Shown piece after piece: positions 1 to 64,000 of a stretch of 64,000 nt of DNA. The stretch lies in NCBI RefSeq assembly GCF_003610015.1, contig NZ_AP018933.1, forward strand, positions 2,018,035-2,082,034, given 5' to 3'. Both the position numbers and the translations under genes were made by a program. The notes under the pieces were generated by a model. That model worked only from the letters and a program-made list of their open reading frames with translations. It did not search any database and had not been told where the DNA came from. How positions within the stretch are numbered: the stretch's first letter is position 1; each line of letters opens with the position of its first letter. Source of the stretch: Zymobacter palmae. Lineage in GTDB: Bacteria > Pseudomonadota > Gammaproteobacteria > Pseudomonadales > Halomonadaceae.

Positions 1-47
1 GGATAGGACAGCATCTGGCAGGCCAAGGGCTCTTCAGGAGGAGCATC

Positions 48-1718
48 ATGCAAACATCCGCAACGACACAGCCCGCTCGCCAACACAAAGACCCCAGCTG
101 GTGGCGCCATGCGGTCATCTATCAGATCTACCCGCGCTCCTTTGCCGACTCTGACGGCGATGGTATCGGTGATCTGCAAGGGATCCGCGATCGCATGGAC
201 TATCTGGCACGCTTGGGCGTAGATGCGCTCTGGCTGTCGCCTTTCTACCGCTCCCCTCAGGCCGATGCGGGCTATGACGTAGCGGACTACCGTGATGTCG
301 ATCCTCTCTTCGGCGATCTGGACGAATTCGACAAGATGCTGTCGCGTGCGCATCAGTCCGGCCTGAAAGTGATCGTGGATTTGGTGCCTAACCATACGTC
401 CGATGAACACGTGTGGTTCAAGGAAGCACTGGCCTCTCCAGTCGGCAGCGCAGCCCGCGATCGCTATATGTTCCGCACGGGCAAAGGCGAAAACGGCGAA
501 CTGCCCCCCAACAACTGGGAAAGTCTGTTCGGCGGCAGCGCTTGGACACGCATCGAAGGTACCGATCAATGGTACCTGCACATGTTCGACGTCAAGCAGG
601 CCGACCTGAACTGGCGCAACCCGGAAGTGCGTGAAGAATTCATCCGTACGCTGCGCTTCTGGCTGGATCGTGGTGTCGATGGCTTCCGCGTCGACGTGGC
701 ACACGGTCTGATCAAGAAAGAAGGTCTGCCCGACAACGAAGAGAAACAGGGTGTCGAAGGTGTCGATATCGACGGTCACCACGGCCCAATGTGGGATCAG
801 GAAGACGTCCACGAGATCTATCGTGAATGGCGCAAGGTGCTGAACGAATACGACGGTGAACGCACCATGGTCGCGGAAGCGTGGGTACCCACCCCGCGTA
901 TGGCGCGCTTCATCCGCGCTGATGAAATGTGTCAGGCCTTCAACTTCCCGTATCTGATGACGCCGTGGAACGCCTCGTCCTATCGCAATATTATCCAGCG
1001 CTCGCTGGACGAATTCAGCAAGGTAGGCGCGCCGTCGACATGGGTCATGTCCAACCACGATGTTACACGCCACACTTCACGTCTAGGCATCTCCAAACCG
1101 GGTACCGTGCTGCAAGGTCTAAGCCTGCACACCGAACAACCAGATGAAGTATTGGGTCTGCGCCGTGCACGCGCCAGCATCTTCATGACACTGGGCCTGC
1201 CGGGCAGCGCGTACATCTACCAGGGTGAAGAGCTGGGGCTGCCGGAAAATACCACGATGGACGACCGTTTCCGCCAAGATCCAACCTACTTCCGCACTAA
1301 TGGCAAGGACGTTGGCCGCGATGGCTGCCGTGTACCGCTGCCGTGGAAAGCCAAGGCACCGGCTTATGGCTTCGGCCCTGCGGACAGCACCAACACTTGG
1401 CTGCCGCAACCGGACAGCTTTGCGCGCTACGCGATCGACGTCGAAGAAAAAGACCCGTTCTCCACCTTGGCACTGTACCGCCGCGTACTGAAACTGCGTC
1501 AGTGGTACGACCTCGGCAACGGTGACGTGGAATGGCTGGAAGGCCCGAACGAAGACGTACTGATGTTCCGCAACAAGGACATCATCGCCGTCATCAACAT
1601 GGGTGAACAGACCGTACCGCTTCCCGAGCTGCAGATCGTCGCACAGAGCCTGCCGGAAATAATGAATGGCCTGCTGCCAGGCAATTCCGCTGTCTGGATG
1701 TATGCGCATAAACGCTGA
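48..1718 (+). CDS. GH13 alpha-glucosidase (oligo-glucosidase type)
   Basis: Glycoside hydrolase family 13 enzyme of 556 residues, expected to release glucose from maltose- or isomaltose-type oligosaccharides in the cytoplasm; no signal peptide is visible. GH13 region I is DLVPNHTS (111-118). The nucleophile is Asp216 in GFRVDVAHG, the acid/base Glu277 in VAEAW, and the transition-state stabiliser Asp338 in SNHD. The DSDGDGIGDLQGI stretch (34-46) is typical of the alpha-glucosidase/oligo-1,6-glucosidase branch. ATG 48 is preceded by AGGAGGAGC (36-44), which fixes the start. The gene is monocistronic here, with a strong terminator about 60 nt downstream. Substrate linkage (alpha-1,4 or alpha-1,6, sucrose isomerase activity) cannot be decided from sequence. 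Two LacY-type permeases far downstream could supply substrate, but nothing links them directly. Confidence 0.93.
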   Translation: MQTSATTQPARQHKDPSWWRHAVIYQIYPRSFADSDGDGIGDLQGIRDRMDYLARLGVDALWLSPFYRSPQADAGYDVADYRDVDPLFGDLDEFDKMLSRAHQSGLKVIVDLVPNHTSDEHVWFKEALASPVGSAARDRYMFRTGKGENGELPPNNWESLFGGSAWTRIEGTDQWYLHMFDVKQADLNWRNPEVREEFIRTLRFWLDRGVDGFRVDVAHGLIKKEGLPDNEEKQGVEGVDIDGHHGPMWDQEDVHEIYREWRKVLNEYDGERTMVAEAWVPTPRMARFIRADEMCQAFNFPYLMTPWNASSYRNIIQRSLDEFSKVGAPSTWVMSNHDVTRHTSRLGISKPGTVLQGLSLHTEQPDEVLGLRRARASIFMTLGLPGSAYIYQGEELGLPENTTMDDRFRQDPTYFRTNGKDVGRDGCRVPLPWKAKAPAYGFGPADSTNTWLPQPDSFARYAIDVEEKDPFSTLALYRRVLKLRQWYDLGNGDVEWLEGPNEDVLMFRNKDIIAVINMGEQTVPLPELQIVAQSLPEIMNGLLPGNSAVWMYAHKR

Positions 1719-1775
1719 TTAGAGCGCGGCATTGACTGTCCTGTGCAGATGACCTGTTCTTGCTAACAGAGAAAT

Positions 1776-1813
1776 AAAAAGCTGCCTACCGTCCAACGGT
1801 GGGCAGCTTTTTT
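1776..1813 (+). terminator. Rho-independent terminator after the alpha-glucosidase gene
   Basis: AAAAAGCTGCC and GGGCAGCTTTTT arms with inner ACCGT/ACGGT pairing form a long GC-rich stem around a short CCAA loop, followed by a run of seven T. The A-rich left arm means it could also act on minus-strand transcripts. Confidence 0.85.
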
Positions 1814-2117
1814 ATGCCTCGCGTCTTGAGAAACATCACGGCATACACGCACTGAGGTCTATACCGCGTCATAAGAAGGGCAAGGCACTCCGCATCAGAA
1901 CTCAAACAAAATGCGTCTATAAATACATCACCGCGAGGCAATCGCTCTATTGGAAAGGAAAAGCACGGTTCTATGTTAGAAACGCGAGCTTGTAATTGCA
2001 TGGCCGCTTAAACAGCTATCTCAGCGCAATTCCATCAAGCAACAACACAACCGGTATCAAAAAGAGCAAGTTCATAAATACGCCACGGCTAAAGTGGCTC
2101 CAAGCTCCCTCTTCCAC

Positions 2118-2155
2118 CTAACAAGCCCTTCCCCATCTAACAAGCCCTTCTCTAT
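2118..2155. repeat. Two-copy 19-bp direct repeat
   Basis: CTAACAAGCCCTTCCCCAT is followed directly by CTAACAAGCCCTTCTCTAT (17 of 19 identical) and then another CTAA. It is non-coding and has no obvious function. Confidence 0.7.
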
Positions 2156-2367
2156 CTAAAAAAGAGGGACGACGCCATCCAAATCGATAGAAGCGTGTTC
2201 GAAAAGAAGCCATGCCGTACGCGACCATCAGAAAGGAGTGTGCCTCGCTCAGCCACAAGTACACGTCTGAAAATGGGTCGTAGATGGCACAAAAATGACC
2301 GCTGCCGTGTGCCTAAGCGGTGATAGAAGTACTTGACGCATAGGGGAAACGACAATAGGACGGCACG

Positions 2368-3105
2368 TCAGGATGTTACGACGTCGCCGTCATACGATAG
2401 AGAGGCTTCCTGCAATAGCGGGGTGATGGGATCGGGCTGGTTGAGAGGCTCGGGGCTACCCAGAAAATGTGGCTGACGTGGCCACAGGTACAAGTCCCAT
2501 AGCGTCTTAATTCGCGCCCACTCTTCGCGCAGCAACAATGTACTGTCGCGGATTTCGCCCGGTGCCGCACAGCCATAGGCATCGATACCTTCATGGCGAG
2601 CGATTAACAGGGCACGTGGTAGATGCCAACGCTGCGACACTAGCACAGCCTGGCCGATGCCGAACACGCGATGAGCGCGAATCAAGGTATCGAAGGTGCT
2701 AAAACCGGCGTAGTCACGCGTCATTGTGCTGGCAGGAATGCCCCGCGCACGCAAGGCTTTCCACATCGTCACGGGTTCGTTGTACTGCATGGTGCGGTTG
2801 TCACCAGAAAGCAGCAGCAGCTCGGTACGCCCACTATAGAAAAGCGCGGCAGCCACATCCAGACGACCTTGATAGTACGGATTAGGAGCACCGTTCCGCA
2901 GTCGATGCGAGGTGCCAAAGACGATAGCGACCTGCGATAGCGGGCAGAGCTGGGGAGAGTCGATGATGCGGTCGCGCGTGATGTACTGCATCCAGAGTGA
3001 CAGACTGACCACGCCTGCACTTGCGGCGAGCACAACGGCACTGCACCAGAAGAACAGTCGGCTGAGAACACGAAGCATCAGATCGCGTGCAGCACGTGGC
3101 GGCAT
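2368..3105 (-). CDS. sanA: SanA/YdcF-type (DUF218) envelope protein
   Basis: DUF218 protein of 245 residues, closest in my reading to SanA, the inner-membrane protein linked to vancomycin exclusion and envelope barrier function in enterobacteria. A single membrane segment lies near residues 10-35, followed by the SanA-like blocks VAIVFGTSHRLRNG, NPYYQGRLDVAAAL, LLLSGDNRTMQYNEP, DYAGFSTFDTLIR, QRWHLPRALLIARHEGIDA and LKDLYL-like TLWDLYLWPRQPHFLG. The open frame extends to 3201 into sufT, but ATG 3105 has AAGGAG seven bases upstream and is chosen. It follows sufT on the same strand after 61 nt with no terminator in between, so it may be the last gene of the suf transcript. The biochemical activity of the family is not settled. 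Confidence 0.8.
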   Translation of the reverse strand: MPPRAARDLMLRVLSRLFFWCSAVVLAASAGVVSLSLWMQYITRDRIIDSPQLCPLSQVAIVFGTSHRLRNGAPNPYYQGRLDVAAALFYSGRTELLLLSGDNRTMQYNEPVTMWKALRARGIPASTMTRDYAGFSTFDTLIRAHRVFGIGQAVLVSQRWHLPRALLIARHEGIDAYGCAAPGEIRDSTLLLREEWARIKTLWDLYLWPRQPHFLGSPEPLNQPDPITPLLQEASLSYDGDVVTS

Positions 3106-3113
3106 ATGACACT

Positions 3114-3152
3114 CCTTGTCCGAAGAAGAACATCCCTTGTCCGAAGAAGAAC
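3114..3152. repeat. 18-bp direct repeat duplicating the sanA leader
   Basis: CCTTGTCCGAAGAAGAAC occurs at 3114-3131 and again at 3135-3152 (identical, 21-bp period). On the minus strand the sanA-proximal copy contributes the sanA ribosome-binding site AAGGAG, and the distal copy carries a variant AAGGG. Looks like a recent small tandem duplication. Confidence 0.8.
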
Positions 3153-3166
3153 GGCGGCCAAGGTCG

Positions 3167-3724
3167 TCAGAACATGCCCAGTTCCAGCCGAGCCTCTTCA
3201 CTCATCATTTCACGCGACCACGGAGGATCGAACACGATCTCGACGTGCACCTTGCTGAGCTGCGGCGCACCCAGAATCTTATGGCGGGCATCGGCAGCAA
3301 TGACATCGCCCATGCCGCAGCCCGGTGCGGTCAGCGTCATACGAATATTGACCATTCGCTCGCCGGTCAGCAACGTATTGATACGACAGCCGTAGACCAA
3401 CCCCAGTTCCACGATATCAACAGGGATCTCGGGGTCATAGCAGGTGCGCAACTGTTCCCACACGAAGGCTTCCAGTGCCGCGTCGTCGGCATCGGCCGGC
3501 AGTGTCGGGCGCGGTATGGCAGGCAGCCCTACCGCATCACGCTGATCCCCTTCGAGCAAATACAGTCGGCCCGCATGCGCCAGACTGATCGACGTACCGC
3601 GCGCCTGCATGACCTCGACCTCCGCCCCGCTTTCCAACGTTACGGTCTTGCCAAACGGGATCGAGATCACGTCCGTATCACGGGAAAGCGTCAAGCGCTG
3701 CCCTTTTTGAAGCTCAGCAGTCAC
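3167..3724 (-). CDS. sufT: SufT, iron-sulfur cluster assembly accessory protein
   Basis: MIP18/DUF59-type protein of about 185 residues, family SufT, thought to help deliver or mature Fe-S clusters. The C-terminal half has the signatures DPEIPVDIVELGLVYG and MTLTAPGCGMGDVIAADA. The N-terminal part (about 80 residues, beginning near QRLTLSRDTDVISIPFG) is the SufT-specific beta-rich extension, which separates it from short DUF59 proteins. The frame opens at a TTG at 3784, but a GTG at 3724 with AGGAG 12 nt upstream matches the usual SufT start better. The start is therefore uncertain by 20 codons. Last suf gene of the operon, 99 nt after sufS with this start. Confidence 0.85.
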   Translation of the reverse strand: MTAELQKGQRLTLSRDTDVISIPFGKTVTLESGAEVEVMQARGTSISLAHAGRLYLLEGDQRDAVGLPAIPRPTLPADADDAALEAFVWEQLRTCYDPEIPVDIVELGLVYGCRINTLLTGERMVNIRMTLTAPGCGMGDVIAADARHKILGAPQLSKVHVEIVFDPPWSREMMSEEARLELGMF

Positions 3725-3823
3725 GGTAGCCAGTATCTCCTGCGGGAATTTAGTGCAAGCATGATGCCGTAAAGGGGCCCGCAACGTCGAGCCTACCTCA
3801 TATGCAATGGACGTTAGCGCTGA

Positions 3824-5083
3824 CTACCCACGCACCATATCGATGACGCGACGCAATGCGCTGACGAAGGTGTCGATCTCAGCAGGCGTGTTGTACAGCG
3901 CAAACGAGGCACGGCAGGTTGCTTCAAGCCCAAAGCGTCGCAACACAGGCTGGGCGCAATGGTGACCGGTACGGATGGCTACGCCCAGTTGGTCGATCAG
4001 TAGCCCGATGTCTTGGGCGTGCGCGCCGTCGACGACGAACGAGATCACACCCGCTTTATGCTCAGCGTTACCGATAATTCTCAGGCCGTCGATGGTTTGA
4101 AGCTGTTCGGTTGCATTGAGCAGCAGGTGCTGTTCCCAATCGCTGATAACGTCCAGCCCGTAGCGTTCGACCCACTGCAGGGCGCGATCGAACCCGATGG
4201 CTTCGGCAATGGCCGGTGTACCTGCTTCGAACTTGTGAGGAGGATCGGCAAAGGTGGTGCCTCGATCAAAGCTGACGCGCTTGATCATTTCGCCACCGCC
4301 CTGCCACGGCGGCAACTGTTCCAACCAATCCAGTCGGCCATATAGCGCACCGATGCCGGTGGGCCCGTAAACCTTGTGTGCAGAAAACGCATAGAAATCG
4401 ACATCCAATGCCTGCACGTCGACCGGCTGATGCGGCGCCGCCTGCGCACCGTCGACGACAATGGCAGCACCACGTTCATGGGCAATGCGTGCCAGCTCGG
4501 CAACCGGGTTGATCGTACCCAATGCGTTGGACACATGGGTAACGGCAACCAGTTTGGTGCGCTCGCTGAACAGGGCGCGATAGGCCGCCATGTCCAGTTC
4601 GCCCTGTTCGGTCACCGGAATGACGCGAATCACGATACCGTGGGTATCCGCCAGCAGTTGCCACGGCACGATATTGGCGTGGTGCTCCATTTCAGAAACG
4701 ATGACTTCATCACCCGGTCGCATCTCAGAACGTACGAACACGTTGGCGACTAGGTTGAGCGATTCGGTGGCACCGCGAGTGAACACGATCTCACGACTGT
4801 CAGCAGCATTCAGGAAGCGCTGGACGTGCTTACGTGCGTTTTCAAACGCTTGAGTGGCCTCTTCGGCAAGACTGTGAATGCCCCGGTGGATGTTGGCATT
4901 CATGCGGTGGTAGTAGTCATCCATCGCATCCAGCACGGTCTGCGGTGTCTGCGTAGTCGCTGCATTGTCGAGGTAGACCAGCGGGCGATTATCATGCAGA
5001 CGTCGTCCCAGAATCGGGAACTCCTGCCGAACGTGGTCGACGTCCAGAATGGGATGCTGTTCGGTGAAATCGTGAATCTGCAT
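3824..5083 (-). CDS. sufS: SufS group II cysteine desulfurase
   Basis: PLP-dependent cysteine desulfurase of 419 residues supplying persulfide sulfur for Fe-S cluster assembly. The PLP lysine is Lys237 in SAHKVYGP; the sulfur-accepting Cys376 lies in RTGHHCAQP, the class II (SufS/CsdA) active-site loop. Other family blocks: YLDNAATTQTP, RGIHSLAEEAT, FTRGATESLN, and EMEHHANIVPW. The frame is open upstream to 5173, but MQIHDFTEQHPI at 5083 matches homolog starts and has a GGGGACA element upstream; the longer forms would run through the 5147-5177 hairpin. No separate sufE was found in the window, so the sulfur-relay partner must be elsewhere. Confidence 0.95.
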   Translation of the reverse strand: MQIHDFTEQHPILDVDHVRQEFPILGRRLHDNRPLVYLDNAATTQTPQTVLDAMDDYYHRMNANIHRGIHSLAEEATQAFENARKHVQRFLNAADSREIVFTRGATESLNLVANVFVRSEMRPGDEVIVSEMEHHANIVPWQLLADTHGIVIRVIPVTEQGELDMAAYRALFSERTKLVAVTHVSNALGTINPVAELARIAHERGAAIVVDGAQAAPHQPVDVQALDVDFYAFSAHKVYGPTGIGALYGRLDWLEQLPPWQGGGEMIKRVSFDRGTTFADPPHKFEAGTPAIAEAIGFDRALQWVERYGLDVISDWEQHLLLNATEQLQTIDGLRIIGNAEHKAGVISFVVDGAHAQDIGLLIDQLGVAIRTGHHCAQPVLRRFGLEATCRASFALYNTPAEIDTFVSALRRVIDMVRG

Positions 5084-5146
5084 GATGCCTGTCCCCGTGA
5101 TATCAGATTGCGGCATGGACCTTCGGGTCACCATTAACGTAAGACG

Positions 5147-5177
5147 CCCCTTGCCCCGACGTAGCGCGGGCAAGGGG
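5147..5177 (-). promoter_or_regulatory. Perfect 10-bp hairpin between sufD and sufS
   Basis: CCCCTTGCCC (5147-5156) and GGGCAAGGGG (5168-5177) are exact complements around an 11-nt loop. It sits just after the sufD stop and is not followed by a T run on the minus strand, so it looks like an mRNA stabiliser or partial terminator inside the operon rather than the end of it. Confidence 0.6.
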
Positions 5178-5188
5178 ACAAGAGGCCA

Positions 5189-6508
5189 TCAGTCCAACAG
5201 ATCGACCAGATCTGCTAGGTTGAAACGCCCGGGCAGTTCGCCCGCCACCAGATGCTCGACGCGTTGGGCAACAGCGGGCAGATGCGTGGCCTGCAACACT
5301 TCACCGGCAAACGCCAGCGTTAGCATGGCACGCGCCATTTCCTTATCGATGCCGCGTGCGCGCAGGGCGAACAGCGCATCCTGATCAAGCTGCCCCGTGG
5401 TCGCCCCGTGCGAACATTGCACGTCGTCCGCGTAGATTTCGAGTTCAGGTTTGGTGTCAATCTCAGCACGATCTGACAGCAACAAGTTGGCGTTGCTCTG
5501 ATAGCCACGCACCTGCTGGGCATCACGCTTGATATAGACACGACCGTTGAAGATACCCCGTGCGCGCCCCCCAAGGATGCCCTTGTAGTTCTCGTTGGAG
5601 AACGTACGCGGCACGTTGTGGTTGACCACAGTGTGGTTGTCCAGCACCTGACGGCCCTGACCGAAGAACAGCCCCCAGTAATCAGACTGCGCATTCTCGC
5701 CGTTCAGTTCAGTGCACAGGTCGTTACGGGCCAGAGCGCCCCCCAGTGTGAGCGAGTAGGATGCGAAGTGGGCATCGCGTGCCTGATCGACCCGAACGTT
5801 ACCAATGCGCACGTCCTGCTGACTCTGCTCCTGCAGCATATAGTGACGCAGGTGGGCACCGTCTTCGAGATGGATCTCGGTAACAACGTTGGTCAAGTTG
5901 GCCGCGTCGCCAAGGCTGACATAGTGTTCCAGCACGCTGGCCTGCGATTGACGCTCAGCACGAATAACGACGCGCGGCTGGATTGCCAACGGCGTATCGT
6001 GCTGACGAGATACGAACAACAGCTCGATCGGCCGTTCAACAACGCAGCCTGCGTTTAGCGTTAGTACTGCGCCGTCCGTGACAAAGGCTTGGTTCAGTGC
6101 CGTAAAGGGCGTGCGCTGTTCATCGACCAGCGAGAACAGATCAGCGGGCACGTCGCCGGAAACCAACATTGATGACAGCGGCGTCAGCTGCACACCCTCC
6201 GGCAAAGCATCGATACGCGAGTGCGCCGCCGAGAACTGTCCATCAATAAACACCAGCCGATGGGTGTCATGGTTCAGCGCCACGCTGCCCACATTCACGT
6301 CGGCAACGGCGTCTACCGCAGGCAGTGCATAATCGGTATCAGCAATACGGCGCAGATCAAGGTACTTCCACGCTTCGTGACGCCGGGTGGGAAAACCGAC
6401 GTCGAGGAAATGTGCCAGCCCGCGCTGACGCTGGGCCGCCAGCGCATCGCCACGCACGCTCAGTGCATCGAAACGTGCCTGCCAAGCGTTATGGGCAACA
6501 TCGCTCAT
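5189..6508 (-). CDS. sufD: SufD, Fe-S scaffold complex subunit
   Basis: SufD of 439 residues, partner of SufB and SufC in the SufBC2D scaffold on which Fe-S clusters are built. The C-terminal half has the SufB/SufD beta-helix fold signatures, for example FNGRVYIKRDAQQVRGYQSN, LLLSDRAEIDTKPELEIYAD and DVQCSHGATTGQLD, with the conserved His in CSHGAT. The N-terminus (MSDVAHNAW) carries the helical region specific to SufD. Its start codon overlaps the sufC stop by 4 nt (ATGA), indicating translational coupling. A strong hairpin lies directly after its stop, before sufS. Confidence 0.95.
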   Translation of the reverse strand: MSDVAHNAWQARFDALSVRGDALAAQRQRGLAHFLDVGFPTRRHEAWKYLDLRRIADTDYALPAVDAVADVNVGSVALNHDTHRLVFIDGQFSAAHSRIDALPEGVQLTPLSSMLVSGDVPADLFSLVDEQRTPFTALNQAFVTDGAVLTLNAGCVVERPIELLFVSRQHDTPLAIQPRVVIRAERQSQASVLEHYVSLGDAANLTNVVTEIHLEDGAHLRHYMLQEQSQQDVRIGNVRVDQARDAHFASYSLTLGGALARNDLCTELNGENAQSDYWGLFFGQGRQVLDNHTVVNHNVPRTFSNENYKGILGGRARGIFNGRVYIKRDAQQVRGYQSNANLLLSDRAEIDTKPELEIYADDVQCSHGATTGQLDQDALFALRARGIDKEMARAMLTLAFAGEVLQATHLPAVAQRVEHLVAGELPGRFNLADLVDLLD

Positions 6509-7257
6509 GCCTGCCCCCCTTCGACCACGCCTTCGTAGCCGGTCTTTTCAAGCTGCTGCGCCAGTGTGTGGTCGCCGGATTTGACGATCCGACCATCGAC
6601 TAGCACGTGTACTTGGTCGGGCACGATGTAGTCGAGCAGACGCTGATAGTGCGTCACCATCAGGATCGAACGCTGGCCATCGCGCAGCGAGTTAACCCCT
6701 TCAGAGACCACGCGCAGCGCGTCGATATCAAGCCCGGAGTCGATCTCGTCAAGCAGTGCCAGTTTCGGTTCCAGCACCAGCATCTGCAGGATTTCGTTGC
6801 GCTTTTTCTCACCACCGGAGAAACCTTCGTTCACAGCACGCTGCAAGAAGGAGCTGTCCATCTTCATTTCAGCCAACTTGGCGCGAATCAGCTTCATGAA
6901 TTCCGGTGCCGGAATTTCGCCGAGGCCTTCCGCTTCGCGCTTGGCATTGAGCGCGGCGCGCAGCAGATAGATGTTCTTGACCCCCGGAATCTCGACCGGG
7001 TACTGGAAGCCCATCAGCAGCCCAGCACGGGCACGCTCTTCGACATCCATTTCAAGCAGATCCTGACCATCGAACAGAATGCTGCCTTCGGTCACTTCAT
7101 ACCCGTCCTTGCCCGCCAGCACGGAGGACAGTGTGGACTTACCCGCCCCATTGGGGCCCATGATGGCGTGCACCTCGCCCGGCCGGATAGTCAGGTCGAT
7201 TCCTTTGAGAATCGGTTTGTCATCGATGGTCGCGTGCAGGTTCTTGATCTCGAGCAT
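6505..7257 (-). CDS. sufC: SufC, ABC-type ATPase of the Fe-S scaffold
   Basis: Cytoplasmic ABC ATPase of 250 residues, the standard SufC length. Walker A is GPNGAGKS (about 35-42), the ABC signature is FSGGEKKRNE, and Walker B with the following D-loop is LALLDEIDSGLD. The H-loop His lies in LMVTHYQRLLDYI. It powers conformational change of SufBD during cluster assembly. AAGGA lies 9 nt before the ATG. It sits 73 nt after sufB and overlaps sufD by 4 nt, as in the standard sufBCD arrangement. Confidence 0.97.
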   Translation of the reverse strand: MLEIKNLHATIDDKPILKGIDLTIRPGEVHAIMGPNGAGKSTLSSVLAGKDGYEVTEGSILFDGQDLLEMDVEERARAGLLMGFQYPVEIPGVKNIYLLRAALNAKREAEGLGEIPAPEFMKLIRAKLAEMKMDSSFLQRAVNEGFSGGEKKRNEILQMLVLEPKLALLDEIDSGLDIDALRVVSEGVNSLRDGQRSILMVTHYQRLLDYIVPDQVHVLVDGRIVKSGDHTLAQQLEKTGYEGVVEGGQA

Positions 7258-7330
7258 GGTAGAAAATCCTTGATGATCCGGTCTGCGAAGGCGCTCGCCC
7301 CCGCGTCTATCTAAACGTGTGCGGGTCGGA

Positions 7331-8776
7331 TTAACCGACCGATCCTTCCAGCGTGACGCTCAGCAGCGCTTCTGCCTCGACGGCGAACTCCATCGGCAGC
7401 TCCTGGAAGACATCCTTGCAGAAGCCATTGACGATCATGCTGACGGCGTCTTCTTCGCTGATGCCGCGCTGACGGCAGTAGAACAGCTGGTCATCACCGA
7501 TCTTGGAGGTCGTGGCCTCATGCTCGATGGTCGCACTGGCGTTGGCGATTTCCTGATACGGGAACGTATGCGCCCCACAGCGGTCGCCGATCAACAGCGA
7601 GTCACACTGGGTGAAGTTGCGCGCATTGGCCGCTCGCGGCGCTACCTTTACCAGTCCACGATAGGACTGATCCGAACGCCCTGCTGCAATCCCTTTCGAA
7701 ATGATCGTCGAACGGGTGTCTTTACCGATATGGATCATCTTGGTGCCGGTATCGGCCTGCTGGCGTCCGTTAGTCACTGCAACGGAATAAAATTCACCGC
7801 GTGAACCGTCGCCGGTCAACAAGCAAGACGGGTACTTCCAAGTGATGGCGGATCCTGTCTCGACCTGCGTCCAGCTAATGCGCGAACGGTCGCCTCGGCA
7901 ATCGCCACGCTTGGTCACGAAGTTGTAGATACCGCCCTTGCCGTTTTCATCGCCCGGATACCAGTTCTGCACCGTGGAATACTTGATATAAGCATCTTCC
8001 AGAGCCACCAGTTCGACGACGGCAGCGTGCAGCTGATTCTCATCGCGCATCGGCGCAGTACAGCCTTCCAGATAGGAGACTTGAGCACGCTTGTCACAGA
8101 TGATCAGCGTGCGCTCGAACTGTCCCGTATTGGCGGCGTTGATGCGGAAATAGGTCGACAGCTCCATCGGACAAGCCACGCCTTCTGGCACGTACACGAA
8201 CGACCCATCAGTGAAGACAGCCGAGTTGAGTGCAGTGAAAAAGTTGTCGCCCTGCGGCACGACAGAGCCGAGGTACTGGCGTACTAGGTCAGGATGTTCG
8301 CGCACCGCTTCTGAAATGGAACAGAAGATGACACCCGCTTCCTTGAGCTTTTCACGGAAGGTTGTGGTCACGGAAACGGAGTCGAATACCGCATCGACGG
8401 CCACACCGGCCAACGCCGCTCGCTCGTGCAGCGGAATGCCCAGCTTCTCGTAAGTTTCGAGCAGCTTGGGATCCACTTCATCAAGGCTCTTGGGCGCATC
8501 ATCCTTTGCTTTCGGTGCGCTGTAGTAGGAGATGGCCTGATAGTCGATATCCGGATAGTCGAGGTGCGCCCAGCTCGGCGCCTCCATCGTCTGCCACAGC
8601 CGATAAGCGTCGAGACGCCAGCTCAGCAGCCATTCCGGCTCGCCCTTCTTCTTCGAGATGAAGGCGATGACCTCTTCGTTCAGACCCGGTGGCAGCGTGT
8701 CACTCTCAATGTCGGTAATGAACCCTTGAGTGTACTCGCGCCGTTGGCCGAGTTTTTCCATCTCTTCGGTCGCCAT
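7331..8776 (-). CDS. sufB: SufB, Fe-S cluster scaffold protein
   Basis: SufB of 481 residues, main scaffold subunit of SufBC2D. Recognisable blocks: [19 protein letters not shown] near the start, [72 protein letters not shown] and [20 protein letters not shown], with Cys and His residues in the last block conserved in the family. The frame is open to 8899, but ATG 8776 (MATEEMEKL) has GGAGAG eight bases upstream and matches the family start. First structural gene of the operon, 70 nt after sufR. Confidence 0.97.
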
Positions 8777-8846
8777 CGTTCTGTCTCTCCTTGACGGACA
8801 TGCGCTGTCCGCTTGATGCAATGGGGGCTTCTGGCCGTCAATGACG

Positions 8847-9326
8847 TCAGCGTGTATCACGCTTACGCTGCGGCGCGTCGGTTGCCAGCAGTGAAACACT
8901 GCGTGGAGGGGTCAGATGCAACGGTTCTGGACGAGCCAGCTGTGCCAACGTCACACTCTCCAGCAAGGCATGAATGGCCTGCGATACGCGCTGCCAGTTA
9001 TCACCTACTTGGCAGTGTGCAGCAATATCGCACTGCTGGTCGCTGTGGCTGCAGCTCGTCATCGCTACCGGCCCTTCGATGGCGGCGATGATATCGCTGG
9101 CTCGAATGTCTTCCGGCGCAGCGGCCAGCAGGTATCCCCCCTGGGCGCCTCGCCGCGAATGTAGAAGTCCGGCCCGCAGCAAGAGTTTGAGCGTCTTGCT
9201 GACCGTCGGGTGCGGCAGCCCGGTATACTGGGCGATCTCGGTCGCCGCCATCGGCTTGCCCGGCTCACGCGCCATCTGAGCCATGATCACACCTGCGTAA
9301 TCGCAGAGCTTGGATAACTTCAGCAT
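8847..9326 (-). CDS. SufR/IscR-type Rrf2 regulator of the suf operon
   Basis: Rrf2-family regulator of 159 residues, the type annotated as SUF system Fe-S assembly regulator. The N-terminal winged helix includes [20 protein letters not shown] and [15 protein letters not shown]. Three cysteines, Cys92, Cys99 and Cys105 (spacing C-x6-C-x5-C), match the cluster-binding arrangement of IscR-like proteins, so it probably senses Fe-S status and autoregulates. It is the promoter-proximal gene of sufBCDST. Longer than a typical IscR C-terminus by about 20 residues, with a basic tail. Whether it should be called SufR or IscR is not decidable here; suf context favours the former. Confidence 0.88.
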
Positions 9327-9348
9327 GTCAGATGTCCTGGTGCGCGGC

Positions 9349-9375
9349 AGTATAAATCAGGTACTAGTCTAGTCC
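9349..9375 (-). promoter_or_regulatory. suf operon promoter with IscR/SufR-like operator
   Basis: On the minus strand, TATACT (9349-9354) is a good -10 box. Immediately upstream lies an imperfect palindrome, GGACTAGACTAGTACC (9360-9375), in the position and with the general character of Rrf2 Fe-S regulator sites. No good -35 is seen, as is common for promoters of this family. Confidence 0.5.
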
Positions 9376-9447
9376 TATTTAAAGGCGCTGAGAAGCAATG
9401 GCCCTGATAGAAAACCCTTATATCCCACTGTTAATGCAGGCCTAAGC

Positions 9448-9469
9448 CATGCCCGCCGAAGCGGGCATG
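9448..9469 (-). terminator. Probable terminator hairpin after the FUSC gene
   Basis: CATGCCCGC and GCGGGCATG form a perfect 9-bp stem with a TTCG tetraloop on the minus strand, 14 nt beyond the FUSC stop codon. No T run follows, so termination efficiency is uncertain. Confidence 0.5.
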
Positions 9470-9482
9470 ACCACGTCGATCG

Positions 9483-11723
9483 TCACCCTGATTCGGCAAG
9501 CACGGCTCGCATCTTCACCAGTGCATCCTTCAGCGGTTCAAGGTGATTAGTCATGGCTTCCAGCTGCTCATAGGCGAAACGCTGCGCGCCATCGTACGAC
9601 TCCAGCAGCCCGCATTCTGCACTCTGCTGTGCAGCGCTCATAGCGGCCTGCATCGCGCCATCGTCAGCCCCTTTCGCCACGATGTAGTCGGCCATACGTG
9701 ACAGCGCTTCAGCAAGGTGCTGTGCGCAGGTATCCAGTGCGGCCGCCGACGGCAACGCCGCCTCAGGCCGGTGTACCCGCAGCGCGGTCAGATAGCCCAA
9801 CAGCGCGTGAAGCTGAGCATGGAGCTGATGACCGGCCACCGTCAGCACGGCGACACTGCGATAAGGCACCTGATCCAGATTCGACAGCAGCGAAACCAGT
9901 GCGGCGTCACTCTGGCGTGCGTCCTGCCGTGCGGCCAGCAGAGACGGCGTTTCCTGCCGCCCCTGCGTGTACTGATCGATCAGCACGGTCAGGTAGCGCG
10001 CCATATGGCTGAGCGCCGCCGCCACTTTTGGCTCAAGGCGGGCATTTTTCCAGTCCGGCAAGATGAAGCAGACAGCAGCGCTCGCGATCAGCGTTCCCAG
10101 CAGCGTATCTAACAGACGCGGCATGATCAGTGTGAAGCTGTTGCCAACCTGATTGAAGCAGCACAGCACCATCAGCGTGATGGCACAGGTCGCCAGCGCA
10201 TAGTGCTTCTGTCGCAACAGAAAGAACAGCACCCCAGCGATCACCGCCATTCCGGACTGCAGCTCAGGAATCGGGAATAGGCGCAGCATCGCCCAGCCCA
10301 TGAACAATCCTGCTAGCGTTCCCATGATGCGCTGGCGCAGTGCCTTGTGCGTCGCGCCAAAGCTTGGCCGACAGACAAACACCGTGGTCAGCATGATCCA
10401 ATACCCTTGCGAGGGGTCGAGCCACTGGATCAGCAGATAGCCGGTGACCAGCGCACAGGACAAGCGCACCGCGTGGCGGAAGGTCGGGTTGAGTGGTGTC
10501 AGCAGCAGCTTGAAACGCGTCCACAACATGCGGGGAGCACTGACCGCGGACAGCACGGCATAGGGCGGAGCTTCGCGGGCCTCTCTCGCCACATCCGGCA
10601 ACTGTGCCAGTTCTTCTTCCAGCGCTGACAGATTGTCGATCAGACGTTTGAGGACTTGGTGAGCCCCTTTCCGTCGCTGCGGCACGTCACGCCATTCGGA
10701 CGCAGGATCAACATAGTCCCATGCGCTCACCAGATCGCCATGCGCACGCGTACGTTGGTCGGAAGCCACACGCGCGCGTTCAGGTTGATGCAGCACGGCC
10801 GCCAGCGAGCAACATGCTTCGCCTTGCAAGCGCATGAGGTGCTGACAGCGGAACAGGACATCGCTGTGATAGAAGGCGCTGACAAGCACATCACGCGAAT
10901 GATGAGAGGAGCTAGCGCGCTCGAAGAGCCGCTCCGCCCGTTCCAGTAGCAGCTGGTCACGTGCGGCACGCACTGAATTGCGCGAGGTGCTCAGCGTCTG
11001 CTTCACACTGTCGTAGGATAGGGCGAAGGACTGCACCAACGTTCCGTGAAGTTCTGCCAGCTGACGCTCACGATGACGCATGTCCATCCCTTTGACCGGA
11101 ATGAACTGCTCAGAGCGCAGGATCATGTAGCGCCCCAATTGGGTGTACAGCAGGCTGAGATGACGCGGCAAGCCGCGGCGATGAGCGATGATCTGCACGC
11201 CAAGCGACAGCAGGCCATAGCCTAGAGCACCTGCCAGCAACAGCGAACCATCGCGCCAGAAGGGCACCACGCTACCCGCCTGCCGCTGATCGATGGTGAT
11301 CATGCTGTAGAGCGCCAGTACCAGCATCGCCGACATCATGGTGTTGAAGCGTCCACCGACGCCGCCAAACAGCGTAATAATGAACGTCGACGCCCCCAGT
11401 CCAATGGCAAACAGCCATGGATGAGGCATCAGCAGTTCGATAGCGATTGCCGCGATGGCAAAACTGATCAGCGTGAGCAGCAGCGAGACAATACGCTGCC
11501 GGGGGCGTTCATCACGTTCGGCCAAGCCGCAGGCGATGATACCCAGAAAGAGTGGAATGCAGCGCGCCATCTGCCCGCACAGGCCGCACACGACCATTGC
11601 CAGCGACATGGCGGCCAATACGCAGAGGCTCTGCCAGAAATCATCATGGGCACGCCAGTAGCGTGCCCACTTCGCAAGCACCTGGTACAGCGATCGACTG
11701 CCCAGAACCTTGAGTACATCCAT
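9483..11723 (-). CDS. FUSC/YccS-type inner-membrane protein
   Basis: Protein of 746 residues with two membrane blocks (roughly 35-185 and 405-540, each with about six hydrophobic segments), and a long soluble helical region after each. This duplicated layout is that of the FUSC superfamily (YccS/YhfK, related to aromatic-acid exporter AaeB). Recognisable family features are HAVRLSCALVTGYLLIQWLD and GYWIMLTTVFVCRPSFGATH (about 405-450) with RIMGTLAGLFMG soon after. It is probably a transporter of small organic acids or similar compounds, but the substrate is unknown. It stands alone between purA and the suf promoter, same strand as purA with a 63-nt gap, so co-transcription with purA is possible. 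Confidence 0.8.
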   Translation of the reverse strand: MDVLKVLGSRSLYQVLAKWARYWRAHDDFWQSLCVLAAMSLAMVVCGLCGQMARCIPLFLGIIACGLAERDERPRQRIVSLLLTLISFAIAAIAIELLMPHPWLFAIGLGASTFIITLFGGVGGRFNTMMSAMLVLALYSMITIDQRQAGSVVPFWRDGSLLLAGALGYGLLSLGVQIIAHRRGLPRHLSLLYTQLGRYMILRSEQFIPVKGMDMRHRERQLAELHGTLVQSFALSYDSVKQTLSTSRNSVRAARDQLLLERAERLFERASSSHHSRDVLVSAFYHSDVLFRCQHLMRLQGEACCSLAAVLHQPERARVASDQRTRAHGDLVSAWDYVDPASEWRDVPQRRKGAHQVLKRLIDNLSALEEELAQLPDVAREAREAPPYAVLSAVSAPRMLWTRFKLLLTPLNPTFRHAVRLSCALVTGYLLIQWLDPSQGYWIMLTTVFVCRPSFGATHKALRQRIMGTLAGLFMGWAMLRLFPIPELQSGMAVIAGVLFFLLRQKHYALATCAITLMVLCCFNQVGNSFTLIMPRLLDTLLGTLIASAAVCFILPDWKNARLEPKVAAALSHMARYLTVLIDQYTQGRQETPSLLAARQDARQSDAALVSLLSNLDQVPYRSVAVLTVAGHQLHAQLHALLGYLTALRVHRPEAALPSAAALDTCAQHLAEALSRMADYIVAKGADDGAMQAAMSAAQQSAECGLLESYDGAQRFAYEQLEAMTNHLEPLKDALVKMRAVLAESG

Positions 11724-11786
11724 GCGAATTACATTCCCCTCGAAGCAGGGCCCCAGCCATGAGGCCTGCTTGCCGGGGCAGCGCGC

Positions 11787-13151
<1,365 letters not shown>

Positions 13152-13313
13152 TCACTTGATCCCGTCGGACGCCTACCTTGCCCGCTCTTTCCACCGGGCA
13201 CGCCTCGCCTCACTCATGATGCGCTGGCTCGCCGATCATTGAGAAGGAGCAGCAGTACAGGCGTCAGCAGACCGTAATGGCTACGATCCGATCATGTCTT
13301 GTCGTCAAACGCA

Positions 13314-13347
13314 GATATGCCGACAGAGGTGAGGCTGTCGGCATATC
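13314..13347 (-). terminator. Strong hairpin between hisZ and purA
   Basis: GATATGCCGACAG (13314-13326) and CTGTCGGCATATC (13335-13347) form a perfect 13-bp stem with an 8-nt loop, 9 nt after the hisZ stop. There is only a weak T stretch beyond it on the minus strand, so it is either a terminator needing help or a processing/stabilising element. Confidence 0.6.
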
Positions 13348-13355
13348 GGTATTGC

Positions 13356-14552
13356 TTATCGGGTAGAGGTATCCGTACAGGGTACGACTATCCACTCTCC
13401 GCCACGCTGAATCAGCATCCTGTTGCAGCGGTGCGCCTCAGGCCCGGTTTCTTGCCCGGGCAGCGCTTCGATAACCCGTTCACCGGCTGCGCGAAGTTCA
13501 TTGATGAGATCGTTGAGCTCCGCGCCCTCCTCGACGGGTGCCCAAATGCCATCGTTGGGCGGCGTCTGCTCATCAAGCCGCGCCAGCAGCTTAAGCTCCA
13601 GCGTGCAGCCCGTCGCTGGGCGTGCTCGCCCGAAGGCCTTGCCTGCGTGATCGTAACGGCCACCGCGCGCCACGGCTTGGCCGAACTCCGGCACGTAGGC
13701 CGCAAAGACGACACCAGTGTGGTATTCATAGCCACGCAGCTCGCCCAGATCGAAATAGAGCGTCACTTCGGGGTAGGCATAACTCAGCGCCTGTGCCAGC
13801 GCCTGTAAGTCCTGAATAGCCACACGCACGGACTCGGGAGCGTCCTCGAACGTCTTAGCGGCCTGCGCCAGCACATCGACCCCGCCGTTCAGGCGCGGCA
13901 ATGCACTCAGCATGCGCAGGATGTCTTCAGACAGGGTCACACCCTCAAGCAGTGCGTCCACTTCCGCCAGCGACTTACGTTCCAGAGCTTCGAACAGTGC
14001 GGCTTCGGTTTCGGCATCCAGCCCCGCGGATTTCACCAACCCACGGTACACACCGATATGGCCGAAGGCCAAATGGATGCGACGCGCACCGGCCTGCTCA
14101 AGGCTTGCCAGCACCAAGCGAACAATTTCAAGGTCTGCTTCCAGTCCGGCATAGCCGAACAGCTCCAGCCCGACCTGAACGGGACTGCGGCCCCCCTGAT
14201 GCGGATCGGGCGTTGCGCGCAGCACGTGCGAGCAATAGCAGAGACGCGCAGGCCCTTCACGGTGCAGCGAGTGGGCATCCATGCGCGCCACCTGCGGCGT
14301 AACGTCGGCACTGATCCCCATTGTACGGCCACTAATGCGGTCGATCAGCTTGAAGGTCTGCAGGTCAAGGTCGCTGCCGGTACCGGTCAGAAGGGATTCG
14401 AGAAATTCGACGGGAGGAGGTACTACGAGGTCATAACCCCAACTGTTGTAGAGGTCGAGCAGTGCGCGGCGCAAGGATTCCATGCGCATCGCCTGAGGCG
14501 GTAACACCTCATCGATACCGTCAGGCAGAAGCCATCGATTGGCCTTATTCAT
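13356..14552 (-). CDS. hisZ: ATP phosphoribosyltransferase regulatory subunit
   Basis: HisZ, a catalytically inactive histidyl-tRNA-synthetase paralog of 398 residues that forms an octamer with short-form HisG and confers histidine feedback on the first step of histidine synthesis. Class II fold elements: LLPDGIDEVLPPQAMRME at the start, motif 2-like region with VTPQVARMDAH, and a YEYHTGVVFAAYVP segment near 270. Its presence implies a short HisG elsewhere in the genome. It lies directly upstream of purA, as in pseudomonads. The small DUF2065 gene often found between hflC and hisZ in related genomes is not visible in the 290-nt upstream gap. Confidence 0.93.
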   Translation of the reverse strand: MNKANRWLLPDGIDEVLPPQAMRMESLRRALLDLYNSWGYDLVVPPPVEFLESLLTGTGSDLDLQTFKLIDRISGRTMGISADVTPQVARMDAHSLHREGPARLCYCSHVLRATPDPHQGGRSPVQVGLELFGYAGLEADLEIVRLVLASLEQAGARRIHLAFGHIGVYRGLVKSAGLDAETEAALFEALERKSLAEVDALLEGVTLSEDILRMLSALPRLNGGVDVLAQAAKTFEDAPESVRVAIQDLQALAQALSYAYPEVTLYFDLGELRGYEYHTGVVFAAYVPEFGQAVARGGRYDHAGKAFGRARPATGCTLELKLLARLDEQTPPNDGIWAPVEEGAELNDLINELRAAGERVIEALPGQETGPEAHRCNRMLIQRGGEWIVVPCTDTSTR

Positions 14553-14755
14553 TGTTCTGGACGCCCTAAATGAAGATGATGTGACACAGCATCATGGCAG
14601 TGCGGGAATGACCGTTGTGCAGTTCGACTCATCACCCGTTCATGATGATCGAAACACACGCGACAGACCTGAGGCAAACCTGATCGACTGACAAACGTCA
14701 CCGTTCGAGCCGCTGCCCCGCTTCGCATAGTGCTGCCATAAAGAAACCGCCGACA

Positions 14756-14785
14756 TGAAAAACCCGGGCACGGCGGCCCGGGATT
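14756..14785 (-). terminator. Rho-independent terminator of the hfq-hflXKC transcript
   Basis: CCCGGGC (14763-14769) and GCCCGGG (14776-14782) form the stem; on the minus strand the second arm is followed by TTTTTC. It lies about 60 nt after hflC and before hisZ. Confidence 0.85.
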
Positions 14786-14842
14786 TATGAGTCTAACACG
14801 ACGGACGCTGCATTCAATCCTTGCAGCTTGTACCCCGTTCCG

Positions 14843-15712
14843 TCAACGCCCTGCTTTGATCCAGCGTATCAGATCATCTTCTGGCCCTAGCACCAGCACG
14901 CCATTGCCGTGCTGCATGCCTTCTCGCCAAGTCTTCAACCCCTGATAGAAGCGGAAGAAGGTCGGATTGCGCGTAAAGGCATCGTTGTAACGGGCAGCAA
15001 TCTCAGCGTCGGTTGCACCGCGGGCTGTTTCAGCATTCTCGTGTGCCGTCGCCAGCAGCATCGCCTTACGGCGCTCAGCGTCCGCCCGCACCTGATCAGC
15101 CATATCTTGACCGTCAGAGGTCGCGGTGGTGGCATCATGCTGCCATGCTGCCGTCATTTTCTGCTCAACGTCAGCTACGCGTGCGTCCGGCAGTGTGATG
15201 CGACGGAACGCGACGCCGGTAACGGTTACGCCAAGCGTGTCATGAAGGCGACTGTCCAACACGCTGCGTACAGCCTGCAGGGCCTGATCCTGACGTGAAG
15301 TCGACAGGTCTGCTAACGTCAGATGACTCATCTGCTCAGTAAGCTGAGTCGCGACGGTCTGCATCAGTTCATGCGCTACCTTATTCTCATCGCCCTTGCG
15401 CGCACTGTCATAGCGTTCCGGCGAATCGATCTGCCAAGTCGCCACAAGGTCGCCCAGAATTTCCTCACCCGAGGACAGCACAAAGGTGCGCCCATCCAGC
15501 AGGCTGGTTTGCATACGCTTGTCGAACAGCACCACCTTGTCGACAATCGGCAGCTTAACGTGCAGGCCCGGTGCCAGATGACCATCGACGACCCGCTCAA
15601 AGCGTCGTTGGATACCGGTTTGCTGCTCGCTCACAACAAAGAAACTGGTACTGGCCAACCACGCCAGCATGGCCATCAGCGCGATCAGCACAAGTGATTT
15701 ATTGCTGGGCAT
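14843..15712 (-). CDS. hflC: HflC, SPFH-domain modulator of FtsH
   Basis: Membrane-anchored SPFH (band-7) protein of 289 residues that forms a periplasm-facing cage with HflK around the FtsH protease. An N-terminal membrane anchor is at about 8-28 (LVLIALMAMLAWLASTSFFV), followed by VVSEQQTGIQRRFERVV and the SPFH domain, then a helical region rich in charged residues (MTAAWQHDA..., ADAERRKAMLLATAHENAE). The start overlaps the hflK stop by one base (TAATG), indicating coupled translation. Last gene before the terminator at 14756. Confidence 0.93.
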   Translation of the reverse strand: MPSNKSLVLIALMAMLAWLASTSFFVVSEQQTGIQRRFERVVDGHLAPGLHVKLPIVDKVVLFDKRMQTSLLDGRTFVLSSGEEILGDLVATWQIDSPERYDSARKGDENKVAHELMQTVATQLTEQMSHLTLADLSTSRQDQALQAVRSVLDSRLHDTLGVTVTGVAFRRITLPDARVADVEQKMTAAWQHDATTATSDGQDMADQVRADAERRKAMLLATAHENAETARGATDAEIAARYNDAFTRNPTFFRFYQGLKTWREGMQHGNGVLVLGPEDDLIRWIKAGR

Positions 15713-16998
15713 TACTGACGCCCCTCCTTGAGACTGCGGTCGTAATGACGCTCGCCGCTATCGCGGTCACTGCGGGCGGCGTCGCGTGGAGCCGTCTGAG
15801 CCTTAGCTGCAGGCGTTCCCGGCAGAGAGGCATGCCCACTGGCAGACGTTTCGCTGAGGTGTGGCGGCAGCAAAGGCGGTGGCCCCACTGGTGCAGGAGC
15901 GCCGGCAGGCGGCACCGACACGGCGGTGTTGTCGCTCTGTGTATTAACGGTGCGGATACCCGGTGCCGCCATGATGGCGCGGACGGCATCCAAATACAGG
16001 CGATCGCGAGTCACCTCAGGAGCGCGCTCATAGGTGTGCAGTACCGCCATGTACTGAGCAATGTCACTGCGTGCCCGCGCGATGGCAGTATCGTGATAGG
16101 CCCGCGATTCTTCCTGAAGCTGGTGCGCTTCACGCTCGGCCTGTGCGATCAGCTGATCGCGCTGCGTTTCGGCCTCCTGAATTGTGGCCTTGGCCTGCTG
16201 GCGCGCCTGCTCAGCAGCCTTCATGGCGGCTTCAACGGACTTGGGCACCGCCACTTCTTCGATGCGTATGTCGCGCAGTTCGGTACCGGTCAGCTGACCC
16301 GGAAACGCTGTCTGCAAAGCACTGCTGATCGCACTGCTCGTCGCAGTACGCTCACCGCTCAGCAGTTCATCTAACGGATGTGACGACACCACATGGCTGA
16401 CCGCGGTATCAAGCGCGCTCTGCAGCATCTGTTCGGGATGTTCAACATTGCGGACGTAATCGACTGCCGACACAATGCGATAGCTTGCACGGACATGCAG
16501 CGTGACAAGATTGCCATCCTGGGTCAGCTGCTGGCGGCGAGTAACCAGCCAGTGGTCTTGACCAACGTTGACGCGTGTGACGCGATCAATCAGCGAAGGA
16601 TTCCAGTGAATGCCGGATGCCACGGTGTTCTGATAGCGCCCCTGCCGCATCACGACGCCGACTTGGCCATCGCTGACCGTATAAACGCCAGCGCCCAGCC
16701 ATACCAGAGCCGCGATACCGAGAATGGCACCCGGCAACACGAAAGCGTTGCCCTTACGGGAAGGCGGTGTATTCGGGTCGCGCGGGCCGCCAGAACGACG
16801 CTTGCCCGTCAGCGTACGCCATACCCGCTTGGCGACTTCGTCAAGATCAGGAGGCCGCTGAGAAGGGCGCTGCCGCCCCCCACGCCACGGATCGTGTTCA
16901 GGACGTCCCTGCGGTGCACCAGCGTTGCCGCCGCCATCCTGCGGCCGGGGATCATCACCCTTATCCTTGCCACCTTCACCAGGTGCCTTCCACGCCAT
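15712..16998 (-). CDS. hflK: HflK, SPFH-domain modulator of FtsH
   Basis: Partner of HflC, 428 residues. The N-terminus is a Gly/Pro/Asp-rich cytoplasmic segment (MAWKAPGEGGKDKGDDPRPQ), then a membrane anchor near 95-120 (NAFVLPGAILGIAALVWLGA), then the SPFH domain and a coiled-coil region (AAMKAAEQARQQAKATIQEA). The C-terminal 60 residues are Pro/Ala-rich and low-complexity. The frame is open to 17157, but ATG 16998 has GGAGAG upstream and matches HflK starts. A perfect 36-bp palindrome lies 85 nt upstream, within the hflX-hflK gap. Confidence 0.94.
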   Translation of the reverse strand: MAWKAPGEGGKDKGDDPRPQDGGGNAGAPQGRPEHDPWRGGRQRPSQRPPDLDEVAKRVWRTLTGKRRSGGPRDPNTPPSRKGNAFVLPGAILGIAALVWLGAGVYTVSDGQVGVVMRQGRYQNTVASGIHWNPSLIDRVTRVNVGQDHWLVTRRQQLTQDGNLVTLHVRASYRIVSAVDYVRNVEHPEQMLQSALDTAVSHVVSSHPLDELLSGERTATSSAISSALQTAFPGQLTGTELRDIRIEEVAVPKSVEAAMKAAEQARQQAKATIQEAETQRDQLIAQAEREAHQLQEESRAYHDTAIARARSDIAQYMAVLHTYERAPEVTRDRLYLDAVRAIMAAPGIRTVNTQSDNTAVSVPPAGAPAPVGPPPLLPPHLSETSASGHASLPGTPAAKAQTAPRDAARSDRDSGERHYDRSLKEGRQ

Positions 16999-17083
16999 AT
17001 TTCTTCTCTCCACTGGCCTTTGCAGCACGATGCCCCGCCCACGGCGGAAAACATCCAGAACACAGGCCCTTGCATCGTTACGG

Positions 17084-17119
17084 GAAAGGTTCACCGATAC
17101 CCATATCGGTGAACCTTTC
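17084..17119. promoter_or_regulatory. 36-nt perfect inverted repeat upstream of hflK
   Basis: GAAAGGTTCACCGATA (17084-17099) and TATCGGTGAACCTTTC (17104-17119) are exact complements around a 4-nt loop (CCCA). There is no T run on either side. It lies in the 215-nt gap between hflX and hflK. It may be a very stable RNA hairpin in the polycistronic message or an operator for a dimeric repressor. Confidence 0.7.
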
Positions 17120-17181
17120 GATAGATGGAGCACAGCATAGTGCCGCGCCGGCAGCAAGAGAACTGCCTTTGGTCAGACGGA

Positions 17182-17210
17182 AGAGGCGGCCCGCAACGCA
17201 GGCCGCCTCT
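17182..17210 (-). terminator. Hairpin just after hflX
   Basis: AGAGGCGGCC (17182-17191) and GGCCGCCTCT (17201-17210) form a perfect 10-bp stem with a 9-nt loop, 3 nt beyond the hflX stop. The following minus-strand bases (TCCGTCTG) are only weakly T-rich, so it is probably partial or a stabilising structure. Confidence 0.55.
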
Positions 17211-17213
17211 GAC

Positions 17214-18521
17214 TTACCAAGGATCCTGATCAGCCATTTCCGGCAGATAGCGATGCGGGTCTTCCCCAGCCTTCGACAACAGCTGCAGAAAATCGCGCCG
17301 CGGCAGACGGATACTCAGCATGATCTGCCCTTGTTCATCGAACTCTTCGCTCTGCACCGCGTCCTGAGCATAGAGCTGCGCACGCAGTGCCCCCTGATCG
17401 GGGCGCAGCGTCACACTCATGTCCACGACATCAATGGCCAAACGTTCGGACAACGCCTGACGCAGTTCATCGAACCCCGTCTGTTCGCGCGCCGATAGCC
17501 AGACGGCCGACGGTTCTTGCAGCCCATTGCGGTCGATGCGAGGTTCACTGCCCAGTCGGTCGATCTTGTTCATGACCATCAAGCGCGGCACGTTGTCCGC
17601 ACCGATCTCGGCCAGCACATTCTCGACCTGCTCAATGTTAGCGTCGCGCTCAGGGTCTGCAGCATCCACAACATGGAGCAGCAGATCAGACTGCGCGGCT
17701 TCTTCGAGCGTGGCATGGAATGCTTCGACCAGCTTGTGCGGCAGATGACGAATGAATCCTACGGTATCGGCCAGCACAATCGGACCAACGTCCGCGATGT
17801 CGAGACGACGCAGCGTAGGATCAAGCGTAGCGAACAGCTGGTCAGCCGCATACACATCAGACGCCGTCAGCGCGTTGAACAGCGTCGACTTACCGGCGTT
17901 GGTGTAGCCCACCAGTGATACCGAGGGTATCTCGGCGCGCGAACGCGCCCGTCGGTTCTGCTCACGCTGCTTACGCACGCGCTCAAGACGCTTGTGAATC
18001 GACTTAATGCGCGCTCTCAAGAGACGTCGGTCGGTTTCGAGCTGGGTTTCCCCTGGCCCGCGCAGACCAATCCCGCCTTTCTGGCGCTCAAGGTGCGTCC
18101 AACCACGTACCAGACGCGTCGACATGTACTCGAGCTGAGCAAGCTCGACCTGCAACTTACCCTCGTGGGTACGCGCACGCTGAGCAAAGATGTCGAGGAT
18201 CAGACCGGTACGGTCGAGAACGCGGCAAGAGAGCGCCCTTTCGAGGTTACGCTCTTGGGAAGGTGACAACGCGTGGTTGAAGATGACGATTTCGGCTTCG
18301 TGCTCAAGCACAGCAGCCTTTATCTCTTCAACCTTGCCTTCACCGATAAATGTCTTGGGATGGGCGAGCCGACGCGTGCCTTCGATAAGGACAGCCGGCT
18401 CGGCACCTGCAGAGCGAACAAGTTCCAGCAATTCAGCCGGATCTTCCGCATCTCGACCATTCTGGAAATCAATATGAACCAGAACCGCCGTTTCTCCCGA
18501 TTCGGGACGTTCGAAAAACAA
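17214..18521 (-). CDS. hflX: HflX, ribosome-associated GTPase
   Basis: GTPase of 435 residues that splits stalled or heat-damaged ribosomes. An N-terminal HflX domain (1-190, including GLRGPGETQLETDRRLL) precedes the G domain with P-loop GYTNAGKST, G3 in LADTVGFIRHLPHKLVEAF, and G4 NKID. The C-terminal portion carries the usual small domain (RLPRRDFLQLLSKAG). The start, MFFERPESGE, lies 14 nt after hfq, the canonical hfq-hflX order. A hairpin directly follows the stop codon. Confidence 0.96.
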   Translation of the reverse strand: MFFERPESGETAVLVHIDFQNGRDAEDPAELLELVRSAGAEPAVLIEGTRRLAHPKTFIGEGKVEEIKAAVLEHEAEIVIFNHALSPSQERNLERALSCRVLDRTGLILDIFAQRARTHEGKLQVELAQLEYMSTRLVRGWTHLERQKGGIGLRGPGETQLETDRRLLRARIKSIHKRLERVRKQREQNRRARSRAEIPSVSLVGYTNAGKSTLFNALTASDVYAADQLFATLDPTLRRLDIADVGPIVLADTVGFIRHLPHKLVEAFHATLEEAAQSDLLLHVVDAADPERDANIEQVENVLAEIGADNVPRLMVMNKIDRLGSEPRIDRNGLQEPSAVWLSAREQTGFDELRQALSERLAIDVVDMSVTLRPDQGALRAQLYAQDAVQSEEFDEQGQIMLSIRLPRRDFLQLLSKAGEDPHRYLPEMADQDPW

Positions 18522-18535
18522 TCAGCGCCTCGCGA

Positions 18536-18805
18536 TCAATTATCCTGGTGTTGATGTTGATGCTGGCTGGCCTGGAAGTTCGGATCCTGAGCGGGCAAAC
18601 GCACATTGCGAGAAGGTACAACCGTCGAGATGGCATGTTTGTAGACCATCTGGCTGACCGTGTTACGCAGCAGGATAACGAACTGATCGAACGATTCGAT
18701 CTGCCCTTGCAGCTTGATGCCGTTTACCAGAAAGATGGAAACGGGAATGCGCTCCTTGCGGAGAATGTTCAGGTACGGATCTTGTAATGACTGTCCTTTG
18801 GACAT
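18536..18805 (-). CDS. hfq: Hfq, RNA chaperone
   Basis: Sm-like hexameric RNA chaperone of 89 residues that pairs small RNAs with mRNAs. Sm1 is seen in [20 protein letters not shown], Sm2 in [12 protein letters not shown]; Gln8, the Asp/Phe residues of the distal/proximal faces and the N-terminal [13 protein letters not shown] are all typical. The C-terminal tail is short and His/Gln-rich ([10 protein letters not shown]), itself from a short CAx-type repeat. The frame extends to 18868, but ATG 18805 with GGAG upstream is the true start. Its leader contains three copies of a 7-bp repeat about 50 nt upstream. Confidence 0.98.
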
Positions 18806-18854
18806 GGATGTTCTCCGAAATAAAAGCCACGCGAGGTGGGGTCTTGTAAGCTCA

Positions 18855-18875
18855 GATACATGATACATGATACAT
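18855..18875. repeat. Three tandem GATACAT units upstream of hfq
   Basis: GATACAT is repeated three times with no interruption, 50-70 nt upstream of the hfq start, in the likely promoter or leader. Copy-number change would alter leader spacing. Confidence 0.75.
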
Positions 18876-19015
18876 GCAAAATGTTACAGTTTGCTAACGT
18901 TCATCTTACCTGAAACCTGTTCCTGACAACGCGATATCAGCGTGACAGCTGCCCCACTTGTACGACACTCGACCAGAACGCTTCATATTCTTGCCAAGCA
19001 TTTCACAAGTGTACG

Positions 19016-19966
19016 CTATCTATGGACATCTCGCACCGTTTTCAACAGATGAGAAACAGCGTCGGATGCCGTCATGTCACACCAAGTAAGCGGTGTTTTC
19101 CAACTGCGTAACCACGTTATTTGGCGTTTCGCCAATTGACGGGTTGCCGCAATGGATTTGTCCCGAAATGCAGCGAAATCATCCTGCCCTTCTAGGTAGG
19201 CCCACGCCTGACGATAGCCCACACTGCGCATAGACGGCATATCCGCCGTTAGGTCGCCGCGCGCCCTCAAGGCTTCGACTTCCTCGATAAATCCTTGATT
19301 CAGCATCTCGTCGAAACGCACTTCGATGCGCTGATGCAGTACCGAGCGTTCCGCAGGGGCCAACGCCAGCGTCTGCACTCGCCACGGCAGAGGCTGGCGC
19401 TGCTGCTCTTGCCAGAAGTCGGTCAACGTACGTCCTGTCTGATGATAGACCTCTAGTGCGCGCAGCGTGCGCTGAGGGTCGTTGGGATGAATTCGCGCCC
19501 CCGACTCAGGATCAACTCGTTTCAGCTCGGCATGCAGGGCTAGCAGCCCTTCACATTCCAAACGTTCTGCCAGCGCCTGCCGAACCTCGGGTGACGTCGC
19601 AGGCAGGTTGGTATTGCCCTCCAGCAGCGTCTTGAAATACAGCATGGTGCCACCGACCAGCAGCGGCGTGCGCCCAGCAGCGAGAATATCGTCAATCTCG
19701 CGAATGGCATCGCGACGAAATTCACCCGTCGAATAGCCTTCCGAAGGATCACGGATGTCAATAAGACGGTGAGGAACCTGCCGAAGTTCCTCAGCGGTGG
19801 GCTTGGCCGTCCCGATGTTCATATCACGATAGACCATTGCGGAATCGACACTGATGACGTCGCCTTCGCCTTCGGCATGCAGAATGGAGGCCGCAGCCGT
19901 CTTGCCCGAGGCCGTCGGCCCCAGAATGAAGACCACCCGAGGGCGGTCGTCGTGAGTCACACTCAT
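19016..19966 (-). CDS. miaA: tRNA dimethylallyltransferase
   Basis: Adds a dimethylallyl group to A37 of tRNAs reading UNN codons; 316 residues, standard length. The P-loop is FILGPTASGKT (about 12-22); the following DSAMVYRDMNIGTAKP contains the catalytic Asp and tRNA-binding region. Further blocks: PHRLIDIRDPSEGYSTGEFR, VGGTMLYFKTLLEG, NDPQRTLRALEVYHQTG and the YRQAWAYLEG segment. It lies between mutL and hfq as in most gammaproteobacteria, with 96 nt to mutL. hfq promoters commonly lie within or after miaA; the 210-nt gap here would hold one. Confidence 0.97.
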   Translation of the reverse strand: MSVTHDDRPRVVFILGPTASGKTAAASILHAEGEGDVISVDSAMVYRDMNIGTAKPTAEELRQVPHRLIDIRDPSEGYSTGEFRRDAIREIDDILAAGRTPLLVGGTMLYFKTLLEGNTNLPATSPEVRQALAERLECEGLLALHAELKRVDPESGARIHPNDPQRTLRALEVYHQTGRTLTDFWQEQQRQPLPWRVQTLALAPAERSVLHQRIEVRFDEMLNQGFIEEVEALRARGDLTADMPSMRSVGYRQAWAYLEGQDDFAAFRDKSIAATRQLAKRQITWLRSWKTPLTWCDMTASDAVSHLLKTVRDVHR

Positions 19967-20062
19967 AGAATCTCTCTTGCCAGCAACGGATACACTCCGC
20001 CACCTCTGATCATGGCGCTGCCCGATACGCCGCTAGGCTTCGCCATGGAAATGAATGGGCGA

Positions 20063-22282
20063 CTACTGCCCACGCAGGAACAATTTGTCCAGATCTTTCA
20101 TTGACAGCGTCGTCCACGTCGGACGCCCGTGATTGCACTGCCCGCTGCGCTCAGTAATTTCCATATCACGCAGCAAGGCGTTCATCTCGTTGAGGGTCAG
20201 GTGACGATTAGCGCGTACGCTGCCGTGACATGCCATCGTAGACAGGATCTCGTTCAAGCGCGCCTGAATGCGATCGGAACGACCAAACTTTTCCAGCTCA
20301 TCCAACATGTCGCGAATCAGTGGCTCGACATCTTCCTGACCGCTACGCCCAATCAGCAGAGTCGGTATCTGGCGTACCAGCAGCGTTTCAGGACCGGCCG
20401 CATCCAGCTCGACACCGAGACGCACAAAAGCATCCTGCTCCTGCATAGCCAGTTCAACCTGCGCCTCGCTGACCGCTATTGATACGGGAACCAGCAGTGG
20501 CTGAGCACTGACCTGCCCCGCATCGTACTGCTGCTTGAGACGCTCGTAGGTGATGCGTTCGTGGGCGGCATGCATGTCTACAATCACCATGCCTTCCGCA
20601 GTCTGCGACAGGATATAGACACCGTGCAGCTGTGCCACGGCATAGCCCAGTGGCGGCGCAGTAGTGGCATCATCCTCTGGAAGACGCGGGACTGTAGTAA
20701 CGCCTTGCGACTGCGACTGCGACTGCGACTGCGACTGCGACTGCGACTGCGACTGCGACTGCGACTGCGACTGCGACTGCGACTGCGACTGCGACTGCGA
20801 CTGCGACTGCGACTGCGACTGCGACTGCGACTGCGACTGCGACTGCGACTGCGGGATCATGCGATCATCGGCATCCGTCATGTCCAGCGGCACTGAAGCC
20901 TTCTGCAATGCTACTGGCATTGCTACAGGGGGTACTGAGCCACTGCCCGCCGTGCTTACGCGCTGTGGTGACAGTAGCTGCGCTTCCTGCTCGCGCGGAT
21001 GCAATGCACGGTAGCCGTCCATAAACTCTTTGATACGCTCTGCCGCCGGACGAGGCTCATTGCTTGTGCGCGCGGCACTACCACTCCCTCCCGTCCCGCT
21101 GCTCAATGAAGGCGAGGTATCGCGCGGCGCCAACCCAAAGGCCTGCTGCTGAGGCGCGCGCTCGGTTTCGCGTGCGGCACCACTGGGGGCCGTCAGGATT
21201 TCACCTGTCGCCGGATCGACGCGCTCGGTGGAGGGTTCCTCTTCGGCACGTTTCGCCCCAGCACGCGTATCAGCCAATGCACGGTGAAGACTGGAAAACA
21301 GGAAGTCGTGTACCAGGCGCGAATCGCGGAAACGCACTTCATGCTTGGTCGGGTGCACGTTGACATCGACGACGTGAGGATCAAGTTCCAGATACAGCAC
21401 GAAGATCGGATGACGCCCGTTATACAGCACATCGCGGTAGGCCTGACGAATGGCATGCGCCACCAGCCGGTCGCGAATAACACGGCCGTTGACGAAGAAG
21501 TACTGCTGGTCTGCCTGCGCGCGGGTGTGCGTGGGCGCGCCGACCCAGCCCCACAGGCGCAGCCCGGTAGCTTCAGCATCAACCTGCAGGGCGTTCTGCA
21601 TCATGTCCTTGCCCAGCAGAGCCGCAACACGCGCTTCGCAGGCGGTCGGGTGGTCAGCAGGCCGCAGATGGTGCAATACCTTCTGGTTGTGCTGCAATCG
21701 CCAACCGATATCGAAGCGCGACAGCGCTAGACGACGGAACGTTTCTTCAACATGACCAAATTCGGTTTTTTCCGTACGCAGGAACTTGCGGCGGGCGGGC
21801 GTATTGAAGAACAGATCCCGGATCAGCAACGACGTACCGCGGGGATGAGGCGCTGGCGTCACGCGTGAGACCATCTCGCGCCCTTCGGCACAGACGCGCC
21901 AGCCCTGAGTCGGCACATCGGTCACGTTTGAGAACAGCTCAAGGCGCGATACGGAACTGATCGCCGCCAGTGCCTCACCGCGAAACCCCAGACTTTCCAC
22001 CCCTTCCAGATCATCAAGGGTGTTGATCTTGCTAGTGGCATGGCGGGACAGCGCCAGCGGCATATCGTCAGGCTGGATACCCGAACCGTTGTCACGCACG
22101 CGGATCAACCGCGTGCCACCAGCTTCCAGTTCGATGTCGATTGAGGTAGCACCGGCGTCGATTGAGTTTTCGACCACTTCCTTGAGCACTGAAGCCGGGC
22201 GTTCAACCACCTCACCCGCCGCGATCTGGTTCGCCAGTCGCGGCGAAAGAATATGAATTCGAGAACTTTGAGCGTCACTCAT
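20063..22282 (-). CDS. mutL: MutL mismatch repair protein with expanded (Gln-Ser)n linker
   Basis: MutL of 739 residues, about 100 more than typical. The N-terminal GHKL ATPase domain (1 to about 335) has [19 protein letters not shown], the catalytic ENSIDAGA, and DNGSGI. The C-terminal dimerisation domain carries [12 protein letters not shown], which fits the endonuclease motif DQHA-x2-E-x4-E found in MutL of MutH-less bacteria. The linker holds about 25 Gln and 24 Ser in strict alternation (residues about 477-526), encoded by a pure hexanucleotide array at 20706-20853. The array length is a multiple of three per unit, so unit loss or gain changes linker length without a frameshift. It overlaps amiB by 4 nt (ATGA). 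Confidence 0.96.
20706..20853. repeat. Hexanucleotide array inside mutL (about 24.7 units)
   Basis: TGCGAC is repeated without any interruption for 148 bp (24 full units plus 4 nt). On the coding strand each unit reads CAGTCG (Gln-Ser). Perfect identity across all units implies recent or continuing slippage or homogenisation. Confidence 0.97.
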
Positions 22283-23781
22283 GGCAGTTTCAGCACCTGT
22301 CCAACGTTGACCTGATCCCGTTTAAGCGCATTGAGCCGCTTCAACGTCGCGATATCCGTCCCATAGGCAGCAGCAATGCTGCTTAGCGTTTCACCCGTAC
22401 TAACCCGGTGGCGTCCGCTGACACCACTGACGTTCGTGCTGCCAACAGTGGCGCTCGGCGCACGCGCTGCCACGGGCGCAGCAGAGGTCGGGCGTGCAGC
22501 ACTGGAGGCCAGCCCTGTTCCGGGCGGTGGATGACGCCGGAAGTAGTGCTGGATACCCGTCGAAATCGCCGTTGCCAGCTTCTGCTGATGCGCAGGGGTC
22601 TGCAGCAAGCGGGCTTCCGCCGGTGTGGTAATAAAGCCGGTTTCGACCAGCAGCGAAGGAATATCGGGCGACTTCAGCACCACAAAGCCAGCCTGCTCTA
22701 CACTGCCTTTGTGCAGCCGGTTGAAACTCCCGATCTGCTTGATGACATCGTTACCGACACTCAGCGAGGCATTGACAGTCGCCGTCATGCTGAGGTCGAG
22801 CAGCACGCCGCGCAGCATTTCATCCTTATCTTCGAGACTGAGATCACCGCCCACGCCGCCAATCAAATCGGCGCTGTTTTCGGACTGTGCCAGCCAGCGG
22901 GCCGTTTCGGAGGTCGCACCATGCTGCGATAGCGCGAATACCGATGAACCGCGCGGCGTCGTGGAACGCGCGGCATCCGCATGAATCGACACAAACAGAT
23001 CAGCATGGTGACGCCGCGCAAAGGCGCTGCGATCACGCAATGGCAGGAAGACATCACTGTTGCGCGTCAACACGGCTTGAAAGCCCGGCGTGGCATCCAG
23101 CGTGGCCTTCAGGCGTCGGGCAATCGCCAGCACCACATCCTTTTCATGCACGCCCCCGCTACCACCGGCACCGGGGTCTTTACCACCGTGACCGGGATCG
23201 ATCACGACGATGATATTGCGCCCTCTGCCGATTCGCGCATTGGCCACCTGCTGAGCCGCCACATCGGGAGCCGCCGGTGTTTCTGCTTGACGCCGTGCGT
23301 TGGCCGCCTGCTGCTGCACGATATCATTGATAGGATCACGCTTGACCGTTGAAGGGTGATCGTCAGCCAACTGGCGCGCGGCCGAACCGGCACGCTGTAA
23401 GTCAACGACGACGCGACTGCCCTTACGCCCCGCGGCGGGCCCCATCGGGAACTGGCTATATATCACCGGCTGCGCTAAGTCGACGACCAAGCGCAGATGA
23501 TGCCCGTCACGCGCGGCCCAGCGTACATTGCGGAACAGCGCCTCGCGCTGGGCGGTGCCGTTCAGGTTGGCTTTGACCTGCGTATTGTCGAAGTCCACTA
23601 CCAACCGATCGGGCTTCTCAAGCGTAAAGACCCGGTAAGGCACATCCTGCGATAGATCGAAGACCACGCGCGTAGTGCCGTCCTGCGTCCATGTCCGCAT
23701 GCCCTGCAGCTCGGCGGCCAGCACCGAGGGTGCCACCAGCACCAACAGGCACAGCAATGCCCAGTGCCAGAGCCGCCTCAC
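22279..23781 (-). CDS. amiB: N-acetylmuramoyl-L-alanine amidase with AMIN and LysM domains
   Basis: Periplasmic septal amidase of 500 residues that cleaves the stem peptide from muramic acid during cell separation. A signal peptide ends near [11 protein letters not shown] (about 22). An AMIN domain follows (about 25-130, [19 protein letters not shown]). The Amidase_3 catalytic domain has zinc ligands in [16 protein letters not shown] and VSIHADA, with the catalytic Glu in LVETGFI. A C-terminal LysM ([17 protein letters not shown]) anchors it to peptidoglycan. Four-nt overlaps at both ends (tsaE upstream, mutL downstream) place it in a tightly coupled nnr-tsaE-amiB-mutL operon. Confidence 0.96.
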
Positions 23782-24281
23782 GGCAATACCTCGATATCGG
23801 TGACGGTGGCCCGCAACCGCACCAGCGCCTGCTCACCCGATACCGAATGAGCGGCCACATCGGCAATGCGTCCCGGCAGGTCAAGCGTCAGCGTAACGAC
23901 CAAATCCGGCGTCGGCAGCTCGCCCTCGCCCATCGACGGCCACTCAATGATGTTGAGACTGCCCTCTTCGAACAGCTCACGCGCGCCCATAAAGGCCAAC
24001 TCTTCAGGATCCCCTAAACGATAGAGATCGAAATGATGAATGCGCTGCCCGTTAACGTCGTAAGGTTCAAGCAGGGTATAGGTTGGGCTCTTAACTGCAC
24101 CGTCGTGCCCAGCTCCGCGCAGAATGCCGCGTGTCAGAGTCGTCTTGCCCGCGCCCAGATCGCCTTCCAGCCAGATATGGCCCTGCCAGCGCAGCGCTTC
24201 GCCCAGATAGCGTCCCAATCGAATCTGGCTATCTTCATCGGGCAGTCTGAAACGCTGCCATTGTTGCTGTGTCGTCATCAC
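23778..24281 (-). CDS. tsaE: TsaE, ATPase for tRNA t6A synthesis
   Basis: P-loop ATPase of 167 residues that with TsaB, TsaC and TsaD makes the t6A37 modification. Motifs: Walker A GDLGAGKTTLTRG, SPTYTLLEPYDV, HHFDLYRLGDPEEL, and IEWPSMGEGELP. Slightly longer than average at the C-terminus. It overlaps amiB by 4 nt and starts 7 nt beyond nnr, the order also known in pseudomonads. Confidence 0.96.
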   Translation of the reverse strand: MMTTQQQWQRFRLPDEDSQIRLGRYLGEALRWQGHIWLEGDLGAGKTTLTRGILRGAGHDGAVKSPTYTLLEPYDVNGQRIHHFDLYRLGDPEELAFMGARELFEEGSLNIIEWPSMGEGELPTPDLVVTLTLDLPGRIADVAAHSVSGEQALVRLRATVTDIEVLP

Positions 24282-24288
24282 TATCCAC

Positions 24289-25842
24289 TCAACCTGCAGA
24301 ATCAGGATTCACCCGGCGACGCGCATGGTCTGCCAGGTCGCTTGCCAACAGCCCCCGCTGCCCGCCCTCTCGTGCCGCATCGTCGGCGGCCTGCGCATGC
24401 ACTAGCACACCTATGCTGGCCGCATCGAACGCGGACAGCCCCTGTGCCCAAAGCCCTGCAATCATGCCGCCCAGCACATCACCCATACCGCCAGAGGCCA
24501 TGCCCGGATTGCCATAGGGACACAGCGCCAACTGCTGCGGGGTATCTCCCCCGATGACCAGCGTGCCGTTACCTTTCAGCACCACGATTCCCCCCCATGT
24601 CTGCCACAGCGCACGTGCGGCACCCAAGCGATCAGCCTGAATATCGGCGGCCGAACAGTCCAGCAGCATGGCGGCCTCCCCGGGATGGGGGGTCAGAATC
24701 CAGTCGTCACGGCGCTCGCCAGCCGCCATGCGCTTCAACAGATGAAGCCCATCGGCATCAATCAGGCAGGGCCCTTGGCGGCCCAACACCGCGTCAAATA
24801 GCCCCTCGCCCCACGCCTGCTGACCCAACCCCGGCCCGACCGCCACTACGTCCGCCTGTGCCAATAGCCCACTGATGTCATGCGCATTGCGTACGCCACG
24901 CACCATCACCTCAGGACAGCGCACCAGCGCGGGGGCAATATGCGCGGTGTCCGTTGCCAGACTGACTTTACCGGCACCGACGCGAGCGGCAGCCTCAGCG
25001 CTCAAAATGGTCGAGCCGCCAAAGCCCTGCTGTCCACCGACCACCAGCAGCTGACCACAGTGCCCTTTATGGGTACTGGGACGGCGGGCGGGCAGATGAC
25101 GTGCGCGATCGCTATCATGCAACACCCACCCGCTCCATTCCGCCTGCATGCGCCACTGATCGTCCACACCCAAGGCTGCAAAGACGACGTCGCCCGCATG
25201 ATCGGGACCCATTCCGGTAAACAGTCCGGGCTTGCGGGTAATGAACGTTACCGTCACGTCAGCCTGCACGATGGGCTGACCAGCACCAGTATCACACTGC
25301 AGGCCCGACGGTAGGTCCAGCGCCAGCACAGGCATGCCGGCGGCATTGATTGCATCAATCGCGGCGCCATAAGCACCGTCGACCTGCCCGCGTACGCCCG
25401 TGCCCAACAGCGCATCAACGATCAGATCAGCCTCGGCCAGCGATGCAGCCGAAGCCTCGAACGTCACGCCTTCGGCGCGCGCCAGAGCGACAGCTTCAGC
25501 CGCTTCACCCTTAAGTTCCGCGGGCGGCACCAGCGCCCAAACCTGCGCCGACAGTCCCGCACGCCGGGCAAGCGCCGCCACAACATAGCCATCACCGGCG
25601 TTGTTACCGCCGCCACAGACAATCACCAGTCGACGCGCATGCGCCCAGCGCTGCCTTGCCACGTCAAAGGCGCGACGGCCCGCGCGGTGCATTAACCCGA
25701 ACGCCCCCGCCATACGGCAGGCGATCGCATCCAGCGCGCGTCCTTGCTCGGCGGTATACAGCCGCCGCGACAGTGGCTGTTCTTCAAGCGGTAGGGAAGC
25801 CGTCGGCACCGTGGGCCGCTGACTGTTTGCGGGAGTACTCAT
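24289..25842 (-). CDS. nnr: Bifunctional NAD(P)H-hydrate epimerase/dehydratase
   Basis: Repairs damaged NAD(P)H hydrates. Of its 517 residues, the N-terminal half (YjeF_N epimerase) has RRAFDVARQRW, VCGGGNNAGDGYV, VDALLGTGVRG and ALDLPSGLQCDTG. The C-terminal half is the ADP/ATP-dependent dehydratase with RRPSTHKGHCGQLLVVGG, VVAVGPGLGQ, LTPHPGEAAMLL and GMASGGMGDVLGGMIAG. AGGAG precedes the ATG. First gene of the nnr-tsaE-amiB-mutL run; it is divergent from queG across about 200 nt, which must hold both promoters. Confidence 0.96.
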   Translation of the reverse strand: MSTPANSQRPTVPTASLPLEEQPLSRRLYTAEQGRALDAIACRMAGAFGLMHRAGRRAFDVARQRWAHARRLVIVCGGGNNAGDGYVVAALARRAGLSAQVWALVPPAELKGEAAEAVALARAEGVTFEASAASLAEADLIVDALLGTGVRGQVDGAYGAAIDAINAAGMPVLALDLPSGLQCDTGAGQPIVQADVTVTFITRKPGLFTGMGPDHAGDVVFAALGVDDQWRMQAEWSGWVLHDSDRARHLPARRPSTHKGHCGQLLVVGGQQGFGGSTILSAEAAARVGAGKVSLATDTAHIAPALVRCPEVMVRGVRNAHDISGLLAQADVVAVGPGLGQQAWGEGLFDAVLGRQGPCLIDADGLHLLKRMAAGERRDDWILTPHPGEAAMLLDCSAADIQADRLGAARALWQTWGGIVVLKGNGTLVIGGDTPQQLALCPYGNPGMASGGMGDVLGGMIAGLWAQGLSAFDAASIGVLVHAQAADDAAREGGQRGLLASDLADHARRRVNPDSAG

Positions 25843-26045
25843 GACGCAGCTCCTGAAGGAAAGGCCTAATATTCATGATGAGCATCATACCTTAACGCCT
25901 GCCGGGATGCGGTCATTGCGCAACCACTGTTACCCGTTGTCATCGACAGGCAATCCTCATCTTCGTTCAGTGTTCCTGCCATGCTGAAGCCACGCCACAC
26001 TTTCAGGTACCATGAGCGTTTTTCTGGCTATGGTTGCTGACGCCC

Positions 26046-27155
26046 ATGAGTACACCGCCCTCTCCTGACACGCCCGACATGGCCGCGCTGGCCGAACAGA
26101 TCAAGCTTTGGGGCCGCGAACTAGGCTTTCAGCAAGTGGGCATCACGGATGTCGATCTGGGCGAGCATGCCGAGCGCCATCGACGCTGGCTGGCCGCTGG
26201 CTATCACGGCGAAATGGATTACATGGCACGCCACGGCGAGCTACGGACGCGTCCCGAACTGCTGGTCGAAGGTACCCAGCGCATCATCGTCGTGCGTATG
26301 AACTACCTGCCCCCCGAAGTCGAAACCACCAAAGTACTGAGCCAGCCCAGCAAAGCCTACATTTCGCGCTACGCGCTCGGGCGTGACTATCACAAGGTGA
26401 TCCGCAAGCGCCTGTCAACACTGGCTAAACAGATCGAAAAGGCGGTCGGCCCGTTCGGCCATCGTGCCTTCGTCGACTCTGCTCCCGTGCTCGAACGGGG
26501 CCTTGCTCAGAAAGCGGGGCTGGGCTGGACTGGCAAAAATTCGCTGATTCTCCACCCCAAGGCCGGTTCGCTGTTCTTTCTAGGCGAACTGTTCACCGAC
26601 CTGCCGCTGCCCATCGACAAGCCGTACGACAAGATCCACTGCGGGAAATGCCAGCGTTGCCGTGACATGTGCCCGACCCAAGCCATCGTCGACGATCAGG
26701 TGGTCGACGCACGACGCTGCATCTCGTACCTCACCATTGAACTGAATGGCCCGATCCCGGAAGAACTTCGTTCGATGATGGGTAATCGCGTATACGGCTG
26801 CGACGACTGCCAGCTGGTCTGCCCATTCACCCGCTTTGCCAAGGCCAGTCAGGAAGACGACTTCGCTCCTCGTCACGACCTTGACCGTACCGATCTACTG
26901 ACCCTGTTTAACTGGAGTGAAGATGACTTCCTCGACCGCACGGCAGGCAGCCCCATTCGCCGCATTGGCTATGAAAAATGGCTGCGCAACATGGCCGTCG
27001 GGCTGGGCAATGCCCCGTATTCTGCCGAGGTCGTAGCCGCACTGGAAGCGCGTCTCGATTACCCTTCAGCGCTCGTACAGGAACACGTACGCTGGGCGCT
27101 CGATCAGCAGCAACACCGCCAGAGTGCCCTGATCACCGTATCGCCCGCCGACTAA
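26046..27155 (+). CDS. queG: Epoxyqueuosine reductase
   Basis: Cobalamin- and Fe-S-dependent enzyme reducing epoxyqueuosine to queuosine in tRNA; 369 residues from the chosen ATG. The frame begins with a TTG four codons earlier (26034), but ATG 26046 (MSTPPSPDTPDM) is the more likely start. Two 4Fe-4S clusters are indicated by HCGKCQRCRDMCPTQAI and GCDDCQLVCPF. The N-terminal DUF1730 region has GYHGEMDYMARH. A catalytic Asp lies in FVDSAPVLERGLA. Divergent from nnr, convergent with orn. Confidence 0.96.
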   Translation: MSTPPSPDTPDMAALAEQIKLWGRELGFQQVGITDVDLGEHAERHRRWLAAGYHGEMDYMARHGELRTRPELLVEGTQRIIVVRMNYLPPEVETTKVLSQPSKAYISRYALGRDYHKVIRKRLSTLAKQIEKAVGPFGHRAFVDSAPVLERGLAQKAGLGWTGKNSLILHPKAGSLFFLGELFTDLPLPIDKPYDKIHCGKCQRCRDMCPTQAIVDDQVVDARRCISYLTIELNGPIPEELRSMMGNRVYGCDDCQLVCPFTRFAKASQEDDFAPRHDLDRTDLLTLFNWSEDDFLDRTAGSPIRRIGYEKWLRNMAVGLGNAPYSAEVVAALEARLDYPSALVQEHVRWALDQQQHRQSALITVSPAD

Positions 27156-27200
27156 CTGCGCGCTATCACACCGAGTGGCGACACACGGCCTCACGCGCGA

Positions 27201-27755
27201 TTACAGCGCGAGGAAGTGCTCACGGTAGTAGGTCAGCTCAGCGATAGATTCCTGAATATCATCCAGCGCCTGATGGGTGGCCTTTTTCTTGAAGCCGCCC
27301 AAAATCGACGGTTTCCAGCGACGCGCCAGCTCTTTCAGCGTCGAGACATCCAGATTGCGGTAGTGGAAGAAAGAAGCCAGCTCGGGCATTTCACTGTTCA
27401 GAAAGCGGCGATCCTGATGCACGCTGTTGCCACACATCGGCGATACGCCCGCGTCAACGTACTGACGCAGAAATTCTAGCGTCATCTGTTCCGCCTGCGC
27501 GGTATTGACGGCGCTTTCGCGCACGCGCTTCACCAGACCCGAACCGGTATGCGTGCGCGTGTTCCACTCGTCCATGTTTTCCAGCAGCTCGTCTGGCTGG
27601 TGCACAGCGATGACCGGCCCTTGCTCGATGACATTCAGGTCGCTGTCCGTGACGATCGTAGCGACTTCGATAATGCGTTCATGCTCTGGATCAAGCCCCG
27701 TCATTTCCAGATCAATCCAGATCAAGCGATCTGCCATTGCAGCCTGCTGGCTCAT
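27201..27755 (-). CDS. orn: Oligoribonuclease
   Basis: DEDDh 3'-5' exoribonuclease of 184 residues that degrades diribonucleotides, including pGpG from cyclic di-GMP turnover. Exo I is [12 protein letters not shown], Exo II is around [19 protein letters not shown], and Exo III includes [16 protein letters not shown] with the His/Asp pair. An AGGAC element lies 8 nt before ATG 27755; Met7 is a possible alternative. In an isolated position, convergent with queG and divergent from rsgA. The queG-orn-rsgA order is shared with pseudomonads. Confidence 0.97.
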
Positions 27756-28047
27756 ACGTGATGTCCTAGATAAAGAAGAAAGAAGGTAATGAAGGCAAAC
27801 GGTCTCTCAGAAACGACCATGATAGCGTGACGCGCCCACGGTATCGAACCCCATTACCCACCAGAGCAGAAACCTACTCGCAGCAGTCGACCATCATAGG
27901 AATCGCAGTCTGGCAGTGTTCATGGCATGATGCAGGGTCTGAACGCACGGCGATCAACGCCATTGCGCGTCGATACGGCGCGCGCTCGGCTACGCTGATA
28001 CGTAGCATCATCGTTCCTTTTCATTCGAGTAGTGAGGTTGTTCATTC

Positions 28048-29055
28048 ATGGCGGGCCGCAAACTGACACGTCAACAGCGCTGGCGCATCGACAAGATCCA
28101 AGCAGAACGCAATCGCCGCGCCGACAAGAAAGAGGCCGCCCTCGATGAAGAGGCGATGGGGCCCGAGCACCGCGGCCGCGTGATCGCGCATTTTGGCCGT
28201 ACGCTCGAAGTGGAGGGGATGGAAGAAGAAGCGGTTGCAGGCAAGCGGTTTCGCTGTCACCAGCGTGCCAATCTGGAATCGTTGGTCACTGGCGATATCG
28301 TCAGCTGGCGTGAACTGAAAGATGGACTGGGCGTTGTGGTCGGCCGCTTCGATCGTCATTCAACGCTGGAACGCCCCGATGCCCGCGGCATCCTCAAGCC
28401 GGTAGCCGCCAACATCGACCGTATCCTGATCGTGGTAGCCGTCGAGCCGGTGCCGTTCGCCAACCTGATCGACCGCTATCTGGTCGCCGCCGAAGCCACG
28501 GGCATCACACCGGCGTTGGTCATCAACAAGACCGACCTACCCGCCGATCCAGAACTCGATACGCTCAAGGCACGCTATCAGCGACTGGGCTACGACGTGC
28601 TGCCCGCCTCCGTTCGTCAACAACATGGCCTAGACGTACTGCGCGAGGCGTTGAAAGACCTCACTACCGTGTTCGTCGGCCAATCGGGCGTGGGCAAATC
28701 ATCATTGATCAATACCCTACTGCCCAGTGAAGACATCCGCGTCGGCGCACTGTCTGAAGACAGCCGCAAGGGAACGCACACCACCACCACCGCGCGGCTG
28801 TACCACTTCCCCGCCGGCGGTGATCTGATCGACTCTCCGGGGATCCGTGAATTCGGACTTGGCCACCTGACCGAACAGCAGGTGACCGATGGTTTCGTCG
28901 AATTTCGCCCGTTTCTGGGACACTGCCGCTTTCGCGACTGTATGCACCGCGAAGAACCCGGCTGTGCTCTGCGCGAAGCGGTCGCGGAAGGCAAAATCGA
29001 CCTGGCCCGTTTCGAAAGCTACCAGCGCATCGTCCACTCGCTGACAGCCTCCTGA
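28048..29055 (+). CDS. rsgA: RsgA, 30S-subunit maturation GTPase
   Basis: Circularly permuted GTPase of 335 residues that checks and releases factors from maturing 30S subunits. Order: an N-terminal basic stretch (RKLTRQQRWRIDKIQ), an OB fold (about 40-110), then permuted G motifs with G4 NKTD (160-163) before G1 GQSGVGKS (211-218) and G3 DSPG (262-265). The C-terminal zinc site uses Cys293, Cys298, His300 and Cys306. Its stop codon is one base from the stop of the convergent lysR gene, so transcripts from the two genes probably overlap. Confidence 0.97.
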   Translation: MAGRKLTRQQRWRIDKIQAERNRRADKKEAALDEEAMGPEHRGRVIAHFGRTLEVEGMEEEAVAGKRFRCHQRANLESLVTGDIVSWRELKDGLGVVVGRFDRHSTLERPDARGILKPVAANIDRILIVVAVEPVPFANLIDRYLVAAEATGITPALVINKTDLPADPELDTLKARYQRLGYDVLPASVRQQHGLDVLREALKDLTTVFVGQSGVGKSSLINTLLPSEDIRVGALSEDSRKGTHTTTTARLYHFPAGGDLIDSPGIREFGLGHLTEQQVTDGFVEFRPFLGHCRFRDCMHREEPGCALREAVAEGKIDLARFESYQRIVHSLTAS

Positions 29056-29056
29056 A

Positions 29057-29971
29057 TCAATGCTCTCCGGCCACCATGGAAGTCATTGTCTGCGCCACGC
29101 GCTCAATGGCTTCCAGTGCCGCCCGCGACAGCTGACGTCGCGGCGGAATGCACAGCGCCAGCGATAAGCTACGCCGCTGACTGCCCTTAAAAGGCACAAA
29201 GGCAATCTGCCTGCTGGCCAGATCAGGCATCACGTCCAGAAGACTCAGCACCCCCACCGCCGCCCCTTCACGAATCAGCGTACGCATCAGACGGATATTA
29301 TCGCAGCTCGACAGCTGGTGCGGATCAATCCCGTGACGGCTATACAGTGTTGCCGCTGCATCGCTGACGATCAGCGGCGCCGCAGGCAGCATCTGGCGCT
29401 CATCCAGCACCGCGCTTAGCGAAATGCTTTTGCGCCCCGCCATCGGATGATCGACGGCCATCGCAATTCCCAGTGGCACGTCGATCAGCGTGTGCACGGC
29501 CAGCGACGAGCTTTCCTTGGGATCGAGCAAAATACCGAAATCGACCTCCCCCGACTCGATCTTCTCGACGATACGATGGTTGTCCTCAACGTGCAGCTCG
29601 AACACCATCTCAGGCAGTTCCTGCCCGAGCGCGGCCAACGCGTGCGCTAGCGGACCTTCACTCGCGGCGTCAATCATCGCGATATCCACACGACCACGGC
29701 TGACACCTTTCAGGTCGTCGATACGCTCGCAGGAGCGCATGAATTCCTTCTGCCAGCGCATGATATCGTCGAACAACAGCTCTCCGGCCGCCGTCAGTCG
29801 CAACCCCGAAGGCAGGCGATCGAACAGCGGCACCTCAAGCGACTCCTCAACGCTCAGAATCTGCCGATTGATGGCAGATGCCGAGATGCCCAGCGAGTCA
29901 GCGGCCTTGCGCAGACTGCCGTGGCGGGCCACTTCAATGAAATAGCGAGAAAAACGGGAAAAGGGAAACAT
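29057..29971 (-). CDS. LysR-family transcriptional regulator
   Basis: LTTR of 304 residues. The N-terminal winged helix reads YFIEVARHGSLRKAADSLGI and SASAINRQILSVEESLEVPL, then FDRLPSGLRLTAAGELL. The C-terminal part is a periplasmic-binding-like effector domain (about 95-300), ending with basic-hydrophobic segments. No nearby divergent target; on the same strand, the NCS2 permease lies upstream (240-nt gap), so it could be regulated by or regulate that gene. Ligand unknown. A weak ribosome-binding site precedes the start. It replaces, with the next three genes, the motAB pair that occupies this place in pseudomonads. Confidence 0.9.
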   Translation of the reverse strand: MFPFSRFSRYFIEVARHGSLRKAADSLGISASAINRQILSVEESLEVPLFDRLPSGLRLTAAGELLFDDIMRWQKEFMRSCERIDDLKGVSRGRVDIAMIDAASEGPLAHALAALGQELPEMVFELHVEDNHRIVEKIESGEVDFGILLDPKESSSLAVHTLIDVPLGIAMAVDHPMAGRKSISLSAVLDERQMLPAAPLIVSDAAATLYSRHGIDPHQLSSCDNIRLMRTLIREGAAVGVLSLLDVMPDLASRQIAFVPFKGSQRRSLSLALCIPPRRQLSRAALEAIERVAQTMTSMVAGEH

Positions 29972-30210
29972 GACGACGGCTCTGAGTCTTCTCTGAACGG
30001 CCTACTAAAGGCAGCGATAAACCGCCAATGATCGCACATTCGCTGCATATCCTGAAAGAAATACTGCATTTCCTGACAAGCATAGCCCCGCTGATACACC
30101 GAACATCACCGACGGCGCAGCCCCCCCCTTGCGGCTATCACTCTTTCAGGGAAGGTCGGCACCACATCCGCTAGACCACCGATCACTCTACTCACCGTGC
30201 GCCACTATCA

Positions 30211-31539
30211 TCAGTCATCGCTGCGCTGACGCGACACACCGTTGAACAGCAGATTCAACAGCACCGCTACCAAGCAGCTCGTACCAATACTAGAGCTCAT
30301 CAACACACGCACCCATTCGGGGAAATGAGCATAGAAGTTCGGCATCATGACCGGCACCAAGCCCATTACCAGCGATGCGGCTACGATCACCAGATTCATG
30401 CTGTTGCGCTCATAGTCGACGCGCCCCAGCGTACGGATACCGCTAGCGGCAACCGTACCGAACAGCAGTACGCCGCCGCCACCCAGTACCGGCAACGGAA
30501 TGGAAGCCGCCACCTGCCCCCAAAAAGGCAACAGCCCCAGCACGACCAGCAGCGCCCCACCAGCCGCCACCACAAAGCGACTCTTAACGCCTGTGATCGC
30601 GATCAGTCCGATATTCTGAATGAAGACGCTCTGCGAGAACGAACCAAAGATCGGTGATAGTGCGCTCGATAGCATGTCGGCACGCAGCCCATTAGCGATG
30701 CGCGGCGCGTCCATGCGTGTTCCAACGACCTCCCCTGCGGCCAGCAGCCCGGCGGTGGTCTCAGCCAGCAACACCACCATAATCAATGTCATTGACAGAA
30801 TCGCACTGATATCGAACTGCGGCAGCCCAAAAGCGAATAGTGCCGGTAGCGCCACCCAAGCACTGCCATCCGAAACGAAAGTGACCTTGCCGCAGGCCCA
30901 TGCGATCAGATAGCCACACACCATGCCCAATAAGATCGCCAATGGTCGTACCGCGGGCGGCGCAAGGCGCTGGATCAACAGCACAATCACCAGTGTCAGC
31001 ATGCCCAGCCCGATATTGCTCATGCTGCCCGCGTCAGGGCCATACCCGCCCATCAGCCAACTGATCGCAACAGGTACCAGCGACAACCCAATCACCGTGA
31101 CTACGCTGCCAGACACGACGGGCGGAAACAGCCTGACAATCTGGGCAAAACATGGTGCCAGCAAGAATCCCAACACTGACGACACTATGATGGCACCGAA
31201 GATCACCGGCAGGCTGCACCCACCGCTCAGCAAACTGAGCATGGTTGCCACACCAGTGAACGATACCCCCTGCACTAGCGGCAAGCGCACACCGATGCGC
31301 CAGATACCCAGACTCTGTAGCAGCGTCGCCAGCCCACTGACGAACAGCGCCGCTGTTACCAGCGCGGCAGTTTCCACCTGAGACAGATGAGCAGCAGGCC
31401 CGATGATCAGTGGTGGCGCAATGATCCCGCAGTACATGGTCAGGATGTGTTGAATACCGTAGGCCAGCGTCTTACCGCCGCCTAGGCGGGTATCTTCGGG
31501 TGGCACCACGAATGAGGAAGAAGTGGAAGGTGACGTCAT
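30211..31539 (-). CDS. NCS2 nucleobase:cation symporter (xanthine/uracil permease family)
   Basis: Inner-membrane transporter of the NCS2/NAT family, about 442 residues with 12-14 hydrophobic segments. Characteristic pieces: GIQHILTMYCGIIAPPLIIG in TM1, the TTAGLLAAGEVVG loop (family motif in TM8), and QNIGLIAITGVKSRFVV, which corresponds to the QNxGxxxxT signature before TM10. A xanthine or urate substrate is plausible but unproven. The frame is open to 31590; ATG 31539 with AAGGTGG about 10 nt upstream is preferred. It is distinct from the AzgA-type permease at 32183-33544. Confidence 0.88.
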   Translation of the reverse strand: MTSPSTSSSFVVPPEDTRLGGGKTLAYGIQHILTMYCGIIAPPLIIGPAAHLSQVETAALVTAALFVSGLATLLQSLGIWRIGVRLPLVQGVSFTGVATMLSLLSGGCSLPVIFGAIIVSSVLGFLLAPCFAQIVRLFPPVVSGSVVTVIGLSLVPVAISWLMGGYGPDAGSMSNIGLGMLTLVIVLLIQRLAPPAVRPLAILLGMVCGYLIAWACGKVTFVSDGSAWVALPALFAFGLPQFDISAILSMTLIMVVLLAETTAGLLAAGEVVGTRMDAPRIANGLRADMLSSALSPIFGSFSQSVFIQNIGLIAITGVKSRFVVAAGGALLVVLGLLPFWGQVAASIPLPVLGGGGVLLFGTVAASGIRTLGRVDYERNSMNLVIVAASLVMGLVPVMMPNFYAHFPEWVRVLMSSSIGTSCLVAVLLNLLFNGVSRQRSDD

Positions 31540-31768
31540 AGGGGTTAGCCCACCTTGTGATGATCGAGAGAAAGCAGTCATGCGCGCCATTGCTTTCTAT
31601 TGAAGCGTTACAGCACGCGGTATTGAGTGGAACGACAACGCAGTGCCCGCTTGATATCGACACTGCTTCACAGAAGTGGGCGACGCACAAAGACGACATT
31701 TTTACTGCGCATCCTATGTGCAGCTATCGCCTCGTATTGTGCTCATTCCGACCACAAATGTGCATTAT

Positions 31769-31797
31769 TTATTTCAAAGCGAAACGATTGTTATAGT
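31769..31797 (+). promoter_or_regulatory. Possible promoter of the small orphan gene
   Basis: TATAGT at 31792-31797 is a fair -10 box; a T-rich hexamer TTATTT lies 17 bp upstream (31769-31774) as a poor -35. It is in an AT-rich stretch unlike the surroundings. Confidence 0.35.
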
Positions 31798-31829
31798 AAT
31801 CCCGCATTCAATAACAAAAGGAAAACACC

Positions 31830-32036
31830 ATGTCATTCGAGTACCAACGCGTCAACTTCAGCGAAAATCACGAACTTAACTACCTGCTGCGCCGTATCGG
31901 CAAGCGTCAGACCCAGCAGAACCGTGATACGGTCGTTACACTCGGGAAATCGCTCAAAAAAGCACTCAAAGTGCGCACGCTGACTCATCAGCAGTTCATT
32001 CCCTTCCTGCGCGGCAAACGCGCGCTGCTGAAATAA
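31830..32036 (+). CDS. Small basic orphan protein (68 residues)
   Basis: Unrecognised protein of 68 residues, rich in Lys, Arg and Gln (GKRQTQQNRDTVVTLGKSLK, ending LRGKRALLK). It has no membrane segment and no cysteine. Support for a real gene: an AAAGGA ribosome-binding site 9 nt before ATG, a TATAGT -10-like box at 31792-31797, and a strong terminator 85 nt after the stop. It is transcribed alone, flanked by two minus-strand permease genes. The composition would suit a nucleic-acid- or ribosome-binding protein, but no family is identified. Function unknown. Confidence 0.75.
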   Translation: MSFEYQRVNFSENHELNYLLRRIGKRQTQQNRDTVVTLGKSLKKALKVRTLTHQQFIPFLRGKRALLK

Positions 32037-32120
32037 CTGTCACCTCGAACCTCACCGATAGAGGCCACTCGGCACTCTGACACGAAGGTCATTTCATGTT
32101 CCATGATCCCTTGAACAGAA

Positions 32121-32150
32121 AAGGCCTCCCTGTTGCAGGAGGCCTTTTTT
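32121..32150. terminator. Bidirectional terminator between the orphan gene and the AzgA-type permease
   Basis: AAGGCCTCC (32121-32129) and GGAGGCCTT (32138-32146) form a perfect stem with an 8-nt loop, flanked by AAAA on the left and TTTTTT on the right. It would terminate both the plus-strand orphan and the minus-strand permease. Confidence 0.9.
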
Positions 32151-32182
32151 CGTCATACGGGCATGATCATGCTCACGATGCG

Positions 32183-33544
32183 TCAGTGCGTCGGCACAGC
32201 GAACAGCCCCAGCGATAGCAGGAACAGTACCCACATTGCCGGATGGATTTCCTTCCATTTACCACACGCCACCTTGACCACTACATACGACAGCATGCCG
32301 AACACAATACCGTGTGTGATCGAGTAGGTCAGCGGAATCATGATCATGGCCAAAAAGGCCGGAATCCCAACTTCCAGATTACGCCAGTCCACTTCACCGA
32401 TCGACGACGCCATAAAGACACCGACCATGACCAGTGCCGGTGCCGTCGCCAGCGAAGGCACCAGCTGCAACAGCGGCGATAGGAACAGGAACGGCAGGAA
32501 CAGCAGCGCGCAGACAATCGCGACAATCCCGGTTTTACCCCCTTGGCTGACCCCCGCGGCAGATTCAACGAACGCGTTGGCGGAACTGGTGCCCAGCGGG
32601 GCAGAGATCAGTGCCGAGAAAGCATCGACCATCATGGAACGCTTGAGGTTACGCGGTTCACCGTTTTCATCAAGCAGATTGCCCGCCTGACAGACGCTCA
32701 TGAACGTCGAGAGCGCATCAAAGAAGGTGGTGAACAGCACCACGAAGATGAACGGCACATAGCTATACTGAAGAGCCCCGAAGATATCGACGATATCCGA
32801 CCAGTGCGCGGCTTTGAAGCGCTCGAACGACGGCATCGAGATAATCTCGGTGTAGTTGACGAGTGTCTTGGAGCTTTCGGTGATCGCCGTGAAGTGGGTG
32901 TCATCGAACCAGCGACCGACCGGAATGGCCAGAATCGTGGTCAGAGCAATCCCCAGCACCAACGCGCCCGGCACCTTGCGAACAACGCAACCGATAGTGA
33001 TGGCAAGCCCGATAAGAAAGACGACCAGAGAAGGAGAGATTTCACCCATGCCTACGATAGTGGCTGGGTTGGAGACGACCAGCCCAGCATTCTTGAGGCC
33101 GATCAAGGTGACGAACAATCCGATACCGCTACCGACCCCATAGCGCAATGAAGCGGGAATGGCTTCGATCACATATTTGCGCGCGTTAAACAGCGCCAAC
33201 AGCAGGAACAGCACGCCGGCCCAGAATACACAACCCAACGCGATCGGCAGCGGCATGCCATGCCCGATGACCATCGTGTAGGTGAAGAGCGCGTTGAGCC
33301 CCATACCGGGCGCAACCAAGATAGGGTTCTTGGCGTAAAGCCCCATCGCCAGACAGCCGAAGGCACTGATCAGTACCGTTGCGGTCAGCGCCTGATCGAA
33401 CGGTATGTTTGCCTGGTGTAGGATGTTCGGGTTAACAGCAATGATATACATTGCCGCCAGAAAGGTACTGGCCCCTGCGATGATCTCGCGCCGTAGGGTA
33501 CTTCCCTGAGCCTTGATACCAAAATATCGCTCAAGCACGCGCAT
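32183..33544 (-). CDS. AzgA-type adenine/guanine/hypoxanthine permease
   Basis: NCS2-family purine permease of the AzgA/PurP branch, 453 residues with about 12-13 membrane segments. Signatures: REIIAGASTFLAAMYIIAVN near the start, LVAPGMGLNALFTYTMV, and GTSSANAFVESAAGVSQGGK. The terminal segment, GKWKEIHPAMWVLFLLS, is also typical. The only strong ribosome-binding site, GGAG, lies one base before ATG 33544 but at good distance (7 nt) from GTG at codon 3 (33538), so translation may begin at the GTG. Likely imports purine bases; lies near another NCS2 permease, a LysR and purA/hisZ only by distance. Confidence 0.92.
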   Translation of the reverse strand: MRVLERYFGIKAQGSTLRREIIAGASTFLAAMYIIAVNPNILHQANIPFDQALTATVLISAFGCLAMGLYAKNPILVAPGMGLNALFTYTMVIGHGMPLPIALGCVFWAGVLFLLLALFNARKYVIEAIPASLRYGVGSGIGLFVTLIGLKNAGLVVSNPATIVGMGEISPSLVVFLIGLAITIGCVVRKVPGALVLGIALTTILAIPVGRWFDDTHFTAITESSKTLVNYTEIISMPSFERFKAAHWSDIVDIFGALQYSYVPFIFVVLFTTFFDALSTFMSVCQAGNLLDENGEPRNLKRSMMVDAFSALISAPLGTSSANAFVESAAGVSQGGKTGIVAIVCALLFLPFLFLSPLLQLVPSLATAPALVMVGVFMASSIGEVDWRNLEVGIPAFLAMIMIPLTYSITHGIVFGMLSYVVVKVACGKWKEIHPAMWVLFLLSLGLFAVPTH

Positions 33545-33815
33545 ACTCCAATTGCTGTCTGGTCGTTGGAACGATATATGGCCCGCGTGCTGTAATGAGC
33601 AGGCAGGCCATACACCGAGCGATCCTGCGGGCAGACACCCTTTTCGATCCGGGGTAGACTACTCGGCCCGTGCAGTATACCCGTTACAGAACAAAGAGAC
33701 GACAACTGTTGTCAGGTCTTTATATTCCCTCTATAGAGCATGCTAGTTTCATGCCATGCTGCTCCGTTATCTTACCGATACTGCCCGCTCACGAGGCCAT
33801 AGGGAGATTCGCACC

Positions 33816-34646
33816 ATGTCCGATGCACTGACCGCCCCCTTGCTTCCACTTGTCGTCAGCACCGAACAGCTGGACGCCCATCGCCACAGTGAACGCGTGG
33901 TGATCATTGACGTACCGACCCAACCCGAGCGCTACCTTCACGCCCATATTCCGGGTGCCTACGTGCTCGACTACACGCTGCTGTTCAATGGACGAGCACC
34001 GACGCCCGCCGCAGCCCCGGACGACACCGTCATTGCCACCCTACTGTCCAGCCTTGGCATCACAACGGATACGCATGTCGTCGCTTATGATGATGAAGGC
34101 GGTGGCTGGGCGTCTCGCCTGCTGTGGACGCTGGCATTGGTCGGGCACAAGCATTATTCCCTGCTGGACGGTGGCCTACATGCTTGGCGGGCCGATCGCC
34201 GCCCTATTGAGACGACACCGTCACTGCCCACACGCGCCCACTATATAATCGAAGGGCGCAACGAAGACGTTGCTACCAACGCCGAAGCACTGCTGGCGAC
34301 ACCGGAAGCCTTCACGATTTGGGACGCTCGCTCGCCAGAAGAGTATCGCGGTGAGCTTGGCCAGTCGCCCCGCTTGGGCCATATGCCGGATGCTATCAAC
34401 GTAGACTGGCGCCTGCTGTTCGACACCGATAACGCCTACCGCCTGCGCCCCAAAGACGAGCTGAAGGCGCTGCTGGAACGCTACGGCCTAACGCCCGATC
34501 GCCAAATCGTAGCGCACTGCCAGAGCCATCATCGCAGCAGCCTAGCCTGGCTGGTGGGTCAGTACCTAGGCTATCCTCGACTCAGCGCCTATCCCGGCGC
34601 ATGGCTTGAATGGGGCAGTCGCACGGACACGCCGATCACGTGCTGA
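33816..34646 (+). CDS. rhdA: Thiosulfate sulfurtransferase (RhdA-type rhodanese)
   Basis: Two-domain rhodanese of 276 residues. The C-terminal domain has the catalytic Cys in VAHCQSHHRSSLAW, close to the RhdA loop HCQTHHRS of Azotobacter and pseudomonads. The N-terminal domain (about 1-140) is the inactive rhodanese repeat, with DYTLLFNGRAPTP and YDDEGGGWASRLLW. The frame opens at 33756, but ATG 33816 has GGAG at a suitable distance and matches homologs. It is followed after 145 nt by psd, as in pseudomonads (rhdA-psd). Likely donates sulfane sulfur; physiological substrate uncertain. Confidence 0.93.
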   Translation: MSDALTAPLLPLVVSTEQLDAHRHSERVVIIDVPTQPERYLHAHIPGAYVLDYTLLFNGRAPTPAAAPDDTVIATLLSSLGITTDTHVVAYDDEGGGWASRLLWTLALVGHKHYSLLDGGLHAWRADRRPIETTPSLPTRAHYIIEGRNEDVATNAEALLATPEAFTIWDARSPEEYRGELGQSPRLGHMPDAINVDWRLLFDTDNAYRLRPKDELKALLERYGLTPDRQIVAHCQSHHRSSLAWLVGQYLGYPRLSAYPGAWLEWGSRTDTPITC

Positions 34647-34791
34647 ACGCACCCCAGCCACATCCTTCAACGCCGCCCGCTACTTTTTCGTACACGCCTA
34701 ATAGCGAACATGAGCGGGCCGCACCAGATTGAATCAGCGTCAGCGCTCAGCCATGCGACGACGCCCCCTGCCCTCACTCTAGGAATCGCCC

Positions 34792-36006
34792 GTGAAAGCA
34801 GACATGCTCTTTTCACTCTGCCAATACCCCTTGCCTCACCATCTGATCACACGCTTGACTGGCTGGCTGGCAGATAACCAGACGCCGTGGCTGAAGGACA
34901 TGCTAATTCGTCGCTTCATCCGCATGTACGATGTGGACATGCAGCAAGCCGCCGAGCCGTCCCCCACCGCTTATGCCAACTTCAATGCGTTCTTTACGCG
35001 CGCACTCAAGGAAGAGGCTCGTCCTGTTCAACAGGGGCTGATATCACCAGCCGACGGCGTACTGTCCCAGTTTGGTACCATCGAACAGGGCGAGATGATT
35101 CAGGCTAAAGGACAGTACTACACCCTAACCAGCCTGCTGGGCGGGGATGAAGACGAAGCACGTTCCTACGCCAATGGCAGCTTTGCCACCGTCTACCTTT
35201 CACCTAGCGATTACCATCGCGTTCATATGCCGTGCCAAGGCACGCTGCGCGCCACCTGCTACATTCCCGGCCGCCTGTTCTCGGTCAACCAGGCGACTAC
35301 GGCACATGTCAGCGAACTGTTTGCGCGCAATGAACGTTTGGTATGCCACTTCGATACACCCTATGGCCCGATGGCACTGGTACTGGTAGGCGCCATGATC
35401 GTCGCCGGCATCGAAACCGTCTGGCAGGGGCGCTATCAACCTGCCCACCCACAGCATGCCACGCGCCAGCAGTTCGAAGCAGGTGAGGTCACGCTGAACA
35501 AAGGGGATGAAATGGGGCGCTTCTACCTAGGCTCCACCGTAGTGGCCTGTTTCAGCGAGACGTTCGATTTCAGCGCGTGTTCGAAAGACATGAAGGTACA
35601 GATGGGGCAGACGCTTGATGCGGCTGATGCGGCTGATGCGGCTGATGCGGCTGATGCGGCTGATGCGGCTGATGCGGCTGATGCGGCTGATGCGGCTGAT
35701 GCGGCTGATGCGGCTGATGCGGCTGATTCGGCTGATTCGGCTGATTCGGCTGATTCGGCTGATTCGGCTGATTCGGCTGATTCGGCTGATTCGGCTGATT
35801 CGGCTGATTCGGCTGATTCGGCTGATTCGGCTGATTCGGATGATTCGGATGATTCGGATGATTCGGATGATTCGGATGATTCGGATGATTCGGATGATTC
35901 GGATGATTCGGATGATGAAGATGATGAAGATGATGAAGATGATGAAGATGATGAAGATGATGAAGATGATGAAGATGATGACAGCAGAGACGATTCTCGC
36001 TTCTGA
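34792..36006 (+). CDS. psd: Phosphatidylserine decarboxylase with a 120-residue repetitive acidic tail
   Basis: Makes phosphatidylethanolamine from phosphatidylserine at the inner membrane. The 404-residue proenzyme cleaves itself at LGST (Ser248) to form the pyruvoyl alpha subunit. The catalytic Asp88 is in SPADG and His142/His145 in YHRVH. GTG start with AGGA seven bases upstream; ATG at codon 5 is an alternative. After residue 276 the protein is purely repetitive: AAD x12, SAD x12, SDD x9, EDD x7, then DDSRDDSRF. The alpha subunit of E. coli Psd also ends in an acidic tail, but not a repeat. Negative charge rises stepwise along the tail. Asp codons in it are all GAT and Ser all TCG, unlike the rest of the gene, so it arose by DNA-level amplification. 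Confidence 0.95.
35620..35979. repeat. Forty-unit 9-bp array in psd, in four blocks
   Basis: Exactly 40 consecutive 9-bp units. Block 1: GCGGCTGAT x12 (35620-35727). Block 2: TCGGCTGAT x12 (35728-35835). Block 3: TCGGATGAT x9 (35836-35916). Block 4: GAAGATGAT x7 (35917-35979). Units are identical within a block; adjacent blocks differ by one, one and three bases. Such order fits successive point mutations followed by local amplification. Confidence 0.98.
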
Positions 36007-36083
36007 TGCACCTTTTTTTCTTATCGAGGCCTAGGCGGTTGTCATGATTCAGCCGCCACTGCCGATGATATAGAAACAAGAAA

Positions 36084-36108
36084 GGCATCCCGAGGGATGC
36101 CCTTCTTC
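36084..36108 (+). terminator. Terminator after psd
   Basis: GGCATCC (36084-36090), CGAG loop, GGATGCC (36095-36101), then CTTCTTCTC. A T-rich tract on the minus strand (TTTCTTGTTTC) means it could also work for minus-strand transcripts. Confidence 0.7.
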
Positions 36109-36124
36109 TCGTAACACAAGAAGA

Positions 36125-36144
36125 CTCACGGCCAAAGCCGTGAG
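36125..36144 (-). terminator. Terminator after the OmpA-type lipoprotein gene
   Basis: CTCACGGC and GCCGTGAG form an 8-bp stem around a 4-nt loop, followed on the minus strand by TCTTCTTGTG, 10 nt after the stop codon. Confidence 0.7.
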
Positions 36145-36154
36145 CCGTCAGGCA

Positions 36155-37042
36155 TTACTTGTTGTCAACCGGAGCGATTTCTACGCGACGGTTTTCAGCA
36201 CGACCAGCTTTGGTTTTGTTGGAAGCAACCGGGCGAGTCATACCGTAACCTTCCGCAGTAACGCGTTCCTGACCTACGCCCTGGCTAACCAGGAAGCGCA
36301 TGACGGAGTTCGCACGCTCTTTGGACAGTTTCATGTTGTAAGCAGCAGAACCGGTAGCATCGGTGTGACCTTCAACGCGAATGCGAACATTCGGGTTAGC
36401 TACCAGACGCTGTGCAACAACGCTCAGGGTCTGCTGGGAATCAGCTGTCAGTTCGTAAGAGTCGAACTTGAAGTGGATGTCGTGGAGAACCAGGTTAGCC
36501 GGGCAACCCAGAGCATTCACTTTGACGCCAGCCGGAGTATCCGGGCACTGATCCTGGAAGTCCGGTACGCCATCACCGTCGGAATCCAGCGGGCAGCCTT
36601 TAGCGTCTACCGCTACACCAGCCGGAGTACCCGGGCACTGGTCGAGGTAGTCCGGTACGCCGTCACCGTCGGAATCCAGCGGGCAGCCCTGTGCGTCAAC
36701 TGCAACACCTGCCGGAGTACCCGGGCACTGGTCGCGATCGTCCGGTACGCCGTCGCCGTCGGAATCGGCTACGCCGGTTTCCGGGGATTTGCACAGCAGA
36801 GCTGCTGCAGTAGCACCACCCACAGCACCAACAGCTGCGCCAGTGCCTTCGTGACTGCCGCCGCTGCTAACGCCGTAGCCAAGGCCGCCGCCGATCAGAG
36901 CGCCAGCGACGCCACAAACGACTTTGTTCTGATACCAGTGAGGTGCTTCGGCACCATTCGGGGAATGATTAGTGCTGGCACAGCCGGAAAGGCTCATGAC
37001 CAGTGCAGACCCCAGCAATAAGCCAGTCGCAGATTTGTTCAT
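36155..37042 (-). CDS. OmpA-family outer-membrane lipoprotein with thrombospondin type-3 repeats
   Basis: 295-residue protein with lipobox LSGC21, then a glycine-zipper segment (about 45-85, VAGALIGGGLGYGVSS...), three calcium-binding-type repeats of the form DSDGDGVPD...DQCPGTPAGV (about 93-190), and a C-terminal OmpA peptidoglycan-binding domain (EGHTDATGSAAYNMKLSKER). It is like the OprF/OmpA C-terminal half but has no beta-barrel; anchored by lipid to the outer membrane and by OmpA domain to the cell wall. The three TSP3 repeats are nearly identical at DNA level. The frame extends to 37153, but ATG 37042 has AAGGAG upstream and begins the lipoprotein signal. Confidence 0.92.
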   Translation of the reverse strand: MNKSATGLLLGSALVMSLSGCASTNHSPNGAEAPHWYQNKVVCGVAGALIGGGLGYGVSSGGSHEGTGAAVGAVGGATAAALLCKSPETGVADSDGDGVPDDRDQCPGTPAGVAVDAQGCPLDSDGDGVPDYLDQCPGTPAGVAVDAKGCPLDSDGDGVPDFQDQCPDTPAGVKVNALGCPANLVLHDIHFKFDSYELTADSQQTLSVVAQRLVANPNVRIRVEGHTDATGSAAYNMKLSKERANSVMRFLVSQGVGQERVTAEGYGMTRPVASNKTKAGRAENRRVEIAPVDNK

Positions 37043-37381
37043 GCAAGACTCCTTCTTGATACAACGCTTCGCGGCTGTGTGCCTGTGAAGCGGTTCCGAT
37101 TGTAGGCAACCTGCTAGCCTGGAACTCCCTCTTACGCGCCAGGAACAAACCACCCCGGAAGCGTGTCCATGCTAATGTGCGGCCATGAAACTACTCTAGT
37201 GCCTTTATTCTGCAATGCCATGAATCAGCGAAGATTCATTGGCGATGCAGTGCACCGAAGTGCCTCAAGCTCATGAATGATGCTATATCCGAACAGCGTT
37301 TTCAATCGCTGTTTACCACATCATAGTCCATTATAAATGGTATGCTTCATCTTTTTCATGGCGCCGTAACACAGGTTCTTT

Positions 37382-37416
37382 TCCTCTGTGATGCCTACAG
37401 CACACATCACAGAGGA
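37382..37416. promoter_or_regulatory. 12-bp inverted repeat in the long intergenic gap
   Basis: TCCTCTGTGATG (37382-37393) and CATCACAGAGGA (37405-37416) are exact complements around an 11-nt loop. No T tract follows. It could be part of an RNA or an operator. Confidence 0.5.
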
Positions 37417-37717
37417 TGATAGACCCTATCCTGCAGTTACGCACGTATGAACCCGTCTGCTTTCGCTTATCTTTCTCAATTGTTTCGTATTGATTTTATC
37501 GTTACAGATCATGTCCCCGACGTGCATCGCCCATGCCATTGCGGAAAAACATCGTCTTTTCATGGAACTTTATGCGCATTGAGTGACGCAACGTAGCGTT
37601 TTACACGTGTAAGAGCCCCCCCTCTGCCGACACAACCTTGCTTTACCCTACCGTCATCCCAGCCCTTTTCTTTCCTATATCGCACTACTGTTCGTCTTTT
37701 TCTTGCCCTTCATTTAC

Positions 37718-37751
37718 AAAAAAACACCCCAACGCAAAGCGCTGGGGTGTT
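37718..37751 (-). terminator. Rho-independent terminator of the RND efflux operon
   Basis: AACACCCCA..CGC and GCG..TGGGGTGTT form a 12-pair stem with one mismatch and a short loop, followed on the minus strand by seven T. It lies 37 nt beyond the pump gene stop. Confidence 0.9.
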
Positions 37752-37788
37752 CTGTTGCGACCACTATAGTATTGCTAGCGGAACGGCA

Positions 37789-40700
37789 TCACTGTTTCTG
37801 TTGCGGTGCATCGTCCGAATGTAGGTCTTCTTCGAACTGCTCATGCGTGGACTTGCGGTTACCCCACAGTCGGTGCTGAGCAGAGGCAATCATGTAGTAG
37901 AACGCCGGTACGAAGACACTAGCCAACAGCATGACGCACAGCATACCGCCCACCACGGTGGTCCCGATATGGTGACTGTTGGTGTCACCAGCACCCGAGG
38001 CCAGCATCAGCGGCAGCGTACCGAAGATGAACGCCAGCGAAGTCATGATGATTGGGCGGAAACGCAGGTGAGCAGCTTCGAGGGCGGCTTCACGAATGCT
38101 AAGGCCGCGCTCCTTGCGCACCAACTCCGCGAACTCGACGATCATGATCGCGTTCTTCGCGGCAAGCCCCACGACCACCAAGAAGCCAATCTGAACGTAC
38201 ACGCTGACCTCAAGGCCACGCATCCATACAGCCAGTACAGCACCTAGGAAAGCAAACGGCACAGAGGTCATGACCGCCAGCGGCATCGCCCAGCTTTCAT
38301 ACTGTGCAGCCAAGATCAGGAATACCATCACCAGCCCGAAGACGATGGCCAGTGCGGCAGCACTACCCGCATGCGTTTCCTGATAGGACGTATCCGTCCA
38401 TGACATGCCCCAGTCGCGTCCCAGCGTATCACGCACCACGTCGTTCATGGCATTCAGCGCGTCGATGGAGCTATAGCCCGGCGCCGAGCTACCTTGGAAC
38501 AGCGCCCCTGTCGTCACATTGATACGCGTCACGTTGACAGGCGCCGTCGTACGTTCAAGCGACGCCACTTCGGACAGCGGAATCAGCTTGCCACTGCTGC
38601 TGGACACGTAGATACGGTTCAGGTCTTCAGGCGACTGGCGGTATTCGCCATCGTTCTGCACGTAGACGCGATAGTTGCGGTTCTGGTACGTGAAGAAGTT
38701 GACGAAGCTGTTACCCAGCGTGCCTGACAGCGTGTCCTGAATGGTGCTCAGTTCAATGCCATAGGCCGTAGCCTTTTCCTGGTCAATGTGCAGGCGATAG
38801 CTGGGCACGTTAACGTCGAACGACGTGCGTACACCGGCCAGCTCAGGCCGCTTAGCAGCGGCTGCCATCACTTTCAGGGAAGCCTGATACAGCTGTTCAG
38901 AGGACGCCCCGTTGTACGGCTGCAGATAGCCGGAGAAGCCCCCCATCGACGACAATCCGATGATCGGCGGCATGTTCACCGCAAAGACCATACCGCCCTT
39001 CACCTGCTGCCCCGCACCCATGATTTTGCCGAGCAACTGAGTCGACGTTTCTGAACGCTCGCTCCACGGCTTCAGAGTGATGAAGAACGCCCCACGCGCC
39101 GTATTGGTGGACGAGGTCGTCAGATCGTACCCCACTATCTCTGTCACATACTGAATGGAAGGGTCTTTCCGCAGAATTGCGGCAACCTGATCCATATACT
39201 GCTCGGTACGCGCCAGTGACGATGCACTCGGCATTATGACCGGCGCCATAACCATCCCTTGGTCGGTCGTCGGTACCAACGTGCTGGGGTTGCGTTCGTA
39301 GATGAGCACTGCCGCAAGGCTGACCGCTACCAGAATGGCAAGCGAAACAAACCAAGCACGAATGGCGGCACGCACCAAGAACATGTACAGATGTGTGACC
39401 TTGTCGAAGACCTTGTTGAAGATATCCAGCGGCTTATGCAGCACACGGGCAATAGCATTGCCCTTCTCTTCACTGACGTGACGGATCAGCAGAACGCATA
39501 GTGCCGGTGTCAGGGTCAGAGCCACGACCGCGGAAATAGCCACCGAAATGGCGATGGTTACCGCGAACTGCTTGTACATCATCCCCGTCAGCCCACCGAG
39601 GAAGCCTACCGGCACGAAGACGGATGCCATAATGAACGCCGTCGCGACAACAGGGCCGCTTACTTCGCGCATTGCCTCGACAGTCGCTCTGAAGATCGAG
39701 AGCTTCTTGTCTTCCGCCATCAAGCGTTCAACGTTTTCGACCACCAGAATGGCGTCATCCACCACGATCCCGATCGCCAGTATCATCCCAAATAGAGACA
39801 GCAAGTTGATCGAGAAGTCTAGGGCATACATCCCTGCAAACGTCCCGATGACCGCAATTGGCACCACGGACATGGCAATGACCATGACGCGCCAGTTCTG
39901 CAGGAAGATAAAGACGATGATCGCCACCAAGATCAGCGCTTCTACGAAGGTATGGATAACCGATTCGATCGACGCGTTGATAAACAGCGTAGTGTCGTAG
40001 GGGATGGAATAGCTCATGCCTTCCGGAAAGTGCTGGGAAAGCTCGGCCATCCGTGCCTTAACGGCATTAACCGTCGATACCGCATTACTACCCGGCTGCT
40101 GCTGAACCATGATGGGCGCCATACCCCCACCATTCATTTTCGACAGCACAGCATAGGAAGAAGAACCCAACTCAATGCGAGCAACGTCTCCCAAACGCAG
40201 CGTACTACCATCGCTATTGGTGCGCAGGATGATATTACGGAACTGGTCCGCCGTATTGAAACGCCCACCAGCACTGATGGTATAGGTGAACGGTGCGGCT
40301 GTTCCCTGTGGCGTTGCCGCAAGGTTACCCGCCGGAACTGCTTTGTTCTGGTAGGTAATCGCCGTCTTGACCTCGGCAGGCGTCAGGCTGTACTGAGCCA
40401 GCTTGCTCGGGTCAAGCCAGATACGCATAGCGAACTCGCTGTTCCCCAATACGGCGGCATCCCCTACCCCAGAAATCTGCTTGAGAGAATCCGTCAGATT
40501 GATGGCGGCATAGTTCTGCAGATAGGTACGGTCGTATGCCCCTGTCGGAGACGTCAGCGCCACCAGCATCAGCATGCTGCCAGACTTCAGATCGACCTGA
40601 ACCCCTTGCGCCTGCACTTCGCTGGGCAGAGAGGCCAGTGCCTGCTGCACGCGGTTGTTGACGTTGATGGTATCAGTGTTGCCGTCAGACCCTACGGCAA

Positions 40701-40986
40701 AGGACACACTCATCTGCATGACACCCGAGTCGGTACTCGTGGACGTCATGTAGAGCATGTTCTCGACACCGTTGATCTGCTGCGCCAGGGGGGCTGCAAC
40801 GGTTTCCGCCACCGTCTCGGCATTGGCGCCGGGATAGGTAGCGGTGATGCTGACCGACGGCGGTACTACATCTGGATACTGCGCGATCGGCAGTATCCTC
40901 ATCGCCATGGCTCCGATCAGCGTAATGATGACCGAGAGCACCGTGGCGAAGATCGGTCTCTGAATGAAGAACCTGGATATATTCAT
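37789..40986 (-). CDS. RND multidrug efflux pump, inner-membrane subunit (HAE1 family)
   Basis: AcrB/MexB-type proton antiporter of 1065 residues. It begins MNISRFFIQRPIFATVLSV (TM1). The proton-relay Asp pair is in GIVVDDAILVVENVER (TM4), and the partner Lys in GLAAKNAIMIVEFAELV (TM10). Two porter repeats of about 300 residues are present. GANAETVAETVAAPLAQQIN and YPDVVPPSVSITATYPGANA are typical of HAE1. The MFP gene lies 3 nt upstream in the same operon; no outer-membrane channel gene is adjacent, so a TolC-type protein encoded elsewhere is expected. Substrates cannot be predicted from sequence. Confidence 0.95.
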   Translation of the reverse strand: MNISRFFIQRPIFATVLSVIITLIGAMAMRILPIAQYPDVVPPSVSITATYPGANAETVAETVAAPLAQQINGVENMLYMTSTSTDSGVMQMSVSFAVGSDGNTDTINVNNRVQQALASLPSEVQAQGVQVDLKSGSMLMLVALTSPTGAYDRTYLQNYAAINLTDSLKQISGVGDAAVLGNSEFAMRIWLDPSKLAQYSLTPAEVKTAITYQNKAVPAGNLAATPQGTAAPFTYTISAGGRFNTADQFRNIILRTNSDGSTLRLGDVARIELGSSSYAVLSKMNGGGMAPIMVQQQPGSNAVSTVNAVKARMAELSQHFPEGMSYSIPYDTTLFINASIESVIHTFVEALILVAIIVFIFLQNWRVMVIAMSVVPIAVIGTFAGMYALDFSINLLSLFGMILAIGIVVDDAILVVENVERLMAEDKKLSIFRATVEAMREVSGPVVATAFIMASVFVPVGFLGGLTGMMYKQFAVTIAISVAISAVVALTLTPALCVLLIRHVSEEKGNAIARVLHKPLDIFNKVFDKVTHLYMFLVRAAIRAWFVSLAILVAVSLAAVLIYERNPSTLVPTTDQGMVMAPVIMPSASSLARTEQYMDQVAAILRKDPSIQYVTEIVGYDLTTSSTNTARGAFFITLKPWSERSETSTQLLGKIMGAGQQVKGGMVFAVNMPPIIGLSSMGGFSGYLQPYNGASSEQLYQASLKVMAAAAKRPELAGVRTSFDVNVPSYRLHIDQEKATAYGIELSTIQDTLSGTLGNSFVNFFTYQNRNYRVYVQNDGEYRQSPEDLNRIYVSSSSGKLIPLSEVASLERTTAPVNVTRINVTTGALFQGSSAPGYSSIDALNAMNDVVRDTLGRDWGMSWTDTSYQETHAGSAAALAIVFGLVMVFLILAAQYESWAMPLAVMTSVPFAFLGAVLAVWMRGLEVSVYVQIGFLVVVGLAAKNAIMIVEFAELVRKERGLSIREAALEAAHLRFRPIIMTSLAFIFGTLPLMLASGAGDTNSHHIGTTVVGGMLCVMLLASVFVPAFYYMIASAQHRLWGNRKSTHEQFEEDLHSDDAPQQKQ

Positions 40987-40989
40987 GCT

Positions 40990-42213
40990 TTACGCCCCAC
41001 TGTTCTGGCCAGCCTCAGCGCTGGAAGAACTGTCTTGTGCGTTAGCGTCATGATCACCGCTCCACGGCTGCGGATCGACGGTCATGCCTTCACTCAGGCT
41101 GCCTGGATCGCTGAAAACCACACGGTCACCCGATGCCAGCCCTTCGTCGATGATCTGCCAGTTGCCAGCCTGATCGCCCAGTTTGACCAAACGCCCTTGC
41201 AGGTGATTGTTCTGATCCAGCACCAGCACCTGCGGTCCCATCAACCCCTGTTTAACAGCAATTTGAGGAACAGCGAAGGCGTTGAAGCGCACCATATTCT
41301 GCAGATGAACGCGAACGAACTGCCCGGGCAGGAACAGATGCTGCGGGTTGCTAAAGCTAGCGCGCGCTTCGACAGTACTGGTGCCTTGATCAACATTGCT
41401 GCCTAAGAAGTCCAGCTTGCCCACCAGATTAGAGGCGGCATCGCCGGAAATACCTGGGAATTCAAGCACAGCCTGAACATCAGGCACTCCGGCACGACCG
41501 ATCTGCTGGCGAAGCTGGAAGGCATCGCGTTGAGGCAGCTGGAAGCGCACTTCGAGTGGATCAACAGGCGTCACGGTTGTCAGCTCGGTGTTGGCCGTCA
41601 TGACCGTGCCGATGTTGACTTCGTTGAGCCCCGCTTGCCCAGCTGTCGGTGCACGGACCTCGGTGTAGTCGAGGTTGATGCGAGCGCTGTCAAGTGCGGC
41701 CTTGGTCTGCTGAACACTGGCCAGAGAGGTGGCAAGCGTGTTGCGTGCACTGTCGCGCGACTGCTGACTGATCGCCCCTTTCTGGAACAGGGTTTCGTAA
41801 CGCTGATTGTCGCGGCGAGCGTTCTCATACGTTGCCTGAGCGCTGGCTAGGTTAGCCTGCGCCTGCGCCAGCTCTGCTTTATAAGGGGCCTGCTCAATGA
41901 CGTATAACAGCTGTCCGGGACGAACCTGCTCGCCCGGTTTATAGTGCTGCGACTCCAGACGCCCACTGACACGCGCGACGATGCTTACGGCGGCATCGCT
42001 ACGAATCATAGCGGGATAGCGTTTGTCGAGCGGGATGTTGCGTCGACTGACCTGGGCTACTTCAGCCTTGGCAGCCGGTGCTTTCTGAGCGCTTTCCCCA
42101 TTTGCTGAGGCAGCTTTACCTGCAGAAGAGCCTTCGCTACATCCGGTACCCATCAGGACCAGAGTGGCGGCAAGACCCCACATGACAGGCTTGTAACGGC
42201 TAATTTCGATCAT
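40990..42213 (-). CDS. RND efflux membrane-fusion (periplasmic adaptor) protein
   Basis: AcrA/MexA-type adaptor of 407 residues linking the RND pump to an outer-membrane channel. The N-terminus (MWGLAATLVLMGTGCSEG) has a lipoprotein-like signal with Cys25. Then a lipoyl half-motif, a long alpha-helical hairpin (about 105-180, AQAQANLASAQATYENARRD), the second lipoyl half (LDYTEVRAPTAGQAGLNEVN), a beta-barrel and a membrane-proximal domain. The C-terminal 25 residues are Ser/Ala-rich low complexity. First gene of the operon, divergent from the TetR regulator; three bases from the pump gene. Confidence 0.94.
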   Translation of the reverse strand: MIEISRYKPVMWGLAATLVLMGTGCSEGSSAGKAASANGESAQKAPAAKAEVAQVSRRNIPLDKRYPAMIRSDAAVSIVARVSGRLESQHYKPGEQVRPGQLLYVIEQAPYKAELAQAQANLASAQATYENARRDNQRYETLFQKGAISQQSRDSARNTLATSLASVQQTKAALDSARINLDYTEVRAPTAGQAGLNEVNIGTVMTANTELTTVTPVDPLEVRFQLPQRDAFQLRQQIGRAGVPDVQAVLEFPGISGDAASNLVGKLDFLGSNVDQGTSTVEARASFSNPQHLFLPGQFVRVHLQNMVRFNAFAVPQIAVKQGLMGPQVLVLDQNNHLQGRLVKLGDQAGNWQIIDEGLASGDRVVFSDPGSLSEGMTVDPQPWSGDHDANAQDSSSSAEAGQNSGA

Positions 42214-42307
42214 GTTGATGGTAATCCTGAACTGGCCTTATCAACGCCTGTCGTGTCGACGGCAGGGCAGATGGCACGCGTGGTGAAGGATGCACCCGAG
42301 TTTAGAT

Positions 42308-42333
42308 GCAAACATGTATGTATGTAAACGTTG
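42308..42333. promoter_or_regulatory. AcrR-type operator in the divergent efflux/regulator gap
   Basis: CAAACATGTATGTATGTAAACG contains overlapping TACATACAT-type half-sites (complement strand), resembling AcrR/TtgR operators (TACATACA-rich palindromes). It lies between the adaptor gene (start 42213) and acrR-like gene (start 42411), the expected place for repression of both. Confidence 0.55.
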
Positions 42334-42410
42334 ATAATCACGTTATGATGTGAGCAAGAAGGCGATTTGCCATTTCATTTCTTCTATATCGACAGACGAC
42401 GCTAACGCTC

Positions 42411-43049
42411 ATGGCTAGACGTACCAAGGCTGAATGCGAAGCCACCCGTAACGCCCTGCTGGACGCAGCAGAGGCTGTATTTCTCGAACAGGGCGTATCT
42501 CGCACCTCTCTTGAACAGATTGCGCGCCATGCAGGCATGACGCGCGGCGCACTCTATTGGCACTTCAAAGACAAGGACGCGCTGTTTGACGCCGTGCATC
42601 AGCGCGCCCAAGTAACCTCAGAAGAGCTGCTTGAACAGCTCTCCAGTGTCAGCGACCACAGCAATCCGCTAGAAGCGCTACGCGAAAATTTTCGTCAGGT
42701 CTTCAAGGTGCTGTCGCAACCTCGCGTGCAACGCGTGCACACCATTTTGCTGTTCCGTCGCGAGTTCTATGACCAGATCACGACGGGAGGCAACACGCGC
42801 GATATCACACTGGAATGCCTCAGCCGACTGACGCAGACACTGGAACGCATGCAGAAGGCCGGCTATGTATTGACCTGCCCGCCCGACATTGCCGCGCGCG
42901 CCATCCACTCGGCCACGTCTGGACTGATCCATGAGTGGCTGCGTGCACCCGATAGCTTCAACCTATGCGACGAGGGCGGACGCGTGATGGATTGGATACT
43001 AGACAGCCTACTGCCAGCGTCTCGCCTACCACCCTCATCTTCAGCGTGA
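42411..43049 (+). CDS. TetR/AcrR-family repressor of the efflux operon
   Basis: 212-residue regulator of the AcrR/TtgR type. The N-terminal helix-turn-helix runs ARRTKAECEATRNALLDAAE and TSLEQIARHAGMTRGALYWH FKDKDALF (split here for length); GMTRGALYWHF is the family recognition-helix region. The C-terminal half is the ligand-binding bundle. Divergent from the MFP-RND operon with an AcrR-like operator between, so it most likely represses that pump until a substrate binds. Its last 9 nt overlap the 3' end of the convergent fliA-like gene. Confidence 0.92.
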   Translation: MARRTKAECEATRNALLDAAEAVFLEQGVSRTSLEQIARHAGMTRGALYWHFKDKDALFDAVHQRAQVTSEELLEQLSSVSDHSNPLEALRENFRQVFKVLSQPRVQRVHTILLFRREFYDQITTGGNTRDITLECLSRLTQTLERMQKAGYVLTCPPDIAARAIHSATSGLIHEWLRAPDSFNLCDEGGRVMDWILDSLLPASRLPPSSSA

Positions 43050-43850
43050 GGCATCCCAATACGCCATGTGGTCCCGGATATCGGCGGCCATATGGCCCTC
43101 CTCAAGCAGGCGACGACGCAGGAACCGCTCTGTACGTCGCCTCAACTGGCAGATGCGAGATTCACTGACGCCCAGACGTTCGCCTAATTGACGCAACGTC
43201 ATCTGTTGAAAATAGTACCCTTCCAATACTATCCGCAATCTTTCCGGCAGTTCGTCGATCGCATGCCCTAGTGCTGCCCGTACATTCTCTCGCTGATACA
43301 ATCGCTCGGGTGAGTCACTCAGGCAGCGACTATCGCAGTGATATGCTGCGCCTTCCTCTTCGATACCCTCCCCCTCATAAGACAGCAGCTGGCCATTCTG
43401 TACATCGTCACGCAGCTGGTGGTAAGTCACCGATGGCATTCTTAACGATGAAGCCACTTCCACGCCCTTTGCTGCCCGCCCCAGCCGCTGCTCAAGACGC
43501 TGCTGCTCGCGTTCGATCTGACGCATGTCGTGACGCACGCTACGTGGCAGCCAGTCCCGTTCGCGCAGAGCATCCAGCATACTGCCGCGGATGCGCTGTG
43601 CCGCATAGGTATCAAACGAAGCCCCCTGCAGAGGATCATAGCGCTGACGGGCATCCAGCAAACCAACGGCACCGGCTTGAATCAGGTCGTCGATCTCGAT
43701 TGTGGCTGGAAGATGTAGGCGAGCCTGCAGGGCATAGGCAATGCAGCGCACTAGGGTCATCTTCTGCCGCCAGTAAGTGCGCGTCGAGGCATTGGTAGCT
43801 GCGGCACTAGAGTGCGGATGGCGGGGTAGCATGCAGGAGGTGGATGACAT
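43041..43850 (-). CDS. fliA: FliA-type sigma factor (sigma-28 family)
   Basis: Sigma-70 family protein of 269 residues with the short sigma-28 architecture: region 2 with IDDLIQAGAVGLLDARQRYD and FDTYAAQRIRGSMLDALRE, region 3 with the DWLPRSVRHDMRQIE helix, and region 4 with QMTLRQLGERLGVSESRICQ LRRRTERF (split). It would direct late flagellar and chemotaxis genes. Longer than the usual 240 residues, with an extra Glu/Cys-containing segment near 165-190. GAGGG lies 8 nt before ATG. No flagellar gene is nearby, and no FlgM anti-sigma is visible here. A different sigma-28-like role cannot be excluded. Confidence 0.85.
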   Translation of the reverse strand: MSSTSCMLPRHPHSSAAATNASTRTYWRQKMTLVRCIAYALQARLHLPATIEIDDLIQAGAVGLLDARQRYDPLQGASFDTYAAQRIRGSMLDALRERDWLPRSVRHDMRQIEREQQRLEQRLGRAAKGVEVASSLRMPSVTYHQLRDDVQNGQLLSYEGEGIEEEGAAYHCDSRCLSDSPERLYQRENVRAALGHAIDELPERLRIVLEGYYFQQMTLRQLGERLGVSESRICQLRRRTERFLRRRLLEEGHMAADIRDHMAYWDASR

Positions 43851-44321
43851 AAAACGACCCTCTAAACTCGATATGGGTCATCATTTTCATAAAGAAACAC
43901 CCTGCCAAAGCCATGCCACGTCCTGCCAACAGCCCCTTCATGGCGCAACGCGCCCTATAAAGTACCGCACCGGTGTCGGGCTTATGCTGTGCCGAACGAT
44001 ATTTGCGCCATGACGCGGCGGTAGCACACCTTCGGAACGGGTCTCCCCCTCATTCTTTTATCAATCTTAAACAGGCTTTTATTTCCTAAAGAAACACGCC
44101 CATAACCTTCAGTTAGTCGAGACAACGCCGTCTATGTCACTGAAGATAAATGTGCTCGCAGCGCCTTGCAGAAAATCCTCTTGCGCCACTAGGCATTTTC
44201 AGGCCCGTTCATTGCACGTACAATGCGCGATGGAAAACGCCGCCCGCCCGTCGGTAAACGTGCGTTCCTGCGATATCTACAACACTTTTCCTACACGCTG
44301 CTTTTCAGGAAGGCCGGTCAC
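43851..44321. other. 471-nt interval between fliA and proS
   Basis: Holds the divergent promoters of fliA and proS, the leaders of both, and no convincing gene. It is AT-rich around 44050-44100 (TTTTATCAATCTTAAACAGG), the likely proS promoter side. A T-box or other riboswitch is not evident. Confidence 0.45.
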
Positions 44322-46028
44322 ATGCGCGCCAGTCAATTACACCTCGCGACATTGAAAGAAACTCCCGCTGACGCAGAAGTCGTCAGCCATCAGCTCATGC
44401 TGCGTGCGGGCATGATCCGCAAGCTGGCTTCGGGGCTTTATACCTGGCTGCCACTGGGTCTGCGCACCCTGCGTAAAGTAGAACGCATCGTTCGCGAAGA
44501 AATGGATCGCGCGGGCGCTCAAGAACTGCTGATGCCGTGCATTCAGCCGGGCGAGCTGTGGCAGGAATCCGGTCGCTGGGAACAGTACGGCCCTGAACTG
44601 CTGCGCGTAAAAGACCGCCATCACCGCGATTTCTGTGTCGGCCCGACGCATGAAGAAGTTATCACTGATTTGGTGCGTCGCGAGCTGAATTCTTACAAGC
44701 AGCTGCCGATTACCTTCTATCAGGTACAAACCAAATTCCGTGATGAAATTCGCCCGCGCTTCGGTGTTATGCGTGGCCGCGAGTTCATTATGAAGGACGC
44801 GTATTCTTTCCACCTCGATCAGGCCTCGCTTGAAGCGACCTATCAGGTGATGTTTGACGCGTACAGCCGTATTTTCAACCGTCTGGGCCTGAACTTCCGC
44901 CCAGTCATCGCCGATACCGGCTCCATCGGCGGCGAAGCGTCACACGAATTCCACGTACTGGCGCAGTCCGGCGAAGACGCTATCGTGTTTTCTACCGAGT
45001 CCGACTATGCCGCCAACATGGAAAAAGCCGAAGCGCTGGCACCGACCACAGAACGCGCAGCAGCGACTCAGGATTTGACGCAAGTCGATACCCCAGACAG
45101 CCGCACGATCGACGAACTGGTCAGCCATCACGGCGTACCGATCACATCAACGGTCAAAACGCTGATCGTTCAAGGGACAGAAGGCGGTCTAGTCGCCCTG
45201 CTGGTGCGCGGCGATCATGAACTCAATGAGATCAAAGCCGCTCATCTGCCGGAAGTGGCTGACCCGCTAGTGATGGCAAGCGATGAAGAAGTGCGCGATG
45301 CCATCGGTGCCGGTTTCGGTTCCCTCGGCCCGATCGGACTCGACATGCCCATCATCGCTGACCACTCTGTTGCCGTTATGAGCGACTTCGCGGCCGGTGC
45401 CAACGTCGATGGTCAGCACTTCTTCGGTATTAACTGGGAACGCGATCTGCCGCTGCCTAAAGTCGCCGATATCCGCAACGTAGTCGAAGGCGATCCGTCT
45501 CCTGATGGCAAGGGCTCGCTGTCCATCGCACGCGGCATTGAAGTAGGCCACATCTTCCAGCTGGGCGATAAATACAGCAAAGCGCTGAACGCAACCGTGC
45601 TCAATGATCAGGGCCAAGCCTCCGTTATGACCATGGGCTGCTATGGCATCGGTATTTCGCGCGTGGTGGCAGCCGCTATTGAGCAGAACAACGATGCCTC
45701 CGGCATCATCTGGCCAGAAGCGATCGCACCGTTCACCGTGGCGATTGTGCCGATGAACGCACACCGTTCAGAACGCGTGCGCGACGCCTCAGAAGCGCTT
45801 TATCAGCAGCTGACCGCTGCCGGTTTTGACGTGCTGCTGGACGACCGCGACCTGCGCCCAGGCAACAAATTCGCCGATCTGGAACTGATGGGCATTCCGC
45901 ACCGCATCGTGGTAGGTGACCGCGGTCTGGATCAAGGTGCGCTGGAATATAAGGGCCGTCGTGACGAAGCGCCGACGATGGTGCCGGAACAGGATATCGC
46001 GAACTTCCTGAACGAACGCGCCAGCTAA
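44322..46028 (+). CDS. proS: Prolyl-tRNA synthetase, bacterial type with editing domain
   Basis: Class IIa aminoacyl-tRNA synthetase of 568 residues. Motif 1 region around [20 protein letters not shown]; motif 2 [20 protein letters not shown] followed by DAYSFH; motif 3 around [18 protein letters not shown]. The INS (YbaK-like) editing domain that clears Ala-tRNA-Pro is present between motifs 2 and 3 (roughly 225-400). The anticodon-binding domain follows. The frame begins at 44223, but ATG 44322 ([15 protein letters not shown]) is the standard start, with AGGAAGG upstream. A strong hairpin follows. Confidence 0.97.
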
Positions 46029-46051
46029 GCCGCGTTCTGCACCGTGTCCGC

Positions 46052-46083
46052 AAGGCCCACCGGCGTTCTGCCGCGTGGGCCTT
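46052..46083 (+). terminator. Terminator-like hairpin after proS
   Basis: AAGGCCCACCGGC pairs with GCCG-C-GTGGGCCTT around a GTTCT loop, giving a 13-bp stem with one bulged C. Only a weak T stretch (TTGTCATGT) follows. Confidence 0.6.
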
Positions 46084-46217
46084 GTCATGTCCGCTGTACG
46101 GTCGTGCGTATCATCGCGGATGCCTGTCGCTACAGCGGTGTTTTCCCTATCATCATGCTTTTGTCATCATGAAGCGCGCTGAGGTTCAGCGGCTTCACGC
46201 TCGAAACGGAGGCCCCA

Positions 46218-47693
46218 TTGCCTGATGTCCCTGTGAATGCGGCCCAGCGCTGGCTGCGCAACCTTCGTTTTTACACTCGTCCACGGATGCTACTGATACT
46301 GATTCTGAGCGCCGTGGCCGGTCAGCAGTACCCGCTACTGTTCACCACGCTGCAGGCATGGTTTCACGATGCTAGCGTCGATGTTGCCACCGTGACTCAG
46401 CTGACCTGGATCGGGGCCCTGTTCTCGCTCAAGTTTCTGTGGGCGCCGCTGCTGGACAATGTCCGGCTACCACTGCTGCACCGTCTGCTCGGCAAGCGGC
46501 GCAGCTGGCTACTGCTATGCGAAGTCGGCATCATCATCGGCCTGGCCGGAATGGCCTTCCACGACCCTAACAGCTCGCGCCTACTGCTTATCCTCTATGC
46601 GTTGGTCACGGCCTTTTCCGCTGCCACGCACGATATCGCTCTGGACGCCTACCGCATCGAACTGTCTTCGGCCCCCGATGAACAGACCGCCCTCGCCTCG
46701 ACCTACATCATCGGCTACCGGCTGGGGATGCTAGTGGGCGGCGCAGGTGCACTCATCATAGGGGCTCAATTCGGCTGGTCAGCAGCGTATTTTGTCATGG
46801 CGCTGATCACAGCCGTCGGCCTGTTGGCGGTACTGCTGAGCAAGCCGCCCCATGAAACCATTACCACTGATGAGCTGCTGCCTAAACAGGTCGAGCGCTT
46901 GAAAGACAAGCCGTCTTTCTATCGCGCCCTAGCATTTCTCTATAGTGCGCTGATACAACCCTTGGTGGAGTTCTTCTGCCGTTACAAGGGATTAGGGGTG
47001 CTGTTGCTGGCAATGATCTGCGTCTATCGACTCAGTGACCAGACCATGGGCAGCCTAGCAATGCCGCTCTATCAGAACGCGGGCTTCAGTGCCGCGCAGA
47101 TCGGCAGCGTCAGCAAAGTATTTGGTGTACTGATGACACTGCTGGGCGGCATCGTTGGCAGCCTGCTAACATCGCGCTATGGCGTGTTCCGCCTATTGGT
47201 CGTAGGCACGCTACTCGCCAGCGTGACCAACCTGATGTACATATTGGTCGCTCTGAGCGGAACGGAAGCCACCATGCACTACATCGCACCGGGTGGTGCA
47301 CTGGGAAGTCTGGCGGCCGGTGTCATTGCGATGCTGATTCCGCTGGCCGACCTGTTGCATGCCTTAGGTGTGACGCCACTTATGCTGCTGGCGACCACCA
47401 TTGCGGCAGACAACCTTGCCAGCGGAATCGCGGGCACGGTGCTGGTCGGCTTCTTTGCCTCGCTGACATCGCGCCACTACACGGCAACGCAAGCCGCGCT
47501 GTTCAGCTCGCTGATGACTCTGCCCGGCAAACTGCTGGGAGGCTTCATCGGTCTGTATGTCGATCTCTACGGCTATCCGATCTCATTCTTCATGTCGACA
47601 CTGATTGGCCTGCCAGCACTACTACTGGCTATTGCGGTCTACATTGTGGCGCGCCCTATCCAACAGCGCTCTCAGCAGGAAGATGACGATTAG
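46218..47693 (+). CDS. ampG: AmpG-type muropeptide permease (MFS)
   Basis: Major facilitator protein of 491 residues with about 12-14 membrane segments, AmpG family, importing GlcNAc-anhydromuramyl peptides for wall recycling. Typical blocks: WIGALFSLKFLWAPLLDN, AATHDIALDAYRIE, and the C-terminal ATTIAADNLASGIAGTVLV and AALFSSLMTLPGKLLGGFIG. Starts with TTG (46218), GGAGG five bases upstream; no ATG is in a sensible position. Follows proS after 190 nt, same strand, and precedes an unknown membrane protein. In many proteobacteria ampG influences AmpC beta-lactamase induction. Confidence 0.9.
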   Translation: MPDVPVNAAQRWLRNLRFYTRPRMLLILILSAVAGQQYPLLFTTLQAWFHDASVDVATVTQLTWIGALFSLKFLWAPLLDNVRLPLLHRLLGKRRSWLLLCEVGIIIGLAGMAFHDPNSSRLLLILYALVTAFSAATHDIALDAYRIELSSAPDEQTALASTYIIGYRLGMLVGGAGALIIGAQFGWSAAYFVMALITAVGLLAVLLSKPPHETITTDELLPKQVERLKDKPSFYRALAFLYSALIQPLVEFFCRYKGLGVLLLAMICVYRLSDQTMGSLAMPLYQNAGFSAAQIGSVSKVFGVLMTLLGGIVGSLLTSRYGVFRLLVVGTLLASVTNLMYILVALSGTEATMHYIAPGGALGSLAAGVIAMLIPLADLLHALGVTPLMLLATTIAADNLASGIAGTVLVGFFASLTSRHYTATQAALFSSLMTLPGKLLGGFIGLYVDLYGYPISFFMSTLIGLPALLLAIAVYIVARPIQQRSQQEDDD

Positions 47694-47856
47694 CAACACA
47701 TCACTGCCGTGAATCGTTCCATGCCGTCATCCGCCACTAGCGTTGGGGGCATGGAACGCTATTCTATTCATCTATCGGTGCATCATCAGTACGGACAGCA
47801 GGCATTGCGCCCAGCCATCCACCTTTTTTTGAACCGCAACCCTTGCCAGGAGATCA

Positions 47857-49743
47857 ATGGGTTTTCATCTCTTCCGCTCACGACACGCGTTCGAGCACGA
47901 ACACCGCTCACGCCCTTCCGCCCGCATCCGTCTAGAACGCGACGGCCATGCTCATATCCGCCGCATGGCAGCAGCCATCGAAAGTGTGCCATGGACCAAC
48001 ACCCTGCTGAGCTTGCTATGGTTTGGCGGCCCCGTCACCATCGCGGGCGCACTGGGCGGTTATTATCTTGGCTATGGGCACCTACCAACAATGGCCAACT
48101 TGATCTTCTTTTTCTTCTTTGCCGTACTGACAGGGACGTCGGGGATCATCTCCACCATTTTGAACAACTATCGCCGCGCGGGCCGCTATCGTCGCGCGGC
48201 TCAACGAATCGCCCGGGTGATGTCAGCACTGCCCGATATCATCCACGCGACGCGCAACCTGAGCGTGGAAGGTCTAGAAGGAGAAGCCCGCCAGCGTGAA
48301 GCCGCCACGCTACTGCTGCGTCGTCCTGACCTTTCCCCAGCGGGGCTAGAGCTGGCAGCACAGGAGCTGCTGGGGGATGAAACGCATGCCCGCTTGCTGG
48401 TCGATATCGACGTCTATCGACGGCAGGGGCTCTTCGCGCGTATTCAGGACCTATACGACGAACATCATGACACGCTGAGCGCTCAGCTGTCCGCGCTGGA
48501 CGAACTGGCACCCGAAGCCGCCAGCTTGTTGCGTGATCGCTTTCAGGGACGCGCCCCCCAGCTGTACGACGGTGTGCCCCGGCCACCCAACTTCATCGAG
48601 AATATTCTGGCGGCCATTGAAGAAGACGATGATCTGCTGATGACGATGAAGGACGTCGAGGCCATGCTGGTGTTGGCCTTCGAACTGATCAATGGCCGCG
48701 AGCTGCCCACGCTGATGTTCGAGTATAAAGGGCAGTGGCGACGTGCGCGTATGCTCGACACGCTGGAACGCGCACGTTCTCGCTACCGTATCGCACAGGC
48801 CACGGGGCTCTCGCGCCTGCGCACGCTATCGTCTTATCTAGCAGAGCAGGAAGATACGCTGGTTGAAGATACCCCGGTCGGGCTGCGCAGCGACGTGTTG
48901 CTGGAACGTACCCGCGAGGCCATGGACGACCTTGCCCAGCGCATCCACCAACAGGCCGATCACGTCGAAGCGCACCGGCACGATATCGAGACACACCAGC
49001 AACTGCGCACCAGCGCTCGCACGCTGTCCAATGCAATGCGTCTGTTCCGACACATGCGCCACGGCTACGAGCAGACCGGTCGCCATCATGCTCAGCTGCT
49101 ACGGCTGAGCGAACGCTGGGACAAACACAGCGAAGAAACACCACGTTTGCACCTCAAGGGAACTCGCCCGGGGCTACGCATCCGCGAAGACAGCATTGCG
49201 CTCGATGATCACGACAAGGCCACCTTTCATCGTCAGCTACTGGCCTTTCTGGATACCGATGTGCTGCCACGGCTGAACCGCGAGACACCTCGTGCGTTCA
49301 CCGCCGACACCGCCAAGCGGCTAGCGATAGAGATTGCCGTCATTCTGGAGCCGATGGTGCATCTATCACACCCCGAGGTGCAGCGTGCCATCTATGCCAC
49401 ACATGCTGCCGACTTCAGCCCCATCGAACCTCACCTGTCAGGAGCCTCTAAGGCGGCGCTCGGCGCAGCGCTGGTCAGCGAGGTACGCGATGACCTTTCC
49501 CGCAGCGCTGAATCGCTGGCCCTTGCACTGGTACGCCACTACCGTATCGAGCTGGAAGACGACACGATTGACTTCCTTCATCGGCACTATGGCGCACGCC
49601 GCAACATGCTGACACTGGTGTCGAAGCACGACGAACGCCAGCGTCGCCCCGTCAGCCTGCTGTCCCAAGGGCTGCCGTCAATCGGCCCCCCCTCTCGGTT
49701 ATGGTATCGCGCCCTAGTGCGTGCCCGGCAAGTTCTGGGATAG
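47857..49743 (+). CDS. Large membrane-anchored protein of unknown function
   Basis: 628-residue protein I do not recognise. It has two close hydrophobic segments near residues 45-95 (LSLLWFGGPVTIAGALGGYY and LIFFFFFAVLTGTSGIISTI) and a long cytosolic remainder of about 530 residues, rich in Ala, Leu, Arg and charged residues and probably largely helical. It is strongly supported as a real gene: AGGAG seven bases before ATG, gap-free reading frame, codon use like its neighbours. It contains patches of acidic residues (EEDDDLLMTMKDVEAMLVL) and many His. No catalytic motif. Located between ampG and topB on the same strand. Function unknown. Confidence 0.85.
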   Translation: MGFHLFRSRHAFEHEHRSRPSARIRLERDGHAHIRRMAAAIESVPWTNTLLSLLWFGGPVTIAGALGGYYLGYGHLPTMANLIFFFFFAVLTGTSGIISTILNNYRRAGRYRRAAQRIARVMSALPDIIHATRNLSVEGLEGEARQREAATLLLRRPDLSPAGLELAAQELLGDETHARLLVDIDVYRRQGLFARIQDLYDEHHDTLSAQLSALDELAPEAASLLRDRFQGRAPQLYDGVPRPPNFIENILAAIEEDDDLLMTMKDVEAMLVLAFELINGRELPTLMFEYKGQWRRARMLDTLERARSRYRIAQATGLSRLRTLSSYLAEQEDTLVEDTPVGLRSDVLLERTREAMDDLAQRIHQQADHVEAHRHDIETHQQLRTSARTLSNAMRLFRHMRHGYEQTGRHHAQLLRLSERWDKHSEETPRLHLKGTRPGLRIREDSIALDDHDKATFHRQLLAFLDTDVLPRLNRETPRAFTADTAKRLAIEIAVILEPMVHLSHPEVQRAIYATHAADFSPIEPHLSGASKAALGAALVSEVRDDLSRSAESLALALVRHYRIELEDDTIDFLHRHYGARRNMLTLVSKHDERQRRPVSLLSQGLPSIGPPSRLWYRALVRARQVLG

Positions 49744-50025
49744 CGCAATGCGGCAGGGTCAACAATGGAATTCACCGCCGCTATACTGTATGGATCATCA
49801 TGAGTAAGATAAGTGCATCGCTCATAGTGCTCCTCTGTCACAGCACGCCCGAAATATCGCTTAGCCGTGCGGCCCAACACGCGACACGGCAACCCAAAAA
49901 TGCCGTTATCCGCAGAATACGCGGCAACGGCCAACCCTCTTAACGGATAGCAATACTTTATCGCTCGAACCTGCGCCCCGCCTTGCCAGGAACGGCGCTA
50001 TACCGCTTGATCAAGGACACGGACG

Positions 50026-51939
50026 TTGATTCTGTACATTGCCGAAAAGCCCAGTGTTGGGCGCGCCGTTGCAGACGTACTGCCCAAGCCTCATCAGAAG
50101 GGAGACGGCTTCATCCGAGTCGCGAATGGCGACGTCGTCACGTGGTGCATCGGTCATCTGTTGGAACAGGCCGAACCAGAAGCCTATGATCCTGCTTACA
50201 AGAAGTGGAAGAAAGAACACCTTCCCATCGTGCCCACCGAATGGAAGCAGCACGTCAAAAGCCAGACGCGCAAACAGTTCAACACCGTTAAGAAACTGAT
50301 CAAGGAAGCCGATCAACTGGTCAATATGGGCGACCCCGATCGTGTCGGTCAGATTTTGGTGGACGAGGTCATCAACTACTCGGGGATCAGCAAGACCAAG
50401 CGCGAAGCCACCCTGCGTTGTCTGGTCAATGACATGAACCCGGCCGCCATCAAGAAGGCGCTCAACACACTGCGCAAGAACACTGAGTTTATTCCGCTGG
50501 CCACCTCCGCACTGGCAAGGGCAAGGGCTGACTGGCTCTACGGCATCAACATGACTCGCCTCTGCACGCTGCTGGGCCAGAGCGCCGGTTACAACGGCAT
50601 ACTGTCCATCGGGCGCGTACAGACCCCCGTGCTGGGGCTGGTCGTGCATCGAGACCGCGAAATCGAACACTTCGTCTCCAAGCCATTTTATGACGTGCTG
50701 GTCACGCTGCGCACCGCGGCGGGCGAGTCTTTCATCGCCAAATGGAAACCTAGCGCTGCCTGCCAGCCTTACATGGACGATGAAAACCGAATGCTCTCAC
50801 GAAAGCTGGCGGAGTTCGTTCTGGGCAAGGTGAAAGGCAAGGAAGGTCTTATCAAGGCCGTCAAGCGCGACAGGAAACAGCAGGCCGCACCGCTGCCTTA
50901 CAACCTATCGGCTCTTCAGATCGATGCATCGAAACGCTTCAACCTGAACGCTCAGAAAACGCTGGACATATGCCAGCAGCTCTATGAACGCCACAAGCTC
51001 ATCACCTATCCGCGTTCAGACTGTCGCTACCTGCCAAAGGATCACTACCACGAGCGCCAGACGGTCACCCAGTCGATCGCTCAAACGGCAACAACGCTGG
51101 CGAAAGCCGTGCAAAATGCCAACCTCAGCCTCAAGAGCAAGGCCTGGAACGATGCCAAGATCAGCGCGCACCATGCCATTATCCCCACGTCTCGGGCCAT
51201 GGCTGCCGAGCGACTCACTCAAGACGAAAGCAATGTCTATGCTTTGGTTGCCCGTCAGTATCTGATGCAGTTCTATCCGCCCTTCGAATATGCGGAGCAC
51301 CAGATCGACAGCGAGATAGAGGGAGGCTTATTCATCGCTCGCCAGACCTCTGTTATTGCCGAGGGATGGAAAGCTCTGCTGCCACCACAGAAGCATGCCG
51401 GACAAGGCTCGGAAGCGGGAGCACCCGCCCTGCCTGACGTGACGGCGGGCGATCCCGTGACGTGCACTGACGGTAAAGTCGATGAAAAGCAGACCACGCC
51501 CCCCAAACGCTTTACCGATGCCACCCTGCTGGCCGCTATGACGGGGATCGCACGTTTCGTATCAGACCCCGAGGTGAAAAAGGTACTCCGAGAGACCGAC
51601 GGTCTAGGCACAGAAGCCACCCGTGCAGGAATCATTGAGCTGCTGTTTAAGCGCCAGTTTCTGATCAAGAAAGGCAAGGAAATCCACTCAACGGAAATCG
51701 GCCGTCAGCTTGTCGGCAGCCTGCCAGAACGCATGGTGGCGCCCGACATGACGGCACACTGGGAGTCCCAGCTTGAAGCCATCAGTGAAAAGCAGATGCG
51801 TTACGGACAGTTTATGCAGCCGCTGACGGAAGGGCTGAATACCCTGATTGCTGAAGTCGGACACAGCAACTTCTCCGCACTGCGCGGCATGGGTAAAAAA
51901 ACCGTAAGAAAAGCTCGGAGAACCACCCGAAAGAAATGA
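50026..51939 (+). CDS. topB: DNA topoisomerase III
   Basis: Type IA topoisomerase of 637 residues. TTG start; the first residues ILYIAEKPSVGRAVADVLPK are the Toprim domain, preceded by AAGGA at 8 nt. The acidic Toprim triad follows in VNMGDPDRVGQILVDEV. The active-site tyrosine is Tyr328 in ITYPRSDCRYLP. The decatenation-loop region and gate domains follow; the C-terminus is basic (KKTVRKARRTTRKK) and lacks the zinc ribbons of topoisomerase I. Three bases after its stop codon begins a pure octamer array (51943-52053). An ATG is absent near the start, so the TTG is used. Confidence 0.96.
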   Translation: MILYIAEKPSVGRAVADVLPKPHQKGDGFIRVANGDVVTWCIGHLLEQAEPEAYDPAYKKWKKEHLPIVPTEWKQHVKSQTRKQFNTVKKLIKEADQLVNMGDPDRVGQILVDEVINYSGISKTKREATLRCLVNDMNPAAIKKALNTLRKNTEFIPLATSALARARADWLYGINMTRLCTLLGQSAGYNGILSIGRVQTPVLGLVVHRDREIEHFVSKPFYDVLVTLRTAAGESFIAKWKPSAACQPYMDDENRMLSRKLAEFVLGKVKGKEGLIKAVKRDRKQQAAPLPYNLSALQIDASKRFNLNAQKTLDICQQLYERHKLITYPRSDCRYLPKDHYHERQTVTQSIAQTATTLAKAVQNANLSLKSKAWNDAKISAHHAIIPTSRAMAAERLTQDESNVYALVARQYLMQFYPPFEYAEHQIDSEIEGGLFIARQTSVIAEGWKALLPPQKHAGQGSEAGAPALPDVTAGDPVTCTDGKVDEKQTTPPKRFTDATLLAAMTGIARFVSDPEVKKVLRETDGLGTEATRAGIIELLFKRQFLIKKGKEIHSTEIGRQLVGSLPERMVAPDMTAHWESQLEAISEKQMRYGQFMQPLTEGLNTLIAEVGHSNFSALRGMGKKTVRKARRTTRKK

Positions 51940-51942
51940 GTC

Positions 51943-52053
51943 GTTGAGCCGTTGAGCCGTTGAGCCGTTGAGCCGTTGAGCCGTTGAGCCGTTGAGCCGT
52001 TGAGCCGTTGAGCCGTTGAGCCGTTGAGCCGTTGAGCCGTTGAGCCGTTGAGC
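51943..52053. repeat. Octanucleotide array after topB (13.9 units)
   Basis: GTTGAGCC is repeated 13 times plus 7 bases without interruption (111 bp), starting 3 nt after the TGA of topB. The plus-strand frames all meet TGA within 24 nt, so it is non-coding in that direction; on the minus strand it is open in all frames but with no gene evidence. Confidence 0.97.
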
Positions 52054-52571
52054 AGGGGCATTTCATCATACAATGCCGCCCTACTGACAACAGTGTGCTT
52101 CATAAATGAAGCATGTTCGGTGCTTGACCGGGCGGCCATCGTCTATGAACGCTTCACCGTTCAGCGCCGGTATTCTTGTTGAACTCTGCGTGCTGATCGG
52201 TGGTGACGAGTGCTGCTTCCAAGGCCTATCGTCGACAGTTTTGCGCAAGCCATCATTAATTTCCCTCTCCTTTCAGTCAGCTACCGCTCCCACCGTTCAA
52301 ACCTTCGGCTTTCACCAGTACGAGACGTATCGGATTGACTGAGAACACGCCCCATTTGCACAAAGCCGCACCTCTAAAAGTTATCGATCGGGCATAGACC
52401 AATAGACAACATTCCAGCCTCATCAATAAGTTGTAATCGATCTTCTGTTATTTCCCACGAATGGTAGATTGGAAATGTGACAGAGCATGCACGATCGGAA
52501 CAACGTCGCTGACCAAGCCATCTTCCTGTGCACCTGCTCTGACCCTTATAGAATCTCCAGGAGTTCTGCTC
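52054..52571. other. 518-nt interval after the octamer array
   Basis: No convincing gene. It contains an 18-bp palindrome (52096-52113), and, in its last part, the promoter region of the LacY-type gene at 52572. No clear terminator for topB is seen beyond the repeat itself. Confidence 0.45.
52096..52113. promoter_or_regulatory. 18-bp perfect palindrome
   Basis: TGCTTCAT-AA-ATGAAGCA reads the same on both strands. It could be a regulator site, but it lies 460 bp before the next gene; a role is not shown. Confidence 0.4.
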
Positions 52572-53873
52572 ATGAAAAAGCATGTAGTTCGATACTACCT
52601 GACTTTCAGTGCCATGCTGTTGTTGTTCTACATCGCACTTGGGTCCTGTTTCGTACTGTTCCAGTCATTCTTGAGTGACGAGTTGCACCTCTCTGCGCCA
52701 CAGATCGGCACGGTCTACACCTTCATTGCCTTTGTCGCTTTGTTCTGTGCGCCGTTGTTCGGGGCATGGCAGGACATGCTGGGTAACTCCAAAAAACTGC
52801 TGGGCATCATCGGTATCGGGCTAGTCCTCTGCTTCCCCATTCTGGGCATGCTGATGGTCTACGTGTACCACCATGTAGCCTTCTTGCCTGCAGCCATCAT
52901 CGCCGGTCTCTATTTCGGGACCATGATCCAAAGCGGTGTAGGTACGGTCGAAAGCTACTGCGAACAAGCGACTCGCCACCTCGGCGCTTTCGAATATGGT
53001 CGCGCACGCTTCTGGGCGCCAATCGGCTGCGCCAGTGCCACGGCACTGAGCGGCTATCTGCTGAAGATCAACCCGTATTTCTGCTTCTGGGTCTCCAGCA
53101 TCAGCGGTGTACTGTTCCTGCTCGTGCTGTTCTCGTTCAGCGCCAAAGATCTGGAACCAGAACGCAAGGAAACTATCGCTGAAGTCGAAGCACAGGCCAC
53201 AGGTTCTTTCAAAGACACCTTCATGCTGCTGCGCAGCACCACCTTCTGGGCACTGATCTCATTTTTGTTCATTGCCACCGGTGGTTTCATGCTGTTCGAC
53301 CAGCAATTCCCTCTTTTCTATGCCTCGCTGTTCCCTGCCGACATGGCGAACGAAGGTGCACAGCGCGCCAGTATGATTTTGAGTGTTCAGATGATCGGCG
53401 AAGCCATCATGACGCTGCTGCTGCCGTCACTGGTCAACAAGATCGGCGCACGCAACGGCCTGCTGCTGGGCGGACTGGTGATGGCCCTACGCATCTTCCT
53501 GATCAGTATGACGCTTCACCTGCCGCGTGAAATTCAACCGTACTGGGCTGGCGCACTGAAACTGCTGCAAGCCGTCGAAGTGCCGATTCTGATCATCTCG
53601 ACCTTCAAATATATCTCTAGGCACTTCGCCGAACGCTTCACAGCCACGATCTACCTGCTGTCGTTCCAGTGTTCTCAGCAGGTCTCCACAATCTTCCTGT
53701 CCTCACTGCTCGGCCTCAGCTACAAAAGCTCGCTCGGCTATACCGGCACCTACACGCTGATGGCAATCGTCATTCTGGCCTTTACCATTCTGGCCACCTT
53801 CACGCTGCCACGTCGCGGGCAGTCTTCTATCGCAGGTAACGCCACGACCACGGCTGCTGCCTCACAGGCCTGA
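52572..53873 (+). CDS. LacY-family oligosaccharide:H+ symporter, copy 1
   Basis: MFS permease of 433 residues (LacY/RafB/CscB branch) with 12 membrane segments. Equivalents of LacY sites can be placed: VESYCEQATR for helix IV (LacY Glu126), FEYGRARFWAPIG for the helix V loop with Arg144, and LKLLQAVEVPILIISTFKY for helix X. In this last block LacY Lys319 and Glu325 are retained, but His322 is Gln, and the LacY Trp151 position appears to be Cys. So the coupling and sugar-stacking sites differ from LacY and the sugar is not predictable. The frame extends upstream to 52461, but ATG 52572 has AGGAG upstream. Tandem with a close paralog 282 nt downstream. Confidence 0.85.
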   Translation: MKKHVVRYYLTFSAMLLLFYIALGSCFVLFQSFLSDELHLSAPQIGTVYTFIAFVALFCAPLFGAWQDMLGNSKKLLGIIGIGLVLCFPILGMLMVYVYHHVAFLPAAIIAGLYFGTMIQSGVGTVESYCEQATRHLGAFEYGRARFWAPIGCASATALSGYLLKINPYFCFWVSSISGVLFLLVLFSFSAKDLEPERKETIAEVEAQATGSFKDTFMLLRSTTFWALISFLFIATGGFMLFDQQFPLFYASLFPADMANEGAQRASMILSVQMIGEAIMTLLLPSLVNKIGARNGLLLGGLVMALRIFLISMTLHLPREIQPYWAGALKLLQAVEVPILIISTFKYISRHFAERFTATIYLLSFQCSQQVSTIFLSSLLGLSYKSSLGYTGTYTLMAIVILAFTILATFTLPRRGQSSIAGNATTTAAASQA

Positions 53874-53907
53874 TATTCAAGCGCGTTATCATATCGAATA
53901 TCACCGT

Positions 53908-53938
53908 ATCCATTCGCTTCGGCGGATGGATGCGTTTA
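53908..53938 (+). terminator. Terminator after the first LacY-type gene
   Basis: ATCCATTCGC (53908-53917) and GCGGATGGAT (53922-53931) form a 10-bp stem with one T-G wobble and a TTCG tetraloop, then GCGTTTATT. It separates the two permease genes, which therefore seem to be separately transcribed. Confidence 0.75.
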
Positions 53939-54155
53939 TTCACATCACTCATTCGTTATTCACCGATGTGTTATATTTGCCGTAATTATCAATCGCGTGA
54001 AATTCCATGCCTTTATTTTTTACATGCACGCCGTGAATATCACTGACGCTTCTTTTCAGGCGCTAAAAGTCCCCGCTTGTAATACGGTGCCGCCCCCCTC
54101 GGCAATCGTATGACACTCGCATTTCTACCCCCGTTATAACGAAGAGCATTCCTCT

Positions 54156-55430
54156 ATGCCCACACGTGCAGTTCGATACTATCTGACGCTTAGCGCTCTC
54201 ATACTGTTGTTCTCCATATCGCTCGGTTCGAGCTTCATTATGTTTCAGTCCCTTCTGAGGATCGGAATTCAATTGGATACCGCTCAGATATCGATCATAT
54301 ATATCGCTATTGCCTTCATTGCGCTGTTTTGCGCCCCCGTTTTCGGTGTCTGGCAAGGCATGCTGGGCACATCCAGAAAGCTGCTGGCCATTATTGGCAT
54401 CGGGCTGGTACTGACCACATCAATACTCGGCGTACTTTTCGTAGTGGTTGCTAAATTCTCTTTCGTACTGGCAGTGGCAATTGCAGGCCTCTACTTCGGC
54501 ACCATCATCCAAAGCGGTGTAGGTACGGTCGAGAGCTACTGCGAGCAGGCTACACGACGTTTGGGCTATTTCGAGTACGGCCAAGTACGTTTGTGGGCGC
54601 CGCTGGGCGTATCTACTGCCACGGTCATGAGCGGCTTTTGGCTGACCGTCAATCCCTATATCTGTTTCTGGGTTTCCAGCGTTAGCGGCTTTCTATTCTT
54701 ACTTGCGCTGATGACGCTGGATACGACACCACTGGAGCGAGTCGAAGAGACATCCGCCGCACTGCTCAAGAAAAAAAGCCCGCTAGAGTATATCCGGGCA
54801 CTGGTGGGTAACTTCAAATTCTGGCGCCTAGCCAGCTATCTCTTTATCGTTAGCAGCGGTTCCATGCTGTTCGATCAGCAGTACCCGATCTTCTTTTCTA
54901 AACTGTTCGAAGTACCTGAAGTGGGTATGAAGACGGCCGGTGCAATCTTGTTCGTTCAAATGTTAATGGAAGCCGCTTGCAGCATATTCTTACCGTTCAT
55001 CATCAATAAGACGGGCGCACGTAACGGGCTCTTGATCGCTGGGGCCATCATGGGCATCCGTATTCTCACGATCAGCCTGACGGCTTATATCCCGGCAAGC
55101 TACCAAATCTATTGGGCCGGTGGGCTGAAACTGCTGCAAGCTATCGAGATTCCGCTGCTGATCCTCTCGACGTTCAAGTACATTGCTCAGCACTTTGAAG
55201 AACGCTTTACGGCCACCGTCTTTCTGATTGGCTTCCAGTGCTCGCAGCAGGTCTCCACTATCTTCCTGTCGTCGCTGATCGGGCTGAGCTACAAAACATC
55301 GCTGGGCTATACCGGCACCTATGCACTGATGGCACTTGTCATCCTTGCCCTCACGTTCTTGGCGATCTTCACTCTGCCACGCCGTACTTCTTACTCACAG
55401 GACAACGTCGAAGCGATAGCCGCATCGTAA
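54156..55430 (+). CDS. LacY-family oligosaccharide:H+ symporter, copy 2
   Basis: MFS permease of 424 residues, clear paralog of the 52572-53873 gene with the same blocks: VESYCEQATR, FEYGQVRLWAPLG and LKLLQAIEIPLLILSTFKY. Helix X again has Gln in place of LacY His322, with Lys and Glu retained. The helix V Arg144 is kept but the preceding Arg is Gln. GAAGAG is upstream of the ATG. A run of about 26 identical bases at the helix IV codons in both copies suggests recent duplication or gene conversion. Substrate unknown; a paired gene for a cytosolic glycosidase is not adjacent. Confidence 0.84.
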   Translation: MPTRAVRYYLTLSALILLFSISLGSSFIMFQSLLRIGIQLDTAQISIIYIAIAFIALFCAPVFGVWQGMLGTSRKLLAIIGIGLVLTTSILGVLFVVVAKFSFVLAVAIAGLYFGTIIQSGVGTVESYCEQATRRLGYFEYGQVRLWAPLGVSTATVMSGFWLTVNPYICFWVSSVSGFLFLLALMTLDTTPLERVEETSAALLKKKSPLEYIRALVGNFKFWRLASYLFIVSSGSMLFDQQYPIFFSKLFEVPEVGMKTAGAILFVQMLMEAACSIFLPFIINKTGARNGLLIAGAIMGIRILTISLTAYIPASYQIYWAGGLKLLQAIEIPLLILSTFKYIAQHFEERFTATVFLIGFQCSQQVSTIFLSSLIGLSYKTSLGYTGTYALMALVILALTFLAIFTLPRRTSYSQDNVEAIAAS

Positions 55431-55463
55431 GCGTCGCCGCCATATCGGTAGTTGCCACGAAGA

Positions 55464-55490
55464 GCCCGTTCCTCCGGACGGGCCTTTTCT
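55464..55490 (+). terminator. Terminator after the second LacY-type gene
   Basis: GCCCGT (55464-55469) and ACGGGC (55478-55483) with an 8-nt loop, followed by CTTTTCT. Confidence 0.7.
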
Positions 55491-55518
55491 ATACCTATAG
55501 CATTTATACCCACAAAAT

Positions 55519-55537
55519 GATAATGATTTTCATTTGC
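55519..55537. promoter_or_regulatory. Fur box upstream of the exported protein
   Basis: GATAATGATTTTCATTTGC matches 15 of the 19 positions of the Fur consensus (GATAATGATAATCATTATC), placed about 50 nt before the start codon of the 55588 gene. The surroundings are AT-rich, as expected for an iron-regulated promoter. Confidence 0.8.
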
Positions 55538-55587
55538 ATTAAACATGTTTAAGATAGCAACTCCATCCTGCCTACGGGGAGTCTGCA

Positions 55588-57018
55588 ATGCCTACGCCGT
55601 TCGTCCATCGTGCACCACTTTCGCTAGCCTCTGCGCTCATACTTGCTCTTGCGACCCAGCACGCGCAGGCCGCCATGTCTATCCAACCCGTCGTGAAGGA
55701 CATGCCTGCAACCGAAAAGCCCTATCAGCTGGTATATGTGGGAGACGATGCATCGGTACAGCCGAACCTTCGCCACTCAGTCTATGCCGCATCGTTCGGC
55801 TCGACATCAGGCAAGGCCGGGGAAGACCGCCTCAATTCGGATGACCCACAGCTGCCGCTGAGCGAGCGCTTTGCCATCGAAGGCTATGCTCGCTTCATTC
55901 AGATCAAGGACGATGGCAGCGTGACGCGCTGGGACGTCAAGGACTACCCCGCTGTGGCCAGCGCGGGAGAAAATAAACACGGCTCACCGCAGGACTTTGC
56001 CACCTTCATCCAGCACTACAATACGCCTGCCGCCAAACCACTTAGCGTGCTCAACTACCTTCAGCCGCTGCACTCTATCGACTACAACACTGGCAAGCTG
56101 ATGGGACAGCAAACCTTCATCGGTCGCTACGTGGTATGGGACATGACAAAACCGACCACCGCGCAGAGTGGATACGGCGCGCTGACAGCCGACAATGTGC
56201 GGGTCAATGCGGGATCGGTTTTCAACAACTGGAAGGAAGTGCGCGTTCGCCAAGCCAAATTCAGCAGTGATGGCGACCAAATCTATGGCGTTGTGCGATC
56301 AGAGGAGGAAGACCCCGGCAGCAAAGAATTCAAGGCAGATCTGACCTACTTCCCCACCCGTGATCTGTTCCAAAACACAGCACTTGAACGGAAGACCATC
56401 AAGAATGCTTCCAGCGGTCATGCGCTCTTCATGGCGAACAATGTCATCTACACCGGCGGACGTGACTTCCGCAAGGTTGATGAGGTCACTGGCAAGGTGA
56501 CACGCTATGCACTACCCAAAGGGATGGATTTCGGCGAAGGATCGCCCGCTTTTCTCAATATGATCGTCGATGACACACATCACCGACTGTATGCCGTCAA
56601 CAGCCGCGATATCGACCCCGAAGAAACGGGAGCCAAAAACTATCAGGAATACCTGAGCAAGTTTGCTGATTTTGCCAAGGCGCATCGCCACGGGCTGTAC
56701 GTGTTTGATATCAGACCCGATAACAGCCTTGTGCTGGCTCACTATCAACCGATGGTGCAGCCCATCGAACTGGTACTGACCCGCGATCAGAAGACCCTGT
56801 TCGTCAACGATCGCATGGCACGCACGGTCAATGCCTATGATGCCCAGTCACTGCGTCCGCAAGGTTCGGTTGAAACAACCTGCCACAACAGCAATCTGGC
56901 ACAAGGGGAAGGCAACGCGCTGTACGTGACCAGCGTATACACCTACCAGCTGCATTTGATCGGCGCTGGCAACCGTGACTGCAACAGTATCAGCAAGATT
57001 TCGTACGACCTGCAGTGA
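55588..57018 (+). CDS. Exported protein with predicted beta-propeller-like repeats, Fur box upstream
   Basis: 476-residue protein I cannot place in a named family with certainty. A signal peptide (SLASALILALATQHAQA) is predicted to be cut at HAQA-AM. The rest is periplasmic, has no lipobox and no membrane segment, and shows repeated short beta-type blocks (VDEVTGKVTRYALPKG, HHRLYAVNSRDI, GLYVFDIRPDNSLVLAHY, TRDQKTLFVNDRMARTVNAY), as in YncE-like propellers. Two Cys near the C-terminus (VETTCHNS and RDCNSIS) could form a disulfide. GGGGAG precedes ATG. Iron-regulated by the Fur box; E. coli yncE is a known iron-controlled case, which makes the comparison reasonable but not proven. Confidence 0.75.
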   Translation: MPTPFVHRAPLSLASALILALATQHAQAAMSIQPVVKDMPATEKPYQLVYVGDDASVQPNLRHSVYAASFGSTSGKAGEDRLNSDDPQLPLSERFAIEGYARFIQIKDDGSVTRWDVKDYPAVASAGENKHGSPQDFATFIQHYNTPAAKPLSVLNYLQPLHSIDYNTGKLMGQQTFIGRYVVWDMTKPTTAQSGYGALTADNVRVNAGSVFNNWKEVRVRQAKFSSDGDQIYGVVRSEEEDPGSKEFKADLTYFPTRDLFQNTALERKTIKNASSGHALFMANNVIYTGGRDFRKVDEVTGKVTRYALPKGMDFGEGSPAFLNMIVDDTHHRLYAVNSRDIDPEETGAKNYQEYLSKFADFAKAHRHGLYVFDIRPDNSLVLAHYQPMVQPIELVLTRDQKTLFVNDRMARTVNAYDAQSLRPQGSVETTCHNSNLAQGEGNALYVTSVYTYQLHLIGAGNRDCNSISKISYDLQ

Positions 57019-57048
57019 GTGATCCTCTTCTCGCACGCTAGCGAGACA

Positions 57049-57103
57049 CGCACAGGCAGCGAATGCTCTGAAAATGGGTTCGCCCTCGCCTGTGCGTTTT
57101 TTT
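57049..57103 (+). terminator. Terminator after the exported protein
   Basis: CGCACAGGC (57049-57057) and GCCTGTGCG (57088-57096) form a 9-bp stem, with an internal GCGAA/TTCGC stem, followed by seven T. Confidence 0.85.
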
Positions 57104-57272
57104 ATGCGCCATTCTCTTGTGTATTGCACTGACCGCACGGTCTCGGACAATACGGCCATGACCATCGCTGAAGCCCCCCTTCTTCTGCCACAAAAGCGCG
57201 GCCTGTCATCACGGCAACACTTGCGCCTAGGCAAGAAGATCGCGTGCAGCGCCACCGACCGCCACATACGAC

Positions 57273-57300
57273 AGCGCCGCCCGCAATAGCGGACGGCGCT
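57273..57300 (-). terminator. Hairpin after sodA
   Basis: AGCGCCGCCCGC and GCGGACGGCGCT pair with one mismatch around a 4-nt loop. No T run on the minus strand, so termination is weak or factor-dependent. Confidence 0.5.
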
Positions 57301-57358
57301 TGTTCACTTGCCAATCAACTATCGGGTCAATCGATAGCCGTTGCAGTGCAGTGCTGAA

Positions 57359-57991
57359 TCAAAGGGCAGCATCGAAGCGACGTTCGACTTCATCCCAGTT
57401 GACCAAGTTCCAGAACGCTTTGATGTAGTCAGGGCGACGGTTCTGGTAGTGCAGATAGTAGGCGTGTTCCCAGACATCCAGACCCAGAATCGGGGTAGCA
57501 TCGCTGCCACCGAAGGCCTTGGAAGCCAGCGGGCTGTCTTGGTTAGCGGAAGAGGTAACGTCCAGCTTGCCGTCTTTGTTGACGACCAGCCATGCCCAAC
57601 CGGAACCAAAACGCGTCTTAGCTGCGGCTTCGAATTTCTCTTGGAACGCTTCAAAGCTACCAAACGCGTCGTTAATGGCCGCAGCCACTTTACCGGTCGG
57701 TGTCTTGCTAGCGTTCGGCGTCAGTACCGTCCAGAACAGGCTGTGGTTAGCATGGCCACCTACGTTGTTGCGCACGGCGGTCTGCAACTCAGCCGGCACC
57801 TTGTCCAGTTTCTGGATCAGCGCTTCCGGAGACAGCGAAGCCAGTTCGGCCGGCAGCTTTTCCAGTGCCGCATTGGCATTGGTGACGTAGGTCTGATGGT
57901 GCTTGGTATGGTGAATTTCCATCGTCTGGCGATCGAAATGCGGTTCCAGTGCATCGTATGCGTAAGGCAGTGTCGGCAGCTGATAAGCCAT
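57359..57991 (-). CDS. sodA: Manganese-type superoxide dismutase
   Basis: 210-residue SOD. Metal ligands His27, His83, Asp172 and His176; the Mn-type signs are Gly78-Gly79 and Gln151 ([23 protein letters not shown]) and the start [19 protein letters not shown], much closer to SodA than SodB. The frame extends to 58141 but ATG 57991 has AGGAG upstream and matches SodA starts. The gene lies after ppc on the same strand, with a strong terminator-like hairpin only 40 nt before the start codon. A palindrome at 58112-58124 lies further upstream. Confidence 0.95.
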
Positions 57992-58031
57992 GTTCTGTAC
58001 TCCTAATCCTTGTGAATATCGAACGGCAACG

Positions 58032-58061
58032 AAAAAAGGGCCGGTATGCACCGGCCCTTTT
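58032..58061 (-). terminator. Strong hairpin and T run between ppc and sodA
   Basis: AAAAGGGCCGGT (58034-58045) and ACCGGCCCTTTT (58050-58061) are exact complements around a 4-nt loop; on the minus strand the second arm continues into six T. It lies 110 nt after the ppc stop and 40 nt before the sodA start. Confidence 0.88.
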
Positions 58062-58111
58062 CGCCGCATACCTGTCATCAGTGAAGCACACTGCCCAGCG
58101 GCAGCTTGCTG

Positions 58112-58124
58112 ATACCTTAGGTAT
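58112..58124. promoter_or_regulatory. Small palindrome upstream of sodA
   Basis: ATACCTTAGGTAT is a 13-bp near-perfect inverted repeat between ppc and the sodA hairpin; a possible operator. No named regulator site fits. Confidence 0.3.
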
Positions 58125-58171
58125 GAGGCTTTTTGCCGCACTTTTCAAGTGCCGCAGTCAGTTTTTTATCA

Positions 58172-60865
58172 TCAACCAGTGTTGCGCAGACCCGCCGCAA
58201 TACCTGCCATCGTGACCATCAACGCTCGACGCAACGATACTGGAATATCGCCGTTGGCTACACGCTGACGCTGCAGCAATTCAGCCTGCAGACGGTGCAG
58301 CGGATCAATGTACGGGTTGCGCACATCAATGGCCTGCTTGATCAGCGGGGCATGTTCGAGCAGCGTCTTCTGACCGGTGATAGTCAGCAGTGCACCGCGC
58401 AGCACGGCCAAACGCTCACGCAGCGACTCACCCAGCAGTCGCAGCTCAGGATCGGGCAGCAAGTGCTGTTCGTAGTCGGCAGTGATCGACGGATCGGCCT
58501 TCGACAACAGCATTTCCAGCAGGTCGAGATAGGTACCAAAGAACGGCCACTGCGTCATCATTTCCTGCAGCCGTGCCAATCCTTCAGGTGTCTCGATACG
58601 CTCGGAGAATGCGGCATCGCTGCCCAGCCATGCCGGCAGCATCAAGCGCGTCTGCGTCCACGCGAAGATCCATGGGATCGCGCGCAGCGTTTCCACCCCA
58701 CCGCCCTGTTTCTGACGGCGTGCAGGACGGGAGCCGAGCGGCAGCTGGCCCAGCGCGGTTTCCGGCGTGACCGTACGGAAGTACGGTACGAATCCTGGCG
58801 TTTCACGGACAACATGCACGTAGACACGGTGGGCCTGCTCGGCCAGACGGTCCATCTCTTCACGCCACTCGGGGCGCGGTGCCGGCGGCGGCAGCAGCGA
58901 GGCTTCGAGCACGGAGATCGCGTAGATTTCCATGTTACGAATCGCGACTTCCGGCTGGCCGAACTTGAAGCGAATCATTTCGCCCTGCTCGGTCACACGC
59001 AGGCTGCCGTTCACAGAACCCGGCGGCTGCGACAAGATGGCAGCGTGTACCGGACCGCCCCCACGGCCGACGGTACCACCGCGACCGTGGAACAAGGTCA
59101 GGTGTACATTGCGGGCGTTGCAGATACTCACCAGCGTTTCTTGAGCGCGGTACTGAGCCCATGCTGCGGCCAGCTGTCCGGCATCCTTAGCGGAGTCAGA
59201 ATAACCGATCATCACTTCTTGGCGGCCATGAATCAGCGCGCGGTAAGCGGGGATGTCGAGCAGGCGGTCAACAACCTTACCAGACCGATCAAGGTCGGCC
59301 AGGGTTTCAAACAGCGGAGCGATCGGCAGGTAAGCGCCACCAGCTTCCTTCATCAGCAGTGCTACGGTCAGCACATCGGAAGGCTGCCCAGCCATCGAGA
59401 TAACATAGCTGCCCAGTGCTTCACGCGGTTCATGAGCGATGGTCTCGAAGGTGTCCAGCACTTCGCGTGTATCGGCAGAACACTCCCAATGACGCGGAAT
59501 CAGCGGACGACGGGAACCCAACTCGCGAATCAGGAATTCCTGACGGCGTTCTTCGTCCCAGTCAGCATAGTCTTCGTTCCACAGTGTCTGTACCAGCTCG
59601 GCCATCACTTCCGTATGGCGCTCGGAATCCTGGCGGATATCGAGGCGCGACAGCGTCATGCCGAAGCAGGCAACACGGCGCAGCGTATCGAGCAGCGCAC
59701 CGTTGGCGATACTCGCCATCCCGCACTCGCACAGCGAGGCGTGGCAACGCATCAGCGGTTCCTGCAGATCGGCACGCGTCAGCACCAGTTTTTCACGCGT
59801 GACGTAGGCGTCACCGTTCAGCTCAGCCGATAGCGCTTCGCAGGTCGCCTGCATACGCACCATCAGCTTGTCGAGAATGGCGCGATAGGGTTCATTCACC
59901 TCACCGGTCTCGGCGAGAATGTCCGCATTGGCCTTCCACATCGACAGCTGGCTGCGCAGCGAGCGCAGGTCGTCCATGTAGAGGCTGGCGGCCATCAGGC
60001 GTCCCTGACGCAGCACTTCATGCGTGACCTTAGCGGTCACATTCGGGTTGCCATCACGGTCACCCCCCATCCACGATGCAAAGCGGATCGGTGATGCCGT
60101 CAGCGGCAGGCGCTCGCCAATCGTCGTCAGCAGCTGGCGGTCCAAATCACGATAGAAGTCCGGCAGTGCACGCCACAGCGAGTTCTCAATGACGGCAAAG
60201 CCACCGCGCGCTTCGTCTACAGGCGTAGGACGCTCACGACGGATCTCATCCGTATGCCAGGCTTGGCGGATCAGTTCTTCAAGGCGCTCGGTCAGGCGGG
60301 CACGGCGTTCCGGCTCTTCCTGGCAGGCTTCGAGCTGTCCTAAGCACTGGTCGATCATGTCGTACTTCTTGATCAGCGTCCGGCGCACGACTTCGGTCGG
60401 ATGAGCGGTCAGGACGAGATCGACCTGCATAGTGGATAGGGTGTCTAGGATGCGCTCCGCGGGAATGCCCTTCTCAAGGATACGGGACAGGAGGCTATCC
60501 ATGTACGGCTGAGTGCCGGGACGGTAGTCCTCGACGTGGCGAACGTGCGCGCGGTGATGCTGCTCGGCAATGTTGGCCAGGTTGAGGAACTGGTTGAAGG
60601 CACGGGTTACCGGCAGCAGCTCGTCTTCGGACAGGTCATGCAGGTTGCGGGCCAAGGCCTTGCGCCCTGCCTCACCGGCATCGCGAGCTGCCTTCGCATC
60701 TGCTCGAATATGTTCGATACGCTCGACGAACTTCTCACCGAGATCATCGGCAATCGTTCGCCCCAGCATATCGCCCAATAGGGTCATATTGTCCCGCAGG
60801 GACTCTCCGAAATCGTCTCCTACCGACAGCGTGGCCGATGGTGCTGGCGACTGTTCATTGTTCAT
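58172..60865 (-). CDS. ppc: Phosphoenolpyruvate carboxylase
   Basis: 897-residue enzyme that makes oxaloacetate from phosphoenolpyruvate and bicarbonate, replenishing the TCA cycle. The motifs are intact: LTAHPTEVVRRTLI with the catalytic His, MGGDRDGNPNVTAKVT, LFHGRGGTVGRGGGPVHAAI, LRVTEQGEMIRFKFG and the C-terminal RNTG. Good length against E. coli (883). The ORF begins at 60889, but ATG 60865 (MNNEQS) has GGAG directly upstream and is preferred. It ends shortly before the sodA hairpin. Confidence 0.96.
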   Translation of the reverse strand: MNNEQSPAPSATLSVGDDFGESLRDNMTLLGDMLGRTIADDLGEKFVERIEHIRADAKAARDAGEAGRKALARNLHDLSEDELLPVTRAFNQFLNLANIAEQHHRAHVRHVEDYRPGTQPYMDSLLSRILEKGIPAERILDTLSTMQVDLVLTAHPTEVVRRTLIKKYDMIDQCLGQLEACQEEPERRARLTERLEELIRQAWHTDEIRRERPTPVDEARGGFAVIENSLWRALPDFYRDLDRQLLTTIGERLPLTASPIRFASWMGGDRDGNPNVTAKVTHEVLRQGRLMAASLYMDDLRSLRSQLSMWKANADILAETGEVNEPYRAILDKLMVRMQATCEALSAELNGDAYVTREKLVLTRADLQEPLMRCHASLCECGMASIANGALLDTLRRVACFGMTLSRLDIRQDSERHTEVMAELVQTLWNEDYADWDEERRQEFLIRELGSRRPLIPRHWECSADTREVLDTFETIAHEPREALGSYVISMAGQPSDVLTVALLMKEAGGAYLPIAPLFETLADLDRSGKVVDRLLDIPAYRALIHGRQEVMIGYSDSAKDAGQLAAAWAQYRAQETLVSICNARNVHLTLFHGRGGTVGRGGGPVHAAILSQPPGSVNGSLRVTEQGEMIRFKFGQPEVAIRNMEIYAISVLEASLLPPPAPRPEWREEMDRLAEQAHRVYVHVVRETPGFVPYFRTVTPETALGQLPLGSRPARRQKQGGGVETLRAIPWIFAWTQTRLMLPAWLGSDAAFSERIETPEGLARLQEMMTQWPFFGTYLDLLEMLLSKADPSITADYEQHLLPDPELRLLGESLRERLAVLRGALLTITGQKTLLEHAPLIKQAIDVRNPYIDPLHRLQAELLQRQRVANGDIPVSLRRALMVTMAGIAAGLRNTG

Positions 60866-61022
60866 CTGACTCTCCATGGTCGTGAGCACGGGTCATGTCT
60901 GCACTCTCTCTTGTACATGGTTATGAAGTGACTTCCAACCCCACACTCGCTATTCCGCGGTGTCAGCCTGTCGTGGCTCACATCACGCTGCGCTCGCCCG
61001 CAGGGGATCGGGACGGCAGACA

Positions 61023-61054
61023 GCAAAAGACCGCCCCGTGAAAGGCGGTCTTCT
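61023..61054 (-). terminator. Terminator after mazG
   Basis: AAGACCGCC (61027-61035) and GGCGGTCTT (61044-61052) with an 8-nt loop, followed on the minus strand by TTTTGCTG, 31 nt beyond the mazG stop. Confidence 0.75.
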
Positions 61055-61084
61055 TAATCAGCATACTGCTATTTCAGTCTGAAC

Positions 61085-61915
61085 TTAACCTTCAGCGTAA
61101 ATCCGCGCCTTGGCATCGGCCCAGATACGGTCAAGACGCTCAGGGTCGCGATCGCCTTCGGCATTGAGTGCTGGTTCCATCGCTCGAAACCGTCGCTCGA
61201 ATTTACGGTTGCCCTGACGCAATGCGTCTTCAGCGTCGATATCGAAGTGGCGACACAAGCTGGCCGTAATGAACAGCAGATCACCCAGTTCATCTTTGAT
61301 GGCAGCGGAGTCACCCTGCTCAATGGCTTCTTCGACCTCCGCCAGCTCCTCATGCACCTTTTCGATTACGCCACGATGGTCCGGCCAGTCGAAGCCAACC
61401 TGCGAGGCGCGCTTCGACAGCTTCTGCGACCGCGACAGCGCTGGCAGCCCGACCGGAATGTCGTCAAGCTGGGAGGCGCGCGTCTGCTCGGCACGCTCAT
61501 CGCGTTCATCACGTTTGCGCGCTTCCCACATCCGACTGACATCAGCTTGGGTCAGGCTTCGCGCTGGCACGCCTTCACGGCGACTTGCCAGATAGCCGTC
61601 AGGGAAGACGTGCGGGTGACGCGACACCATCTTGGCCGTCAGGATGTGAATGACATCATACAGGTCGAAGCGCCCTTCCTCTTCGGCAAACCGTGCGTAA
61701 TAAACCACCTGAAAGAGTAGGTCACCCAGCTCTTTCGGCAGCTCGTCGTAGGCACGACGCTCGATGGCATCCGCCACTTCATACGCTTCTTCCAGCGTAT
61801 GCGGCACGATCGTGTCCCATGACTGCTCGACATCCCACGGGCAACCGTACTGCTCGTCGCGCAGCACTCGCATCAGCGTCAACAGATCATCCAGCGTATA
61901 GCGCTGTTCAGCCAT
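61085..61915 (-). CDS. mazG: MazG nucleoside triphosphate pyrophosphohydrolase
   Basis: 276-residue MazG, hydrolysing NTPs to NMPs and linked to growth-state control through (p)ppGpp. Two MazG repeats: LRDEQYGCPWDVEQSWDTIV with EEAYEVADAI and ELGDLLFQVVYYARFAEEEG in the N-terminal half, and VHEELAEVEEAIEQGD with ELGDLLFITASLCRH in the C-terminal half (the EExxE-type metal-binding acids). ATG 61915 has GGAGG upstream and lies 8 nt inside the 3' end of relA, so translation is coupled. In E. coli mazG also lies downstream of relA (with mazEF in between); here no mazEF is present. Confidence 0.95.
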   Translation of the reverse strand: MAEQRYTLDDLLTLMRVLRDEQYGCPWDVEQSWDTIVPHTLEEAYEVADAIERRAYDELPKELGDLLFQVVYYARFAEEEGRFDLYDVIHILTAKMVSRHPHVFPDGYLASRREGVPARSLTQADVSRMWEARKRDERDERAEQTRASQLDDIPVGLPALSRSQKLSKRASQVGFDWPDHRGVIEKVHEELAEVEEAIEQGDSAAIKDELGDLLFITASLCRHFDIDAEDALRQGNRKFERRFRAMEPALNAEGDRDPERLDRIWADAKARIYAEG

Positions 61916-64000
61916 CGTGCTTTCCTCCCTGACGCAGGCGGCGGACATCGGTCACGTTGCTCAGCTGCTGAACGCGCGAGCAGACCCGGCTCAGCAGTTC
62001 GAGCCCTGATACTTCAAGGGTGATGACCAGCCGCGCCATATTTTCATCGTTGGTGCGTGAGTTGACGCCCAGTACGTTGGCCTTCTCGTTGGACAGCACA
62101 TTAATGACGTCCTTGAGCAAGTTATGGCGGTCCCATGCGATGATTTCGATATCAACGCTGTAGGTTGTCGTCTGCTGACCACCCCACTCGACCTGCACCA
62201 CACGGTTGGGGTCATCCAACCGCAGCTGCAGAATGTTCGGGCAATCCTCTCGGTGAATGGTGATGCCGCGACCGTGAGTAATGAACCCCGCGATCTGATC
62301 GCCCGGCACCGGATGGCAGCAGTTGGCCATCTGGGTCTTGAGATTGCCGACCCCCAGTACCGTGATCTGATCGGCAGCCGCCTTGCCGCCACCGTGACGC
62401 GAGCGCGTCAGCAGTTTGTCGAGTTTTTCTTGTGCTTCGTCATCGTCATCACCGTCGCCGAACAGCTGCTGCGCCTGAGACAGCACCTGACCGATGCGCA
62501 GATCACCTGCACCGATGGCCGCATACATGTCGTCAGGCGTGGTGTAGTTGACCGCTTCGGCCAACCGCTCAAGGTCGAGGCCTTCGAGCGCCAGACGATG
62601 GAATTCCTTCTCAAGCAGTACACGGCCTTCTTGGACGTTCTGATCACGGTCCTGCTGTTTAAACCAAGCCTGAATCTTCGAGCGCGCGCGCGAAGTGCGC
62701 ACGTAGCCAAGGCTCGAGGTCAGCCAGTCGCGGCTCGGGCCGCCCTGACTAGAGGTCAGAATTTCAACCTGCTGGCCAGTCGACAGCGGATAGGTCAGCG
62801 GCACAATACGCCCGTTGACCTTGGCCCCACGGCAACGGTGACCAATTTCGGTGTGCACGCGATAGGCAAAGTCGATGGGCGTTGCACTGCGCGGCAGGTC
62901 AATGACGTGACCGTCCGGCGTAAAGACATAGATGCGATCTTCGGCAATATCTGAGGCAAGATCGGTTTTGAAGTCACTCGACTCGCCCACCTCGTCCTGC
63001 CATTCGAGGACGTGACGCATCCACGCAATCTTCTGCTCGTAGCCACTGCTACGCGAGTTGAGATCGGTACCCTTGTAGCGCCAGTGCGCACATACCCCCA
63101 GCTCAGCATCATCGTGCATGGCAAAGGTGCGAATCTGGATTTCGAGCACCTTATTCTGCGGGCCAAGTACGGCCGTATGCAGCGACTGATAACCATTGGG
63201 TTTGGGGTTGGCGATGTAATCGTCGAATTCATGCGGGATGTGGTGCCAGCGTGAGTGAACCACGCCCAGCACGGTGTAGCAGTCAGACACGCGCGGCACT
63301 AGCACCCTGACGGCACGCACGTCGTAGACCTGACTGAAGTCGATCTTCTTGCGCTGCATTTTGCGCCAGATCGAGTAGATATGCTTGGCACGCCCATCGA
63401 TATCAAACTTCTGAATGCCCTGCTCGCGCAGCAGTTCAGCCAGCGTTTTTTTCACTTCATCGATATAGCCAGTGCGATCAAGGCGCTTTTCCGCCAGCTG
63501 GCGGGCAACGGCCTTGTAGTCGGCGGTGTGCAGGTAGCGGAATGCCAGATCTTCTAGCTCCCACTTGATCTGCCCAACGCCCAGTCGGTGCGCCAACGGA
63601 GCGTAGATATCGAAGACTTCACGCGCGAGCCGCTGCTGCTTCTCTTCAGGATCGTTACGCACCTGACGCAACATCGCTGTACGCTCAACGATCTTGATCA
63701 GTGCAACGCGCACATCGTCAATCAGCGTCACCAGCATGCGCCGGATATTGTCCTGCTGGTTGTACTGAGTCAGACCTTCGTTGATCTGACGCTGGCTGAT
63801 GGCCGCCATGCGCTGCACGCCGTCAATCAACCCGGCCACTTCGTGACCGAACTGCTCTTCGACTTTTTCGATCGGCAGGATGCCTTTGCGCACGCCGCGA
63901 TACAGCACGGCGGCCATCAACGCCGGCTGGTCAAGGTGCAGACCGGCCAGTATGTCGGCCATTTCAAGCCCGATGGAAAAGCTTTCGCCGATATTGCGCC
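61908..64000 (-). CDS. relA: RelA, (p)ppGpp synthetase (5' end outside the window)
   Basis: Partial stringent-response protein; about 696 residues are in the window and the frame continues past the right edge, with the visible edge codons reading ESFSIGLE before MADILAGL. Hydrolase-like HD domain is degenerate: the position is YRGVRKGILPIEKV, without the HD pair, so it should be a monofunctional synthetase. Synthetase motifs: KHIYSIWRKMQ, YDVRAVRVLV, and FDDYIANPKPNGYQSLHT. TGS domain (IYVFTPDGHVIDLPRSATPI), a zinc-finger region with CCHPVPGD, and a C-terminal ACT/RRM domain (ITLEVSGLELLSRVCSRVQQ) follow. Overlaps mazG by 8 nt. Confidence 0.95.
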   Translation of the reverse strand, partial: RNIGESFSIGLEMADILAGLHLDQPALMAAVLYRGVRKGILPIEKVEEQFGHEVAGLIDGVQRMAAISQRQINEGLTQYNQQDNIRRMLVTLIDDVRVALIKIVERTAMLRQVRNDPEEKQQRLAREVFDIYAPLAHRLGVGQIKWELEDLAFRYLHTADYKAVARQLAEKRLDRTGYIDEVKKTLAELLREQGIQKFDIDGRAKHIYSIWRKMQRKKIDFSQVYDVRAVRVLVPRVSDCYTVLGVVHSRWHHIPHEFDDYIANPKPNGYQSLHTAVLGPQNKVLEIQIRTFAMHDDAELGVCAHWRYKGTDLNSRSSGYEQKIAWMRHVLEWQDEVGESSDFKTDLASDIAEDRIYVFTPDGHVIDLPRSATPIDFAYRVHTEIGHRCRGAKVNGRIVPLTYPLSTGQQVEILTSSQGGPSRDWLTSSLGYVRTSRARSKIQAWFKQQDRDQNVQEGRVLLEKEFHRLALEGLDLERLAEAVNYTTPDDMYAAIGAGDLRIGQVLSQAQQLFGDGDDDDEAQEKLDKLLTRSRHGGGKAAADQITVLGVGNLKTQMANCCHPVPGDQIAGFITHGRGITIHREDCPNILQLRLDDPNRVVQVEWGGQQTTTYSVDIEIIAWDRHNLLKDVINVLSNEKANVLGVNSRTNDENMARLVITLEVSGLELLSRVCSRVQQLSNVTDVRRLRQGGKHDG

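What the first reader, a model, noticed from the sequence alone, without database searches (positions are those of the whole stretch)
35620..35979. Psd carries a 40-unit 9-bp array in four homogeneous blocks, giving a charge-graded tail
Seen: 40 exact units, 12+12+9+7, coding AAD, SAD, SDD and EDD. Blocks differ by one, one and three bases. Acidic residues per triplet run 1, 1, 2, 3, so the tail grows more negative toward its end. Known: E. coli Psd also has an acidic C-terminal tail, but not repetitive. Inference: mutation then amplification in steps; the charge gradient may be selected or a by-product. The tail belongs to the pyruvoyl subunit and could affect membrane association.
Basis: partly seen in the sequence, partly recalled or inferred. 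Interest (0 to 1): 0.85.

Follow-up and report, generated by a model that had tools for sequence, protein, structure and literature searches.

The report
Repeat-built acidic tail on Psd
A bacterial membrane-lipid enzyme carries a long acidic tail built of 40 nine-base DNA repeats, and it is best read as one coding example of a repeat-growing habit seen elsewhere in this bacterium's genome, not as a specially graded device.

Summary
Family-profile matches stop at residue 275, where the array starts. None of 60 family relatives examined (of 149 with psd) has such a tail. The reading as a charge-graded tail acting on membrane association is not supported. In published E. coli work, removing the last 35 residues leaves activity comparable, and membrane binding maps to N-terminal helices. 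The array is not alone: 14 long perfect arrays lie in 800 kb sampled from this genome (about 53 expected), against 3 in 800 kb of ten complete relatives, all 3 in one genome. Four of the 14 also join homogeneous same-period blocks differing by 1-3 bases, and look intergenic. MutL's linker and a glycosyltransferase C-terminus carry in-frame arrays too. Best explanation: replication slippage plus occasional substitution, tolerated because the tail is dispensable and 9 bp keeps the frame. Whether the gradient is a by-product depends on which end is oldest, which I could not determine. Copy-number variation could not be tested. This genome's dnaQ reads frameshifted, possibly an error.

The parts
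34792..36006 (+). psd, phosphatidylserine decarboxylase proenzyme, 404 aa, GTG start
   Evidence: TIGR00163 233.7 bits (cut-off 111.75), residues 51-275; PF02666 198.8 bits, residues 64-275; closest solved structures by sequence are E. coli Psd 7cnw and 6l06, E about 1e-73.
35527..35538 (+). LGST self-cleavage motif, residues 246-249; pyruvoyl is formed from Ser248 by homology
   Evidence: LGST at residue 246; G247 and S248 invariant in 38 aligned Psd.
35620..35727 (+). block 1: 12 x GCGGCTGAT (AAD)
35728..35835 (+). block 2: 12 x TCGGCTGAT (SAD)
   Evidence: its + strand is the only one of 8 folded pieces (63 nt, 4 blocks x 2 strands) that folds better than shuffles (z -3.5).
35836..35916 (+). 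block 3: 9 x TCGGATGAT (SDD)
35917..35979 (+). block 4: 7 x GAAGATGAT (EDD)
35980..36006 (+). non-repeated end, DSRDDSRF and stop; the junction text GATGATGAC (35974-35982) is one base from the block-4 unit read as GATGATGAA
20706..20853 (.). second in-frame array of the window: 24.7 x TGCGAC, coding (SQ)n in the linker of MutL (gene 20063-22282, - strand)
   Evidence: not seen in the MutL linkers of the 29 relatives printed (of 60 relatives with a match).
51937..52053 (.). third array: 8-bp unit, about 14 copies, beginning at the stop codon of the topoisomerase III gene (50026-51939, +)

Best explanation
The psd array is a coding instance of a genome-wide growth of long, perfect, short-period tandem arrays in this lineage. 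Slippage (or unequal exchange) copies a 9-bp unit locally; now and then a copied unit first takes a base change, and the new version then spreads as its own block, leaving four homogeneous blocks. The array survives in psd because 9 bp keeps the frame and because the end of Psd, after the conserved enzyme, is a disordered and dispensable tail. The acidic composition and the gradient are most simply a by-product of a tail that was already acidic at its 3' end and drifted toward less acidic units away from it. Shown: the array, its blocks, the intact enzyme core, absence of the tail in the relatives examined, other arrays and block arrays in the same genome. Inferred: slippage, dispensability in this species, direction of growth, absence of a selected function.
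For:: 14 perfect-array loci in 800 kb of this genome (40 stretches, L111-130 and L226-245) against 3 in 800 kb of ten complete or near-complete family genomes (80 kb each), all 3 in G090; two-sided binomial p 0.013, genome estimate about 53 with 95% interval 29-89; same-period homogeneous blocks also in L113 (14+3), L124 (10+22), L233 (6+19) and L237 (8, one intermediate copy, 15), with steps of 1, 2, 1 and 3 bases; two more loci join blocks of different period (L116, L231). From ORF context I read all 14 as intergenic by eye; several are crossed by open frames that I took as spurious. In-frame arrays also in MutL's linker and at the C-terminus of a family-2 glycosyltransferase (L223). Pfam and TIGR matches end at residue 275 where the array starts. 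Tails of 60 relatives (of 149 with psd; all 23 other genera) are at most about 26 residues and, by eye, not repetitive. AlphaFold2: 20 of the first 28 ten-residue blocks above pLDDT 80, the tail 37-58, with only a low-confidence helix at 278-308. E. coli Psd without its last 35 residues is active, and that region is said to be missing in most bacteria (PMC7952604, passages). No scattered synonymous change in 40 units, as expected of young or constantly renewed DNA. Bacterial genomes are on average not enriched in short tandem repeats (PMC12699852, passages).
Against: No second strain: the genus has one genome in the held set, so slippage was not seen happening. Array-bearing genomes are not unique to this lineage: G090 (6 loci in 180 kb) and G138 (4 in 100 kb) also have them, and loci around psd in relatives held 21 array segments in 756 kb, some genomes counted twice. 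If block 1 (AAD) is the oldest, the monotone rise in charge is rare under the random-walk model (0.2%), which would favour selection. Hairpin-driven slippage is not general: 1 of 8 folded pieces beats its shuffles. A survey finds low-complexity regions of prokaryotic proteins often conserved and functional (PMC6821194, abstract start and passages).
Confidence: 0.75

Rival explanations
1. The acidic tail is selected: a disordered polyanion on the alpha subunit (net about -66) that keeps the enzyme's exposed face off anionic lipids, holds cations or partners, or helps at high salt, with copy number tuned by slippage.
For: Strong net charge; E. coli has an acidic tail too; another in-frame tract has length-dependent phenotypes (synthetic TolA variants with 2 to 39 copies, PMC3477136, abstract); acidic low-complexity regions are enriched in halophilic archaea and thought adaptive (PMC6821194, passages); a monotone rise from an AAD ancestor is rare by chance (0.2%).
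Against: No comparable tail in the 60 relatives examined, which include halophile genera; E. coli tail dispensable for activity, and membrane binding lies elsewhere; same block build in arrays that look intergenic; decline from an EDD ancestor is expected by chance (77%).
Confidence: 0.13
2. The array is wholly or partly an assembly or base-calling artefact (wrong copy numbers or smoothed variants).
For: Tandem repeats are known to cause assembly errors (PMC6868369, title and abstract start in the listing); the same genome shows a frameshifted dnaQ that could be a base error.
Against: Two-contig genome, 99.65% complete; ordered blocks and different units at many loci are not what simple collapse gives; frame kept across 360 bp.
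Confidence: 0.07
3. A replication-fidelity defect drives array growth: dnaQ (polymerase III proofreading subunit) is broken in this genome.
For:: dnaQ matches in two pieces in different frames in G000 and is whole, over the cut-off, in the 11 other family genomes searched; in the whitefly symbiont Portiera, loss of dnaQ goes with repeat-rich, microsatellite-rich genomes (PMC7821994, passages).
Against: The part after the frameshift is still conserved and stop-free to its end, so the break is very recent or a sequencing error near a GC-rich inverted repeat, and is then too young to explain many arrays; G090, with whole dnaQ, also carries arrays.
Confidence: 0.1
4. The array acts as DNA or RNA (regulatory, structural) and the protein tail is incidental.
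For: Arrays lie 73-194 bp before the psd match in six relatives; one block folds as single-stranded DNA better than shuffles.
Against: The other folded pieces do not beat their shuffles; the unit pattern of blocks 1-3 occurs nowhere else in this genome (31 of 31 hits lie in the array; block 4 was not in that pattern); keeping a 9-bp frame is not needed for a DNA role.
Confidence: 0.05

Closest known systems
Phosphatidylserine decarboxylase of E. coli (Psd, 7cnw and 6l06)
   Same: Same enzyme; LGST cleavage motif; an extra acidic C-terminal tail beyond the conserved core.
   Different: E. coli tail is 38 residues, 11 acidic, not repetitive; here 129 residues, 67 acidic, and 120 of the 129 residues come from exact repeat units.
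In-frame variable tandem repeats in bacterial genes (tolA of E. coli)
   Same: In-frame array within a gene, copy number in the tens possible (PMC3477136, abstract).
   Different: Here four homogeneous blocks in order and at the very C-terminus; copy-number variation not shown.
6-bp repeats in mutL of Salmonella (mutL switch)
   Same: 6-bp array inside mutL (PMC2955026, abstract, section list and section 8).
   Different: Salmonella has three copies, and a 6-bp-deleted allele is the defective form in that work; here about 24 copies code (SQ)n in the linker, and no effect on MutL was tested.
Genome-wide heptamer repeats of Xanthomonas and Nostoc
   Same: Many short-period arrays across the genome, over-represented outside genes (PMC4692102, abstract).
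   Different: There one related G-rich unit, preferring four copies (2 to 26); here many unrelated units with periods 4, 5, 6, 7, 8, 9 and 13 and up to 52 copies.
Microsatellite-rich genomes of Portiera (whitefly symbiont)
   Same: Repeat-rich genome linked with loss of dnaQ (PMC7821994, passages).
   Different: Endosymbiont genome with large intergenic regions; here a 3.03-Mb genome with one frameshift in dnaQ that may be an error.

Membership tests
Phosphatidylserine decarboxylase (proenzyme type) | Match to the family profile over its cut-off | tested here: met
   TIGR00163 233.7 bits vs 111.75; PF02666 198.8 vs 22.
Phosphatidylserine decarboxylase (proenzyme type) | LGST cleavage motif and conserved D, H, S residues | tested here: met
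   D88, H142, H145, G247, S248 invariant and D140 nearly invariant in 38 aligned sequences; roles of D90, D142, H144 and S254 in E. coli from PMC7952604 passages.
Phosphatidylserine decarboxylase (proenzyme type) | Self-cleavage and decarboxylase activity | not testable with these tools
   Needs protein.
In-frame variable-number tandem repeat | Head-to-tail units whose length is a multiple of three, inside a gene | tested here: met
   40 x 9 bp, open frame.
In-frame variable-number tandem repeat | Copy number differs between strains | not testable with these tools
   Only one genome of the genus is held.
Phase-variable (on/off) contingency repeat | Change of copy number shifts the frame or the promoter | tested here: not met
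   The unit is 9 bp and lies at the end of the gene; gain or loss of whole units keeps the frame.
Lineage with genome-wide array growth | More and longer perfect arrays than relatives | tested here: met
   14 in 800 kb vs 3 in 800 kb of ten relatives. Against: 7 more in 400 kb of four relatives that I picked because they had an array next to psd, so some relatives approach this density with shorter arrays.

The most novel reading that the evidence does not exclude
This lineage is in a heritable repeat-growing state, perhaps from weakened proofreading (frameshifted dnaQ), in which slippage rapidly builds and re-sizes disordered parts of housekeeping proteins (Psd tail, MutL linker, a glycosyltransferase end), so that membrane-lipid synthesis and mismatch repair themselves become length-tunable, with mutL feeding back on the mutation rate.
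Probability: 0.12. Interest if true: 0.75.

Novelty: new member of a known kind. Interest (0 to 1): 0.42.

Why it matters
It is an unusually clean record of how a protein tail can be built: four ordered homogeneous blocks show mutation and amplification alternating inside a housekeeping enzyme. Because similar block arrays sit in stretches of the same genome that look non-coding, it also offers an internal control against a common over-reading, that ordered repeat composition in a protein must be selected. If strains show changing copy numbers, psd and mutL would give a direct test of whether repeat length in disordered parts of housekeeping proteins is neutral or tuned.

Tried and rejected
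Psd unit elsewhere in the genome: the pattern for blocks 1-3 hits only the array, 31 of 31; block 4 was not searched. Loss of nucleases or helicase as cause: matches to the exonuclease I C-terminal domain, RecJ, XseA, SbcD and UvrD exist in G000 as in the 11 other genomes searched (over the cut-off in 12, 3, 12, 10 and 0 of 12; G000 over it for the first four). MutS is whole, and MutL matches its family end to end. An array inside xseA was suspected from its long frame; none seen in the translation. DNA hairpins as general driver: not supported (block 4 gave no structure and no z-score). Naming the species: the 5,060-base second contig shares only a 2% stretch with enterobacterial plasmids; a Psd tree with 27 named relatives puts the window on a long branch among the Halomonadaceae rows (89/89) without a supported sister. 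Alpha-subunit piece against the PDB by sequence: no useful hit.

The tail extraction missed 18 of the 20 short family stretches, and two others (L141, L142); all were read in frame. In the named set, tails were printed for 59 of 80 loci; the other 21 did not fit my motif filter and were not pursued. My note counts 5 compound arrays of 14; one search added L113. Literature searches for a repeat tail on Psd: 39 papers, 20 listed, none on it; 0 papers; tandem repeats in prokaryotes or Halomonadaceae: (capped listings); block-built or acidic bacterial tails; mutL repeats; Psd structure. The library lacks most subscription papers.

Full report
What is there. The ORF at 34792-36006 (+) codes for a 404-residue phosphatidylserine decarboxylase. 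Family-profile matches end at residue 275. From there to eight codons before the stop the gene is a 9-bp array of 40 units in four homogeneous blocks, 12+12+9+7, coding AAD, SAD, SDD and EDD. Adjacent blocks differ by 1, 1 and 3 bases. The tail (residues 276-404) has 67 acidic and 2 basic residues; the alpha subunit that would carry it has a net charge of about -66. Perfect arrays of at least 4 copies and 30 bp did not arise in random sequence of the same dinucleotide make-up (0 in 5 x 800 kb).

The enzyme. The closest solved structures by sequence are E. coli Psd. The cleavage motif LGST is at 246-249, and conserved D, H and S columns hold over 38 sequences. AlphaFold2 on that alignment gives a mostly confident core (20 of the first 28 ten-residue blocks above 80) and a low-confidence tail (37-58 per block), with a weak helix over the first AAD units. 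In E. coli, Psd 1-287 without the last 35 residues converted PS comparably to the full-length enzyme, that region is said to be missing in most bacteria except some Enterobacterales, and membrane association is assigned to three N-terminal helices (PMC7952604, passages only). I did not see a membrane test of the truncated form.

Relatives. The genus holds one genome in the set. In the family, 150 of 151 genomes searched have psd, this one included. I read the end of psd in 60 of the 149 others, covering all 23 other genera (L144 repeats the genome of L003 and is not counted). Tails run from 2 to about 26 residues after the conserved end and, by eye, none is repetitive. In the named set, 59 of 80 tails were printed, none repetitive by eye, the longest about 31 residues in Cobetia. 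So the tail looks like an acquisition of this lineage.

Not alone. The window has two more perfect arrays: about 24 copies of a 6-bp unit coding (SQ)n in the MutL linker, and about 14 copies of an 8-bp unit starting at the topoisomerase III stop codon. The 29 relatives' MutL linkers printed (of 60 relatives) lack such an array. In 40 spread 20-kb stretches of this genome, none overlapping the window, there are 14 array loci (at least 4 copies, 30 bp, period 2-30) with periods 4, 5, 6, 7, 8 and 13, up to 52 copies and 313 bp. The same count in ten family genomes (80 kb each) gives 3, all in G090. I read all 14 as intergenic by eye from ORF context, not from an annotation, and took the open frames that cross several of them (for example in L119, L124, L231) as spurious. 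Six of the 14 are compound: four join blocks of the same period that differ by 1, 2, 1 and 3 bases, though the second block of L113 has only 3 copies; two join different periods. One of them, L237, still keeps a single intermediate copy between its two blocks. A family-2 glycosyltransferase also ends in an in-frame 6-bp array coding (AQ)n; that locus was found through a low-complexity hit of the MutL search, not in the random sample.

Results that cut against a simple contrast. Array-bearing genomes exist elsewhere in the family. Loci around psd in relatives held 11 segments in 530 kb (named set, including non-Halomonadaceae) and 10 in 226 kb (G set), with some genomes in both sets or counted twice. 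In 400 kb more from four relatives that I picked because they had an array next to psd, there were 7 loci: G138 4, G090 3, G037 0, G140 0. The arrays in these random stretches have 7-bp units but for one 6-bp case and single segments of 34-80 bp; near psd they reach 142 bp. So this genome stands out by length and variety of units more than by having arrays at all.

How it most likely arose. Slippage or unequal exchange multiplies a unit; rare base changes seed a new version that spreads beside the old one. That accounts for blocks, for the lack of scattered synonymous changes, and for the same build in arrays that look non-coding. In genes, only periods that keep the frame and places that tolerate extra disordered residues survive: 9 bp in the Psd tail, 6 bp in the MutL linker and the glycosyltransferase end. 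That last statement is inference from three coding cases, one of them found by a search biased to 6-bp units.

The charge gradient. I counted random changes of the unit with steps of 1, 1 and 3 bases and no stops. Starting from EDD, a monotone decline to 1 or fewer acidic residues is the usual outcome (77%); starting from AAD, a monotone rise of 2 or more is rare (0.2%). The model has equal base changes and no selection. The 3' flank is acidic (DSRDDSRF) and the junction text is one base away from the EDD unit, which makes an EDD origin plausible, but polarity is not shown. If AAD is the older end, selection for charge becomes a serious reading; low-complexity acidic regions are thought adaptive in halophilic archaea (PMC6821194, passages).

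A possible cause. In G000 dnaQ matches its family in two pieces in different frames; the 11 other genomes searched have it whole. The part after the shift is conserved and runs without a stop to its normal end, so the break is recent or is a base error; a GC-rich inverted repeat lies there (read by eye). Loss of dnaQ accompanies microsatellite-rich genomes in Portiera (PMC7821994, passages). G090, with whole dnaQ, also has arrays. I keep this as a lead only.

Verdict. A real and striking array, a known kind of feature (in-frame tandem repeats in a dispensable protein segment) in an unusually ordered form, and probably a by-product of a genome-wide habit. The acidic, possibly tuned tail remains open until strains and tail-less enzyme are tested.

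Noticed in passing
window 20706-20853 (mutL, 20063-22282, - strand): About 24 perfect copies of a 6-bp unit code (SQ)n in the linker of MutL; the 29 relatives' linkers printed lack it. Repeat-number change in mutL is described as a mutability switch in Salmonella (PMC2955026, abstract).
   Followed up: partly
G000:C1:1424505-1425226 (L269): dnaQ, the polymerase III proofreading gene, reads as frameshifted near a GC-rich inverted repeat; whole in 11 of 11 other family genomes searched. Could be a base error.
   Followed up: partly
window 51937-52053: About 14 copies of an 8-bp unit begin at the stop codon of the topoisomerase III gene.
   Followed up: no
L005, L007 (same genome as L031), L017, L023, L052, L058: Short 7-bp arrays lie 73-194 bp before the start of the psd match in six relatives; G037 and G140 among them had none in 100 and 180 kb of other stretches. 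A recurrent array site before psd is possible; no proper background was computed.
   Followed up: partly
L223:440-1330: A family-2 glycosyltransferase ends in an in-frame 6-bp array coding (AQ)n.
   Followed up: partly
L237:1330-1526: Compound 8-bp array between two flagellin-like genes with the same start; its two blocks are joined by a single intermediate copy. The flagellin name is my recall, not a search.
   Followed up: no
window 36528-36766: 90-bp imperfect repeat (2.7 copies) in an OmpA-family lipoprotein gene with thrombospondin type 3 repeats.
   Followed up: no
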